Assembly (NCBI GenBank): GCA_025354865.1
Contig: JANXMB010000038.1
Span: 1-49,657 of the forward strand
Origin: Acetobacteraceae bacterium
Lineage (GTDB): Bacteria; Pseudomonadota; Alphaproteobacteria; Acetobacterales; Acetobacteraceae
Direction: 5' to 3'
DNA length: 49,657 bases
The notes beneath the pieces were generated by a model, which did no database searches, had not been told where the DNA came from, and worked only from the letters and a program-made list of their open reading frames with translations. Both the position numbers and the translations under genes were made by a program. Every line of letters begins with the position of its first letter. Position 1 is the stretch's first letter. This document shows positions 1 to 49,657 of this stretch, in pieces.

Positions 1-1349
1 CTTTGGGCGTCGTCAAGTTCGAGCCAACGGTTGAACTGCTTCTGCGAGAGGCGCGTGGTGCTGTCGATGCTGCTGACGCCGTGATCGCGGAGGGCCGTAT
101 CGTCGCCCTCGGTCGCGAATGCGATCTGGTTGCGCAAGTCCGCCATGCGATTGTTCACGGGAGTCGCCGAGAGCATCAGAACGCGGGTCTTCACGCCTTC
201 CTTGATGATCTTCCGCATGAGCCGGTCGTAACGGGTTTCGCTGCCGACACGGGGGGTCTTCTTGTTGCGGAAGTTATGCGACTCGTCGATGACGACGAGG
301 TCGTAGTTGCCCCAGTTCACATGAGAGAGATCGATGTCGCCGGAGAGACCTCCATCACGAGACAGATCGGTATGATTCAGGACGTCGTAATTCAGCCGGT
401 CGGGCGCGAGGATATTGCGGCGATCGTTGGCCCGATAGAGGGTCCAATTGTCTCGCAGGCGCTTGGGGCAAAGCACAAGCACGCGGTCGTTGCGAAGCTC
501 ATGGTATTTGATGATAGCGAGCGCCTCAAACGTCTTCCCGAGGCCCACGCTGTCGGCGATGATGCACCCGCCGAATCGGTTCAGCTTATCGATCGCGCCA
601 ATGACGCCGTCACGCTGGAATCGATAGAGCTTCTTCCAGACAACCGTGTTGTGTATGCCAGTGGCTGATTTGATGATCCGCTCTTCGTCCATATCGTCGG
701 CACGGTCGCGGAACAGGTGAAACAGGATGAGCGCGTAGACCCGAAACGGGTCTTGAAGCGCGGCTCGGTCGTCCAGCGCGGCGATCAATTCGGCCTTTTG
801 GCCTGGGCGTGTTTGAAGGGCATCCCACTGCGATTCAAACCATTGGCTGAGCAGGTTGCTCTCGTCGGCGGTTTCGGATGCCTGGATGAGGCTCAACGGA
901 TTTCCAGGGGTGATACCTAAACCTTCAGTACTAAACGAAAAGGAACCGAGCACGGCTTGTTGGGGTTTGCCGGCTCCGTCCCGCAATACCAAAGCCCCCT
1001 GCGGCACGGAACCGGGCGCGCGGCGCAGTTCGACCTTATCCTGAAACCATGCCGCGAACCGGCTCGCGAGCCAGCGGGCCTGCAAACGATTTCTCGCACT
1101 TCGATCCGCATCGCTCCCCAAGAGCGCCAAATCGGCTCCTTCCGGAGGGAGCAGCAGGCGTATCTTCGCGGTTTTTGCCAGGTCACCGAGCAGTTCTGAA
1201 TAGGCAAAAAGCGACAGCGAGGAGGTCACCATGTCCAACTGAGCGCCCGGGACCAGGGAGGGGCGAACAAGGTCGATGACGCGTTCGGTGCCTGTGTTGC
1301 GAATCAGCTTCACGCGCGCGGCTTCTTCGGGGAACGCATCGGATGGCAT
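1..1349 (-). CDS. SNF2/DEAD-type helicase with N-terminal PLD-like region (C-terminus cut by window edge)
   Basis: About 449 N-terminal residues are visible; the reading frame runs off the left edge. Residues ~1-170 resemble the phospholipase-D-like domain that precedes the motor in a group of superfamily 2 helicases found in defence and mobile loci. A Walker A motif (DSVGLGKTFEAL) lies at ~266-277, a DEAH-like Walker B (VVIDESHNFRNKK) at ~352-364 and motif III (MLSATPVNNR) near 405. These make it an ATP-dependent DNA or RNA translocase; the C-terminal RecA lobe must lie outside the window. An in-frame TAG lies upstream. ATG at 1349 was chosen, with a GTG at 1313 as the alternative; neither has a clear ribosome binding site. 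It sits on the island side of the tRNA fragment at 2427-2476, next to a toxin-antitoxin pair, so it is probably accessory DNA. A phage-defence role is inference. Confidence 0.85.
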   Translation of the reverse strand, partial: MPSDAFPEEAARVKLIRNTGTERVIDLVRPSLVPGAQLDMVTSSLSLFAYSELLGDLAKTAKIRLLLPPEGADLALLGSDADRSARNRLQARWLASRFAAWFQDKVELRRAPGSVPQGALVLRDGAGKPQQAVLGSFSFSTEGLGITPGNPLSLIQASETADESNLLSQWFESQWDALQTRPGQKAELIAALDDRAALQDPFRVYALILFHLFRDRADDMDEERIIKSATGIHNTVVWKKLYRFQRDGVIGAIDKLNRFGGCIIADSVGLGKTFEALAIIKYHELRNDRVLVLCPKRLRDNWTLYRANDRRNILAPDRLNYDVLNHTDLSRDGGLSGDIDLSHVNWGNYDLVVIDESHNFRNKKTPRVGSETRYDRLMRKIIKEGVKTRVLMLSATPVNNRMADLRNQIAFATEGDDTALRDHGVSSIDSTTRLSQKQFNRWLELDDAQ

Positions 1350-1496
1350 CCATGCCGCCGCGCATTTGATCGCAGCCGGCCCGGAGAGAGACGTAGAATT
1401 CGGATTTCTATTGCCATTTTGAGCGACCGTGTTCCTCGCACTTTGGTTCTATGGCCGGCATCCCGTTCGGGATCCGGCCCTCTGTCGCGAATTTTT

Positions 1497-1925
1497 TTAT
1501 GTGCCGACGTCTTTCCATGGATTGACGATCTCAACCCCGCATCCTTCGAAGTCAGGCACGTTCCGGGTGGCGAGTTTCGCGCCGCGTGATCGGGCGATCG
1601 CCGCGATCTGTGCGTCCGCCTGGGAAATAGGCCGACCAGCCTGGCGGCGGCCGGCGGCGAGCGGAGCGAACGCATCGGCTGCTTCGGAGTCAAAGGGCAG
1701 GATGCGCCCGCGAAAGTAGATCTCGAACGCGGTGTGGGCAGCCTGTTCCAAACGGTCCCGGCGCTTTCCCTCCGGCACCAAGGCGATGCCATAGAGGATT
1801 TCCGCCCGCGTGATGGCCGAGACGAACACGGTTGCAGCAGGCATGGCGTCGATCCAGGCCAGGACAGAAGGCTCGGGCGCCGATTTCATCAGCTCGGAGA
1901 CGATGTTGGTGTCGAGGAGGATCAT
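1497..1925 (-). CDS. vapC: PIN-domain toxin, VapC/FitB family
   Basis: A 142-residue PIN-domain ribonuclease toxin of usual length. The acidic metal-binding residues are in place: D5 in the opening MILLDTNIVSEL, E42 after the ITRAE motif, D104 in the ISQADAQIAAIA helix, and the closing TRNVPDF segment with D125. Known family members cleave RNA (often tRNA or rRNA) when freed from their antitoxin. The start codon overlaps the stop of the upstream ribbon-helix-helix gene by 4 bp (ATGA), the normal arrangement of a coupled antitoxin-toxin pair. No residue is missing, so it is probably active. Its target RNA cannot be read from the sequence. Confidence 0.93.
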   Translation of the reverse strand: MILLDTNIVSELMKSAPEPSVLAWIDAMPAATVFVSAITRAEILYGIALVPEGKRRDRLEQAAHTAFEIYFRGRILPFDSEAADAFAPLAAGRRQAGRPISQADAQIAAIARSRGAKLATRNVPDFEGCGVEIVNPWKDVGT

Positions 1926-2170
1926 TCGTCGAACGTCAGCGGCTCGCGCATTGGTTCGCGCGGCACCTCCGGCATGTCGAAGCCGCCCAAGGGTTTGAAC
2001 AGGGCGTTGATCGCCGTGCCCAGGTTCTTTGGCGCTTGCAGCTCTCGATTGAGCGAGGAGCGGAGGATGTCGCGTGCCTCATCCTCCATCGATCGGCCGT
2101 GAACGGCCGCCTGAATGCGGAGGCGGGATTTCAGGGCGTCGTCCAGGTTGCGAATCGTGATGCTCGCCAC
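1922..2170 (-). CDS. Ribbon-helix-helix antitoxin, FitA/VapB type
   Basis: An 82-residue protein opening with MASITIRNLDDALKSRL, a ribbon-helix-helix (Arc/MetJ fold) DNA-binding module as in FitA and plasmid StbC antitoxins, followed by a long helix (HGRSMEDEARDILRSSL). The C-terminal ~35 residues are proline-rich and acidic, as expected for the segment that wraps and inhibits the PIN toxin. It is the first gene of the pair and overlaps vapC by 4 bp. Family knowledge predicts that the antitoxin, alone or with VapC, binds its own promoter just upstream of 2170. Confidence 0.92.
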   Translation of the reverse strand: MASITIRNLDDALKSRLRIQAAVHGRSMEDEARDILRSSLNRELQAPKNLGTAINALFKPLGGFDMPEVPREPMREPLTFDE

Positions 2171-2354
2171 GGTGCGTCCTCAGTCAGCATTGATGGGATC
2201 ATAGGCGATGATTGCGTGGCACGCCATCGCGGTTTTGCCGCTTATCCGACCGGCCCGTGGCCAGGGCGATAATACGGTTCCGGTGTTCGTTTTGGAGACT
2301 TTGTTGTGCATAATTCGTCGCTTCCATTACCATACACACTGGCCCTGGAAACCC

Positions 2355-2400
2355 GACGAAATTCGCGAAAATCAGCACTGTATGCGAAAATTTCGCGTGG
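2355..2400. repeat. AT-rich cluster of short palindromes next to the att site
   Basis: Two palindromes sharing the GCGAAAAT word lie here: TTCGCGAA at 2362-2369 and GCGAAAATTTCGC at 2384-2396. The stretch is distinctly more AT-rich than its surroundings and ends about 30 bp before the tRNA fragment. Such clusters are often binding sites for an integrase or excisionase, but that role is inferred from position only. Confidence 0.4.
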
Positions 2401-2426
2401 AAAATCTAGGCTCGCGCATGGGTGCC

Positions 2427-2476
2427 ATCCCTTGGTAAGGGAGAGGTCGAGAGTTCAATCCCCTCCAGCAGCACCA
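2427..2476 (+). other. tRNA-Thr(GGU) 3' fragment, probable attachment-site scar
   Basis: The stretch reads as the 3' part of a tRNA. There is an anticodon arm with loop TTGGTAA (2432-2438, anticodon GGT at 2434-2436), variable loop AGGTC, T-arm with loop TTCAATC (2454-2460), acceptor 3' strand CAGCAGC (2466-2472), discriminator A and encoded CCA at 2474-2476. No matching acceptor 5' strand (GCTGCTG) or proper D-arm lies upstream, and the T-stem (2452/2462) and anticodon stem (2427/2443) each carry a mismatch. It is therefore a fragment and not a working gene. Tyrosine integrases commonly leave this anticodon-to-CCA duplication at the far end of an element inserted in a tRNA gene. By orientation, the intact tRNA and integrase should lie left of the window. 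Confidence 0.75.
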
Positions 2477-2513
2477 CTTAAATCGTTGAAAACACCGATC
2501 CCGGCTGGCCGAA

Positions 2514-3041
2514 TTACACTTCCGCGACCGGATACCGGACGGCCAGAATCTCCATCGTCTCGATGCCGCGCGGTGTGTGCACGGCAACCTCGTCGCCCAC
2601 CCGAGCCCTAGCTTTGATCAAGGCAATGGCGATGGGGGAGGTCAGGCTGACTTTGCCGTGGCCCATATCCGCCTCATCCACGCCCACGATCGTCACCGTC
2701 CGCTCGGCATCCGACTCGTCGATATATGTGACGGTGGCGCCGAAAAACACGCGATCGCGCTGGGTTTGGTGGGCAGGATCCACAACCTCGGCATTTTCCA
2801 GGCGTTTGCCGATGAAGCGGGCGCGGCGATCGATCTCCCGCAGGCGGCGTTTGCCGTATTGGTAGTCGGCGTTTTCGCTGCGATCGCCATTGCCGGCAGC
2901 CCAGGACACCAATTCCACCACGCGGGGACGTTCGACCCGCATGAGTTGGTCGCGTTCGGCCTTCAGCGTCGCATGGCCGGCGGGGGTCATGTAAAACTTC
3001 CCCCCCAGCGCAAGCCGGGGGGCTTCGTCGTCGTCATCCAT
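2514..3041 (-). CDS. greB: Transcription elongation factor GreB
   Basis: A 175-residue Gre factor. The N-terminal coiled coil (~18-90) carries the tip segment NGDRSENADYQYGKRRLREI. The two acidic tip residues that GreA/GreB insert into the RNA polymerase secondary channel are seen as D and E in DRSENADY. The second half is the FKBP-like domain that docks on the polymerase. The RRLREIDRRARFIGKRLENAEVV stretch and overall length fit GreB better than GreA. Its role is to stimulate transcript cleavage and rescue backtracked polymerase. It begins 15 bp after the stop of the upstream amidohydrolase on the same strand, so the two are probably cotranscribed. It is the first chromosomal gene after the tRNA scar. 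Confidence 0.92.
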   Translation of the reverse strand: MDDDDEAPRLALGGKFYMTPAGHATLKAERDQLMRVERPRVVELVSWAAGNGDRSENADYQYGKRRLREIDRRARFIGKRLENAEVVDPAHQTQRDRVFFGATVTYIDESDAERTVTIVGVDEADMGHGKVSLTSPIAIALIKARARVGDEVAVHTPRGIETMEILAVRYPVAEV

Positions 3042-3056
3042 TCCGAAGGGCCTTGG

Positions 3057-4169
3057 CTAAGCCTGCCGATACAATTTCTGCGCGTTACCGAGGAAGAAAT
3101 CCCGCTTCTTCTCCTCGGCCAACGGCATCGGGAGCGCCTGGTCGGGATCGTCGTAATCCCAATGCGGGTAATCCGTTGCGAACAGCAGCCGGTCCCAACC
3201 GATCCAGTCGATGGCATCCAGCACCTGCTCGCGCTTCGCCGGCTCCTCCATCGGTTGGCTCGTCAGCCATATGTTGCGATGGATGTATTCCGACGGCAGC
3301 ATTTTCAGATGCGGCGTTTCGACTTTCAGCCGGTTCCACAATTTGTCCAACCGCCACGCCAGCGACGGCATCCAGGCAAATCCGCCTTCGATCATAACCA
3401 CTTGCAGATTCGGGATGCGTTCGAACACGCCTTCGATGACCAGGGACGTGACAAAGGTCTGGCAGGATTGGGCGTGACCGACCATGTCTTCGATATAGAA
3501 GGACGGCCAACCGGCGCCGCTGGACGGATGCCCACCGAACCCGAAGGCATGCACGCCGATGGGCATGCCGGCCGCCGCCGCCGCTTCGTAAAGCTTCCAA
3601 TATCGCTTCTGTCCGGCCGGCTCGGCGGTCCGATTGAGCATCAACACCTGCACGAAGCGCGGATCGCCGGCATAAAGTTCCAGTTCCGCCAGCGCCGCGT
3701 CCGGATCTTCGAACGGCACGACCAGCGAGCCTTTCAGGCGCGGTTCCGGGATCAGCCACTCGTTCAAAATCCACTCGTTCATCGCGTGGCAGACGGCTGC
3801 CCCGAATTCCCGATTCTGATACGCCTGCCCGTTGTCGCCGGTGGGATTGAGAATGCCGAGCACACAGTTGTTCTGGTCGAGGAGTTGCTTCTGCATGAAC
3901 GCGAGGGAACTGCCGGGCCGTCCGCCGGCCGGCGGCCAGGCATCGCGGCGCGACGCATTCGGCTGGCTCTTGGGATACGCCGGGCCCGCCTGATAGGCCT
4001 GTCGCGGGCGGGCACCGAACATTTTCATATGCTCGATCCAACGCTGCTCCAGATAGGGGTGCAGTTGCTTGTCGTTGCTGCGCTGCGGATGGATATCGCA
4101 GTCTGCGGTCATCTGCTTCGACGCGTTCGTGCCGAGCGCTTGGGGGCGTTGCGCAACCTGAACATTCAT
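3057..4169 (-). CDS. Amidohydrolase-2 family metal-dependent hydrolase (copy 1)
   Basis: A 370-residue TIM-barrel hydrolase of the amidohydrolase-2 (ACMSD-like) family. Metal-site signatures are CDIHP near the N-terminus, IGVHAFG in the middle and FATDYPHWD near the C-terminus. ATG at 4169 was chosen because AACGGAGCC precedes it; an upstream start at 4244 has no such support. Family members decarboxylate or hydrolyse cyclic or amide substrates; the substrate here is unknown. It diverges from the ABC importer operon (first gene at 4353) and is a paralogue of the gene at 9004-10062, sharing LHPYL, RFVQVLML, GWPS.Y.ED and TDYPHW blocks. The location suggests it acts on what the importer brings in. 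Confidence 0.88.
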   Translation of the reverse strand: MNVQVAQRPQALGTNASKQMTADCDIHPQRSNDKQLHPYLEQRWIEHMKMFGARPRQAYQAGPAYPKSQPNASRRDAWPPAGGRPGSSLAFMQKQLLDQNNCVLGILNPTGDNGQAYQNREFGAAVCHAMNEWILNEWLIPEPRLKGSLVVPFEDPDAALAELELYAGDPRFVQVLMLNRTAEPAGQKRYWKLYEAAAAAGMPIGVHAFGFGGHPSSGAGWPSFYIEDMVGHAQSCQTFVTSLVIEGVFERIPNLQVVMIEGGFAWMPSLAWRLDKLWNRLKVETPHLKMLPSEYIHRNIWLTSQPMEEPAKREQVLDAIDWIGWDRLLFATDYPHWDYDDPDQALPMPLAEEKKRDFFLGNAQKLYRQA

Positions 4170-4352
4170 GGGCTTGGCTCCGTTGGGCCTCGAATAGCGC
4201 GATCCTGCGCGCATTCGTCGAACAGCGCCAGTCTCGCCTTGCATCGCGTCGATGGATCGCTTAGGTGCCGAGGTTATTGGGGCGCCCTACAATATGTGTG
4301 CCGGGAAATCCGGATGCGCTCCTGATAACAATAGCATAGGGAGTTGCGCGGA

Positions 4353-5606
4353 ATGGTTGCAAATATTGGGTCGATCCTCTCCGGTCGCCGAAGCCTGCTC
4401 AAAGGCGCCGCCGTCGTCGGCGGGTTGCAGGTCGCCAGCCCTTTCATCATCAAGGCGCGCGGTGAAACGCCGGTCAAACTCGGCATGGTCGATCCGATCA
4501 CCGGCAGCCTTTCCGCCCTCGCGGTGACCGAGGTCGAGGGCGCGAAATGGACCGTCGAGCAGATCAACAAGACAGGCGGCATTCTCGGGCGGCCGGTCGA
4601 GTTGCTGATCGAGGACAGCGCCAACGATACCGGCACCGGCGTGCAGAAAACCCACAAGTTGATCGAACGCGATAACGTGGACGCGATCATCGGCGACGTG
4701 AACTCCGGCATCGCATACGCGATGATGGGCGTGACCAAGGAAAAGGGCATCCTGCACATCGTGCCCGGCGGTCATACCGACCCCATCACCGGCACCGACT
4801 GCGCCTGGAACACGTTCCGCACCTGCAACACGACCGCGATGGATACATCCGCCATTACCGGCGAACTGGTGAAGCGGTTCGGCAAAAAATGGTTCTTCAT
4901 CACCCCCGACTACGCTTACGGCAAGACGCTGCAATCCAATTTTGTGAAGAAATTGCAGGCGCTCGGTGGCGAGTTCCAGGGCGACATGCTGCCGATCGCG
5001 ACGTCCGACTTCTCGGCGACCCTGATCAAGGCGAAAGCCTATAAGCCGGACGTTCTGCTGAACAACATGGGCGGCTCGGCGCAGATCAACTGCATGAAGC
5101 AGTTCCTGCAATTCGGCATGGGCAAGGAAATGGCCCTCGGCGGCGCCTTGTTCGAAATCGAATCCGTACGGTCGGTGCCGAAGGAAGCCCAGGCCGGCTG
5201 GTGGTGTATGGAGTGGTACTGGAACACGCCCGGCGTCCCGGCCGTGAAGACGTTCGTCGATGCCATTTCCCCGGTGATCGGCAAGAAACCGACCGCGCGC
5301 CATTGGATGGCCTATGTGTCCATTCATGCGGTCCGTTTGGCTGCCGAAAAAGCGAAGTCGCTCAAAGGCATCGACATGGCGCGGGCGCTCGCCGACCTCG
5401 AACTGCCGCCGGAAGTGTCGTTGATGCCGGGCAAGATCCGCTATCGTGCCGGCGATCATCAGCTCATGAGCAATATCCACATTGGGCAGATGCACCCGTC
5501 CGAAGGCGACCCCGACAATCTCTTCACCATCGCGGCAACAGTGACCGGCGAAGAAGCGGCCGGCTCCGTCGAGTCGACCGGCTGTAAGATGGTCTACCCC
5601 GCCTGA
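4353..5606 (+). CDS. ABC importer substrate-binding protein, Leu/Ile/Val-urea-amide type
   Basis: A 417-residue periplasmic binding protein of the Peripla_BP_6 (LivJ/AmiC/UrtA) family. It opens with a twin-arginine signal: GRRSLLKGAAVVGG followed by a hydrophobic stretch and cleavage near KARGE, so it is probably Tat-exported. The mature part shows the family pattern VKLGMVDPITGSLSALAVTEVEGAKWTVEQIN, with the VIIGD-like VDAIIGDVNSG and the PDYAYG segment. ATG at 4353 follows AGGGAG with 9-nt spacing; an in-frame TTG at 4344 directly abuts the same site. It heads a five-gene import operon, and a hairpin after its stop may let it accumulate above the permeases. The ligand is unknown. Confidence 0.92.
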   Translation: MVANIGSILSGRRSLLKGAAVVGGLQVASPFIIKARGETPVKLGMVDPITGSLSALAVTEVEGAKWTVEQINKTGGILGRPVELLIEDSANDTGTGVQKTHKLIERDNVDAIIGDVNSGIAYAMMGVTKEKGILHIVPGGHTDPITGTDCAWNTFRTCNTTAMDTSAITGELVKRFGKKWFFITPDYAYGKTLQSNFVKKLQALGGEFQGDMLPIATSDFSATLIKAKAYKPDVLLNNMGGSAQINCMKQFLQFGMGKEMALGGALFEIESVRSVPKEAQAGWWCMEWYWNTPGVPAVKTFVDAISPVIGKKPTARHWMAYVSIHAVRLAAEKAKSLKGIDMARALADLELPPEVSLMPGKIRYRAGDHQLMSNIHIGQMHPSEGDPDNLFTIAATVTGEEAAGSVESTGCKMVYPA

Positions 5607-5620
5607 TTTCCTCGCCCATG

Positions 5621-5660
5621 CGCCGTCCGGGCTAACCGGGCGGCGTCATTTTATGTTTTC
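5621..5660 (+). terminator. Intercistronic hairpin after the binding-protein gene
   Basis: CGCCGTCCGG (5621-5630) pairs with CCGGGCGGCG (5636-5645) across a 5-nt loop with one T-G wobble, followed by the T-rich run TCATTTTATGTTTT. It sits between the binding protein and livH. It looks like a leaky terminator or mRNA-stabilising stem that would give the binding protein higher expression than the rest of the operon. Confidence 0.7.
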
Positions 5661-5678
5661 TCGGGCCGAGCGGGTGCC

Positions 5679-6548
5679 ATGTTCCAAGTTGTGATGTTCA
5701 ACCTCACCAACGGCCTCATCGTTGGCGCGTTCTACGTGCTGATGGCGCTCGGCCTGTCGATGATCATTAACCTGTCCAACGTCGTGAATTTTGCCCATGG
5801 CAACTTCCTCGCGCTGGGCGGTTATTTCGCTTTCATGTTGACGCCGTATGTCGGGTTTTGGGGCGCGCTGCTGATCTCGCCGCTGCTGACTGCGGTCGTC
5901 GGCTATGCGATCGAACAAATTCTGATCAAGCACGTCTACGCACGCAACCACATCTACAGCCTGCTGCTGACCTTCGGGTTGGGCTTCATATTGCAGGATG
6001 TCTGCCGGTTTTTCTGGGGACCGAGCCCGCTGCCGTTGGGGATTCCGGATAGTTTGTCGACGCCAATCACGGCGGACCTGTTCTTCATCACCTGGTACCG
6101 GGTGTTCATGGTCGCGGTCGTCATCGTCGCGGTCACCGGCCTGTTCGCCTTTCTCCGCTACACAAGGGTCGGCATGCGTATTCGCGCCGGCACGCTGGAC
6201 CTGGACACAGTGTCCGCGCTCGGCGTGAACGTCGCAGCATTACGGTCCTACAACTTCGCCGTCGGTAGCTACCTCGCGGGTCTTGCGGGCGTGCTGGCCG
6301 CCGGTCAGATCGGATTGAACCCGAACATGGGCGACGACCTGATCATGCCCAGCTTCATCGCCATCATCGTCGGCGGCGTCGGCAGCCTGACCGGCACCCT
6401 GCTCGGCGGCCTGCTGATCGGCGTCGCCGCCGCGCTGACCACCGTCTTTTACCCCGCAGCCAGCGAGGCGGTCATCTACGTCATCATGGCTGTCGTGCTG
6501 CTGCTCCGTCCTCGCGGACTGCTCGGCGAGGAAGGAATGCTGTCGTGA
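5679..6548 (+). CDS. livH: Branched-chain amino acid-type ABC permease LivH
   Basis: A 289-residue inner-membrane permease with eight or so hydrophobic segments. The family landmarks are LSNVVNFAHGNFLALGGYFAF near the N-terminus, the coupling-helix region GMRIRAGTLDLDTVSALGVN around residues 165-185, and a C-terminal GGVGSLTGTLLGGLLIGV. It forms the translocation pore with LivM. Its TGA overlaps the GTG start of livM by 4 bp, so translation is probably coupled. Length is normal for the family. Confidence 0.93.
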   Translation: MFQVVMFNLTNGLIVGAFYVLMALGLSMIINLSNVVNFAHGNFLALGGYFAFMLTPYVGFWGALLISPLLTAVVGYAIEQILIKHVYARNHIYSLLLTFGLGFILQDVCRFFWGPSPLPLGIPDSLSTPITADLFFITWYRVFMVAVVIVAVTGLFAFLRYTRVGMRIRAGTLDLDTVSALGVNVAALRSYNFAVGSYLAGLAGVLAAGQIGLNPNMGDDLIMPSFIAIIVGGVGSLTGTLLGGLLIGVAAALTTVFYPAASEAVIYVIMAVVLLLRPRGLLGEEGMLS

Positions 6549-7501
6549 ACGCGCTTCTCCGACATAAATACGCCACCACGGCGATTATCTGGGCGCTGTT
6601 GCTGACGGTGCCCGCATGGCTGCCGGTGTTCGGCGGCTACACCGCCCTGGCCGGTCGCGTGCTGGTCTTCGGGTTGGCCGCCATGAGCTTCAATCTGCTG
6701 CTGGGTTTCACCGGCATCATGAGCTTCGGCCACGCCGCCTATTTCGGATTGGGCGCCTACGGGTGCGGCTTGTTCCTGAAATACGTCAGCGCCTCCACTC
6801 CCCTGGCGATGCTCGCCGGGACGCTGCTCGGCGGCATCGCCGGGACTTTGTTCGGACTGCTGCTGGTGCGCCGGCGCGGCGTGTATTTCGCCATGGTCAC
6901 CATCGCCTTCGGGCAGGTCTGTTTCTACATCGCCTATAAATGGGACGATTTTACCGGCGGCTACGACGGCTTGCGCGGGTTCGCCCGAGCAGCGCTGGAT
7001 TTCGGGGCGTTCAAGATCGATATCGCCAATAACAGCACCGCGTTCTACTTCTTCATTCTGGCCGTGTTCGGCGGGGCAGCGGTGTTGCAAGCCCTGCTGC
7101 TCAAATCCCCGTTCGGCCGCTCGATGCTGGCGATCCGGGAAAACGAACGACGGGCGCGGTTTCTCGGGCTGCCGATCGAGAAGCACATCTGGCTGTCGTT
7201 TTCGATTTCCTGCTTCTTCACCGCGCTGGCCGGTTCATTGTACGCGCTGTTGAACAACTTCGCCGATCCGCTGGGCCTGAACTACATCATGTCCGGCAAT
7301 ATCGTGATGATCACGGTGATGGGCGGGATGCGAGCCTTTTGGGGTCCGCTGATCGGCGCGGTGCTGTTTGTCGCTTTGCAGGATTACGTGTCGTCGATGA
7401 CCACCAACTGGATGTTCTTCGTCGGTCTGACATTCGTTTGCGTGGTGCTGTTCTTCCCGCGCGGCCTGATGGGCATGTTCCAAAAGGGGGCCCGCACATG
7501 A
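6545..7501 (+). CDS. livM: Branched-chain amino acid-type ABC permease LivM
   Basis: A 318-residue permease starting with GTG inside the livH stop region (GTGA). Family landmarks are MSFNLLLGFTGIMSFGHAAYFGLGAYG near residues 50-75, the coupling-helix motif SPFGRSMLAIRENERRARFLG near 185-205, and the conserved VMGGMRAFWGPLIGAVLF near the C-terminus. It pairs with LivH as the second half of the channel. Its stop overlaps the start of the following ATPase gene by 4 bp. Nothing is truncated. Confidence 0.93.
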   Translation: MNALLRHKYATTAIIWALLLTVPAWLPVFGGYTALAGRVLVFGLAAMSFNLLLGFTGIMSFGHAAYFGLGAYGCGLFLKYVSASTPLAMLAGTLLGGIAGTLFGLLLVRRRGVYFAMVTIAFGQVCFYIAYKWDDFTGGYDGLRGFARAALDFGAFKIDIANNSTAFYFFILAVFGGAAVLQALLLKSPFGRSMLAIRENERRARFLGLPIEKHIWLSFSISCFFTALAGSLYALLNNFADPLGLNYIMSGNIVMITVMGGMRAFWGPLIGAVLFVALQDYVSSMTTNWMFFVGLTFVCVVLFFPRGLMGMFQKGART

Positions 7502-8250
7502 CTCCGAAACTCGAAATACGCGGCGCAACCAAAGCTTTCGGCAGCCTGATAGCCGTGTCCGACGTCTCGATGACGGTTCAAAGCGGGGAGCTGCGGGCCG
7601 TGATCGGCCCCAACGGCGCCGGCAAAACGACGTACTTCAATCTGATCACCGGATTTTTCCCACCGACGTCGGGCGAAATCCTGCTCGACGGGCAGAACAT
7701 CAACCGCGTACCCGCCGCCGGTCGCGTCAAACTCGGCATGGGTCGCACGTTCCAGATCACCGAGATCTTCCCGGAACTCACGGTGCGCGAAAACGCGCGC
7801 ATCGCGGTCGAAACCGGCCAGGGATACAGCCTGCGTTTCTGGTTGAACGCGGGCGATCGCAAACGCATCGACGATGCGTGCGACGAGGTGTTGGAAATGG
7901 CGCGCCTGACCGCCAAGGCCGACCGGTTGGTGGGCGAATTGTCGCACGGCGATCAACGCGCCGCCGAAATTGCCATGGCCCTGGCGCTGAAACCCAGCCT
8001 GCTGCTGCTGGACGAACCCACCGCCGGCATGGGGGATGAGGAAACCTACCAGGTCACCGGCCTGATCCGCCGCCTGCATCGCGATTCGAAATACACGATC
8101 GTGCTGATCGAGCACGATATGCGCGTCGTCTTCCACCTCGCCGACCGCATCTCGGTCCTCGCCGAAGGCAAGCTGTTGGCCGAGGGCACGCCCGAACAAA
8201 TCGCCGCGAACGAGGTCGTGCAGAACGCCTATCTGGGAAAAGCCGAATGA
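7498..8250 (+). CDS. livG: Branched-chain amino acid-type ABC ATPase LivG
   Basis: A 250-residue ATP-binding subunit. Walker A is GPNGAGKT near residue 37-44, the signature is LSHGDQRAAEIAMAL near 143-157, Walker B is LLLLDEPTAGMG near 165-176, and the switch His lies in LIEHDMRVV. The signature deviates from the usual LSYGQQR of LivG; LSHG is closer to urea/amide-type members, hinting at a non-amino-acid substrate. ATG at 7498 overlaps the livM stop (ATGA). Longer in-frame extensions into livM are not supported. The C-terminal ~25 residues form the tail found in LivG. Confidence 0.93.
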   Translation: MTPKLEIRGATKAFGSLIAVSDVSMTVQSGELRAVIGPNGAGKTTYFNLITGFFPPTSGEILLDGQNINRVPAAGRVKLGMGRTFQITEIFPELTVRENARIAVETGQGYSLRFWLNAGDRKRIDDACDEVLEMARLTAKADRLVGELSHGDQRAAEIAMALALKPSLLLLDEPTAGMGDEETYQVTGLIRRLHRDSKYTIVLIEHDMRVVFHLADRISVLAEGKLLAEGTPEQIAANEVVQNAYLGKAE

Positions 8251-8972
8251 ACGCGATCGAGGTCAGCGGGCTCAACACCTACTACGGCAAGAGCCATATT
8301 TTGCACGACGTCAGTCTGTCGGTCGAAGAAGGCTCGATCACCACGCTGTTGGGGCGCAACGGGGCCGGCAAAAGCACCACCATGCGCAGCATCATGGGTT
8401 TGACCCCGGCCCGGTCGGGTTCGGTGAAAGTCTTCGGCAAAGAGACCAGCCGCATGGCCCCCTTCCAGGTGGCGCGCGAACGGGTCGGCTACGTGCCCGA
8501 AGGCCGGCGGGTGTTCGCCAATCTGACGGTGGAAGAAAACCTCAAGGTGCCGCAGGGCCACAGCGGCCCCTTCGACATTCCCGCGATCTACAAGCTGTTC
8601 CCCCGGCTGGAGGAGCGGAAAATGAATAAGGGCCGCCAATTGTCGGGCGGCGAGCAGGAAATGCTGTCCATCGCCCGCGCTTTGTTGCTGAACCCGAAAG
8701 TCTTGATCCTGGACGAACCGTCCCAGGGGCTGGCGCCGCTGATCGTGAAGGACGTCTTCAAGATCGTTCTGAGCATGAAAGCCAAGGGCATCACCGTGCT
8801 CATCGTCGAGCAGAACGTCCGCATGACGTTGGAAGTGGCCGACACCGCCTATGTCCTCGACCACGGCATCGTGGTGCATCACGGACCGGCGGCAGCACTT
8901 GCGGCGGACGAGGCGCTGATTCAATCGCTCGCCGGCGCATCGGCGGAAGCCTGGGACCTGGATAAGGTCTGA
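8247..8972 (+). CDS. livF: Branched-chain amino acid-type ABC ATPase LivF
   Basis: A 241-residue ATP-binding subunit and last gene of the importer operon. Walker A is GRNGAGKST near 36-44, the signature is LSGGEQEMLSIARAL near 132-146, Walker B is VLILDEPSQGLAP near 152-164, and the switch is IVEQN. It opens with the typical MNAIEVSGLNTYYGKSHIL. ATG at 8247 overlaps the livG stop by 4 bp. It ends 31 bp before the convergent stop of the second amidohydrolase. All catalytic motifs are intact, so the importer appears complete. Confidence 0.94.
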   Translation: MNAIEVSGLNTYYGKSHILHDVSLSVEEGSITTLLGRNGAGKSTTMRSIMGLTPARSGSVKVFGKETSRMAPFQVARERVGYVPEGRRVFANLTVEENLKVPQGHSGPFDIPAIYKLFPRLEERKMNKGRQLSGGEQEMLSIARALLLNPKVLILDEPSQGLAPLIVKDVFKIVLSMKAKGITVLIVEQNVRMTLEVADTAYVLDHGIVVHHGPAAALAADEALIQSLAGASAEAWDLDKV

Positions 8973-9003
8973 TCGCCCCGACCATTCCGTCAGACTGTGG
9001 GAC

Positions 9004-10062
9004 TCACCTCAGGCGGGAATAAGTCGCCCGCGGATTGTCGATCATCATCTTGCGCACCGTCTCGCGCGACAGGCCGGGGGGCAGAACGTCCTCCCCGTCG
9101 AACTGCCAATGCGGGTAGTCGGTGGAGAACAGCAGCAATTCGTCGCTGTCCATGTGATCCATCAGTTTTTGGAACATTTCCTCGGTCGGCGGGCCGTCGC
9201 AGGGCTGAATCGTGAGGCGTACGTTATCGCGCACGATCTCGGCCGGGGCACGATCGACCCAGGGCACTTCCATCCGCAGGCCGCGCCAGAACTTGGTCAA
9301 CCGCCACAGATGCGCCGGGAGCCATGTGAACCCGGACTCCAGCAACACGACCTTCAGCGTTGGGAATTTGGTGAACACCCCCTCGCAGATCAGCGACGTC
9401 AGGCACTGCTGAAACGCGGCGGCCTGGGCGGCATAATCCTCGGTATAATAGGATGGCCAACCCAGCGGGGTGACGGGATGGCGGTAGGCGCTGCCGGCGT
9501 GAATGCCGATGGGCAGGCCGTGCTTTTCGGCGGCCGCGTAAATCGGCCAGTAATGGCGCTTGCCCAGCGGCATGTCGCCCATGACCAGCATCAGCACCTG
9601 CACGAAGCGCTTATCGCCGGCGACGCGCTCGATTTCGTCGACCGCCATTTCCGGGTTCTGCGCCGGAACGACGATCGATGCGCGCAAGCGGGGTTCCTTA
9701 TCCAGCCACTCGGCCTTCATCCAATCGTTCACCGCCTTGGCGAAGCCGGCGCCCATGTCCTCGCTGAACAGAAGCTGCACCCCGTAAAGGCAGTTCGCGA
9801 TGGCGATGGAGGTGCGGAACGGATCCAAGGCATGGCGGCGTAGCAGATCGAGGTCCGATCCCGCCTGCTGCCCCGGGATGCGCCAATCCGGCCGCGAGGT
9901 GAGCGGGGAATTCTGGGGATACGCGATCGAATTCAGCTCGTGCATGCCCCGCTGCGCGACGATGTCCCGCCAATGGTCCGACAGATAGGGATGCAGCGCC
10001 TTCAAGTTGGGCACCGAGGGGTGGATATCGCAGTCGATACCGCCGGTTTCGATAACGCTCAT
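9004..10062 (-). CDS. Amidohydrolase-2 family metal-dependent hydrolase (copy 2)
   Basis: A 352-residue paralogue of the gene at 3057-4169, with the same TIM-barrel metal-site blocks: CDIHP at the N-terminus, IGIHAGS in the middle and FSTDYPHWQ near the C-terminus. ATG at 10062 was chosen because GGAG lies about 9 nt upstream and homology begins there; an open frame continues far upstream without similarity. It is convergent with livF and diverges from the FAD oxidoreductase at 10139, leaving 76 bp for two promoters. Two related hydrolases flanking one importer suggest a small catabolic regulon; the substrate cannot be named. Confidence 0.88.
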   Translation of the reverse strand: MSVIETGGIDCDIHPSVPNLKALHPYLSDHWRDIVAQRGMHELNSIAYPQNSPLTSRPDWRIPGQQAGSDLDLLRRHALDPFRTSIAIANCLYGVQLLFSEDMGAGFAKAVNDWMKAEWLDKEPRLRASIVVPAQNPEMAVDEIERVAGDKRFVQVLMLVMGDMPLGKRHYWPIYAAAEKHGLPIGIHAGSAYRHPVTPLGWPSYYTEDYAAQAAAFQQCLTSLICEGVFTKFPTLKVVLLESGFTWLPAHLWRLTKFWRGLRMEVPWVDRAPAEIVRDNVRLTIQPCDGPPTEEMFQKLMDHMDSDELLLFSTDYPHWQFDGEDVLPPGLSRETVRKMMIDNPRATYSRLR

Positions 10063-10138
10063 GGAACTCCACCGCTTGTCCTTGCCGGGAATTCTGGCAT
10101 GGAATGGTCCGAACGACCAGTACGGAGCCAACGGATCC

Positions 10139-11578
10139 ATGACCGACGAGCCCAAAGACGACGCCAGCGGTCGGTTGTTCTTCCAATCGTCGATCTTCCA
10201 CGGCACCCGCCTGCCGCGCCGACCGCGTGTGTCCGGGGCAACGATCCAGGAGCCGGCCCGTTCCGTGCCCGTCTTCCGCGACTGCGATGTGCTGGTGGTG
10301 GGCGGTGGCCCGTCCGGCACCGCCGCGGCCATCGCTGCCGCCCGCGCCGGGGCCGATGTCGTGCTGCTGGAATGCGCCAACCACCTGGGCGGGCTGTCCA
10401 CCGGCGGCCTGGTCGTCTGGATCGACCGCATGACCGATTGGTCCGGCCATCCCGTCATCCAGGGGATGGCAACCGCGTTGCTGGACCGTTTACCTAGGGA
10501 TGCCGTGGCCGGACCGCCGCGCGGCCTTTGGGGGTCGGCGGACGAGGCCACCGCCGCTTATTGGCGCGAACGCACCGCCGCCTTCCACGGCATCGTCGCA
10601 TGGTCCCCCACCGTCGATCCAGAGCACCTGAAGCTTGCGTCGCAGGAGATGGTGCTGGAAAGCAAGGTCCATCTTGTCCTGCACGCTTTGGGATCGATCC
10701 CGACGATGGACGGCAACCGGGTAACGGGCGCCATTTTCGAAACCAAGGAAGGCCGCATGGCCATCCGCGCCGCCGTCACCATCGACTGCACGGGCGATGG
10801 CGACATCTTCCATCGCGCCGGCGCGGCCAGCGAGAACGACGCGGATCGGCAGGATATCCATAGCTGCATCAACACCGCCTGGATGTTCGGCGGCGTCGAT
10901 ATGCCGCACTGGATCGCGTTCAAAACCGGCCGCAAGGATGCATTCTCAGCCTTCATGGAGCGCGGTCGAGCAGCGTGCGACGGATTGTTCGAGCGGCCTT
11001 TCGTATCCTGGCGCGACGATGTGGCACTCTTCATGGGGCCGCGTCTGGCCGGCTATAGCGGCGTCGATGTGGAAGATCGGACCGAGGTCGAGGTTCGCTC
11101 CCGCCGCCTGATGTTTCAACATCTGGCGGTTTACCGAGCGCACGCACCCGGGTTCCAGAACGCTTTCCCGATGCTGTCTGCACCGCAACTCGGCGTCCGC
11201 CACAGCCGCCGGTTGATCGGCGTCGGCCGCGTGACCCGAAGCGATTGGCCGAGCGGGGCGGTGCGTGCGGACGAAATCGGTGTCTCGCCGTCGTTGTCGC
11301 CGAAATTCCCGAACATTTCGGTGCCGTACGGCTGCCTTGTGCCGGCGGCAATCGACGGCTTGCTGGTGGCGGGCCGAGCGATTTCCTGCGACGCAACGAG
11401 CCATTCGTTCCTGCGAGAAATACCGCAATGCTGGATGACCGGGCAGGCGGCGGGCGCGGCGGCGGCGATGGCGGTGGCCCAGAACGTGGCCCCGCGCGGC
11501 GTCTCGATCGGCCGAGTGCAACACGAACTGCACCGACAGGGCGCGTTCCTGCGCATGGGCGCAGCAGTATCGGCATGA
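10139..11578 (+). CDS. FAD-dependent oxidoreductase (FAD_oxidored family)
   Basis: A 479-residue flavoprotein. The dinucleotide-binding motif VLVVGGGPSGTAAAIAAARAG lies ~50 residues in and is followed by a conserved HLGGLSTGG segment and the TIDCTGDGDIFHRAG block typical of the FAD_oxidored (PF12831) group. The C-terminal VPYGCLVPAAIDGLLVAGRAIS and GQAAGAAAAMA are the second FAD-contact region. ATG at 10139 has GGAG ten bases upstream. The ~45 residues before the FAD motif are poorly conserved and could hold an alternative start. The stop overlaps the start of the deacetylase-like gene, so the two are coupled. The reaction is unknown. Confidence 0.87.
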   Translation: MTDEPKDDASGRLFFQSSIFHGTRLPRRPRVSGATIQEPARSVPVFRDCDVLVVGGGPSGTAAAIAAARAGADVVLLECANHLGGLSTGGLVVWIDRMTDWSGHPVIQGMATALLDRLPRDAVAGPPRGLWGSADEATAAYWRERTAAFHGIVAWSPTVDPEHLKLASQEMVLESKVHLVLHALGSIPTMDGNRVTGAIFETKEGRMAIRAAVTIDCTGDGDIFHRAGAASENDADRQDIHSCINTAWMFGGVDMPHWIAFKTGRKDAFSAFMERGRAACDGLFERPFVSWRDDVALFMGPRLAGYSGVDVEDRTEVEVRSRRLMFQHLAVYRAHAPGFQNAFPMLSAPQLGVRHSRRLIGVGRVTRSDWPSGAVRADEIGVSPSLSPKFPNISVPYGCLVPAAIDGLLVAGRAISCDATSHSFLREIPQCWMTGQAAGAAAAMAVAQNVAPRGVSIGRVQHELHRQGAFLRMGAAVSA

Positions 11579-12339
11579 TTTCGATAAGGCGCCGGGCCTT
11601 CGGGGTCGGGTTGGGGTCGTTGGCGTTGGGCCGCGATGCGTTCGCTTTCGGGCCGGCGATGCAGACCTCTGCCGAGTCCATGGTCGGCCATCCCGCTTTG
11701 GTCGAACCGTCGCTCCGCCTGCCGCCCAGCGACAAACCGACCGTCGCCCTGACATTGGACGCCTGCCCCGGCGGCTTCGACGAGCGCCTGGCTCGGGCAT
11801 TGGTCGAGCATGGCATTCCCGCAACCGTTTTTGTCACCGCAACCTGGATCGAACGCAACCCCAACGGTCTGGCGTTTCTCCTGGCGCATCGCGACGTATT
11901 TTCATTTCAGAACCACGGACGGCGGCACCTACCCCCGGTTCTGGGAACCGGATCGATCTTCGGATTGCGGCCCGCCGGCACTTTGGATGGAATCCGAGCC
12001 GAAATCGTTTTGGGCAACGATGCCATCGTCGCGGCAACCGGCGAACGGCCGGCGTGGTATCGCGGCGCAGCGGCCCTCTATAGCCCCGAGGCACTCCCGG
12101 CGATCCGGCAAATGGGCTTCGCCATCGCCGGATTTTCCCTGAACGCCGATGCCGGCGCCTCCCTGCCCGCCGCCAGCGTCGCCTCCCGCATCGCGAAGGC
12201 TCGGGATGGCGACGTCATAATCGGGCACATCAACCAACCGCTCCGCCCCAGCGGCGCAGGCATCGCGGCTGGGGTCGTCGCGCTGAAAAACCAGGGGATG
12301 GCATTCGCCTGGCTTCCAGCCGTTCCCTCCGCCGTCTGA
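11575..12339 (+). CDS. Polysaccharide deacetylase-like protein with Tat-like signal
   Basis: A 254-residue NodB-fold protein translationally coupled to the FAD oxidoreductase (ATGA overlap at 11575-11578). The N-terminus SIRRRAFGVGLGSLALG looks like a twin-arginine signal. The catalytic first motif, normally TFDD, reads TLDAC near residue 61-65, with one of the two aspartates replaced by Ala-Cys. The second metal motif HxxxH is present as HGRRH near 114-118, and the late motif is GHINQP. The variant motif suggests either a changed metal site or a substrate other than acetylated glycans. Exported location is inferred from the signal. Confidence 0.8.
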   Translation: MISIRRRAFGVGLGSLALGRDAFAFGPAMQTSAESMVGHPALVEPSLRLPPSDKPTVALTLDACPGGFDERLARALVEHGIPATVFVTATWIERNPNGLAFLLAHRDVFSFQNHGRRHLPPVLGTGSIFGLRPAGTLDGIRAEIVLGNDAIVAATGERPAWYRGAAALYSPEALPAIRQMGFAIAGFSLNADAGASLPAASVASRIAKARDGDVIIGHINQPLRPSGAGIAAGVVALKNQGMAFAWLPAVPSAV

Positions 12340-12349
12340 TCCCGCGCAA

Positions 12350-13117
12350 TCAAACCGCCATGTAGCCGCCATCGACGTTGTAACAGGCGCCGGTGACATA
12401 GGACGCGCGATCGCTGGCCAGCCACACCACCATCTCGGCGATTTCCTCGGGCTTACCCATGCGGCCGGCGGGGGTGTTCGCCATGATCTCGGTCCCGCGT
12501 CGGCGCATCGCATCGACCGTCATGTTGGTTTCGATGTAACCCGGGCAGACGGCATTTACCCGAATGTTGTCCCCGGCATATTCGATCGCCGCAGTCTTTG
12601 TCAGGCCGAGCACACCGTGCTTGGCGGCGACGTAGGCAGAGGATGTGCGCAGCCCGACCAGGCCGGCGATCGAACCGGTGTTGACGATGACCCCGCCGCC
12701 TTGGGCGATCATCTGCGGCAGCTCGTGCTTCATGCACAGCCACACACCCTTCAGGTTGACGGCGATCATCCGATCGAACGAGTCATCGGCCCATTCGTGC
12801 GTGCGCTTGCCCGAGGCATCGACCTGGAACCCGGCGATTCCCGCATTGTTGAACGCGCAATCGACCCGCCCATAGGCCGCCACGACGGCAGCGACCATCG
12901 CCTGCACCGCCGCACTGTCGGTGACATCGCCGGTCAGCGTCATCGCTTGCCCGCCCGCCGCGTTCACCAACGCCACCGTATCGCGGGCCGCTTGTTCATT
13001 GAAATCCGCCACCGCCAGCCGCGCACCCTCCCGCGCAAAAGCCAACGCCGTTGCTCGGCCGATTCCGCCGCCGCCACCGGTAATGAGGGCGGATTTTCCT
13101 TCGAGGATGCCGGACAT
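12350..13117 (-). CDS. Short-chain dehydrogenase/reductase (SDR)
   Basis: A 255-residue classical SDR. The cofactor glycine motif is TGGGGGIG near residues 13-20, the NNAG motif near 88, and the catalytic triad is Ser in TGSIAGLVG, with Tyr and Lys in SSAYVAAKHG. The C-terminus has the usual CPGYIETNM and ASYVTGACYNVDGG segments. An acidic residue after the second strand (VADFN) predicts NAD rather than NADP. The gene converges with the deacetylase-like gene and is preceded by an AT-rich palindrome at 13177-13196. The substrate is not predictable from sequence. Confidence 0.9.
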   Translation of the reverse strand: MSGILEGKSALITGGGGGIGRATALAFAREGARLAVADFNEQAARDTVALVNAAGGQAMTLTGDVTDSAAVQAMVAAVVAAYGRVDCAFNNAGIAGFQVDASGKRTHEWADDSFDRMIAVNLKGVWLCMKHELPQMIAQGGGVIVNTGSIAGLVGLRTSSAYVAAKHGVLGLTKTAAIEYAGDNIRVNAVCPGYIETNMTVDAMRRRGTEIMANTPAGRMGKPEEIAEMVVWLASDRASYVTGACYNVDGGYMAV

Positions 13118-13176
13118 TCGATTTTCTCCCTTATCGGAGCGCCTTTTGGCCGCCCGCGCGCGGTTGGTGCGCTCTA

Positions 13177-13196
13177 TATCATTGTTTTATATGATA
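13177..13196. promoter_or_regulatory. AT-rich palindrome upstream of the SDR gene
   Basis: TATCAT (13177-13182) and ATGATA (13191-13196) form a perfect 6-bp inverted repeat around an 8-bp AT-only core with one G. It lies 60-80 bp before the SDR start in otherwise GC-rich DNA. Position and symmetry suggest an operator overlapping the SDR promoter. No regulator gene is adjacent. Confidence 0.45.
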
Positions 13197-13249
13197 GATT
13201 TATGACGAGGCACAGAATGCCGAAGCCCGGATCGGGGGTCGGCTTCCGG

Positions 13250-13285
13250 CACAAAACGGCCCCGGGATTTCCCCCCCCGGGGCCG
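13250..13285 (-). terminator. Rho-independent terminator after the quinone oxidoreductase gene
   Basis: On the minus strand CGGCCCCGGG (13285-13276) pairs perfectly with CCCGGGGCCG (13266-13257), followed by TTTTGT. The 10-bp GC stem and T-run lie 24 bp after the stop at 13309. Confidence 0.85.
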
Positions 13286-13308
13286 GTGTACAGGCCGGGT
13301 CCGCAGCC

Positions 13309-14280
13309 TCAGGGCACCAGTACGGTGCTGCCCGTCGTCTTGCGCGATTCCAGCGCGATATGCGCCGCAGCGGCGTCCTTCAGCGCGTAGGTCTGGTTGA
13401 CCTGGATCTTGACCGCGCCGCTCGCGACGACTTCGAACAAGCTGGCCGAAACCGTGCGAAGGTCGGCGGTCTTCGCGGTGTAGGTCGCCAAGGACGGCCG
13501 CGTCAGGAACAGGCTGCCTTTGGCCGCCAGCACGCCGAGGTCGAACGGCGGGACCGGGCCGGACGCCGCGCCGTAGCAAACCATCAGCCCCAGCGGCGCC
13601 AGACAATCCAAGGACGTCGCGAACGTGTCTTTGCCGATGCTGTCGTACACGACGGGTGCCATCGCACCGCCAGTAATGCGCTTCACCTCGGACACCAGAT
13701 TGGAATATCCGACAACCGTATGGTGCGCCCCGTTCGCCCGAGCCAATTCGGCTTTTTCGTCGGAGGATACGACGCCGATGACGGTCGCGCCGATATGCTT
13801 CGCCCATTGGCACAGAATCAGGCCAACGCCGCCGGCCGCCGCGTGCACCACGATGGAGTCGCCCTTTTTCACCGCGTAGGTGCGATGCAGCAGGTATTGC
13901 GCCGTCATGCCTTGCAGCATCATCGCGGCGCCGGTCTTGAAGTCGATCGCATCCGGCAGCTTCACCAGCTTATCGGCCGGGATCGCCCGATCGGAGGCAT
14001 AACCGCCAAGCGCGCCGGCATAGGCCACGCGGTCGCCGGCCTTCAGATCGGTCACGCCCGCACCCACGGCAGTCACCGTGCCCGCGCCTTCCTGACCGAT
14101 GATCAGGGGCATGTTCGGGGCTTTGTAGAGACCGGTCCGGAAATAGACGTCGATGTAGTTCAGACCGACCGCTTCCTGCTTGATCGACACCTCTCCCGGA
14201 CCGGGCTCGGGGGTGGGGATATCCTCCCACTTCATCACCTCGGGGCCGCCATTGGCGTGAATGCGGATGGCCTTCGACAT
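13309..14280 (-). CDS. qor: NADPH:quinone oxidoreductase, zeta-crystallin-like MDR
   Basis: A 323-residue medium-chain reductase without the catalytic zinc cysteines, like QOR/zeta-crystallin. Seen are the GroES-like N-terminal domain with GLNYIDVYFRTGLY and GQEGAGTVTAVG, and the Rossmann motif VVHAAAGGVGLILCQWAK near residues 144-161. It should reduce quinones by one electron with NADPH. ATG at 14280 was chosen because CGGAGAAC precedes it; the longer open frame upstream covers the ogt gene and is not coding. It has its own terminator. The gene upstream is the methyltransferase at 14334. Confidence 0.92.
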   Translation of the reverse strand: MSKAIRIHANGGPEVMKWEDIPTPEPGPGEVSIKQEAVGLNYIDVYFRTGLYKAPNMPLIIGQEGAGTVTAVGAGVTDLKAGDRVAYAGALGGYASDRAIPADKLVKLPDAIDFKTGAAMMLQGMTAQYLLHRTYAVKKGDSIVVHAAAGGVGLILCQWAKHIGATVIGVVSSDEKAELARANGAHHTVVGYSNLVSEVKRITGGAMAPVVYDSIGKDTFATSLDCLAPLGLMVCYGAASGPVPPFDLGVLAAKGSLFLTRPSLATYTAKTADLRTVSASLFEVVASGAVKIQVNQTYALKDAAAAHIALESRKTTGSTVLVP

Positions 14281-14333
14281 AGTGTTCTCCGTGCGAAAAG
14301 GGTCGCCGAACCGGCGGCCGCGAAAAAATTGTG

Positions 14334-14789
14334 CTAGAGCAGGACGCCGGTGCCCCCTTCGAGGGTCAGCAACCAGCGTTTCGTCTCCGCTCCGTCGCCG
14401 CCGGAATAGCCGCCCAGATGCGATCCGGCTACTACCCGATGGCAAGGGATCATCAATGGTATCGGGTTCGACCCATTGGCCTGACCGACCGATCTCGGGC
14501 TGCCCCCGGCCACCGCCGCGATTTCCCCATAGGTTCGAACGGCGCCGTACGGGATGTCGGTCAACGCCTGCCAGACGCGCCGACGGTACGCGGTGCCGGC
14601 GGGGGCGAGCGGCAGGTCGAAGTGTTTGCGTTCGCCGTCGAGATAGGCGTGCAACTGGACCTCCGCCTCCAGCAACAACGGGGTCGAAGACTGCGCCTCG
14701 ACCCAACCCCAGTCGAGGGAGACGATGGCGCCGTCCTCCTCGAAAACGGTGATGTCGCCGACCGGCGTATGCAGAGAACGGTGGGGCAA
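14334..14789 (-). CDS. ogt: Methylated-DNA-[protein]-cysteine S-methyltransferase
   Basis: A 151-residue O6-alkylguanine repair protein. The active-site motif IPCHRV with acceptor Cys is at ~115-120, preceded by the helix-turn-helix segment IPYGAVRTYGEIAAVAG and the Asn hinge ANGSNPIP, and followed by GGYSGG. It removes alkyl groups from guanine and thymine in a single suicide step. No ATG or GTG occurs in the frame before the domain; TTG at 14789 is the only start consistent with homology. Upstream lies a small hairpin with a T-run, perhaps a leader element. It is divergent from the GGDEF-EAL gene. Confidence 0.92.
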   Translation of the reverse strand: MPHRSLHTPVGDITVFEEDGAIVSLDWGWVEAQSSTPLLLEAEVQLHAYLDGERKHFDLPLAPAGTAYRRRVWQALTDIPYGAVRTYGEIAAVAGGSPRSVGQANGSNPIPLMIPCHRVVAGSHLGGYSGGDGAETKRWLLTLEGGTGVLL

Positions 14790-14858
14790 GGCAGCTTCGA
14801 TCCCGAACGGAAAAACGGATGGCAGACCCGCGCGCGGCAGGAGTCAAGCCCACAAAAA

Positions 14859-14878
14859 AACGCCTTTGCGTTAACCAT
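14859..14878. promoter_or_regulatory. CtrA-like box and adjoining U-run hairpin
   Basis: TTAACCAT at 14871-14878, followed four bases later by TTTAC, matches the alphaproteobacterial CtrA half-site and, with one mismatch, the full TTAA-N7-TTAA site. It points toward the GGDEF-EAL gene. Read on the minus strand, AACGC AAAG GCGTT followed by seven Ts overlaps it and lies upstream of ogt; the stem is only 5 bp, so a terminator there is doubtful. Confidence 0.45.
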
Positions 14879-14937
14879 TTATTTACATGTCCCTGCCCAT
14901 AGTGCTGCCGACATCCTCTCGCAAACGGTGCCGGCAC

Positions 14938-16710
14938 ATGCGTTTCGAAACAATTTTCCTGATAGGCGGGGCGTCGGCCTCGGCGGGTGCGCTGCTGGTT
15001 TGGTTGGCGATCCGCGCGCGCCTCGGTCGGGTGACCCAAAATCTACGGATGCGAGACTGGGCGCTCGCCCATCAGGCGGCGGAACACGCCGATCGGCAAA
15101 TGCTGTTTCAAGCGGCGATGGAGCACGGGCCGCAGGTCGTGGTGCGGTTGGATGCATCCGGCCATCCCGTCTACATCTCCCCCTCCTGCCGGCCGGTCTT
15201 CGGCTACGGGCCGGCCGACATGCCCAAGTGCTTCGGCGCCGATCTCATGCATTTCGCTGCGGATACCTGCCTTCGCGTGCGTCACCGGGATGGGCGCACG
15301 CTGGCGATCCACGCCCAAAGCCACCGGCTACCGGACGAACAAGGCGTCGTGCTCCTGCTGACGGACGTGACCGCGCACCAGAACGCCGAAGCCCGCCTGT
15401 CGGACGCGCGGGTGCAACTGGCCCAACGGGCGGAGCGCGATGGCCTGACCGGGCTGGCCAACCGCGATTGCTTCCTGGCCGCCGTCGAACGCGCCTTGGC
15501 CGGCAAGGAGGAGGTCGCGGTATTCCTGGTCGACCTCGATCGTTTCCGCCAGATCCACGACCGCCTCGGACACGATGCCAGCGATTCCGTGCTGCGGGAG
15601 GTCGCGGCCCGACTGACCTTGGCAATGGTCGGCGAACCGCTGGTCGCGCGCCTCGGCGACGACGATTTCGCCGTGCTCCTGCGCGCCGCCGATGGCGACG
15701 CCCCCCTCGCAGCCCGAGCACGCGATCTGATTCGCATGCTGGAGCCGCCGGTACCGACAGGCACCGCAACCGCGAAGATCGGCGCCAGTATCGGCATCGC
15801 CGCCGGGCCACGCGATGGCACCCACGCGACCGCCTTGTTGCGGGCGGCCGATATCGCCATGACCCATGCGCGAGCGGCCGGAGGCAATACCTACCGCTTC
15901 TTCGAATCCCACATGGCACATGCGATGGAACGCGCCGACGAACTCCGCCGGGAACTGCCGGGCGCCATCGCGGCCGGGGAGATCGTGCCGTATTTTCAGC
16001 CGCTGGTGCGGATCGACGACACCTCGGTTGTGGGATTCGAGGTTTTGGCGCGATGGGAGCATCCGATCCTGGGCGTGCTGCCGCCGATCGACTTCCTGTC
16101 CCTGGTCGAGGAAACCGGCCAATCCGCCGCCATGTTCGGATCGCTGCTGGTGTGTGCCTGCCAAGCGGCGCGGGACTGGCCGGCCCATATCAAACTGTCG
16201 GTCAACATCTCTCCCATCGAACTGCAGGACGAAACGCTGCCCGACACCGTCCGCGACATTCTGGAATCCACTGGGTTCTGCGGCGATCGGTTGGAGGTCG
16301 AGATCACCGAAAATGCCCTGATCCACGATGCGAAAGTCGCGCGACAGGTTCTCGACCGACTGCGGCAGCTCGGCTTATCGGTGGCTCTGGACGACTTCGG
16401 CACCGGATTTTCCAGCCTGTACCACCTGCGCGAACTCCCCTTCGACAAGGTCAAGATCGACAAGGTGTTCATGCGCGGATTGGTGTCCGACCCCGAGGCA
16501 TCGCGCTACGTCGCGGCCATCGTCGATTTCGGCCACGCACTCGGGCTCGATCTGACGGCCGAAGGGATCGAGGACACCGAGACCATGAACCGCCTGCGCG
16601 AACTCGGTTGCACATTCGGACAAGGCTACCTGTTCGGGAAACCGATGCCCGCCGAAGCAGCACGCAGCATGGTCACTGCCAATCGGATCGCCCAAATGGC
16701 CGCCGAATAG
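14938..16710 (+). CDS. GGDEF-EAL c-di-GMP phosphodiesterase with degenerate GGDEF
   Basis: Domains in order are an N-terminal membrane anchor (first ~25 residues), a PAS-like domain (~40-145), a GGDEF domain (~150-310) and an EAL domain (~325-580). The GGDEF signature reads GDDDF, which should abolish cyclase activity. The EAL domain keeps EVLARW, the Asn in NISPIEL, EITEN, DDFGTGFSSL, KIDKVF, AEGIED and QGYLFGKP, so hydrolysis of c-di-GMP is likely. GTP binding by the degenerate GGDEF as an allosteric input is a known theme but is inference here. ATG at 14938 is preferred over 14887 because a CtrA-like box ends only a few bases before the latter. Ribosome binding sites are weak at both. Confidence 0.88.
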   Translation: MRFETIFLIGGASASAGALLVWLAIRARLGRVTQNLRMRDWALAHQAAEHADRQMLFQAAMEHGPQVVVRLDASGHPVYISPSCRPVFGYGPADMPKCFGADLMHFAADTCLRVRHRDGRTLAIHAQSHRLPDEQGVVLLLTDVTAHQNAEARLSDARVQLAQRAERDGLTGLANRDCFLAAVERALAGKEEVAVFLVDLDRFRQIHDRLGHDASDSVLREVAARLTLAMVGEPLVARLGDDDFAVLLRAADGDAPLAARARDLIRMLEPPVPTGTATAKIGASIGIAAGPRDGTHATALLRAADIAMTHARAAGGNTYRFFESHMAHAMERADELRRELPGAIAAGEIVPYFQPLVRIDDTSVVGFEVLARWEHPILGVLPPIDFLSLVEETGQSAAMFGSLLVCACQAARDWPAHIKLSVNISPIELQDETLPDTVRDILESTGFCGDRLEVEITENALIHDAKVARQVLDRLRQLGLSVALDDFGTGFSSLYHLRELPFDKVKIDKVFMRGLVSDPEASRYVAAIVDFGHALGLDLTAEGIEDTETMNRLRELGCTFGQGYLFGKPMPAEAARSMVTANRIAQMAAE

Positions 16711-16728
16711 CGCCCGGCCGAACCACGA

Positions 16729-17193
16729 TCACAGCGCCTGGGCGGCCTGCAAAACCGCTTCGGCATGACCGGGCACGCTGACCTTACGCCAGATTTTCGC
16801 GATCTTACCGGTGTTATCGACCAGGAAAGTGCTGCGCTCCATGCCCATATATTTCCGGCCGTACATCGATTTCTCGACCCAAGTGCCATAGCGCTCGGCC
16901 ACCGCCTTGCTCTCATCGGATGCCAGGGGAAAGGTCAGCCCGTACTTGTCGGCAAATTTCTCGATCGGTTTCATCTTGTCCGGCGACACACCGACGACAT
17001 CGAGGCCGATTTTACCCAACTGGCCCAACGCCTCCTGGAACGCGCAGGCTTCCTTCGTGCAACCGGGCGTATCTGCCTTGGGGTAAAAATACAGCACGAA
17101 CGGTTTCCCGGCCATCGCCGCAAGGCTCGCCGTGCGTCCACCCGTCGCCGGCATGTCGAAATCCGGTGCCATGTCGCCTTCTTGCACGCTCAC
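16729..17193 (-). CDS. bcp: Thioredoxin-dependent peroxiredoxin, BCP/PrxQ type
   Basis: A 154-residue peroxiredoxin. The catalytic motif YPKADTPGCTKEACAFQ has the peroxidatic Cys, with the resolving Cys five residues later as in two-cysteine BCP members. It reduces peroxides using thioredoxin. The start is GTG at 17193, nine bases after GGGAGG; the site lies inside the end of glnE and the GTGA overlap couples the two genes. The longer frame upstream is glnE in another phase. Confidence 0.93.
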   Translation of the reverse strand: MSVQEGDMAPDFDMPATGGRTASLAAMAGKPFVLYFYPKADTPGCTKEACAFQEALGQLGKIGLDVVGVSPDKMKPIEKFADKYGLTFPLASDESKAVAERYGTWVEKSMYGRKYMGMERSTFLVDNTGKIAKIWRKVSVPGHAEAVLQAAQAL

Positions 17194-20147
17194 GTTCCAA
17201 CCTCCCCGATGTGGCGGACGAAGACCGCCCGCACTTGCTTCGCCAAATCGTCCAACGTCGCGCGCAAACCGGCCACATCGTCGGCTTCCAGCTTCGCCGC
17301 TCGCGCCGCCGCCAGCAAGGGACGGGCCGAGGCTTCCGGCAGAACTTCGCCGACCTCCCGCCCGATCAGAATGCGCATCATGCCTTGAATCGTGCGCCAG
17401 ACGCGGTCGGCCTGGATCAATAGCGCCATATCGTCCTTTGGCAGCAACCCGGCGTCGCCCAGCCGCCGCAACGCGATCCGCAGCGTCGGATGACAAACCG
17501 ACGGGTGGGTTCGCCCGTGAATAAGCTGGAGCGCCTGCCCCACGAATTCGACCTCGATCTGCCCGCCGGGGCGCAGTTTCGCATCCCATGGCCCGTCCGA
17601 CGGCAGGTCGCGCAGCATCCGGGTCCGCATCGCGGCGGCGTCCGCTCGGATCGTCGCAGGATCGCCGGCTTCGACGATCACCTTGAAGATCGCGGCTTCC
17701 ACCGCCGCGCGCAGACCGGGCGGCCCGGCGACAACCCGAGCCCGGGTGAGCGCCATGCGTTCCCAGGTCCAGGCGTCTTCGGCGTGGTACCGTTGGAAGC
17801 TCGTCAACGACACCGCGACCGGCCCCTTATTGCCGGATGGCCGCAGTCGCATGTCCACATCGTACAGCCGGCCCTCGATCCCCGGCGCGGTCACGGCAGC
17901 AATGTAGGAATGGGCTGCACGCACAAACCACTGGCTGGCCGGCAGGCTGCGCGCGCCCCGGCTTTCGGTCGCGTTCTCGGGGTGGTCGTAGATCAGCATC
18001 AAATCGAGGTCGGAGCCGGCCATCGTCTCCCGCCCGCCGGCCTTGCCCAGCGCGACCACAACCATACCGCCGCCGCGCACCTTGCCGAAACGCTCGGAGA
18101 AATCGGCAAGGACGGGTGTCAGGATCGCCGCCAACGCCGCCTCGGCCATCGCGGATCGGCGCTCTCCGGCCGCATCGGCTTCGAGCCGCCCTTCCATCTG
18201 GCCCACCGACACCGCGAATTCCTCGGCCTTCACCGCGCGGCGGGCGATTTCGATCGTGTCTTCCAGCCGCCGGGCATCCTTCAGGCGCGCGCGCAATTGA
18301 CGTGGGGGCGGTTCGCCTTCGTCCGGCCACAGCAGCCCCTCCAACGACGCCGGATACAACGCCAGATGCTCGGCCAACCGTGGGGAGGCGCCGAGCACGG
18401 CGGCGACCCGATCCAACAGGCTGGGATTGTGTTGAAACAAGGATAGCAGTTGCACCCCGGTCGGTTGCGCCGCGATAAACCGGTCGAACCGCACGAAAGC
18501 CTCATCCGGGACCGGCTGCGCGGCCAATTGCCGCAGCACCGTTGGCAGCATCGTCGCCATCAGCTCCCGCGCGCGCGCCGATCGCAGGGCCCTGACATGC
18601 CCGGCTTGCCATGCGCGCACGGCAGAAACCACTCGGTCGGGATTGCCGTAACCCATCGCACGCAGCGCCGTCGCCGTCGTCGGCGGGGCCGGTCCATCGC
18701 CCGCGAAATCCAACACATTGTCCGCGGGCAGCCCGTCCAACGGTTCCGGCACCAAAGCAAACACGTCGCGATAATGCGTTCGCACCCGGCCGAGTTGGCG
18801 CAGCAGGGCCCTGGCGAAGGATTTGGCGTCCGGATGGCCCATGAAAGCCGAGATCCGGGCGATATCGTCCGCCGCTTGGGGCATGTCGTGGGTTTGCCGA
18901 TCGGCCACCATCTGCAACCGATGTTCGACTTGCCGCAAAAACCGGTAAGCGGTCGAAAGCTCGGTCGCAGCGCGCGCGGGAACCAGCCCGGCACGCGACA
19001 GCAAGCGCAACGCCGCCAGCGTTTGCGGTGTCCGGAAGGTCGGATCGCGCCCGCCCCAGACAAGCTGGAGGGTCTGCGCCATGAACTCGATTTCGCGAAT
19101 GCCGCCCTCGCCGAGCTTGACGTTGTGGCCAGCAACGCGGGCGATCGGGTCGCGGGCGGCGGTCAGCGCAGTGCCTTTGTGTGCGTCGATCCGCCGTTTC
19201 ATCGCATGGATGTCGGCCACCGCCGCGAAATCCAGCCCGCGCCGCCACACGAAAGGGCGAATGGCCTCCAGAAAGCGCCAGCCCAAGGCCAGATCGCCGG
19301 CGACGGGACGGGCCTTGATCATGGCCGCCCGTTCCCAGTTCTGCCCCATACTCTCGTAGTAGGTAATCGCCGCATCGAGCGAGATGGCGGGCGGCGTCGC
19401 CGCCGGATCGGGGCGGAGCCGCAGGTCGGTGCGAAACACGTAGCCGCCGGCGTCCCGCGCCTCCATCAGCGTGACCATGTCGCGCGACAGGCGCACCATG
19501 AACCGCCCCAGCGCATCGCCAGCCGTCCGATCCGTGTAATGCCCGGCGTCCGGGTCGTAGAGCAGGATCAGATCGACGTCGGAGGAATAGTTCAACTCCC
19601 GCGCACCCAACTTGCCCATGCCCAGCACGGTGAAGCCGGAAGCCGGAGCCGGTCGCGCCGGATCGGTCAGCCGCAGGTCCCCGGCGTCGTGGGCGGCCCG
19701 CAGGAGATGCGCGACGCTGAGCGACAATGTGGCTTCGGCGAGGGCCGACAGCGCCTCGGTCACTTTCTCAAGGCGCCATAGACCGCCGATATCGGCGACC
19801 GCGACGGCCAAGGCCACGATCCGCTTGGCTCGCCGCAAGGCAGCCGCGACGCGGTCCCTTGCGGTTTCCGGCGGCACCGCGATCAGCGTTGCCATCGCCT
19901 CCTGCACCACGGCATCGGGGCCGCTTGCAACCAGCCGTCCGATCGTCGCAGCCTCCCGCACGGCGAGATCGGCCAGATACGGGCTATTACCGCCGAGGCA
20001 GCCCAGCAGCGCGGCCACCGGAGCGGACGCGACCAGCCGGCGTTCGGCGCGACCGACTTCCGCGAACCGCTCGACGGTGCGCTGCGCAGCCCGCGGATCG
20101 TGGGGCGTTGGCCAGTGCGGCGGAAAAGAGAAAGTCTGCGTTGCCAT
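17190..20147 (-). CDS. glnE: Bifunctional glutamine synthetase adenylyltransferase/removase
   Basis: A 985-residue GlnE of normal length with duplicated nucleotidyltransferase halves. The first site GMGKLGARELNYSSDVDL lies at ~176-193 with the GS and DxD-type acidic pair, and the second, ALGKAGGRETMAGSDLDL, near 698-715. The GlnD-UR_UTase helical domains follow each. It adenylylates and de-adenylylates glutamine synthetase according to nitrogen status. ATG at 20147 opens the protein. It is cotranscribed with bcp and diverges from the AsmA-like gene 115 bp away. Confidence 0.95.
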   Translation of the reverse strand: MATQTFSFPPHWPTPHDPRAAQRTVERFAEVGRAERRLVASAPVAALLGCLGGNSPYLADLAVREAATIGRLVASGPDAVVQEAMATLIAVPPETARDRVAAALRRAKRIVALAVAVADIGGLWRLEKVTEALSALAEATLSLSVAHLLRAAHDAGDLRLTDPARPAPASGFTVLGMGKLGARELNYSSDVDLILLYDPDAGHYTDRTAGDALGRFMVRLSRDMVTLMEARDAGGYVFRTDLRLRPDPAATPPAISLDAAITYYESMGQNWERAAMIKARPVAGDLALGWRFLEAIRPFVWRRGLDFAAVADIHAMKRRIDAHKGTALTAARDPIARVAGHNVKLGEGGIREIEFMAQTLQLVWGGRDPTFRTPQTLAALRLLSRAGLVPARAATELSTAYRFLRQVEHRLQMVADRQTHDMPQAADDIARISAFMGHPDAKSFARALLRQLGRVRTHYRDVFALVPEPLDGLPADNVLDFAGDGPAPPTTATALRAMGYGNPDRVVSAVRAWQAGHVRALRSARARELMATMLPTVLRQLAAQPVPDEAFVRFDRFIAAQPTGVQLLSLFQHNPSLLDRVAAVLGASPRLAEHLALYPASLEGLLWPDEGEPPPRQLRARLKDARRLEDTIEIARRAVKAEEFAVSVGQMEGRLEADAAGERRSAMAEAALAAILTPVLADFSERFGKVRGGGMVVVALGKAGGRETMAGSDLDLMLIYDHPENATESRGARSLPASQWFVRAAHSYIAAVTAPGIEGRLYDVDMRLRPSGNKGPVAVSLTSFQRYHAEDAWTWERMALTRARVVAGPPGLRAAVEAAIFKVIVEAGDPATIRADAAAMRTRMLRDLPSDGPWDAKLRPGGQIEVEFVGQALQLIHGRTHPSVCHPTLRIALRRLGDAGLLPKDDMALLIQADRVWRTIQGMMRILIGREVGEVLPEASARPLLAAARAAKLEADDVAGLRATLDDLAKQVRAVFVRHIGEVGT

Positions 20148-20262
20148 GTCGCTCTACGCTGCCGGGTCTATCGGCGCCGGGTCAAACTTCCCTGCGATCG
20201 GGGTCGGCCGATTTTGTTGACCCTGTGGGACCCGCCACCTACATACCCCAGAACGCTCGGAA

Positions 20263-23200
20263 ATGCAGCCGCACACCCGACAGGTGCGACATACGACCGC
20301 GCCCATCCACGTGAGAACCGCCGCCCTGCGCCATATCCACCTCAGTCTGCGTCTCACCCACATCCTGGCGAAGTTGCTGTTCGGCGTCCTCGTGCTTGGC
20401 GTCGTGCTTCCCGCTCTGCTGGTGGTGCGCCTGTCGCAAGGTCCGATAAACCTCGATTTCCTCGCGGCGCGATTGGAAGCTGCGCTGAACGGCGACGGCG
20501 CCCCGACCCGGATCGGCATCGGCGGCATCGTTCTGGCGTGGGAGGGTTTCCACCAGGGGTTGGATCGACCGATCGATCTCCGTCTGCGCGACATCGTCGT
20601 CGTGGACGATACCGGACGCAAACGACTGGACGTGCCGCGTGTGCGAACAACCCTGTCCGTATCGGCCCTTTTGCGCGGGCAGGCGATACCGCGCGCGGTG
20701 GAACTCGACGGGGTGCGACTGACGGTGACACGCGGCGCCGACAATACCGTCGGGATCGACGTCGGAAGCCTGACCGAGGCGACCGACACCGCGCCATCCG
20801 AGAGCGCCGATATCGCGGAGGGGCTGGCCGCGCTGATGCGTCCGGTGGGGGGCGAGCGTTTGCTGCGCGCCGGACCGCTGAGCGAACTGCGCCAGGTACG
20901 GTTCACCGACTTCGGTTTGCACATCGTCGATCGCGCCCTTGGCACCGCATGGGATGTGCCCCAAGCGGAATTCGACCTGACCCGACGGAGCAGCGGCGGC
21001 ATCGACGCCTACGGCTCCGCCACCTTGATGCTGAAGGATCGACGCACCACGGTGACATTGTCCGCCGCATCCTCGCCCGATCTGGAAAACATTCGCGCGC
21101 GCTTCGCCCTCGGCCCCATCGTTCCCGCCGCCCTGGGCATCCCGTCGCTGGAAACCTTCGATGCACCCGTGTCGGTCGAGGGTTCGGTCGAGTTTTCCCG
21201 CACCCTGGCGTTCCGCACCGGCACGCTCAAGCTGAATGCCGGCGCGGGCGTCTTGCATCTGGGCGATGGGACGGTGGCCATTCGATCGGCATCCGCGACC
21301 CTGGCCGGCACACAGGACGAATTTCGGATCGACGATGGCGGGTTGGTCCTGCCTGGGATCGGCGGTCGGCCGGATACCGCGCTGTCGCTCGCGGGAACAG
21401 TTCAGCGGGGTGCCATGCGCATGACCGCGACGCTGCGAGTGGGATTGGACCAAGTCAGCCTAGCCGATTTGCCGCGCCTTTGGCCGCCCGGCGTCGGCGG
21501 TGGCGGGCGTTCCTGGATTACCGAAAACATGACGGACGGCATCGCCCACGACGGGCACCTGACCGTGACGCTGGAAGGCAACAGCGATTTCAGCGGTGTG
21601 GAACTCACCCAGGCCTCCGGCACGTTGGAGGCGGACAATGTCACCGTCCATTGGCTCCGCCCAGTCCCGCCCGCCGAGCAGGGGCATGCGCGTATCAGGT
21701 TGGTCGATGCGGATACGATCGATATCGTGTTGACGTCGGGCCAGCAGCGGGTCGGCAGCCGCACGCCGATCGCTCTGACCGGCGGATCGATGCATATCGT
21801 CGGGCTTTCGACCAAGGACCAGGACGCCGATATCGCGATTCAGGGCAACGGTCCTCTGGCCGATATCGTTGCCTTGCTGCGGGAACCGCGCCTGAAACTG
21901 TTGAGCACGCACCCGATCGACCTGCGCGACCCCGCCGGGGAAGCGACCTTATCCTTGAAGGTGAAACTGCCGCTCGAAAACCGCCTGACGCTCGACGACG
22001 TCGATATCGGCGCGAACGCTCAACTGCGGCAGGCGCATCTGACCGGTGTCGCGGCCGGGCGCGATTTGGACCGGGGCGAGCTGGAAATCGTGGCGAGCAA
22101 AAAGCAGTTGACCCTGAAAGGGGTCGGCCAGATCGGCGGCATTGCGGCGAAAATCGACGGCACGATGGATTTTTTGGCCGGCAAGCCGAGGGATGTCGCG
22201 CAACGCATCGCCATCGTCGTCAAACCGACCGTCGCGCAGCTTGGTGCCGCTGGCTTCGACACGCTCGATCTGATCGCGGGCGAGGTGCCGATCGCGGCGG
22301 TCTGGAGCAAGCTGAACAACGGCGAAGCGGATATCGCCCTGGATGCCGACCTGAGCGGTTCGGTCGTCGCGATCGCGCCCCTCGCCTGGCAGAAACCGGC
22401 AGGCCGACCGGCCAAGGCCTCCGCTCGGCTGGTCCTGACCAAGGATCGATTGAGCAGCATCGACACTATCGTCGTCGAAGGGCCGGACCTGTCGCTGCGC
22501 GGCGTCGCCGATGTTGCCGGTGGGCGAATTTCGGCGTTCCGCTTCGAGCGTCTGCGATTGGGCCGCACCGATCTGACTGGCAGCATCCATTTGCCGCCGG
22601 GTGGCCCGATCGGCTTTGCGTTGGGCGGCCCGAGTTTGGATATGGCTGCGAAGATCGTCGAGAAGGCGCCGCCACGCGACAAATCCAAGCCGGAGCCGCC
22701 GCCCGGCCCGGCCTGGACGCTGAACGGAACATTCGGACGCGTGCTACTCGCGCACGATGTCGTCGCGCAGGACGTGCAGGTGGACGCCGCCAACGATGGG
22801 CGTCTGTTTCAGCGTTTGAAGGTCTCAGGCACCACCCAATCGGCCGCCTCGTTCGGTATTGGAATTGAACAGAACCGCGGTATGCGGCGCACGACCGCAA
22901 CGGCGGCGGATGCCGGGGCGTTTTTGCGCGGTCTGGATGCCGTGCGCACGATGGAGGGGGGCCGCCTGACACTGATCGGCACGTTCGACGACACCACCGC
23001 CGCGCACGCGCTGACCGGAACCGCCGAAGTGACCGATTTCCGCATTCGCGGGGCACCGGCCCTCGGCAAATTGCTCCAAGCAATGACACTCTACGGGCTG
23101 GTCGATGTCGTGAGCGGCCCCGGTCTCGGCTTTTCCAACCTGACCGCGCCCTTCGTACTGTCGGACGATAACCTGGAATTTCGCGACGCGCGGGCCTTCA

Positions 23201-23469
23201 GCCCATCCTTGGGCATGACGGTGAAAGGCCATCTGGATATGCACGCCGAGACCGCGAAGCTGGAGGGCACCATCGTCCCCGCCTATTTCTTCAACTCGCT
23301 GCTGGGCAAAATCCCCCTGGTCGGCGGGGTGTTCCGCAACGAGGAGGGTGGCGGATTGTTCGCCGCGCGCTACACCATCGAGGGATCGTTGAACGACCCC
23401 TCGGTCTTCGTCAATCCGCTCAGCATGCTGACCCCAGGCTTCTTGCGCGGGATTTTCGGCATCTTCTGA
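20263..23469 (+). CDS. YhdP-like AsmA family envelope protein
   Basis: A 1068-residue protein with one N-terminal membrane anchor (LAKLLFGVLVLGVVLPALLVV, ~36-56), a long repetitive beta-rich region (DUF3971) and an AsmA-like C-terminal region with the closing GLFAARYTIEGSLNDPSVFVNPLSML block. Such proteins form bridge-like tubes that move phospholipids to the outer membrane. YhdP is of similar size (1266 residues in E. coli). A GTG at 20311 is an alternative start. No neighbours hint at specialisation. Periplasmic location is inferred from topology. Confidence 0.87.
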   Translation: MQPHTRQVRHTTAPIHVRTAALRHIHLSLRLTHILAKLLFGVLVLGVVLPALLVVRLSQGPINLDFLAARLEAALNGDGAPTRIGIGGIVLAWEGFHQGLDRPIDLRLRDIVVVDDTGRKRLDVPRVRTTLSVSALLRGQAIPRAVELDGVRLTVTRGADNTVGIDVGSLTEATDTAPSESADIAEGLAALMRPVGGERLLRAGPLSELRQVRFTDFGLHIVDRALGTAWDVPQAEFDLTRRSSGGIDAYGSATLMLKDRRTTVTLSAASSPDLENIRARFALGPIVPAALGIPSLETFDAPVSVEGSVEFSRTLAFRTGTLKLNAGAGVLHLGDGTVAIRSASATLAGTQDEFRIDDGGLVLPGIGGRPDTALSLAGTVQRGAMRMTATLRVGLDQVSLADLPRLWPPGVGGGGRSWITENMTDGIAHDGHLTVTLEGNSDFSGVELTQASGTLEADNVTVHWLRPVPPAEQGHARIRLVDADTIDIVLTSGQQRVGSRTPIALTGGSMHIVGLSTKDQDADIAIQGNGPLADIVALLREPRLKLLSTHPIDLRDPAGEATLSLKVKLPLENRLTLDDVDIGANAQLRQAHLTGVAAGRDLDRGELEIVASKKQLTLKGVGQIGGIAAKIDGTMDFLAGKPRDVAQRIAIVVKPTVAQLGAAGFDTLDLIAGEVPIAAVWSKLNNGEADIALDADLSGSVVAIAPLAWQKPAGRPAKASARLVLTKDRLSSIDTIVVEGPDLSLRGVADVAGGRISAFRFERLRLGRTDLTGSIHLPPGGPIGFALGGPSLDMAAKIVEKAPPRDKSKPEPPPGPAWTLNGTFGRVLLAHDVVAQDVQVDAANDGRLFQRLKVSGTTQSAASFGIGIEQNRGMRRTTATAADAGAFLRGLDAVRTMEGGRLTLIGTFDDTTAAHALTGTAEVTDFRIRGAPALGKLLQAMTLYGLVDVVSGPGLGFSNLTAPFVLSDDNLEFRDARAFSPSLGMTVKGHLDMHAETAKLEGTIVPAYFFNSLLGKIPLVGGVFRNEEGGGLFAARYTIEGSLNDPSVFVNPLSMLTPGFLRGIFGIF

Positions 23470-23543
23470 ACGTCGCGACAGGCGCTGGCGGCGCTTGACC
23501 AGGGGCAACAATCGGGGTTGGGTTCGGATCGACACAGGAGCAC

Positions 23544-24260
23544 ATGATGGCCAGCAAGAAACCCGTCGCAATCGTATTCGACACCTTCGGCAGCGTGGTC
23601 GATTGGCGCAGCAGCCTGATTGCCGACCTATCGGCGTATGGCGCGCAGCGCGGCGTAACGGCGGATTGGCCCGCATTGGTCGATGCTTGGCGGGCGGCTT
23701 ACCATCCCTCGATGGACCGAGTGCGCAAGGGCGAGGAGCCATGGACCAAGCTCGACGCGCTGCATCGCGCATCGCTGGACAAGCTGGTCGTCGATTTCGG
23801 CATCGTGGGCCTGACGGAAGCCGATCTGGTGCACATCAACCTCGGCTGGCATCGGCTGAATGGCTGGGCGGACTCGGTGCCCGGTCTGACTCGGCTGAAA
23901 TCCAAATTCGTGATCGGGCCGCTGTCGAACGGCAATGTGTCGCTGCTGACCTACATGGCGAAGCATGCGGGATTGCCCTGGGACATGATTTTCGGGTCCG
24001 ACCTGTTCGGGCATTTTAAACCGGACCCGGAAACCTATCTCGGCGTGGCGAAGCTGATGGATTTAGAGCCGGGTCAGGTGATGATGGCCGCAGCGCATAA
24101 CGGCGATCTGGGCGCGGCCCGCAAAGCCGGTCTTATGACCGCGTTCTGGCCCCGCCCATCCGAATACGGTCCGCACCAGAAGCGCGATTACAGCGCGGAA
24201 CAGGATTGGGACGTGGTCGCCACCGACATCGAAGATTTGGCCCGCCAGTTGGGGGTATAA
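23544..24260 (+). CDS. Haloacid dehalogenase, type II
   Basis: A 238-residue HAD superfamily hydrolase resembling L-2-haloacid dehalogenases. The nucleophile Asp lies in IVFDTFGSVVDWR near residue 12, motif II is SNGN near 130, and motif III is FKPDPETYLGVAKLM. AAHNGDLGAARKAG near the end replaces the phosphatase-type GD(x3)D. It should use hydrolytic halide displacement, though many family members have other substrates. AGGAG lies 3 bp before ATG 23544 and 6 bp before ATG 23547, so the second may be used. It follows the AsmA-like gene by 74 bp. Confidence 0.88.
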   Translation: MMASKKPVAIVFDTFGSVVDWRSSLIADLSAYGAQRGVTADWPALVDAWRAAYHPSMDRVRKGEEPWTKLDALHRASLDKLVVDFGIVGLTEADLVHINLGWHRLNGWADSVPGLTRLKSKFVIGPLSNGNVSLLTYMAKHAGLPWDMIFGSDLFGHFKPDPETYLGVAKLMDLEPGQVMMAAAHNGDLGAARKAGLMTAFWPRPSEYGPHQKRDYSAEQDWDVVATDIEDLARQLGV

Positions 24261-24274
24261 TGCCGACCGCATGG

Positions 24275-25627
24275 CTATTGCGGGCGGAGCAGCGCGGTCG
24301 CGTCGAACCGGTGGTAAACGATCGACTTCGGGGCGCCCGGTACCCCCATCGGAATGAAGGTTTCGATCGTGTCGAGCCACACTTTGCCCTCGGCGCGATA
24401 GAGCGTCGGCGCAGCGGAAGGGAAGCGGGTGCTCAGGGCGAGCGCCGGCTTCTTTTCATTGATCGAGGCGCGCACGAAATGCGTCAATGGCAACGGCTTA
24501 CCATTCGGCGTGCCGCGTAGAAACGGAACCAGATCGGCGTCGAATCCGGCCCAGCGATCCCCGTCGTAAATGTCGTAGAACACAGTCGCGAGGACCTGCT
24601 CCCCATCCAAAGTCAGCGACGGTGCGAAGGAGAATTTGATACCGCGTGCGGAATCCTGACGGATCGTCGGGATGGGTTCCTTCCATGTGCCTTTCGGCTC
24701 CCGATAGGCATAGTAGGCTTGGTCGTTGCCGTAGATGTGGGAAATGCCGGTGCCGTGCCACACCAAATGCAGGCCCCCGGCGGCGTCGGCGCCCACCCGC
24801 ACCCAATCCGCCAGGGAATCGTTGTCCCCTTGCGGCTCGGCCCATCCGGGGAATTTGCCCAACACATCCTGCGCGTCCGTCCACTGCCCATCCGGCGTCC
24901 GGCGGATGGTGCGCAGTTGCCAATATCCGCCCGACCCGACTGCCTTGGCGCTTTCCTTGGGGTCCTTGACCACGCTGCTGAACGCCAGAATCGTGCCGCC
25001 TGCCGGATCGGCGGCCAAGGATGCCGTTTTCATCCGCTGCCCGGTCGGCAGCGGCACCGGTTCGGCCTTCCAGGTCTGGCCGCCGTCGGTGGACAGCGCG
25101 AACTGGCCGGATGGGGTCACGACCCGCACCCCGCTGGCATCCGCCTGGATCGAGGGGCCGACGTCGCGACCGTCGCTCCTGGCGCCGGTGTCGATCGGCG
25201 GGCCGAACGTGTAACCGGACGGCCCGAGGCTTACTTTCCGCACGCGCGCCGTGCCACCGCCTTGCCATACCAGATAGACGGCGTCGCCCGTGGTCGCGAG
25301 GGCCGGATAGGCGTTCCAGTCGCCCGGCGTCTTGTCGGCGACATAGATCGGGTCGGTGTCGAATGTTGTCGCCCCGTCGGCCGCGACGGTCAGGCGGCGG
25401 TAGACCGGGCCGGTCGGCGCGCCCTGCCGCCCGCTATCGACCCAGACCATGTGAACATGCCCGGCCGCATCCCGCGCGATGCGAGTGGCATTGTTGCCGG
25501 CCGTCGCGTTCTCGTCGGCCGATAATCCCACCAGGGTATAACCCGGCGGCAGTTGCACCGGCTCGGCCGCCTGCCCCGCATGGGCGGCAAGACCCAGCAC
25601 AAACGCGGTTCCCAATAAGTGGCGCAT
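24275..25627 (-). CDS. Secreted BNR/sialidase-like beta-propeller protein
   Basis: A 450-residue exported protein with a clear signal peptide (MRHLLGTAFVLGLAAHAGQA, cleavage before AEPVQL). The body shows repeated blade-like strands with the S-x-D-x-G-x-x-W Asp-box pattern (LSTDGGQTWKA near residue ~195) and further DAAGHVHMVW and DAAGGLHLVWHG repeats, as in BNR/sialidase-like propellers. No catalytic sialidase Arg triad can be assigned, so the function is unknown. ATG at 25627 follows AAGGGA. It diverges from the O-antigen-ligase-like gene, 104 bp apart. Confidence 0.82.
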   Translation of the reverse strand: MRHLLGTAFVLGLAAHAGQAAEPVQLPPGYTLVGLSADENATAGNNATRIARDAAGHVHMVWVDSGRQGAPTGPVYRRLTVAADGATTFDTDPIYVADKTPGDWNAYPALATTGDAVYLVWQGGGTARVRKVSLGPSGYTFGPPIDTGARSDGRDVGPSIQADASGVRVVTPSGQFALSTDGGQTWKAEPVPLPTGQRMKTASLAADPAGGTILAFSSVVKDPKESAKAVGSGGYWQLRTIRRTPDGQWTDAQDVLGKFPGWAEPQGDNDSLADWVRVGADAAGGLHLVWHGTGISHIYGNDQAYYAYREPKGTWKEPIPTIRQDSARGIKFSFAPSLTLDGEQVLATVFYDIYDGDRWAGFDADLVPFLRGTPNGKPLPLTHFVRASINEKKPALALSTRFPSAAPTLYRAEGKVWLDTIETFIPMGVPGAPKSIVYHRFDATALLRPQ

Positions 25628-25731
25628 GGCATATCCCTTGGCCCGCCCTTGTGGAGCGGTGCGACAGCGGCACAATACCGCGATAGTCGGACGCCACCAA
25701 GGCAACCGCGACAAAATGAGAGCCCACACCA

Positions 25732-27570
25732 ATGCCTGCCCGGTATCTGCTATCCGGCCTCTGCGTCGTGCCGATCGTGTGGATACTGGCGATTTTTCCG
25801 CTGCCACCCTGGCCCTTGGCCGCGGCGCTCGTGCTCCTTGCCGCGATACTGTGGCGATACCCGAGCGGATTCCTGTTGGCGATTCCGGCTGTGCTGCCGG
25901 CGCTCGACCTGGGGCTTTGGTCGGGATGGACCGGGATCGAGCCGCCGGATCTGTTTGTCCTCGCCGCCCTTGCCGTCCTGATCGTGCGGGTGCCATTGCA
26001 GCGTGCCGACTTGGTGCCGTCGGGGTGGCCGGGTGCCGTCGTCCTGGCGATGGTGGGGTGCTACGCGATCGCCGCCGTCATGGGGCTGACCGCACCGCTG
26101 GGCTACACCGGACACTCCGATAACCCCTACCTTCGCCCCGACAATGCGCTGCGGCTGCTGAAAGGGCCGATCGAGGCACTCGCGCTGCTGCCGTTCATGC
26201 GCCAGCGCCATCGCCTCCACGCCGATACACCGCGCTTGCTGGGGCTGGGTATTGCTATCGGATTGGCCGCCGTCGCGGTGGAAGTCGCAGTCGAGCGGGC
26301 GTTGTTTGTCGGTCTGACCGATTTCGCGGCCGATTACCGAGTGGTCGGGCCGTTCGTCAGCATGCGGATCGGCGGCGGGCATATCGGCGCCTATCTCGCG
26401 ATGGCCCTGCCCTTCGTGCTGACCCTCGGGCTGGGGCGCCGGCGGTGGCCGATGTGGCCGCTGGCAATCGCGATCGGGCTAGGCGGCGCGTACGCCCTGG
26501 TCGTCACGTTCGCTCGCACCGCCTATGCGGCCGCCTTGGGATCGAGCGCGATTGTCGGCCTCTTGCTCCTGTTGGCAGCACGGCGGCGGGGGTCTGTATC
26601 CTGGGTATTGGCAGCGATACCGGTCGTGTCGATCTTGGCGATCATCGGCGCCGCCGCTTCCTCCACCATGATGCAGCAGCGCTTCAGCACGCTGGCGGTG
26701 GACCTGCTCACCCGCGAAGCCAACTGGAAAGAAGGTTGGTCGGTCCGCGATCCCGGCTGGATCGCCAACCTGTTCGGCATGGGCCTGGGCACCTACCAAC
26801 GAACGATGCTGCTGCGCGCGCCGATCGACCGGCCCAGCGATTTGCGCCTGGAGGCCGATGCGACGGGGGCCTTCGTGTCGCTGATCGGTCTCACCCCGCT
26901 CTATCTGGGCCAAAAGATCGCCGCGCCGCCACCCGGCCCCCTCCATCTGACCTTGCGTTTTCGCGGCGACACCGCAGCGGCGGCCATTGGGGTCACGGTG
27001 TGCGACAAAGTCCTGCTCTACTCGGAGAATTGCCGAGGCGCGCAGATCCGTCCGAGCACGCCGGGGGCCTGGGAAAATGTCGATGTCCAAATGGACGGAA
27101 CGGGCCTCGGCGCGGCGGGGGTCGGCATACCTTTGGGCAAACCGGTGGAGTTCGCCTTCTTCGCGCCGACCCTCGGCACAACAATCGCCTTCCGCGACGC
27201 CCACCTACGCGATTCTCGGGGCACAGAGATGCTGACCAACGGCGATTTCTCGCGCGGTTTGGATCGTTGGCTTTTCACCGACGACGACCATTTGTCCTGG
27301 CGGATCAAAAACCAATACATCATGCAGCTCTTTGAGCTGGGCGCCGTCGGTTTGCTGTCGTTGCTGGCGCTGTGCGGTCTGGCCGGCCTGGGCGGGCTGC
27401 GAGCGGCGCTTCGTGGCGATGCGATGGGCGCCATCGTGGCCGGCGCGATCGGCGCGTTCGCGATCTCCGGCGTGTCCGATTACGTGCTGGAGGTGCCGCG
27501 CATCGCGACCCTTTTCTATACGATTTGCTGGGCTGGCCTGCTGCAATGGGACGATCGGCGAGCGGGTTGA
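25732..27570 (+). CDS. O-antigen ligase/polymerase-like membrane protein with inserted lectin-like domain
   Basis: A 612-residue protein. Residues ~1-310 hold about nine membrane segments resembling the Wzy/WaaL superfamily, including the FARTAYAAALGSSAI segment (~260-273) typical of the periplasmic loop edge. Residues ~370-515 are a soluble beta-rich insertion ending in EMLTNGDFSRGLDRWLF, which resembles the opening of CBM4/9-type jelly rolls. Two or three membrane segments follow (~530-605). The family joins or polymerises glycans in the periplasm; a lectin-like insertion in such an enzyme is unusual. Converges with the VanZ gene. Assignment rests on topology and short motifs. Confidence 0.75.
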   Translation: MPARYLLSGLCVVPIVWILAIFPLPPWPLAAALVLLAAILWRYPSGFLLAIPAVLPALDLGLWSGWTGIEPPDLFVLAALAVLIVRVPLQRADLVPSGWPGAVVLAMVGCYAIAAVMGLTAPLGYTGHSDNPYLRPDNALRLLKGPIEALALLPFMRQRHRLHADTPRLLGLGIAIGLAAVAVEVAVERALFVGLTDFAADYRVVGPFVSMRIGGGHIGAYLAMALPFVLTLGLGRRRWPMWPLAIAIGLGGAYALVVTFARTAYAAALGSSAIVGLLLLLAARRRGSVSWVLAAIPVVSILAIIGAAASSTMMQQRFSTLAVDLLTREANWKEGWSVRDPGWIANLFGMGLGTYQRTMLLRAPIDRPSDLRLEADATGAFVSLIGLTPLYLGQKIAAPPPGPLHLTLRFRGDTAAAAIGVTVCDKVLLYSENCRGAQIRPSTPGAWENVDVQMDGTGLGAAGVGIPLGKPVEFAFFAPTLGTTIAFRDAHLRDSRGTEMLTNGDFSRGLDRWLFTDDDHLSWRIKNQYIMQLFELGAVGLLSLLALCGLAGLGGLRAALRGDAMGAIVAGAIGAFAISGVSDYVLEVPRIATLFYTICWAGLLQWDDRRAG

Positions 27571-27595
27571 GCCGGCATTTGTCGGCAGCCCCGCT

Positions 27596-29029
27596 TCATT
27601 TTTCGGCGACTACCGCCGCCTCCCGCAATCGGGCCGCGGCCGCCCGCTCTCGCCAACCGGGCACTTGCGTCGTCGGGCGCACCAAGATCGGCAGCGCGAC
27701 GCCTTCCAGCAGATGCCAGACGCCGGGCATCGTCCTCGCGGTCAACAGCGCCGATAACGTGGCGAGGCCGACGGCATTGATGTCTCCCTCCAGCCCCGGC
27801 CGCAGGTAACGCCCCAGTTCGACCGCCGTCGCCAGCACCATCGCCGCAAGCCCCGCCACGCCCGACCGATACCCGCGCAACCATACGAACACGCCGATCG
27901 GCATATACATGACCACGTGACCCACAATATTTTTCGCCGCCGTCGCTTTGGTGACGATGTAGTAGTCGAACAGTGGCAACAAACCGAGCGTGTAGAGATT
28001 GTCCAGCGCGACCTGGGGTGTTTGCCAGTTTGTGGAAATCAGCCGATTCACCACCAATAAAATCAGCAGGTAAGGCAACACCGTCCACAGCGCTTTTCGA
28101 CTGAGCCATGCCCGTAGGCGATGCGGATCCTGACGCACCACCCGCCGCATGATCCAGACCCCGGCCACGACTCCGACGATACGGAACAGAAAGGAAATCA
28201 ACACCGGCACCCCGCTCAAGAGTAAGGCCGTCAACACAAAGAGTAGCGCGACCCAGGCGCAGCCGCGCAAAACGGCCTCATTGAAGAAGCGGTTGCGCCC
28301 ATAAGAAGCCAGCACCATCCGCATACCGAACGGCACCATCGCGGCAGCGGTACTGATCAACAACACCGCCTGCACCGTTGCGGGGCGGCCTTCGCCGGTT
28401 ATGTGGAACAACAATTGCGGCACCCGATCGACCCGCACCATCAAATCGTCCAGGCTGAGGGCAAAATCCAATGGCATCAGCAAAAACACGGTCAACGCCC
28501 CGCAATAGAGCCACAGTAAACTGCGCAACGTCTCCCGATAGCCGCCGGCCCGACGCCAGAGCAGACGGACCAATTGATTGTGTGCCAATTGGTACAGCAC
28601 GATACCGATCAGGGCGCCCGACGCCTGGGCGATCATGTAATTCAGCGTCACCGTGCGCGGCGGAAAGAAAAGCTGGGCGTATTTCACCACCATCAGGAAA
28701 CCGACCGACAGCACGAACGCCACGAAGGTCGCAAGCGACGCACCCAGCCCGCGATTGAGGCGCGGCGCGATCATGCCCAGCATCAGGAAGCCGAAGGGGA
28801 CGAACATCGCGAGATTGCCCATCCAATCCGCACGCTGCTCGGAACCGTTGTTCACCCAGACAAAAGCCCGCTGCAGGAATTCTCGCGTGGCCTCGGAAAA
28901 CGCCATCGAGACATAATGCATGCCCTTGGGGCCGACGACCGTGCTGCCATAGGCAACCACCAACGCATACAGCAGCGTCCACGGCAGAAACCGCATGTTC
29001 GAGGAACGTCTAAGACGGCGCTCCGGCAT
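27596..29029 (-). CDS. Membrane protein with two VanZ-like domains
   Basis: A 477-residue membrane protein of about 13 hydrophobic segments. Two copies of the VanZ pattern are visible. The first is GNLAMFVPFGFLMLG (71-85), followed by FPPRTVTLNYMIAQASGALIG. The second is GHVVMYMPIGVFVWL (370-384), followed by ELGRYLRPGLEGDINAVG. VanZ-family proteins are linked to glycopeptide or envelope stress resistance, mechanism unclear. ATG at 29029 has AAAGGG upstream; an internal ATG at 28996 lacks one. It is convergent with the ligase-like gene, so the pair may belong to one envelope glycan module. Confidence 0.8.
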   Translation of the reverse strand: MPERRLRRSSNMRFLPWTLLYALVVAYGSTVVGPKGMHYVSMAFSEATREFLQRAFVWVNNGSEQRADWMGNLAMFVPFGFLMLGMIAPRLNRGLGASLATFVAFVLSVGFLMVVKYAQLFFPPRTVTLNYMIAQASGALIGIVLYQLAHNQLVRLLWRRAGGYRETLRSLLWLYCGALTVFLLMPLDFALSLDDLMVRVDRVPQLLFHITGEGRPATVQAVLLISTAAAMVPFGMRMVLASYGRNRFFNEAVLRGCAWVALLFVLTALLLSGVPVLISFLFRIVGVVAGVWIMRRVVRQDPHRLRAWLSRKALWTVLPYLLILLVVNRLISTNWQTPQVALDNLYTLGLLPLFDYYIVTKATAAKNIVGHVVMYMPIGVFVWLRGYRSGVAGLAAMVLATAVELGRYLRPGLEGDINAVGLATLSALLTARTMPGVWHLLEGVALPILVRPTTQVPGWRERAAAARLREAAVVAEK

Positions 29030-29062
29030 CCGATACGACCCTTTCGACCTTTCGCGCCGCCG

Positions 29063-31591
29063 CTACATGCCCCAGCGCCGCACGAACCACATTTTCACAG
29101 CATGGGTCAGCGCCGCATAGGCCAGCATCATGATCGCGACGCAAACCCAGTACAGCCCAGGCAATGGCACGAAGCCCAACATCGCGCCAAGCGGGGTGTA
29201 CGGTATGGCACCCCCGATCGCCACGATCGCGATCGTTGTCGCGATCAACGGGGTGCTCGCTCGGCTTTCCACGAACGGGACGCGCGCGGTTCGTATGATG
29301 TGAACGATCAACGTCTGGGTCATCAGCGATTCGACGAACCATCCAGCCTGGAACAGCCTCGGTTTATCCCAGGCATCGAACACATAGATCATTGTCCCGA
29401 ACAAAATATAGTCGAATAGCGAGCTGATCGGCCCGATGAACAGCACGAACCGGGTCAGATTGCCGATATCCCATTTGCGCGGTACCGTAAGATACTCCTC
29501 GTCCACCGTATCCGTCGGGATGGTGGTTTGCGAGAAGTCGTACAGCAAATTGTTGGTCAGCACCTGGATCGGGGCCATCGGCAGGAACGGCAGGAAAATG
29601 CTGGCGCCGAGCACGCTGAACATGTTCCCGAAATTGGAACTGGCGCCCATTTTAATGTATTTGACGATATTGCCGAAAATGCGCCGACCTTCGAGCACGC
29701 CGTCCCCCAGTACCGCGAGGCTCTTTTCCAGCAGCACAATATCGGCGGATTCCTTGGCAATATCGACGGCAGTATCGACCGAGATACCCACATCGGCGGC
29801 TTTCAGCGCCGGGCCGTCGTTGATGCCGTCGCCCATGTAGCCGACCACATGACCGCGCGCCTGCAACGCCGCGATCACCCGCGCCTTCTGCGTCGGCGAC
29901 ATTTTCGCGAAGACCGCCACCTGCTCGGCTAACGCGCCCAGCGCATCGTCGGTCAATGCATCGATCTCGGCGCCTAGCACGAGGCGATCCACCGATAGGC
30001 CGACCTGACGGCAGACGGTGCGGGTGATAAGCCCGTTGTCCCCGGTCAGGATTTTCACCGCCACGCCGGATCGGCCGAGCGCGGCGATCGCAGCGGCGGC
30101 GGTTTCTTTCGGCGGATCGAGGAAGGCAATGTAGCCCAGCAAGGTCAGCCCGCTTTCGTCCGCGACGCTGTAAGCCGCCTTCGGTGCAACGATCTCCTTG
30201 CGGGCGACGGCAACCACGCGGAAGCCCTCGTTGTTGAGTTTCTCCATCTCCTGCTTCGCCCGCTCGAAATGGATCGGATCGAGGGAGGCCGTCGTATCGC
30301 CGAGGCAATAATGATCGCAGACGGCGAAGATCTCCTCCACCGCGCCTTTAGCGATGAGCAGATGCGTACCGTCCTCGCGCGCCAGAACCACGGACATGCG
30401 GCGCCGCTGGAAATCGAACGGCAATTCGTCGACCTTGGCGAAGCGGGGGACGATGTCGGCATATTCCGGTCGTTGCACGTAGGCGACGACCGCATCGTCG
30501 AGCAGGTTGCGCAGGCCCGATTGGTAGTGGCTGTTCAGGAACGCATATTCCAGCACCAGCCGGGAATCCCGGCCCTCGAAATCCAGATGGTACTGGAGAA
30601 CGATCTTGTCCTGCGTCAGCGTGCCCGTCTTGTCGGTGCACAGGACATTCATCGCCCCGAAGTTCTGGATGGAATTGAGCCGCTTCACGATCACCTGCTT
30701 GCGCGCCATCGCCAAGGCCCCTTTGGCGAGGTTCACGGTCACGATCATCGGCAGCATTTCCGGTGTCAGCCCGACTGCGACAGCCGTGGCGAACAAAAAC
30801 GCCTCCAACCAATCGCCCTTGGTCAACCCGTTGATCAGGAACACCGCCGGCACCATCGCAACGATGAAGCGCAGCATCAGCCAGGTGAAACGGGCGATGC
30901 CCTTGTCGAACGCGGTTTCGACCCGCGCACCGACCACGCTATCGGCGAGTTTGCCGAAATTGGTGTCGGGGCCGGTTGCCAGCACGATACCCGTGGCAGT
31001 GCCATTGAGGACGTTGCTGCCCATGAAACAAAGATTGCAGGCGTCGATCGGATTCTCGACCGGGTCGGCCGGCGGGGTTTCCTGCTTCTCGACCGGCATC
31101 GCCTCCCCGGTCAACGCCGACTGATTGACGTGCAGGTCTTTGCTCGCGAGCAGCCGGAGATCGCCGGGAATCAGATCGCCCGCCGACAGCCGCACGACGT
31201 CGCCCGGCACCAAGGTATGCAGCGGCACATCCTTGAACGCACCGTCGCGGCGCACGCTGACGGTCGTATGCACCATCGCGCGCAAGGCCGCCGCAGCCTT
31301 GTTGGACCGGTGTTCCTGCACGAACGCCAGGGTGACACTCAGGATGACCATCGCGACGATCACCGCCGCCGCCCGCATATCGCCGGTCGCCCAGGATACA
31401 CCGGCTAGGCCCAGCAGCAGGAAATTCAGCGGATTGCGGGCGCGGCCCAGCAGTTCCCGCACCATCGACTGCGGTCGCTCGCGGGCGATCAGGTTGGGAC
31501 CGAAGCGCTCCAGGCGGGCAGCGGCTTCGGCCCCGGTCAGCCCCTCCGGCGAGGACAAGGGGCCATCGCCGAACGCCGGGATCGCGGTCAA
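29063..31591 (-). CDS. mgtA: Magnesium-translocating P-type ATPase MgtA/MgtB
   Basis: An 842-residue P3-type ATPase that imports Mg2+. Phosphorylation motif DKTGTLT is at ~320-326, the actuator TGEAMPVE near 161-168, the M4 helix motif GLTPEMLPMIV near 274-284, and the hinge GDGINDGPALK in the P domain. The start is TTG at 31591: GGAGGT lies nine bases upstream, homology begins there, and it overlaps the aminotransferase stop (TTGA). The start at 31717 would bury the N-terminus in the upstream gene. It is thus coupled to a PLP aminotransferase, an odd pairing. No Mg2+ leader was found. Confidence 0.92.
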   Translation of the reverse strand: MTAIPAFGDGPLSSPEGLTGAEAAARLERFGPNLIARERPQSMVRELLGRARNPLNFLLLGLAGVSWATGDMRAAAVIVAMVILSVTLAFVQEHRSNKAAAALRAMVHTTVSVRRDGAFKDVPLHTLVPGDVVRLSAGDLIPGDLRLLASKDLHVNQSALTGEAMPVEKQETPPADPVENPIDACNLCFMGSNVLNGTATGIVLATGPDTNFGKLADSVVGARVETAFDKGIARFTWLMLRFIVAMVPAVFLINGLTKGDWLEAFLFATAVAVGLTPEMLPMIVTVNLAKGALAMARKQVIVKRLNSIQNFGAMNVLCTDKTGTLTQDKIVLQYHLDFEGRDSRLVLEYAFLNSHYQSGLRNLLDDAVVAYVQRPEYADIVPRFAKVDELPFDFQRRRMSVVLAREDGTHLLIAKGAVEEIFAVCDHYCLGDTTASLDPIHFERAKQEMEKLNNEGFRVVAVARKEIVAPKAAYSVADESGLTLLGYIAFLDPPKETAAAAIAALGRSGVAVKILTGDNGLITRTVCRQVGLSVDRLVLGAEIDALTDDALGALAEQVAVFAKMSPTQKARVIAALQARGHVVGYMGDGINDGPALKAADVGISVDTAVDIAKESADIVLLEKSLAVLGDGVLEGRRIFGNIVKYIKMGASSNFGNMFSVLGASIFLPFLPMAPIQVLTNNLLYDFSQTTIPTDTVDEEYLTVPRKWDIGNLTRFVLFIGPISSLFDYILFGTMIYVFDAWDKPRLFQAGWFVESLMTQTLIVHIIRTARVPFVESRASTPLIATTIAIVAIGGAIPYTPLGAMLGFVPLPGLYWVCVAIMMLAYAALTHAVKMWFVRRWGM

Positions 31592-32964
31592 TGCGGCCGC
31601 ACCTCCATCCAGGTATCGTCCAATGCCCGGCGCAACCGGGTGGCGATCTGGTCGATCTCGGCTTCCGTGACGATCAACGGCGGCGAAAACGCGACGCGAT
31701 CGCCGATCAACCGGCAAATCAACCCATGCTCCCGCGCGTATCGGTCCACCGTCGCGCCAACCTTGCGCGCCGGATCGAACAGCGCCCGGGTTCCCTTGTC
31801 GGCGACCAGTTCGATCCCGACGATCATGCCGATACCCCGGACTTCACCGACCAACGGGTGGTCGATCAAGCGGCCCAAGGCCTGTTGCAGGTAAGGTCCG
31901 ACCCGCCGAACATGCCCGATCATGTCCATCTCGTCGTAAATCTTCAGCGTTTCCATCGCGACCGCCGTGGTCACGGGATGGCCGGCATAGGTGAAACCGT
32001 GCGCGAAATTCCCTAGTTTGCGGCTCTCGTCCAGCATCGCGTCGAACACCCGCTGGTTGATGAGCGTCGCCGAGATCGGCTGCATCCCCGCCGACAACGC
32101 CTTCGCGCACGAGATCATGTCCGGCTTCAGATCGTAGGTCTGGCTGCCCCACATATTGCCGGTCCGGCCGAAGCCGCAGATCACCTCGTCGGCGATGAAC
32201 AGCAGGTCGTATTTGCGGATGACGGCCTGCATCTTCTCCCAGTAGGTGCGGGGCGGGGGCAGACCGCCGCCAGCACCCATCACCGGCTCCCCGATGAAGG
32301 CGCCGACGGTGTCGGGCCCCTCCCGCAGGATCAGGTCTTCGAATGCCTGGGCGAGGCGGGTCGCGTATTGTTCCTCGCTCTCCCCTTCCAGATGGTCGCG
32401 ATAGTAATGCGGGTATTCGGTGTGGAAAAATCCGGGGTAGGGCAGGCCGAAATCGGCGTGCATGTCGGCTTTGCCCGACGCACTGATCGAGGTACCGGTG
32501 CTGCCGTGGTAACCCATCTTGCGGCCGACGATCTTGCGTTTCTGCGGCTTGCCGATCGCCGCGTGATAATACCACACCAGCTTGATCGCGGTGTCGTTGG
32601 CCTCGGAACCGGAGCACTGGAACAGAACCTTGCTCATCGGGACCGGCGCGATCGCCAGTAGCTTCTCCGCCAGATCGACGCTGTTGTCGTTCGTTGTGCC
32701 GCGGTACAGGTGATAGTAGCCGAGTTTGCGCATCTGTTCGTATGCAACGCGGGCCAGTCGTTCGGACGCATAGCCCAGCGACGCGCACCAAAGCCCGGCC
32801 GCAGCGTCGAGGTATTCCTTACCGCTATCGTCGGTGACGTAACAGCCTTGGCCGCTGCCGATCACCAGCGGACCATCGGTCATATGGGTAGCCAGATTGG
32901 TCTGCGGGTGCACGATCGTTGCAATGTCCCGGGCCTGCACGGAGTTTGGGGCGACGTATGTCAT
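31588..32964 (-). CDS. Class III (omega) aminotransferase, PLP-dependent
   Basis: A 458-residue fold-type I aminotransferase. Seen are the PLP phosphate-site GSEANDTAIKLV near 119-130, GYHGSTGTS near 151, the acidic E259/D260 cluster in FIADEVICGFGRTG, and the Schiff-base lysine K288 in SCAKALSAG. It matches the aspartate aminotransferase-like class III group (beta-alanine/pyruvate or polyamine transaminases); the amino donor is unclear. ATG at 32964 follows GGAGTC; the longer upstream frame crosses the promoter. It reads divergently from the dikinase regulator, and its stop overlaps the Mg2+ ATPase start. Confidence 0.9.
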   Translation of the reverse strand: MTYVAPNSVQARDIATIVHPQTNLATHMTDGPLVIGSGQGCYVTDDSGKEYLDAAAGLWCASLGYASERLARVAYEQMRKLGYYHLYRGTTNDNSVDLAEKLLAIAPVPMSKVLFQCSGSEANDTAIKLVWYYHAAIGKPQKRKIVGRKMGYHGSTGTSISASGKADMHADFGLPYPGFFHTEYPHYYRDHLEGESEEQYATRLAQAFEDLILREGPDTVGAFIGEPVMGAGGGLPPPRTYWEKMQAVIRKYDLLFIADEVICGFGRTGNMWGSQTYDLKPDMISCAKALSAGMQPISATLINQRVFDAMLDESRKLGNFAHGFTYAGHPVTTAVAMETLKIYDEMDMIGHVRRVGPYLQQALGRLIDHPLVGEVRGIGMIVGIELVADKGTRALFDPARKVGATVDRYAREHGLICRLIGDRVAFSPPLIVTEAEIDQIATRLRRALDDTWMEVRPH

Positions 32965-33036
32965 GGCGGACTCCTTCGGTTGCCGGCACAGTGTAACGCT
33001 CGTTGACAGGGTTAGGCAGGGGGATAGGTTTCGGCC

Positions 33037-33903
33037 ATGGACGATACCCACCGGATCAATCTGCATCTCGTCTCCGACGCAACAGGCGAGACGCTGAATA
33101 ACCTCGCGCGCGCCACGATCGTGCAGTTCAAACACGCCGATGTCGTGCACCATCGATGGAACATGATCCGCAGTCGGTTCCAATTGCATCGCGTCATCGA
33201 GGGGATCGAGGCCGAACCGGGCCCGGTTCTGTCCACCATTGTCGATCAGGGGTTGCGCGCCGAGCTGGAAAAAACCTGCCAGCAACTGAACCTGCCGATC
33301 GTCAACGTGCTCGACCCCGTGCTGAGCATGTTGCAGGATTATATCGGCGAGAAGGCGATCGCGCGCCCCGGCCAGCAGTACGTCATGAACATGGACTACT
33401 TCAAGCGGATCGACGCCATGCACTACGTCCTGTCGCACGACGACGGGCAGGCGCACACCAACCTCGCCGAGGCGGATGTGATTCTGGTCGGGGTGTCGCG
33501 TAGCTCGAAGACCCCCACCTGCTTCTATCTAGCCAATCGCGGCATCAAAGCCGCCAACGTGCCGCTGGTGCCCGGCCTGCCGGACGTGCCCGGCCTCGCG
33601 AATCCGAATTGCCCGGTGATCGGGCTGACATTGGACGATCGTGCCCTGATCGAAATCCGCCGCCATCGGCTGCGTCTGATCGGGGCCGGCGGTCAGACCG
33701 GATTCAACCGCCAGGGCGGGTCGGAATACGTCGACGACGACGCGGTGAAGCGGGAACTGCTGTGGGCCAGGCGGCTTTGCACCAGCCACGGGTGGCCGGT
33801 GATCGATGTCACCCGCCGATCGATCGAGGAAACCGCCGCCACCGTCCTGCAATTGATGGAGGCATGGCACCGCCGCCGCGAAAAAAATGCCGCACCGGCC
33901 TGA
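33037..33903 (+). CDS. Pyruvate phosphate dikinase/PEP synthetase regulatory protein (DUF299)
   Basis: A 288-residue bifunctional kinase/phosphorylase of the PPSR family. It opens [27 protein letters not shown]. The P-loop is [18 protein letters not shown] near 152-169. The family uses ADP to phosphorylate, and Pi to dephosphorylate, a Thr next to the catalytic His of pyruvate phosphate dikinase or PEP synthetase. Length is standard. It diverges from the aminotransferase. A micro-ORF with an unusual ribosome binding site follows 83 bp downstream. Confidence 0.93.
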
Positions 33904-33970
33904 TTCTCGCGCAGATTCGCTTGCGCGGCGCGGAAGAAGCACGTCACACTCCCGGTGTCTTCAACCAACT

Positions 33971-33987
33971 GAAAGGAGGTGATCCAG
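33971..33987 (+). promoter_or_regulatory. Extended Shine-Dalgarno matching the full anti-16S tail
   Basis: GAAAGGAGGTGATCCAG is the exact complement of the 3' end of bacterial 16S rRNA over 17 nt; ordinary sites match 4-6 nt. The last G is the first base of a GTG start. DNA after position 17 does not match 16S, so it is not a 16S fragment. Confidence 0.8.
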
Positions 33988-34052
33988 TGTCTCATTGTTC
34001 CTTGGCGTCCCAAGTTGTGGCTCGGATCGCCGGCGCGAACGCGACGGCGTAG
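33987..34052 (+). CDS. 21-residue micro-ORF behind a maximal ribosome binding site
   Basis: The frame starts at GTG 33987 and ends at TAG 34052; it encodes MSHCSLASQVVARIAGANATA (one Cys, mostly small and hydrophobic residues). GGAGG ends 7 bp before the start and the surrounding 17-nt match to the 16S tail strongly favours translation. A strong hairpin terminator (34091-34130) follows 38 bp later. It is a separate short transcript or the leader of the tag-abgB operon, possibly an attenuating leader peptide. No function can be assigned from sequence; I do not recognise the peptide. Confidence 0.55.
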   Translation: MSHCSLASQVVARIAGANATA

Positions 34053-34090
34053 ATTTCTCCAGTCCGGCGACGGACAGTCATAAACAATGT

Positions 34091-34130
34091 GCGGGCCTTG
34101 GGGGTAACCCTGAGGCCCGCGTTGTTTTTG
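34091..34130 (+). terminator. Rho-independent terminator/attenuator downstream of the micro-ORF
   Basis: GCGGGCCT (34091-34098) pairs with AGGCCCGC (34113-34120), extended inward by GGG/CCC, followed by GTTGTTTTTG. It lies between the micro-ORF and tag (start 34172). Readthrough control by translation of the micro-ORF is possible. Confidence 0.85.
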
Positions 34131-34171
34131 GCCCCACCACGACGCGCCAGCACCGCAGGAGGAGGCAGCCG

Positions 34172-34744
34172 ATGCACGAAGCGACACCGGGCCGCTGCCA
34201 TTGGGCCGCCGTCGGCGATGCCACGATGCAAGCCTACCACGACACCGAGTGGGGCATACCCGAGCATTCGGATGGCAAATTGTTCGAGATGCTGACGCTG
34301 GAGGGCGCGCAGGCCGGCCTGTCCTGGCGCACCGTCCTGATGCGCCGCGATGCCTATCGGGAGGCATACCACGGCTTCGATATCCCCCGCGTCGCCACAA
34401 TGACCGACACCGCGCTCGAACACCTGCTGACCGGATCGGGACTGATCCGCAACCGGCTGAAAATCTATTCGGTGCGGGAAAACGCCCGTGTCGCGCTGAC
34501 GATCGACAGCCTCGACGCCTATCTGTGGTCGCTGGTGCCGGGCGCGCCGCTTGCCAACCGCTGGATCGATCCATCGCAGGTCCCCGCAACCACGCCCACC
34601 TCCGACCGCATGAGCAAGACCCTGCGCAAGAAAGGCTTCCGTTTCGTGGGCTCGACCATATGCTACGCTTTCATGCAGGCAACCGGTATGGTCGACGACC
34701 ATTTGACCTCCTGCCACTGCTACAAGGAGCCGCAGAATGCGTAA
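34172..34744 (+). CDS. tag: DNA-3-methyladenine glycosylase I
   Basis: A 190-residue Tag protein. It opens with RCHWAAVGDATMQAYHDTEWG, with the zinc-ligand Cys and the conserved YHDTEWGIP block, continues with LFEMLTLEGAQAGLSWRTVL, and ends with the second zinc site (His and Cys in TSCHCY). It removes 3-methyladenine from alkylated DNA. ATG at 34172 has AGGAGGAGG 6 bp upstream. It overlaps the M20 hydrolase gene by 8 bp. Together with ogt at 14334 the window holds two alkylation-repair enzymes, not adjacent. Confidence 0.94.
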   Translation: MHEATPGRCHWAAVGDATMQAYHDTEWGIPEHSDGKLFEMLTLEGAQAGLSWRTVLMRRDAYREAYHGFDIPRVATMTDTALEHLLTGSGLIRNRLKIYSVRENARVALTIDSLDAYLWSLVPGAPLANRWIDPSQVPATTPTSDRMSKTLRKKGFRFVGSTICYAFMQATGMVDDHLTSCHCYKEPQNA

Positions 34745-36155
34745 TACCGAGGAAATCTGGCGCCGGATCGATGCCCACCAGGACGAATTCATCGCCCTGT
34801 CGGATCGCGTCTGGGAAACCCCCGAACTCTGCTACGGCGAATTCCAATCCTGTGCCGAGCACACGGCGATGCTGAAAGCCCAGGGCTTTGCCGTCACCGA
34901 AAACGTCGCCGGCATCCCCACCGCCGTGATGGGCGAATCCGGCGAAGACGGTCCGGTGATCGCCATCCTCGGCGAATACGACGCGCTGCCCGGACTGTCG
35001 CAGGAAGCCGGTGTCGCCGAACAACGCCCCCTTCCCGGCCCCGGTTACGGCCACGGATGCGGCCACAATCTTCTCGGCTCGGCGTCCCTGCTGGCCGCCA
35101 CAGCAATCAAGGAATACCTCGCCGAGAACGGGCTGAAAGGCCGCGTCCGCTACTACGGCTGCCCGGCCGAGGAAGGCGGCGCCGCAAAAGGCTTCATGGT
35201 CCGCGCCGGTGTCTTCGACGACGTGGATATCGCGATTTCCTGGCATCCGTCGTCGTTCTCCGGCGTGTGGGAACCGGCGTCGCTGGCCAACACCCGCATC
35301 GATTTTTCGTTCACCGGGCGCGCCTCGCATGCCGCCGCCTCACCGCATCTGGGACGGAGCGCGCTGGACGCGGTGGAACTCATGAGCGTCGGCGTCAACT
35401 ACATGCGCGAGCACATGCCGTCCGACGCCCGTGTGCACGCCGCCATTCTGGACGCCGGCGGCATCGCGCCCAACGTCGTGCAGGCCTTCGCCAAGGTGCG
35501 GTACCTCATCCGGGCGCGGAATCTGCCGGAACTGAACCAATTGATCGGCCGGGTCAAAAAAATCGCCGAGGGCGCGGCCCTGATGACCGAAACCGCCGTG
35601 GCGATGAAAACCATCAGCGCCGTGTCCAACCTGCTTGGCAACACCCCGCTGGAGAAGGCGCTGCACGACAACCTGTCCCGCCTCGGCCCGCCGCCCTACG
35701 ACGATCTGGACCGCGCCCGCGCCACCGAGTTCCAGGCGACCCTGTCGGAGGAAGACATCGAAAGCTCCTACCGCCGTGCCGGCATGCCGTACAAGCCCGG
35801 CACGACGCTGTGCAACGAGATCGTGCCACTGGACGCCAAAACCGCCCCCATGATGGGTTCGACCGACGTGGGCGACGTCAGTTGGGCCGTGCCGACCGTG
35901 CAAGCACGCGGCTCGGTTTACGCCATCGGCACACCGGGGCATTCCTGGCAGCTCACGGCGCAAGGCAAACTGCCGGCGGCCCATAAGGGCATGGTGCATG
36001 TCGCCAAAGTGATGGCCGGCACCGCGCTCGACGTTCTCCACGACGAAACGCTGCTGGCCCGAGCCAAAGCGGACCATCAAGCTCGGGTGACCCGCACGCC
36101 GTACGTGTGTCCGATTCCGGACGACGTGGAGCCGCCGATTCAAATGTCGGCCTGA
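34737..36155 (+). CDS. abgB: M20 family amidohydrolase, AbgB-like
   Basis: A 472-residue M20D-type amidohydrolase closest to the B subunit of p-aminobenzoyl-glutamate hydrolase. The first metal-site block reads GYGHGCGHNLLG, with the nucleophilic CPAEEGGAAKGFM segment next, the lid-domain GRASHAAASPHLGRSALDAVELM, and GSTDVGDVSWAVPT with the last ligands near the C-terminus. It cleaves folate-catabolite or N-acyl amide bonds. No AbgA partner is present, so it may act as a homodimer on another amide. It overlaps tag by 8 bp, an odd functional pairing. Confidence 0.88.
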   Translation: MRNTEEIWRRIDAHQDEFIALSDRVWETPELCYGEFQSCAEHTAMLKAQGFAVTENVAGIPTAVMGESGEDGPVIAILGEYDALPGLSQEAGVAEQRPLPGPGYGHGCGHNLLGSASLLAATAIKEYLAENGLKGRVRYYGCPAEEGGAAKGFMVRAGVFDDVDIAISWHPSSFSGVWEPASLANTRIDFSFTGRASHAAASPHLGRSALDAVELMSVGVNYMREHMPSDARVHAAILDAGGIAPNVVQAFAKVRYLIRARNLPELNQLIGRVKKIAEGAALMTETAVAMKTISAVSNLLGNTPLEKALHDNLSRLGPPPYDDLDRARATEFQATLSEEDIESSYRRAGMPYKPGTTLCNEIVPLDAKTAPMMGSTDVGDVSWAVPTVQARGSVYAIGTPGHSWQLTAQGKLPAAHKGMVHVAKVMAGTALDVLHDETLLARAKADHQARVTRTPYVCPIPDDVEPPIQMSA

Positions 36156-36224
36156 CGGGGGCGGCGCTCGAACAGACAATCGCAGGACGCCGGGTGCTTT
36201 CTATTGCGCCCGGCGCGTTCCGGC

Positions 36225-36863
36225 TCAGGCGCGCCGCAACACGAACAAACCTTGTTCCCCGAACAGGTTCGCCAACCTTGGGAACCGCCGCCAGGGCGCG
36301 CGTTGGCCGGCATCGTCCACCGCCAGCCAAGTTTCCACCACATAACCTTCGGCCGCGCACAGGTCGAAAAAATCCCGGATCGTGCAGGGGTGGATATTGG
36401 GCGTCTCGTGCCACGGGCGGGACCAGGTGGACGTCATCGGCATACGCCCGGTGCTCAGCAACTGCCAGCGCACCAGCCAGTGGCCGAAATTGGGGAAGCT
36501 GACGACCGCGCGGGTGCCGATCCGCAACATCTGGCGCAACACGGCGCGCGGCTGCTCCACCGCCTGCAACGTACGCGACAGCACCACGTAATCGAACGCT
36601 GCATCGGGATAATGCGCCAGATCGGTATCGGCATCGCCGTGCATCACCGGCAGGCCGTGCGCGACGGCGTGGGTGACCTCTGCCATGTCGATCTCGATGC
36701 CGCGGGCGTCGCAACCTTTTTCGTGAAACAGCTTATCGATGAGGGAGCCGTCGCCGCACCCGATATCCAGCACTCGTGATCCGGGAGCGATCGTCCGCGC
36801 GATCAGCTCCAGGTCCAGCCGCATATTCTTGGCAACGAAGCGAACGGGGTCTGGGGCGTTCAT
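36225..36863 (-). CDS. metW: Methionine biosynthesis protein MetW
   Basis: A 212-residue class I methyltransferase-fold protein. The SAM-binding motif VLDIGCGDGSLIDKLF is near 31-46 and the conserved YVVLSRTLQAVEQP and SFPNFGHWLVRW blocks follow. It works with MetX in homoserine acylation; recent family work shows that MetX and MetW form a complex in some bacteria. It lies 101 bp after metX on the same strand. Length is normal. Confidence 0.94.
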   Translation of the reverse strand: MNAPDPVRFVAKNMRLDLELIARTIAPGSRVLDIGCGDGSLIDKLFHEKGCDARGIEIDMAEVTHAVAHGLPVMHGDADTDLAHYPDAAFDYVVLSRTLQAVEQPRAVLRQMLRIGTRAVVSFPNFGHWLVRWQLLSTGRMPMTSTWSRPWHETPNIHPCTIRDFFDLCAAEGYVVETWLAVDDAGQRAPWRRFPRLANLFGEQGLFVLRRA

Positions 36864-36964
36864 CGGGTTCCCGGGATGGTCGTGGTGCCGCTGGCGCGAC
36901 GGCGCGGCTGTATCATGCTAGCCAGATTCGACCGAATCGGGAACTGCGTCGCCGGGCAAAGGCC

Positions 36965-38128
36965 TTATCCGACCGGCAAGCCCGCATGCACCGCGCAGCC
37001 GCGTAGGAACCCGGCCAAGGTCCGATGGAAGTCCGGCTCATCGAGCAAAAACGCATCGTGCCCCTTGTCCGTGGGGAATTCCACGAACGAGACATTCGCC
37101 CCGGCCCGGTTCAACGCCCGGGCGATCGACCGGCTCTCGGCCGTCGGGTAGAGCCAATCCGATGAGAACGAGGCCAACAGGAACCGCGTGCCGGTCCCCC
37201 GAAACGCGTCCGCCAGATCGCCGCCGTAATCCGCCGCCAGATCGAAATAATCGCAGGCGCGGGTGATGGTCAGGTAGGCGTTGGCGTCGAACCGTTGCAC
37301 GAAGGTGCTGCCCTGATGGCGCAAATAGCTCTCGACCTCGAACATTTCGCCGAACAGGTTCAGCACCTCGGCGCTATCTTTGCGGGCGCTTTGCAGCCGG
37401 CGGCCGAATTTTCGGGTCAGCGCTTCTTCGGACAAATAGGTGATGTGGGCGCACATCCGCGCAACGGCCAAACCCCGAGCGGGGATACGGGCGTCGCGCC
37501 AGTATTGACCGTTGTTCCAGTTCGGATCGGCGAAGATCGCCTGCCGCCCGACCTCGTTGAATGCGATATTCTGCGCCGAGTGATAAGCGGCGGTCGCGAT
37601 CGGCAAGGCGGCAAACACCGAATCCGGGTACGACGCGGCCCATTGCAGCACCTGCATCCCGCCCATCGACCCGCCGATAACCGCGAACAGCCGCCCAATG
37701 CCCAAATGGTCGATCAACTGCTTCTGCGCTCGGACCATGTCGCGAATGGTCACCGGAGGGAAATCGGTGCCCCACGGCTCCCCCGAACCGTCGTCCTTGA
37801 TCGTGCGGGCGCCCGTGCTGCCCATGCAGCCGCCCAGGACATTCACGCCGATGACGAAAAATCGGTCGGTGTCTACCGGCCGCCCCGGCCCAACCACTTG
37901 ATCCCACCAACCGGATTTGCCGGTCACCGGGCTGGTCTCGGCAACGTATTGGTCCCCCGTCAGGGCATGGCAGACCAGCACCGCGTTCGTTCGCTCGCTG
38001 TTCAACGTCCCGTAGGTGCGGAACGCCACGGTGTGGCCGGGCAGCGTTATGCCGCAGTCCAGCACGAACCCCTCGTCGAAGCGGACGTGGGTATGTTCAA
38101 CGTCGGTAAGGGCGGTCCGCTGATCCAT
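36965..38128 (-). CDS. metX: Homoserine O-acyltransferase MetX
   Basis: A 387-residue alpha/beta hydrolase-fold acyltransferase. The nucleophile elbow [13 protein letters not shown] and the catalytic Asp and His in SSDWLYP and GHDAFLLD are all present, as are HALTGDQYV and [16 protein letters not shown]. It makes O-acetyl- or O-succinyl-homoserine for methionine. ATG at 38128 was chosen; a TTG at 38182 would add 18 residues without homology. Both have weak ribosome binding sites. It diverges from the chorismate mutase gene at 38239. Confidence 0.93.
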
Positions 38129-38238
38129 GACGTTGTTTGCATAGGACGTGAACAATCGCCTCGCAACCTCGGATGCGCGCAAGGGTTCCCAGCGGGGCGC
38201 GCATCCGCTATTGGGGCCGACTTTGAACGGTCGGACAG

Positions 38239-39144
38239 ATGCCCAATTCTACCCCCGATATCGACGCTACCGGCACCGAAGCCCCCCTTGGGGAGGACGA
38301 CTGGCGATCGCAGTCCAAACCGGACCTTTCGGCCCTGCGCGCCGAACTGGACCGCATCGACAATACCATCCAGGCCTTGCTGATCGAGCGCGCTTGCATC
38401 GTCGAAAAAGTCGCACAGTCCGGGAAACCGGCGGCGTTCCGCCCCGGACGAGAAGCCGACATCGTGCGCCGGCTGGTCGATCGGCACACCGGCCGCCTGC
38501 CGGCACAGACGCTCTTTCGCATGTGGCGGGAATTGCTGGCCGGCACCACCGGCATGCAGTCCAAAATTACCGTCGCCGTGTGCGAAACCGGCACGGGCGC
38601 CGTGCTGACCCAGTTGGCGCGGGAACACTTCGGCACCGCCACCGCCCTGCGCGCCTACAGCAGCCCCGCACAAGCATTGAACGAGGTATCGTCGGGCAAT
38701 GCCACTGTCGCGATCCTGCCGGTGCCGAGCGAAGCGGATAGCCCGCGCGACGATTGGTGGGTCACGCTGGCCAACCGCACACCGCGGCTGCATGTCATCG
38801 CCCGCCTGCCGTTCTGGACGGTTCGGAGCGAAGGCGCGCCCGCCGCGCAAGCTTTGGTCGTCGGCACCGCCGCGCCGGATCGCAGCGCCGCCGATCGGTC
38901 CTATCTGGTGGTCGAACTCGACAACGATGTCAGCCGCGATCGCCTTTCCCAGAGTATGGTGGGCGCCGGCATCAACCCAGGGCCCATCCTGCTGCGTCGC
39001 ACCGCCGGCACCGCCAGCGCCTTGATTGAGGTCGCGGGCTACCTGACCGACGACGACGCGCGTCTGACGACCCTTGGCAACACCGCGCGCCGGCCAGCGG
39101 TCCTGGGCGCTTACGCGGAACCGCTTCCGGGAGAAATGACATGA
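38239..39144 (+). CDS. Chorismate mutase with degenerate prephenate-dehydratase-like domain
   Basis: A 301-residue protein. Residues ~27-108 are an AroQ-type chorismate mutase with [33 protein letters not shown] and EADIVRRLV; the catalytic Arg, Lys and Glu positions look intact. Residues ~110-300 resemble the periplasmic-binding fold of prephenate dehydratase ([21 protein letters not shown]), but the essential Thr-Arg-Phe motif and the usual ENS segment are absent, and no ACT domain is seen. So mutase activity is likely but dehydratase activity is not. It is coupled to hisC by an ATGA overlap. Confidence 0.85.
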
Positions 39145-40229
39145 CTGCCGCGCCCAGTCCTCGGCCGGAGATCCTTGGGATTCATCCCTATGTGGCGGGC
39201 GAATCCACCGTCGCCGGGGTCAATCGGACGATCAAATTATCCTCGAACGAGGGGGCATTCGGCGTGCCCCCAGGCGCCAAAATGGCGATCGCCGCCGTCA
39301 CCGACGAAGTCTTTCGCTATCCCGACGGCGCAACCCCCACCCTGCGGGAAGCCTTGGGCAAGCGATGGGGCCTGGATCCGGCGCGCATCGTCTGCGGCGC
39401 GGGGTCGGACGATCTGATTTACCAGTTCTGCCTCGCCTATGGCGGTCCCGGGCGGGAAATTGTCATGTCCGCCCACGGCTTCACCATCTACAACATCGCC
39501 GGCACCTACGCCGGCAGCAAGGTCGTGAAAGTGCCGGAGCGCGATATGTGCGCCGACCTCGACGCCATGTTGGCTGCGGTCTCGGCCGCAACGCGGTTGG
39601 TGTTTATCGCCAATCCCAACAATCCCACGGGGTCGATCGTCGGGACCGAGGCCCTGGCCCGCTTCCGTGCTCGGCTGCCCGCGCATGTGCTGCTGGTCAT
39701 CGATTCGGCCTATGCCGAGTATGTGACGCATGCCGATTACGACGCCGGTATCGCCCTGGTGAACGCCACCGACAACACGGTCATGACCCGCACCTTCTCC
39801 AAGGTTTTCGGGCTGGGCGGGATGCGCATCGGCTGGTGCTACGCGCCACCGGCTGTTGTCGATGTGCTCAACCGGGTGCGTGGTCCGTTCAATGTCTCGG
39901 TCGCCGCGCAGGCAGCGGCGGTGGCGGCGCTGGCCGAGCCGGGCTGGGTGGAAATGGGCAAGGCCCACAACACGAAATATCGCCAGGTGCTGACCGATGG
40001 GCTGCGTGCGGCCGGCATCGTCGTGTGGCCCAGCGAGGGGAACTTCGTCATGGCCGATTTCGGCACCGAAAACCGAGCCAATGCCGCCGATGCGTTCTTG
40101 CGGGGGAGGGGCATTATCGTGCGCAAGATCGGCGGTTACGGCCTGCCGCACTGCTTGCGCATTACCGTCGGACCCACCGAAGATGTCGCGGCAGTCGTCG
40201 ATGGCTTGACCGCGTTCGTGCAATCGTGA
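39141..40229 (+). CDS. hisC: Histidinol-phosphate/aromatic aminotransferase
   Basis: A 362-residue fold-type I aminotransferase. [15 protein letters not shown] opens the domain, with PNNPTGS near 155-161 and the PLP lysine in [17 protein letters not shown]. The family converts histidinol phosphate, but this copy sits in an aromatic operon between chorismate mutase and tyrA, so phenylpyruvate/hydroxyphenylpyruvate or arogenate chemistry is likely also served. Starts ATG 39141 inside the upstream stop; its own stop overlaps tyrA. Confidence 0.92.
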
Positions 40230-41113
40230 CCGCCCCTCTGTTCAAGCGGATCGCCTTTCTGGGCATCGGGCTCATCGGATCCTCCGTCGCGCGCATCGCC
40301 CGGGAACGCGGCGACATCGCCGCCGAAATCGTCGTCAACGCTCGGACCCAGCAGACACTCGACCGCGTCATGGCGCTCGGTTTTGCGGATCGGGTCGAAT
40401 TGGATCCCGCCGAGGCGGTGAAAGACGCGGATTGCGTCATGCTCTGCGCGCCCGTCGGCGCTTTCGCGGCATTGGCCGAACGGATCGCGCCGTTTCTAGC
40501 GCCCGGCGCGGTGCTGACGGATGTGGGATCGACCAAACAATCCGTCATTCGCGACATCGGCCCGCTGGTGCCGGCCGGGGTTCATTTCGTGCCGGCCCAT
40601 CCGGTGGCCGGCACAGAATACTCGGGTCCGGATGCCGGATTCACGACACTGTTCGAAGGCCGTTGGACCCTGTTGACCCCACCGCCGGGCACGGATGAGG
40701 ACGCGATCGAGAAGGTCGCTGAACTATGGCGCCGGTGCGGTTCCATGGTGGAACGGATGGAACCGGGTCACCATGACCGCGTGTTGGCCATCGTTTCGCA
40801 CCTACCGCATTTGATCGCATTCACCATTTGCGGCACCGCCGACGATCTGGCCGATGAGAGCCGGCAGGAAGTGGTGAATTTCGCCGCATCCGGCTTCCGG
40901 GATTTCACCCGCATCGCGGCGTCCGATCCGGTGATGTGGCGCGATATCTTCCTGAACAACCGGGAAGCCGTGCTTGAAATGCTGCAGCGTTTCATGGAAG
41001 ACGCGCAAGCCATGGCGCGTGCCATTCGTTGGGGCGACGCCGCTTACATCGAAGACAAGGTGGAGCGGGGCCGGAAAATCCGGCGGAGCCTGATCGCCAC
41101 CAAACAAGCTTAA
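40226..41113 (+). CDS. tyrA: Prephenate/arogenate dehydrogenase
   Basis: A 295-residue TyrA. The Rossmann motif [19 protein letters not shown] opens the protein, with [26 protein letters not shown] and the catalytic-His region [17 protein letters not shown] following. It forms 4-hydroxyphenylpyruvate or tyrosine by oxidative decarboxylation. The start is GTG at 40226, overlapping the hisC stop (GTGA). Longer in-frame extensions into hisC are shadows. No ACT domain is present, so feedback by tyrosine would need another site. A strong terminator follows at 41212-41246. Confidence 0.93.
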
Positions 41114-41211
41114 TCCGTTCGGCACCTCGCCTCGGCGGACTGTGCAGTCCAGCGCTGCATGGTGACGACGGTATCGCGCGCGAGCCACAATCCGCTCGAC
41201 TGCAAACACAA

Positions 41212-41246
41212 AAACCCCCGGACACGCTGGGCGCATCCGGGGGTTT
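41212..41246. terminator. Bidirectional terminator between tyrA and the PEP-CTERM gene
   Basis: AAACCCCCGGA (41212-41222) and TCCGGGGGTTT (41236-41246) pair perfectly over 11 bp. A-rich sequence on the left and T-rich on the right allow it to serve tyrA on plus and the PEP-CTERM gene on minus. Confidence 0.85.
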
Positions 41247-41269
41247 CGGATTGAAAAGATGTGTTGGGT

Positions 41270-42013
41270 TCAGGCTTTGCGGCGACGCGCCAGACCCAGG
41301 CCAAGCAGACCGGCGCCGAGCAACGCGAGGGAAGCGGGCTCCGGCGCTGATTCGTAGGTATAGGTGATCGAGACGTCCGCGCTGGCGTTGGTGGTTTGCC
41401 CGAACGAAAGATTGCCCGACCCGGTGAAGGAGGACAGAAGCCCATCGAGCGTCGTGATGTAGAAGGTCTGATTACCGGCACCGACCCATCCGCCCAGGTT
41501 GCTAAATCCAGCGCCGGCCGTCGTAATCGCCGTAGATGCCGCGCCGGTCGCATTGATGCTGCCCAGATTATAAGTGCCAACGTCAGCGTTGTACGTTGCG
41601 TCGGGCACGGGCAGGACGCCGACCGTATCGGTGACCAACCGGTTCGCGAAGAAATCGATTGCGGCCGGCGTACCGTTATCCGACGGGTTGACCAAGATGA
41701 CAAAAAGCTCCCCAACCGACCCCGTCGTGATCACGGTGCCATTGATGACGGTCAAGGTGCCAGTGCCGACCACTGTCGCGGACAATGAAATGTCGACCTT
41801 TGTCAGCATCTGACCGGCCAAATTGAACAGCGGAATCGACACCTGGCCCAACGTGTTGGACGAACCGATCCAGTCGGTGGACTTAGAGGCCTGCGTGTCC
41901 GTGTAGGTGACGGTGCCTGCGTGCACGGCGGTCGCATTTGCTGCAACCAGCAAAGCTGCACCGATTGCTAATCCACCAAAGCTCTTGACGTTGATCATTT
42001 CCATAACTTTCAT
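41270..42013 (-). CDS. PEP-CTERM sorting-domain surface protein, choice-of-anchor type
   Basis: A 247-residue exported protein. The N-terminal signal peptide (GGLAIGAALLVAANATAVHA) is cleaved near residue 32. The C-terminus APEPASLALLGAGLLGLGLARRRKA is a textbook PEP-CTERM signal: PEP, hydrophobic helix, Arg-rich tail, recognised by exosortase EpsH. The middle is beta-rich and Ser/Thr/Gly-rich. Exosortase is not in the window. Start choice among Met 1, 4 and 6 (42013, 42004, 41998) is uncertain. A consensus sigma-54 promoter lies 24-41 bp upstream. It follows the M50-fusion gene by 170 bp on the same strand. Confidence 0.92.
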   Translation of the reverse strand: MKVMEMINVKSFGGLAIGAALLVAANATAVHAGTVTYTDTQASKSTDWIGSSNTLGQVSIPLFNLAGQMLTKVDISLSATVVGTGTLTVINGTVITTGSVGELFVILVNPSDNGTPAAIDFFANRLVTDTVGVLPVPDATYNADVGTYNLGSINATGAASTAITTAGAGFSNLGGWVGAGNQTFYITTLDGLLSSFTGSGNLSFGQTTNASADVSITYTYESAPEPASLALLGAGLLGLGLARRRKA

Positions 42014-42036
42014 CGAATTTCAATCCGATCTTTCAT

Positions 42037-42054
42037 AAGCAAAACCCGTGCCAA
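42037..42054 (-). promoter_or_regulatory. Sigma-54 promoter of the PEP-CTERM gene
   Basis: Read on the minus strand, TTGGCACGGGTTTTGCTT matches the sigma-54 consensus (YTGGCACG-R-N3-TTGCW) at every position, with GG at -24 and GC at -12. The predicted start site is near 42027, giving a short leader before ATG 42013. Confidence 0.85.
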
Positions 42055-42183
42055 TCTGTGATATTGTTATTTTTCAATGACTTATAACCACCTTGAACGC
42101 TCCTTTATCGAAACGGTGTAAAATTCCCCGACTCTCTCTATGGGCCGGCCGGTCGAAACCCGAACATGACTCAGCGGCCTGAA

Positions 42184-44316
42184 TCAAAGATCCGCCTCTC
42201 GAATAACGATCGCCGCGACGCGCCGGTACAGACGCAAGGCAATACTTTCGCGATCCGCCGCGATCCATACCGACCCCTGCAACCGTCGCACCGGCGCCGA
42301 ACCCTCGGCTTCGACCGCAAGGACCGTCGGATATACGGCATCGGCCGGCACGATCTTCCCGGCCGCATCTTTCCGGGTCGGCAGCGCCCCGCCGTAGACC
42401 GATGCCAGTTCCGCGGTCTCCAGCGTGCGAACCGACGCGGGGGAGACCGACACAACCCGCAGTTTTATCGGCTCTTCGCCGTTGGCCGGATAAAACAGCC
42501 CGGTTGCGCCGGGATGCACACGGGCGACATCGGCCTCCGGCACATAGGCCTCGACGATCGTGCGGTCGCCGGCAATCAGACGGCCCAGCGCCTCCCGCCG
42601 GGGGAGCCACTCGCCCGGCCGCAGCGACCGGGGCAGGTCGCGCATCGCGCCGGCGAAAGGCGCCCGCACCGCCAGGGCTTCCGACTGCGCTTCCAACGAT
42701 CGTTGCTCAGCCAATGCACGCAGCAATTCTTGCCAACTTTGTTCGAGCGTCGCCGCATTGTCGGGATCGAATGCCAATCCCTCGATCCGAGCACCCTGCG
42801 CCCGAATGGCGGCCCGCACGGCGAGCAGACGCGCGTCCAGCGACGGCGAATCGAGCAAAAAGATCGTCTGCCCCTCCGCCACGCGGGCGCCTTCGTCGAC
42901 TTTAGAGACGAGTCGGCCGGGTTCGTCGGTGTAGATCGTCGCCTCGCGTTCCGCTCGCAGCAGCCCGATCGCATCCACATGGCCCTGCCACGGCACCAGC
43001 AGGGCCGCGACCGCAGCAACCGTCGCCAGCCCGGTCGCCGCAGCGCGCGCGGTCAATGCCCGACGGCGCAACAAGCGGGACCAAACCCTGAATTCGGCGA
43101 AAAGCGGGCGCAGCACGAACCACCAGACCTCGATCCCCATTAGGAACAAGCCGAGCATTTTGAAGGTGAGGTGGTAGACCAGTGCGGCGATGCCGACGAA
43201 CAGGAAGAACCGGTAGGTCATCGCACACAGCGCGTACGCCAGCACCGCGCGCCGGATTTCCGGGCGGAATACCTCGGGCGGGGGTTCGCGCAGGCCGAAA
43301 AGTTGCTCCCGCAGCCACCACCGTGCATACGCAAACCCGCGTTCCTGCAAGTTCGGCAGATCGAGGAAATCCGACAACAAGTAGTATCCGTCGAACCGCA
43401 TCAACGGATTGCAGTTGACCGCGACCGTCACCAACCACGTGGAACTGGACAACAGAAACGCGGCGGTGCGCAGCGGCCCATCGGACAGCACCACCCAGGC
43501 GAGAGTGGCAAAAACCGCCAGCACGCACTCGGACGCCATGCCGGCCGCGTCGATCGCCATGCGCTGCCGCCGATCCGTCAACCGCCACGCGTCGGTCGTA
43601 TCGGTCCAAAGAATCGGCCACAGCACCATCAGGCCCAATCCCATCGCCGGCACGCGACAACCGAAATGCCGGGCGGTCAGTCCGTGCCCGAATTCGTGCA
43701 CCACCTTGGCACCCGCGAGCCCCAGTCCGACCAACACCATGCCATCCAACGAAAACAGCTCCAGCAGCCCGTGCCAATAGGCATCCCATTGCCGGCCGAC
43801 CAGATGCAAGGCGAGCACGGCGAGCATGGCAATCCCGACCGCGAAACCCCGCGTGTAAACCCAACCCAGATAGCGCAAGGCGGCCCGCAACAGCCGATCC
43901 GGGTTCAGTAGCCTGATCCGCAGGAACAAATAGTTCTTCAAAAGCCACGACCAGGCCGAAATCCGCCGCCCCGCCAGTTCCGCCGTCAGCCGCGCGGTGC
44001 CCTCCGCACCGTCGGGAGCCAGCAAGCCCGTGGCACCGAGGAACCGGTACGTCGCGACGACATCGGCCTCGGTCGCCTGGATCGTGGTTTCGTCGATGAC
44101 CGATTGCACGACCGCGTCGCTCCGCCGCAGCGACCAACGCGACAGGATTTCGAATTCCAGCCATCCGATGCGAAAAAAGCGATGGCGGGCGGGATCGTGG
44201 AGCGTCCATGTCGGCGATCCGTCGGCCGCCGTCGGGCCAGCCAGCAATTTCAAATCTTCCCGCAGCGGCGGGAGCGACGCCACCCGGCCGATCGCGGTAC
44301 TCACAGAGCCAACCAT
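42184..44316 (-). CDS. PqqD-like/M50 zinc protease/HlyD fusion protein
   Basis: A 710-residue membrane protein with three parts. Residues ~15-100 resemble a PqqD-like winged helix (RFFRIGWLEFEILSRW), a fold used to recognise peptides. Residues ~150-415 hold about eight membrane segments with the site-2 protease zinc motif HEFGHG (207-212) and the distal NPLMRFDGYY (303-312). Residues ~430-700 are a HlyD-type barrel-sandwich adaptor (RLVSKVDEGARVAEGQ, ALAVRAPFAG). The family should cut or shepherd a substrate in the membrane and link it to an outer channel. Last gene of the adaptor operon; starts 16 bp inside the preceding gene. Confidence 0.85.
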   Translation of the reverse strand: MVGSVSTAIGRVASLPPLREDLKLLAGPTAADGSPTWTLHDPARHRFFRIGWLEFEILSRWSLRRSDAVVQSVIDETTIQATEADVVATYRFLGATGLLAPDGAEGTARLTAELAGRRISAWSWLLKNYLFLRIRLLNPDRLLRAALRYLGWVYTRGFAVGIAMLAVLALHLVGRQWDAYWHGLLELFSLDGMVLVGLGLAGAKVVHEFGHGLTARHFGCRVPAMGLGLMVLWPILWTDTTDAWRLTDRRQRMAIDAAGMASECVLAVFATLAWVVLSDGPLRTAAFLLSSSTWLVTVAVNCNPLMRFDGYYLLSDFLDLPNLQERGFAYARWWLREQLFGLREPPPEVFRPEIRRAVLAYALCAMTYRFFLFVGIAALVYHLTFKMLGLFLMGIEVWWFVLRPLFAEFRVWSRLLRRRALTARAAATGLATVAAVAALLVPWQGHVDAIGLLRAEREATIYTDEPGRLVSKVDEGARVAEGQTIFLLDSPSLDARLLAVRAAIRAQGARIEGLAFDPDNAATLEQSWQELLRALAEQRSLEAQSEALAVRAPFAGAMRDLPRSLRPGEWLPRREALGRLIAGDRTIVEAYVPEADVARVHPGATGLFYPANGEEPIKLRVVSVSPASVRTLETAELASVYGGALPTRKDAAGKIVPADAVYPTVLAVEAEGSAPVRRLQGSVWIAADRESIALRLYRRVAAIVIREADL

Positions 44317-45629
44317 TGCCGCACCATCGCGATCGGACGACGGAGCAACCAGACCGCCAGCGATCGCTTCGGTCCGTAGATCTTGGCGCTGCCTCGCAAG
44401 CCCAAGCGCGGCAAAGCCGTACCGTCGAAACGCGCTCGGAATCGATAGGCCATCACGCCCTCGGATGTCATCGCACTGGCGTAACTGGCAAAATAGAGCT
44501 TCGCGGCGGATGGATGGTCCGGATCGACATTGCTGAAAAACAACACCTCCGATCCGGTATCGAAGGTGATCGCGTCGGCCGCCGGTACCTCGATCTCCAG
44601 TTCGACGCGAACCGGGGAGGCGATCTGCATAATCCGCTCGCCAAGCGCGACCGGCTTACCGATCCATTCGCTCGTGCCATCGAAAACCGCCAGTCCGTCG
44701 ATCGGGGCAACCATCTCCGCCCGGGCCAGCAACCCCTTGGCATAGGCCAACTCGGCGTCGGCTTGTTCCACCTTGCCCGACAACAGCGCCAGACGGGCCT
44801 TGGCGTTGAGGTCGTTCATCGCCTGCTGGGACGATACCTCGAACTCGGCACGCGCCATTTCCAGCGTCTTCTCCGCGACATCGCGCCGCGCGGTCAGTTG
44901 CGTCCGATCAAGGGTGATCAGCGGATCGCCCGCGTGTACCATCGCATTCGGCGCCACCAATATCTTGTCTACCACCCCTTCGAACGGCGCCCGCACCGGG
45001 GCGGGGTCGATCGATATCGCCTCGGCTGGCGCGATGGCGGACTGACGTACCCGGATCGTGAGGCTGAGGACGATCGCCAGCCCCGCCAAGGCCGCGAGCA
45101 CTGCCGGGCGCCCGCCCCAGGCGAGGGACAGGCGGCGTCGGCCGGGCAAGTCTGCCAACGCCAAACATTGCGTGTAGCAACCGCATACCACCGCCAGCAG
45201 TTGGGCATCGCCCTCGGTCCAGGGCTCGGCACGCCCGAGCAGGAGAACGCCGAGCAGTTGGCCGTCGCGACCGATAAGGGGGCACCATAAGGCGTGGGGC
45301 GGGAACCATTCAGCCCAGGCCTCGGCGATCGGGGCCGGCACCTCGGTCGCGGTGATCGAGTGGGTGGTGGTTGCTTGCCGACCGCGCCGTACGGCATCGA
45401 TCAGCCGCCCCATCCAATCGCGGTAGGGCGCGCCGGGATCGGCGGCGGCCACGCCGGACAGCACAAGGCGCTTCGGCGTCCACAACGCGGCCTGCCGATA
45501 CGGCAAAACCCCGACGGTTTCGTTCACGATCAGGAATTCGAGTTCGCGCGGGGGCAGCGAACGGGCCCGTTGCTCAAGCTGCAATAACGCCGACAGCCGC
45601 AACAATTGCTGATTGAGCGCGCCGCTCAT
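44301..45629 (-). CDS. HlyD-family adaptor with cytosolic GAF-like domain
   Basis: A 442-residue protein. Residues ~1-160 look like a GAF domain (LQLEQRARSLPPRELEFLIVNET, ALWCPLIGRDGQLLGVLLLG). One membrane helix follows (~175-194), then a periplasmic adaptor with the lipoyl-like halves VRAPFEGVVDKILVAPNAMVHAGD and MVAPIDGLAVF around a helical hairpin. An adaptor with a sensory-type cytosolic head is unusual and may gate export on a small ligand or partner. It starts 10 bp after the previous gene and overlaps the M50 fusion by 16 bp. Confidence 0.83.
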   Translation of the reverse strand: MSGALNQQLLRLSALLQLEQRARSLPPRELEFLIVNETVGVLPYRQAALWTPKRLVLSGVAAADPGAPYRDWMGRLIDAVRRGRQATTTHSITATEVPAPIAEAWAEWFPPHALWCPLIGRDGQLLGVLLLGRAEPWTEGDAQLLAVVCGCYTQCLALADLPGRRRLSLAWGGRPAVLAALAGLAIVLSLTIRVRQSAIAPAEAISIDPAPVRAPFEGVVDKILVAPNAMVHAGDPLITLDRTQLTARRDVAEKTLEMARAEFEVSSQQAMNDLNAKARLALLSGKVEQADAELAYAKGLLARAEMVAPIDGLAVFDGTSEWIGKPVALGERIMQIASPVRVELEIEVPAADAITFDTGSEVLFFSNVDPDHPSAAKLYFASYASAMTSEGVMAYRFRARFDGTALPRLGLRGSAKIYGPKRSLAVWLLRRPIAMVRQWLAL

Positions 45630-45639
45630 GGCGGGGCAG

Positions 45640-46437
45640 TCAGCGTCCGCTCGGCGGCGCGAGCAGTGCGCGCCCGCTCATGCCCGGTAACAGATCGCCG
45701 GCTGCGGACACGACATGGCTATACATCTTGATCGACCGGCTGACCGGATCGACCCGCCCGGACACGCGGTTGAGTTCGGCTTGATAGGTTTTCCCGGTCT
45801 CGTCGATCGTCGCATCGAAGCGCGTGCCCGGCTTCAGCCAACTCAGCCAGCGCGAGGGAACGATCATTTCCAGTTCCAGGTCGTTGTCGGACAAGATGTC
45901 GAGCATCGGCAGGCCCTGGGCAGCGTATTGATAACGGTGCACCGAGATGCTGGCGACGCGCCCGGCAAATGGCGCTGCCACTGTGCAATTTTCCACCATC
46001 GCCTGATTGATCGCCACTTCGGCATCCGCCTCGGCCACCTCGGCCACGGCGATATCGTACTCCAGGCCGGTGGAATTTCCCAGGCTGCGCAATTGCTGTT
46101 TATTGGTCAGGGTCCGCCGCTTCTCGGTCAGCCGAGCGCGGGCGTGCGCCAAAGCGCCGTCACGTTCGGCACAGACGAAACGCGCGAGAATCTGCCCTTT
46201 TTCGAACCGGTCGCCATCGCGCAGGGGAAACTCACTGAGGCGCCCGGCCATCGGTGCCCCGATCGCTGCGCTGGTCGTGGCCGCCACCTGCACCCGGATA
46301 TCGCGGATCGGCGATTCCACCGCGCGCGCCGGCTCCTGCGCCCGGGCCGATGCGGCGCCGAGCAGAGGAAGCACGAGCGCCAGCAGCAGCCGCAAGCGAA
46401 CGAACGGCGACTTTCCCGCCGTGGACAGAGGAATCAC
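45640..46437 (-). CDS. Periplasmic HlyD/RND-type adaptor
   Basis: A 265-residue adaptor with signal peptide (RLRLLLALVLPLLGAASARAQ). The lipoyl-like halves GAPMAGRLSEFPLRDGDRFEKGQ and CTVAAPFAGRVASISV flank a coiled-coil hairpin. The C-terminal beta-barrel and membrane-proximal regions are short. It should dock to the TolC protein coded just upstream. The start is GTG at 46437, overlapping the tolC-like stop (GTGA); longer frames upstream are shadows. It is one of three adaptor modules in the operon. Confidence 0.87.
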   Translation of the reverse strand: MIPLSTAGKSPFVRLRLLLALVLPLLGAASARAQEPARAVESPIRDIRVQVAATTSAAIGAPMAGRLSEFPLRDGDRFEKGQILARFVCAERDGALAHARARLTEKRRTLTNKQQLRSLGNSTGLEYDIAVAEVAEADAEVAINQAMVENCTVAAPFAGRVASISVHRYQYAAQGLPMLDILSDNDLELEMIVPSRWLSWLKPGTRFDATIDETGKTYQAELNRVSGRVDPVSRSIKMYSHVVSAAGDLLPGMSGRALLAPPSGR

Positions 46438-48068
46438 GAATCGGTGGGCGCGATGGGTTCCGGCAACACGACTTCGGGCGGCCGTCCGGCAACCCACGGC
46501 CCGATCGTGCGTCCAACACCTTCGGTGGCCTTGTCGAGATCGTCGATATCCAGCGACGGTGGCACGAGATCGACGCCGCAGCTGATATACAGGTTCACCA
46601 GCGCGGCCCGCGTCTTCACGACCGAGTGGTAATAGTTCAGCTCCGACAGCGCCAGCGTGAGTTCCTGGCGCACCCGCTCGGCGTCCGACAGCGAATCCGC
46701 CGCGCTGGCAGCCGCAGACGCTTTGCCGATTTTACGCTCGACTTCGAGCACGTCGCGCGCGGTGCGCATTTCGTCGGCGGTATTGCGGTATTGTTGGAAC
46801 GACAGATTTACCTGGCTGAGGATGGCGACGCTCAATGCCAGACGGCGGGTTTTGGTAACTTCCACCGTTTGCCGCGCGGTGGCGATCGCCCGCGGTCCGC
46901 GCACGATATTCGCCAGATTGAAGCTGGCCTGCACGCCGACGGCGCCCCAGGTGTTGTTGTAAAGATACTTGTTCGTATCATAGTTGAAATTCGCGAGAAT
47001 GCCGACGCCGGGAACCATTTTCATGATTTCCTTGTAAACATCCTGGCGGTCGATCTTCTCCTGATACGCTTCTTCCCGCAGCTCGGGGCGCAGCGCGAGG
47101 CCCAGCTCTTCCAGCTTATGCGCTTCGACCGACTTCGGCGGCGGGGCGATGTCCCAGCGCGTGTCGGACAGCGCGAGCGGCACCGTGCTCGGCATGGAGA
47201 TCAGGGTCGAAAGCTGCGCGTTGGCGTTGTTCAGATCGTTTTCCACGCGGCGCAGTTGACCGACAACCGACATCATCTCACGCTGGAATTCCAGCATGGG
47301 GCGATCCGGGGCCAATTGCCGCTTGTTCGCTTCCTGCGATGCCGCCAGCACTTTTTCCGAACGGGCGAGCAGCGGGCGAATGCGCGGCAGCATCTGCGCA
47401 GCGATCGCAGCGTTCCAATAGGATTCCTGCACCCGCTTCACGATGTCAGAAATTGTCCGGCGCCGACGTTCCACGGCGATGAAGGCCTGATAACCCTGCT
47501 GCTTGGCCTGCAAATAGCTCAGCCCGAGGTCGAGTACGGTCCAGGTGAATTCGGGGCCTGCCGTAAAATGCTGCGGTTCTTCCGAGAAGGCGTAATCCAG
47601 CGAAACCTGACGGGTCCGTTCGTTGATGCTTTGCGCAGCCGGATCGTTGCTACGCGCGTTGTAGCCGGCATTGAGCGCGAGGCGCGGCAACATGCCTGCC
47701 AAAGCCAGATCGAACTGGCGTTCCTGCAACGACGACTGCTGCCGATCCAGCTCGGCATCGTAATTGTATTTCAGCGCGCGGGCCAACACTTCCGCCAGGG
47801 AAAGCGGATGATCGATCGGCGCCTCGTTCCGGAAGATTTTTTTATAATCCTCCTGCGCGCGACCTACATGTTGGCCTGGGGTTATGGCTTCGGGCTTGAC
47901 AGCGCATGCCGCTGCGAGAAGCGCCAATAAGCTGGCTCGCGCCACCTTACCGACGGTAGCGGCCGACAGGCGAGGCCCGGAAGGGCCCGTTATCGAGGGG
48001 GCAAGAGAGCTCCTGGTCACGCGAGATCCTTCCTTGGAACAGGCCGAGTCGTTTGTTTGCACATTCAT
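46434..48068 (-). CDS. TolC-family outer membrane channel protein
   Basis: A 544-residue outer-membrane efflux protein. After a signal (ARASLLALLAAACAVKP, with a near-lipobox AAAC that may mark a lipoprotein) come two repeats of the TolC coiled-coil/strand pattern: LSLAEVLARALKYNYDAEL, then RPELREEAYQEKIDRQDVYKE and ALSVAILSQVNLSFQQYR. It should form a trimeric tunnel. ATG 48068 overlaps the repeat-protein stop by one base (TAATG), so translation is coupled, tying the channel to that substrate. A longer frame extending to 48263 is a shadow. Confidence 0.9.
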   Translation of the reverse strand: MNVQTNDSACSKEGSRVTRSSLAPSITGPSGPRLSAATVGKVARASLLALLAAACAVKPEAITPGQHVGRAQEDYKKIFRNEAPIDHPLSLAEVLARALKYNYDAELDRQQSSLQERQFDLALAGMLPRLALNAGYNARSNDPAAQSINERTRQVSLDYAFSEEPQHFTAGPEFTWTVLDLGLSYLQAKQQGYQAFIAVERRRRTISDIVKRVQESYWNAAIAAQMLPRIRPLLARSEKVLAASQEANKRQLAPDRPMLEFQREMMSVVGQLRRVENDLNNANAQLSTLISMPSTVPLALSDTRWDIAPPPKSVEAHKLEELGLALRPELREEAYQEKIDRQDVYKEIMKMVPGVGILANFNYDTNKYLYNNTWGAVGVQASFNLANIVRGPRAIATARQTVEVTKTRRLALSVAILSQVNLSFQQYRNTADEMRTARDVLEVERKIGKASAAASAADSLSDAERVRQELTLALSELNYYHSVVKTRAALVNLYISCGVDLVPPSLDIDDLDKATEGVGRTIGPWVAGRPPEVVLPEPIAPTDS

Positions 48069-49657
48069 TATCCGACTCGCCCGGCTATACTCGCCATCAT
48101 ATCCAACATAGCGCGCGCCTGAGCAAGCTGCCCCATGCGGCTTGCACGGTGCAATTGCGATGTAAATGCCGACCGCCCCTCGAGAATTTGGGTCGGTGGG
48201 TCGAACGCCGGCGGCAGCATCGAGGTTTCCGCCATACGGGCAAACCCGCTCGGGTCTGCCCAAGGCGCAAGCAAAGGCCGATGTTCCGCCGTTCGTCTGG
48301 CGAATTGATCGACGGCGTTTCGGATCGCGTCGCGCAACGCCTGGCTGTTGAGTTGTTCCAGAAGCGTGCTGGTATCGTCGCCGATATCGGGCGGCAGGCC
48401 CCGTTCGACGCCGGTGTCGGCAGCAGCGGATCCGAATACCGATACGTCGATAAAGGTCTGGTTGCCCTTGTTGTCCCGCACGACCACGATGATCTCGAGC
48501 GGCGTTTTCAGCGGAGTCGGCGGTTGCCCGCTGAAGCTCTTGGTTGCCGGGTCGAAAATGAGCCAGGACGGCACCGACCCGCCATCGGCGTTCCGCGCTT
48601 CGACATACAACTGCCGTGCTTCGGCCACTGCACCAAACATCAGAATGCCGGAGGGCCGGTTGACGAGCTGGACGACCACCCCTTCGATCGCCGTCGCGCT
48701 GCCCCCAGAGGCCAGCACGATGGGCGTGCCGACATTGGTAAGCTGGGTAATGGTCTCCCCCGAGGGCGTCACAACCGCAACTTGATACGAACCCGGCGTC
48801 AACCCAGTGAAGGTGATGTTGCCGTTCGCGTCGGTCGTGCCGACAACCGGCACACCGCCCACGACCACCGGGTTGCCGCTGCCATCGAGCAATTTGACCG
48901 TCGCGCCCGGCAAGTTGGTATCGCCGGTATTCTGCGTGCTGTCGGCGTTGTTGTCGGTATAGACATGGGTGGTGAACGACGCCGGCGCGTAAAGCCCCTC
49001 GATCGCGGTCGCCGAACCGCCCGATGTCAAAACGACCGGGGTGGAGACGTTTGTATGCTGCGTCACCGTGTCGCCCGTGGGGGTCACGACCGCGATTTGA
49101 TAGGTCCCGGGCGGCAGGCCCGTGAAGCTGACATTGCCGCTGCTGTCGGTCGTGCCGGTCACCGGAACGCCCCCGACCAAGACCGGATCGCCGCTACCAC
49201 TCAACAATTCGACGGTGACGCCGGGCAAGTTGGGATCGCCGCCGTTCTGGGTGCTGTTCGCATTGTTGTCGGTGTAGACGTGAGCGGTGAAGGTCGCGGG
49301 GACGTAGACGCCCTCGACCGCACTGGCGGAACCGCCGGGACCCAACACGATCGGGGTGGAGACATTGGTGTGCTCCGTCACCGTGTCGCCCGAGGGCGTT
49401 ACGACCGCCACCTGATACGTCCCTGGCGGCAGGCCGGTGAAGCTGACATTGCCGTTGCCATCCGTCGTCCCGGTGATGGCAACGCCGCCCGAGGTCACCG
49501 GATTGCCAGACCCATCCAGCAACCGCACCGTTACGCCGGGCAGATTGGGATCGGTGCCGTCCTGCGTGTTGTTGCCGGTTGTGTCGGTATAGACGTGGGC
49601 GGTGAAGGTCGCGGGGACGTAGACGCCCTCGACTGCGCTGGCGGAACCGCCGGAACT
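48068..49657 (-). CDS. SdrD-like repeat surface protein (N-terminus beyond window)
   Basis: About 529 C-terminal residues are visible. Three full copies and one partial copy of a 105-residue beta-sandwich repeat (FTxHVYTDNNAxSTQN, LPGVTVELL, GNVSFTGLPPGTYQVAVVTP) match SdrD/Cna-B-type prealbumin-like domains. A putative Ig-like domain follows (PSWLIFDPATKSFSGQPP), then a ~130-residue helical tail. No LPXTG, PEP-CTERM or RTX motif is seen. It is the first visible gene of the export operon and probably its substrate. The true start lies right of the window. Confidence 0.85.
   Translation of the reverse strand, partial: SSGGSASAVEGVYVPATFTAHVYTDTTGNNTQDGTDPNLPGVTVRLLDGSGNPVTSGGVAITGTTDGNGNVSFTGLPPGTYQVAVVTPSGDTVTEHTNVSTPIVLGPGGSASAVEGVYVPATFTAHVYTDNNANSTQNGGDPNLPGVTVELLSGSGDPVLVGGVPVTGTTDSSGNVSFTGLPPGTYQIAVVTPTGDTVTQHTNVSTPVVLTSGGSATAIEGLYAPASFTTHVYTDNNADSTQNTGDTNLPGATVKLLDGSGNPVVVGGVPVVGTTDANGNITFTGLTPGSYQVAVVTPSGETITQLTNVGTPIVLASGGSATAIEGVVVQLVNRPSGILMFGAVAEARQLYVEARNADGGSVPSWLIFDPATKSFSGQPPTPLKTPLEIIVVVRDNKGNQTFIDVSVFGSAAADTGVERGLPPDIGDDTSTLLEQLNSQALRDAIRNAVDQFARRTAEHRPLLAPWADPSGFARMAETSMLPPAFDPPTQILEGRSAFTSQLHRASRMGQLAQARAMLDMMASIAGRVG
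48665..49657 (-). repeat. 315-bp tandem coding repeats
   Basis: The unit of 315 bp (105 codons) recurs with landmarks at 48971, 49286 and 49601. Copies are highly similar at DNA level near the window edge, suggesting recent duplication or conversion. Three complete units and the start of another are visible. Confidence 0.9.

Follow-up and report, generated by a model that had tools for sequence, protein, structure and literature searches.

Gene content and organization of the locus

The window, i.e., the whole stretch of DNA analysed (49,657 bases), corresponded to one entire contig (49,657/49,657 bases). Five ORFs on the minus strand were found to code for an M50-HlyD fusion protein, a GAF-HlyD protein, a HlyD adaptor, a TolC-family channel and a surface protein (Table 1). 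The M50-HlyD and GAF-HlyD genes overlap by 16 bases, the GTG of the HlyD gene at position 46437 adjoins the stop codon of the TolC gene, and position 48068 is common to the stop codon of the surface protein gene and the ATG of the TolC gene. Pfam matches were obtained for the M50 fusion (Peptidase_M50 and HlyD_3), for both the GAF-HlyD protein and the HlyD adaptor (HlyD_3 and HlyD_D23), for the TolC protein (OEP) and for the surface protein (SdrD_B/SpaA repeats). ORFs, Pfam matches and near-touching boundaries agree with the five tightly overlapping minus-strand genes that an earlier note had described.

Table 1. Features of the proposed export locus in the window
Feature	Position	Strand	Basis
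M50-HlyD fusion, 710 aa	42184..44316	-	Pfam M50 and HlyD_3; AF2 pLDDT 84.5
PqqD-like head, approximate residues 15-100 of the M50 fusion; putative reader of the leader	44017..44274	-	AF2 topology, invariant residues
HEFGH metalloprotease motif, residues 207-211; partner NPLMRFDGYY around D309	43684..43698 (HEFGH)	-	Invariant residues
Periplasmic region of the M50 fusion, HlyD-type	42247..42987	-	HlyD_3; Foldseek MacA, MexA
GAF-HlyD adaptor, 442 aa	44301..45629	-	PF01590 in members, AF2, hydropathy
Periplasmic HlyD/RND-type adaptor	45640..46437 (preferred GTG; ORF to 46497)	-	TIGR01730
TolC-family outer-membrane channel	46434..48068 (ATG at 48068)	-	PF02321
Surface protein, C-terminal 529 aa, SdrD_B/SpaA repeats	48068..49657, open at contig end	-	ORF, Pfam
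Conserved C-terminal tail of the surface protein, EGRSAFTSQLHRASRMGQLAQARAML and on	48071..48181	-	Tail motif in relatives

Since the contig ends with the window, the surface protein is represented here by its C-terminal 529 aa alone, a part in which Pfam found no RTX families. The N-terminal part is likely the end of another contig of the same genome (G000:C45, locus L204), an assignment made from the synteny in relatives and from shared repeats, the same kind of repeat array being present at both contig ends. This likely N-terminal part consists of MKLVLEPRYLFDGS, followed by DUF4347 (PF14252; 151.1 bits versus a gathering score of 24.6) and then repeats. The name SdrD-like, used previously, is appropriate for the SdrD_B/SpaA repeats and too narrow for a protein that likely carries DUF4347. 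LEPR-8K (NF012209) was tried as a name for the tag of this protein and fell under the threshold (0/1 in this genome at E 0.001).

Proteins of the apparatus

The M50 fusion had been proposed to combine a PqqD-like head, an M50 peptidase and a HlyD part, of which the latter two were established by Pfam and the first was seen as AF2 topology, with weak sequence evidence. Indeed, PF02163 was above its cut-off in the window protein and matched all 26 aligned members at E up to 1. HExxH plus a second motif with Asp was present in 26/26 members, with H207, E208, H211, N301, P304, D309, G310 and Y311 invariant. The model NF041824 covered residues 42-395, and the cut-offs of the daptide/YydH NCBIfam models were missed by the fusion (164 versus a curated 300 bits for NF041824, and 23 versus 225 bits). 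The AF2 model (pLDDT 84.5) displayed three strands and three helices over residues 23-95 (strands 23-27, 36-41 and 46-50, then helices 52-59, 66-76 and 83-95), and residues R19, G33, P35, W37 and D41 of this head were invariant among the 26 members. PF05402 (PqqD) matched one of the 26 (E 0.021), and a profile search against PDB sequences up to E 10 gave zero matches for the head. The head is PqqD-like by predicted fold topology and, through one weak profile match, weakly so by sequence.

The GAF-HlyD protein (AF2 pLDDT 89.1) comprises a GAF domain (about residues 1-160), a membrane helix (about residues 169-191, from hydropathy) and a HlyD part; PF01590 (GAF) was matched by 9 of 25 members (best E 9.9e-7). 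Foldseek matched the HlyD parts of both the M50 fusion and the GAF-HlyD protein to MacA and MexA, these being the best PDB structures for the fusion; all of the best 50 rows per model were adaptors and are thus uninformative on the PqqD-like, M50 and GAF parts. The periplasmic HlyD adaptor, with a hydrophobic N-terminus, scored 102 bits with TIGR01730 (cut-off 94.9). The TolC protein matched PF02321 over two stretches (E 9.8e-24), and its N-terminus resembles, by eye, a lipoprotein signal.

Conservation of the gene set and absence of a dedicated ATPase from the operon

Of 68 related loci, 57 contained TolC, HlyD, GAF-HlyD and M50-HlyD as a cluster, which was judged more than chance, the profiles behind this count having been trained on those same loci. 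The other 11 consisted of six loci cut by contig ends and five missing nearby apparatus genes (HlyD without an adjoining TolC in L076, L099 and L100; GAF-HlyD and M50-HlyD alone in L056 and L060), with sufficient upstream DNA in these five. Among 398 genomes, M50-HlyD was present in 77, DUF4347 in 93 and both in 70 (p 4e-49), leaving seven of the 77 strong-M50 genomes without a DUF4347 match. The co-occurrence search suggested in the earlier note revealed M50-HlyD, TolC and a surface gene to be syntenic, both in relatives and on plasmids, with no ATPase among them, which supports the note on this point. Besides the surface protein, no flanking family occurred in more than five of the related loci. 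At the sequence level, this is a conserved four-gene apparatus beside a tagged, usually tailed substrate, in an operon without a dedicated ATPase.

The earlier statement that no ATPase is visible holds for the operon, and synteny without an ATPase is conserved in relatives. A dedicated ABC ATPase was neither encoded in the operon nor common to the neighbouring genes of related loci. Likewise, neither of the results that the earlier note had named as refuting its view, an ABC gene beyond the edge or homologues regularly paired with one, was found. Regex scanning of the upstream flank of the tagged gene (up to 6 kb, 30 loci) gave no ABC gene, so that such a gene just past the contig edge is rejected as a conserved feature, and no family occurred upstream more than twice among these 30 loci and the window's own genome. 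In the latter, an import-type ABC pair (LivG/LivF-like by eye) is located upstream on C45, with other ORFs in between. ABC genes near the few loci scanned coded for ABC-F and C-P lyase proteins, and ABC genes were also present near L037 and L084. Similarly, a gene that is MFS-like by eye upstream of the window's surface gene was absent from the 30 loci. No RND or other pump family was found in the six proteins scanned, nor was there a widely shared flanking family.

The set could instead be powered in trans, as a type I secretion system, by an ABC exporter encoded elsewhere. Matches to the LssB exporter model with E values of 1e-20 or lower were obtained in each of the 43 M50 genomes searched, 19 of which exceeded its curated cut-off. 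However, among the 20 candidates scored per genome, none was above this cut-off in 24 of the 43 genomes, that of the window included, and a conserved ABC neighbour is absent, which makes this explanation rather improbable, universal ABC proteins being the form in which it could still apply.

N-terminal tag and C-terminal tail of the surface proteins

The surface proteins of relatives carry an N-terminal tag, LExRx[LMV][FLY]D[GA]. All 23 distinct regex matches in ORFs of at least 250 aa were near the N-terminal end of the ORF; they originated from 20 surface genes of M50 loci, one early-ending ORF of L035 and two loci fetched through LEPR-8K. In the best-scoring returned loci (28 and 30 ORFs, respectively), the tag was present in 25/28 DUF4347 ORFs of strong-M50 genomes versus 4/30 elsewhere. 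Two of these four came from a single 57%-complete genome and two from genomes with a second-clade M50 gene. Untagged DUF4347 ORFs occurred twice in strong-M50 genomes (L173 and L175) and also in the second-clade genomes G471 and G370 (L253 and L261). The tag was kept in the surface genes of five strong-M50 genomes without a DUF4347 match (L206, L209, L227, L228 and L229); the stretches fetched from the two others, G243 and G387, showed no tagged gene. DUF4347 itself was ruled out as the export signal, because it also accompanied other export features and tagged ORFs occurred without it. At the other end, 36 of the 52 distinct ORFs from relatives contained the tail motif [LF][ST]xQLxxA, compared with 78 of 1000 random windows.

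The earlier note had the substrate crossing the inner membrane by Sec, with the M50-HlyD/TolC set serving outer-membrane passage and trimming. This route was not borne out: no ordinary signal peptide was seen by eye in the tagged N-termini, and wherever a DUF4347 protein did begin in a signal-like way (five cases), the tag was missing. In addition, the tag sets charged E, R and usually D at the position of a signal-peptide core, with M exactly four residues ahead of it in 10 of the 23 ORFs. In 10 of 96 tagged N-termini, a fairly hydrophobic stretch nevertheless follows the tag (15-residue mean at least 1.8), and the signal-like five range from 1.45 to 1.91 on the same scale, so that hydrophobicity alone fails to separate the groups and, the ranges overlapping, was discarded as a test against Sec. 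As Sec is universal, a mobile five-gene unit could rely on it. On balance, transport by Sec is considered unlikely.

Second M50 clade and plasmid-borne copies

A divergent M50 clade, delimited by profile E-value (about 1e-107 to 1e-38) rather than from a tree, pairs with a second tag, LExRxLLSAD (LEPR-8K). M50-HlyD was present in 39 of 40 LEPR-8K genomes, the exception being G396 (86% complete). The residue following the motif was S or N in 10/10 second-clade loci examined and D in 47/48 first-clade matches, four of the 10 having been called by eye and the regex allowing D, S, N or A at this position. Two M50 candidates were scored per genome, so that extra copies can be hidden. One LEPR-8K match (G286:C42), which ends in SGE, has a first-clade M50 gene at a distance of 22 kb, and the tag of L241, on another contig of the second-clade genome G234, reads LEPRMLFAAD; tag flavour is thus imperfectly tied to M50 clade. 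Furthermore, complete sets were plasmid-borne in E. coli, close to IS genes and with a substrate starting with MTTIKNRRLRPRAHRFALESRQLFDGAAL, and in Burkholderia, where the plasmid was typed as conjugative. Judged from this genomic context, the gene set is a mobile unit.

Proposed export mechanism and relation to known systems

The locus probably represents (at a probability of roughly 0.6) a dedicated TolC-dependent exporter of leader-tagged giant surface proteins, with the PqqD-like M50-HlyD fusion reading the tag. The tag may be bound by the PqqD-like head in the cytoplasm, much as RiPP recognition elements bind leader peptides; the N-terminal LExRxLFD tag is the candidate ligand. The M50 membrane domain may gate or clip the leader at the inner membrane. 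The three HlyD parts and TolC could form a conduit, the assembly or opening of which may be regulated by the GAF domain. Energy would come from outside the operon, with the proton-motive force, extracellular folding and a shared housekeeping motor as candidates. Alternatively, the set may be a maturation or retention device for a protein exported otherwise, which the M50 fusion would clip and the TolC/HlyD parts would hold. The invariant M50 active-site motifs (26/26) fit such a role, and LapA-type adhesins, whose N-terminus is retained and which are served by a protease in the periplasm, provide a precedent. Yet the tagged proteins, read by eye, lack another export signal and several untagged DUF4347 proteins have one, making this alternative highly improbable. 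A more far-reaching form of the exporter reading, put forward tentatively, is a distinct Gram-negative secretion system, plasmid-mobile and lacking both a known pump and an ATPase of its own, in which the PqqD-like/M50/HlyD fusion would read an N-terminal LExRx(L/F)(D/S) leader and open a TolC conduit to let giant proteins out; the two apparatus clades would have co-evolved with the two leader flavours.

Type I secretion systems (HlyBD-TolC and LapBCE) share the HlyD-type adaptor, TolC and giant repeat cargo with the proposed exporter. They differ in their ABC ATPase, which is lacking from the present operon; here, moreover, the cargo has an N-terminal tag, and one adaptor is fused to M50 with two more adaptors alongside. 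Type I cargo has a C-terminal signal, often with RTX repeats; in the present cargo, a conserved C-terminal tail was found, and no RTX family was matched in the window's part. Efflux systems (MacAB-TolC, AcrAB-TolC and EmrAB-TolC) have TolC and the adaptor fold in common with it, as the best Foldseek matches illustrate, but the present operon contains no MacB, RND or MFS pump and the cargo is a giant protein. Similarly, the YydH/LiaK and daptide M50 peptidases of RiPP pathways possess an M50 domain with HExxH, whereas the present fusion is under their cut-offs, is fused to HlyD and has a giant protein instead of a small peptide as its proposed cargo. LEPR-8K/LEPR-XLL (NF012209) and DUF4347 (PF14252) label parts of the cargo, the former in the second clade and the latter in much of the first, and are domain names with no export apparatus named. 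In line with the earlier note, no description of this architecture was found in the literature searched, bioRxiv and most subscription papers being outside its scope; nor did that literature show an export route for the tagged giant ORFs. If the proposed exporter is real, PqqD-like/M50 proteins would gain a role beyond RiPP maturation, and DUF4347 and LEPR-8K proteins would acquire a common exporter and a testable leader. It would also pose a sharp energy question, namely by what means a giant protein passes both membranes without a dedicated motor, some of the bacterial ORFs that carry the tag being very large, with open frames of up to 19,427 aa listed.

Gene content and conservation of the operon

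The ORF call, together with Pfam and NCBIfam searches, bore out the five tightly overlapping genes proposed in the earlier note, neighbouring genes overlapping or almost touching each other. They code for an M50 peptidase-HlyD fusion (M50-HlyD), an HlyD protein with an additional N-terminal domain (GAF-HlyD), an RND/HlyD-type adaptor (HlyD), a TolC-family channel, and a surface protein with SdrD_B/SpaA repeats, the latter being cut by the assembly, because the window spans contig C17 from end to end.

Positions of the operon and of a neighbouring gene in the window
Feature	Position	Strand	Remark
Five ORFs of the operon	42184-49657	minus	
PEP-CTERM protein	41273-42013	minus	lies downstream of the M50 gene; matches choice-of-anchor E

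A search of genome contigs with the M50 fusion as query recovered 68 distinct loci. TolC, HlyD, GAF-HlyD, and M50-HlyD occurred together in 57 of them, which is a count of gene order and not an independent search, since the profiles were built from the same 68 loci. Of the 57 complete loci, 56 had the four genes in this order and on a single strand, the exception being L095, in which the chosen ORFs overlap. The 11 incomplete loci encompassed six truncated by a contig end (L044, L048, L066, L070, L082, and L085), three lacking a TolC gene next to HlyD (L076, L099, and L100; a giant ORF abutted HlyD in L076 and L099), and two with GAF-HlyD and M50-HlyD only (L056 and L060).

Blast clustering of flanking ORFs without a match to the five proteins of the window yielded a largest group of big proteins in 28 loci (an example starts with MRLILEQRYLFDGS) and two groups of five loci each, one consisting of ABC proteins at scattered positions. 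A motif scan revealed ABC-like genes no more than 5 kb from the operon in four of the 68 loci (L037, L069, L084, and L088), to which the clustering added L045. Among the ABC-like neighbours scanned against families (those of L045, L069, and L088), those of L088 and L045 resembled ABC-F proteins (L045 under the curated cut-off) and that of L069 was C-P lyase PhnL/PhnK-like. Upstream of the tagged gene described below, none of the families among 128 ORFs up to 6 kb away in 30 loci recurred in more than two sets, and a regular expression picked out no ABC protein. Among the loci examined, no ATPase was common to the neighbouring genes; the earlier note had rightly pointed to the missing ATPase, and the system that it described is real and conserved.

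An N-terminal tag associated with the M50-HlyD fusion

The motif L-E-x-R-x-[LMV]-[FLY]-[DS]-[GA] was located at or soon after the start of tagged ORFs. A regular expression gave 23 distinct matches in ORFs of at least 250 amino acids, all near an ORF start and two (L102 and L103) from loci fetched for LEPR-8K (NF012209), a second flavour of the tag. A methionine preceded the tag by exactly four residues in 10 of the 23; in L035, the tagged ORF stops early and another ORF begins 5 bases on. In eight Komagataeibacter, Gluconacetobacter, and Acetobacter loci, the protein was encoded on the opposite strand, with the tag LEQRYLFDGS. Column counts of the tag region were made on 96 distinct N-termini, L, E, and R being imposed by the regular expression. 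The mean best 15-mer hydrophobicity of the tagged N-termini was 1.06 (at least 1.8 in 10/96), in a range overlapping that of five signal-like controls (1.45-1.91).

With two candidates scored per genome, M50-HlyD was found in 90 of 398 Pseudomonadota genomes at E 1e-30 or better and in 77 below 1e-150 (strong M50); in the phylum of the Desulfuromonas locus L073, it reached E 1e-50 in 21 of 395 genomes. The cargo domain DUF4347 (PF14252) occurred in 93 of the 398 genomes, 70 of which also had a strong M50 (Fisher p 4e-49), and LEPR-8K in 40, of which 39 had an M50-HlyD of either clade (p 9e-28), although the relatedness of the genomes makes both p-values overstate independence. Of the 77 strong-M50 genomes, seven had no DUF4347 match; in five of these, a large ORF adjoining the operon bore the tag (L206, L209, L227, L228, and L229), and no tagged ORF was seen in the fetched stretch of the other two (G243 and G387).

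LEPR-8K was also present in 16 of the 21 genomes with second-clade, i.e. divergent, M50 rows. Eight of the 30 LEPR-8K loci returned had a second-clade M50 within 41 kb on the same contig, all with the tag LLSAD, LLSAE, MLSAD, or LLNSD. With L215 and L226 included, S or N was found in 10/10 second-clade loci at the position where the first clade has D (47/48; the exception, LEARVAMNAG in L042, is apparently unrelated), the regular expression for this count allowing only D, S, N, or A and covering six of the 10 second-clade loci. One SGE-type tag lay 22 kb from a first-clade M50. This distribution is consistent with tag and reader having co-evolved, but is no proof that the two are in contact.

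At the other end of the proteins, a tail [LFMIV][STA]xQ[LVFIM] was present in the last 85 residues of 36/52 distinct ORFs, versus 78/1000 windows drawn at random from these proteins. On visual inspection, several of the 16 ORFs without a match were spurious frames or near variants (e.g. SFSGRLAA). In place of the usual tail, the L215 and L235 substrates had a terminal hydrophobic stretch with W[RK]xxDPL after it.

DUF4347 cargo and the probable N-terminus of the surface protein

Among the best-scoring loci returned, the regular expression found the tag in 25/28 DUF4347 ORFs of strong-M50 genomes (L200 reads LEPRLLFAGD; none in L173 and L175), versus 4/30 of other genomes, namely two in G373 (57% complete) and one each in G370 and G329 (second-clade M50). 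L241 (G234, second clade) carried LEPRMLFAAD, outside the regular expression. Contrary to a strict tag rule, untagged DUF4347 ORFs also occurred in the second-clade genomes G471 and G370 (L253 and L261). By eye, other untagged proteins had an RTX-like (L219) or glycine-rich hydrophobic (L220) C-terminus, or a signal-peptide-like start and barrel-like end (L221); those of L250, L251, and L263 begin with MARASEILFVDPSVSDL, the domain being at the extreme N-terminus. SHG and GC motifs were found in DUF4347 (L131, L133, L135, and others) in 57/112 distinct ORFs (strict regular expression, some rows being stray matches), the His position being Tyr in Acetobacteraceae and Trinickia loci; the motifs are reminiscent of a caspase/CHAT-like His/Cys pair.

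The genome under study contained a single DUF4347 match, close to the end of contig C45, in an ORF containing MKLVLEPRYLFDGSLAAVTKP, followed by DUF4347 and SdrD_B repeats, and open at the contig edge. The C45 and C17 ends had 484 bases of repeat DNA in common at 91%, as expected if the assembly broke in a repeat array. The N-terminus sought beyond the right edge of the window is likely that of the C45 ORF, its identity with the window gene being suggested by the same order in relatives and the sole DUF4347 match.

Predicted structure, energy supply, and function

An AlphaFold2 model of the M50-HlyD fusion (26 sequences; pLDDT 84.5, pTM 0.63) displayed an N-terminal domain of three strands and three helices, a membrane part made of helices, and an HlyD portion matching MacA and MexA; the M50 active-site residues were invariant in 26/26. 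In the GAF-HlyD model (pLDDT 89.1, pTM 0.49), an alpha/beta head was followed by a membrane helix and an HlyD portion. As a candidate for ABC help in trans, a LapB/LssB-type exporter exceeded the cut-off in 19 of the 43 M50 genomes (20 candidates scored per genome) and did not in 24, including the genome under study. Energy may come from universal ABC proteins, Sec, or the proton-motive force.

Gene content, tag, and their association were observed; in the best-supported reading, the operon encodes an exporter of giant surface proteins that depends on TolC and is guided by a leader. The PqqD-like/M50/HlyD fusion would be its cargo reader; we infer binding, cleavage, route, and energy alike. 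A full-text literature search found no description of such an M50-HlyD/TolC export system. A giant Vibrio protein with an N-terminal LEPR-XLL and C-terminal RTX and serralysin domains (PMC10868602) and the DUF4347 protein BTH_II1339, listed as increased in stationary-phase Burkholderia thailandensis (PMC12322963), are not linked to M50-HlyD in the relevant passages of these papers.

Occurrence on plasmids

All five genes were present in order on the 69-kb Escherichia coli plasmid NZ_CP081687.1 (L296 and L299), typed IncFIA,IncFIB. An IS5-like gene lay upstream of the unit and an IS1-like one downstream, and the substrate, of 4459 amino acids, started with MTTIKNRRLRPRAHRFALESRQLFDGAAL. Of 5426 E. 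coli genomes, 24 carried the M50 gene, 22 of them over at least 80% of its length, and it was plasmid-borne at 21 of 25 places. In Burkholderia anthina, a plasmid typed conjugative had the same gene order together with an annotated DUF4347 protein, and the same ORF order was found on the unannotated megaplasmid of Cupriavidus metallidurans CH34.
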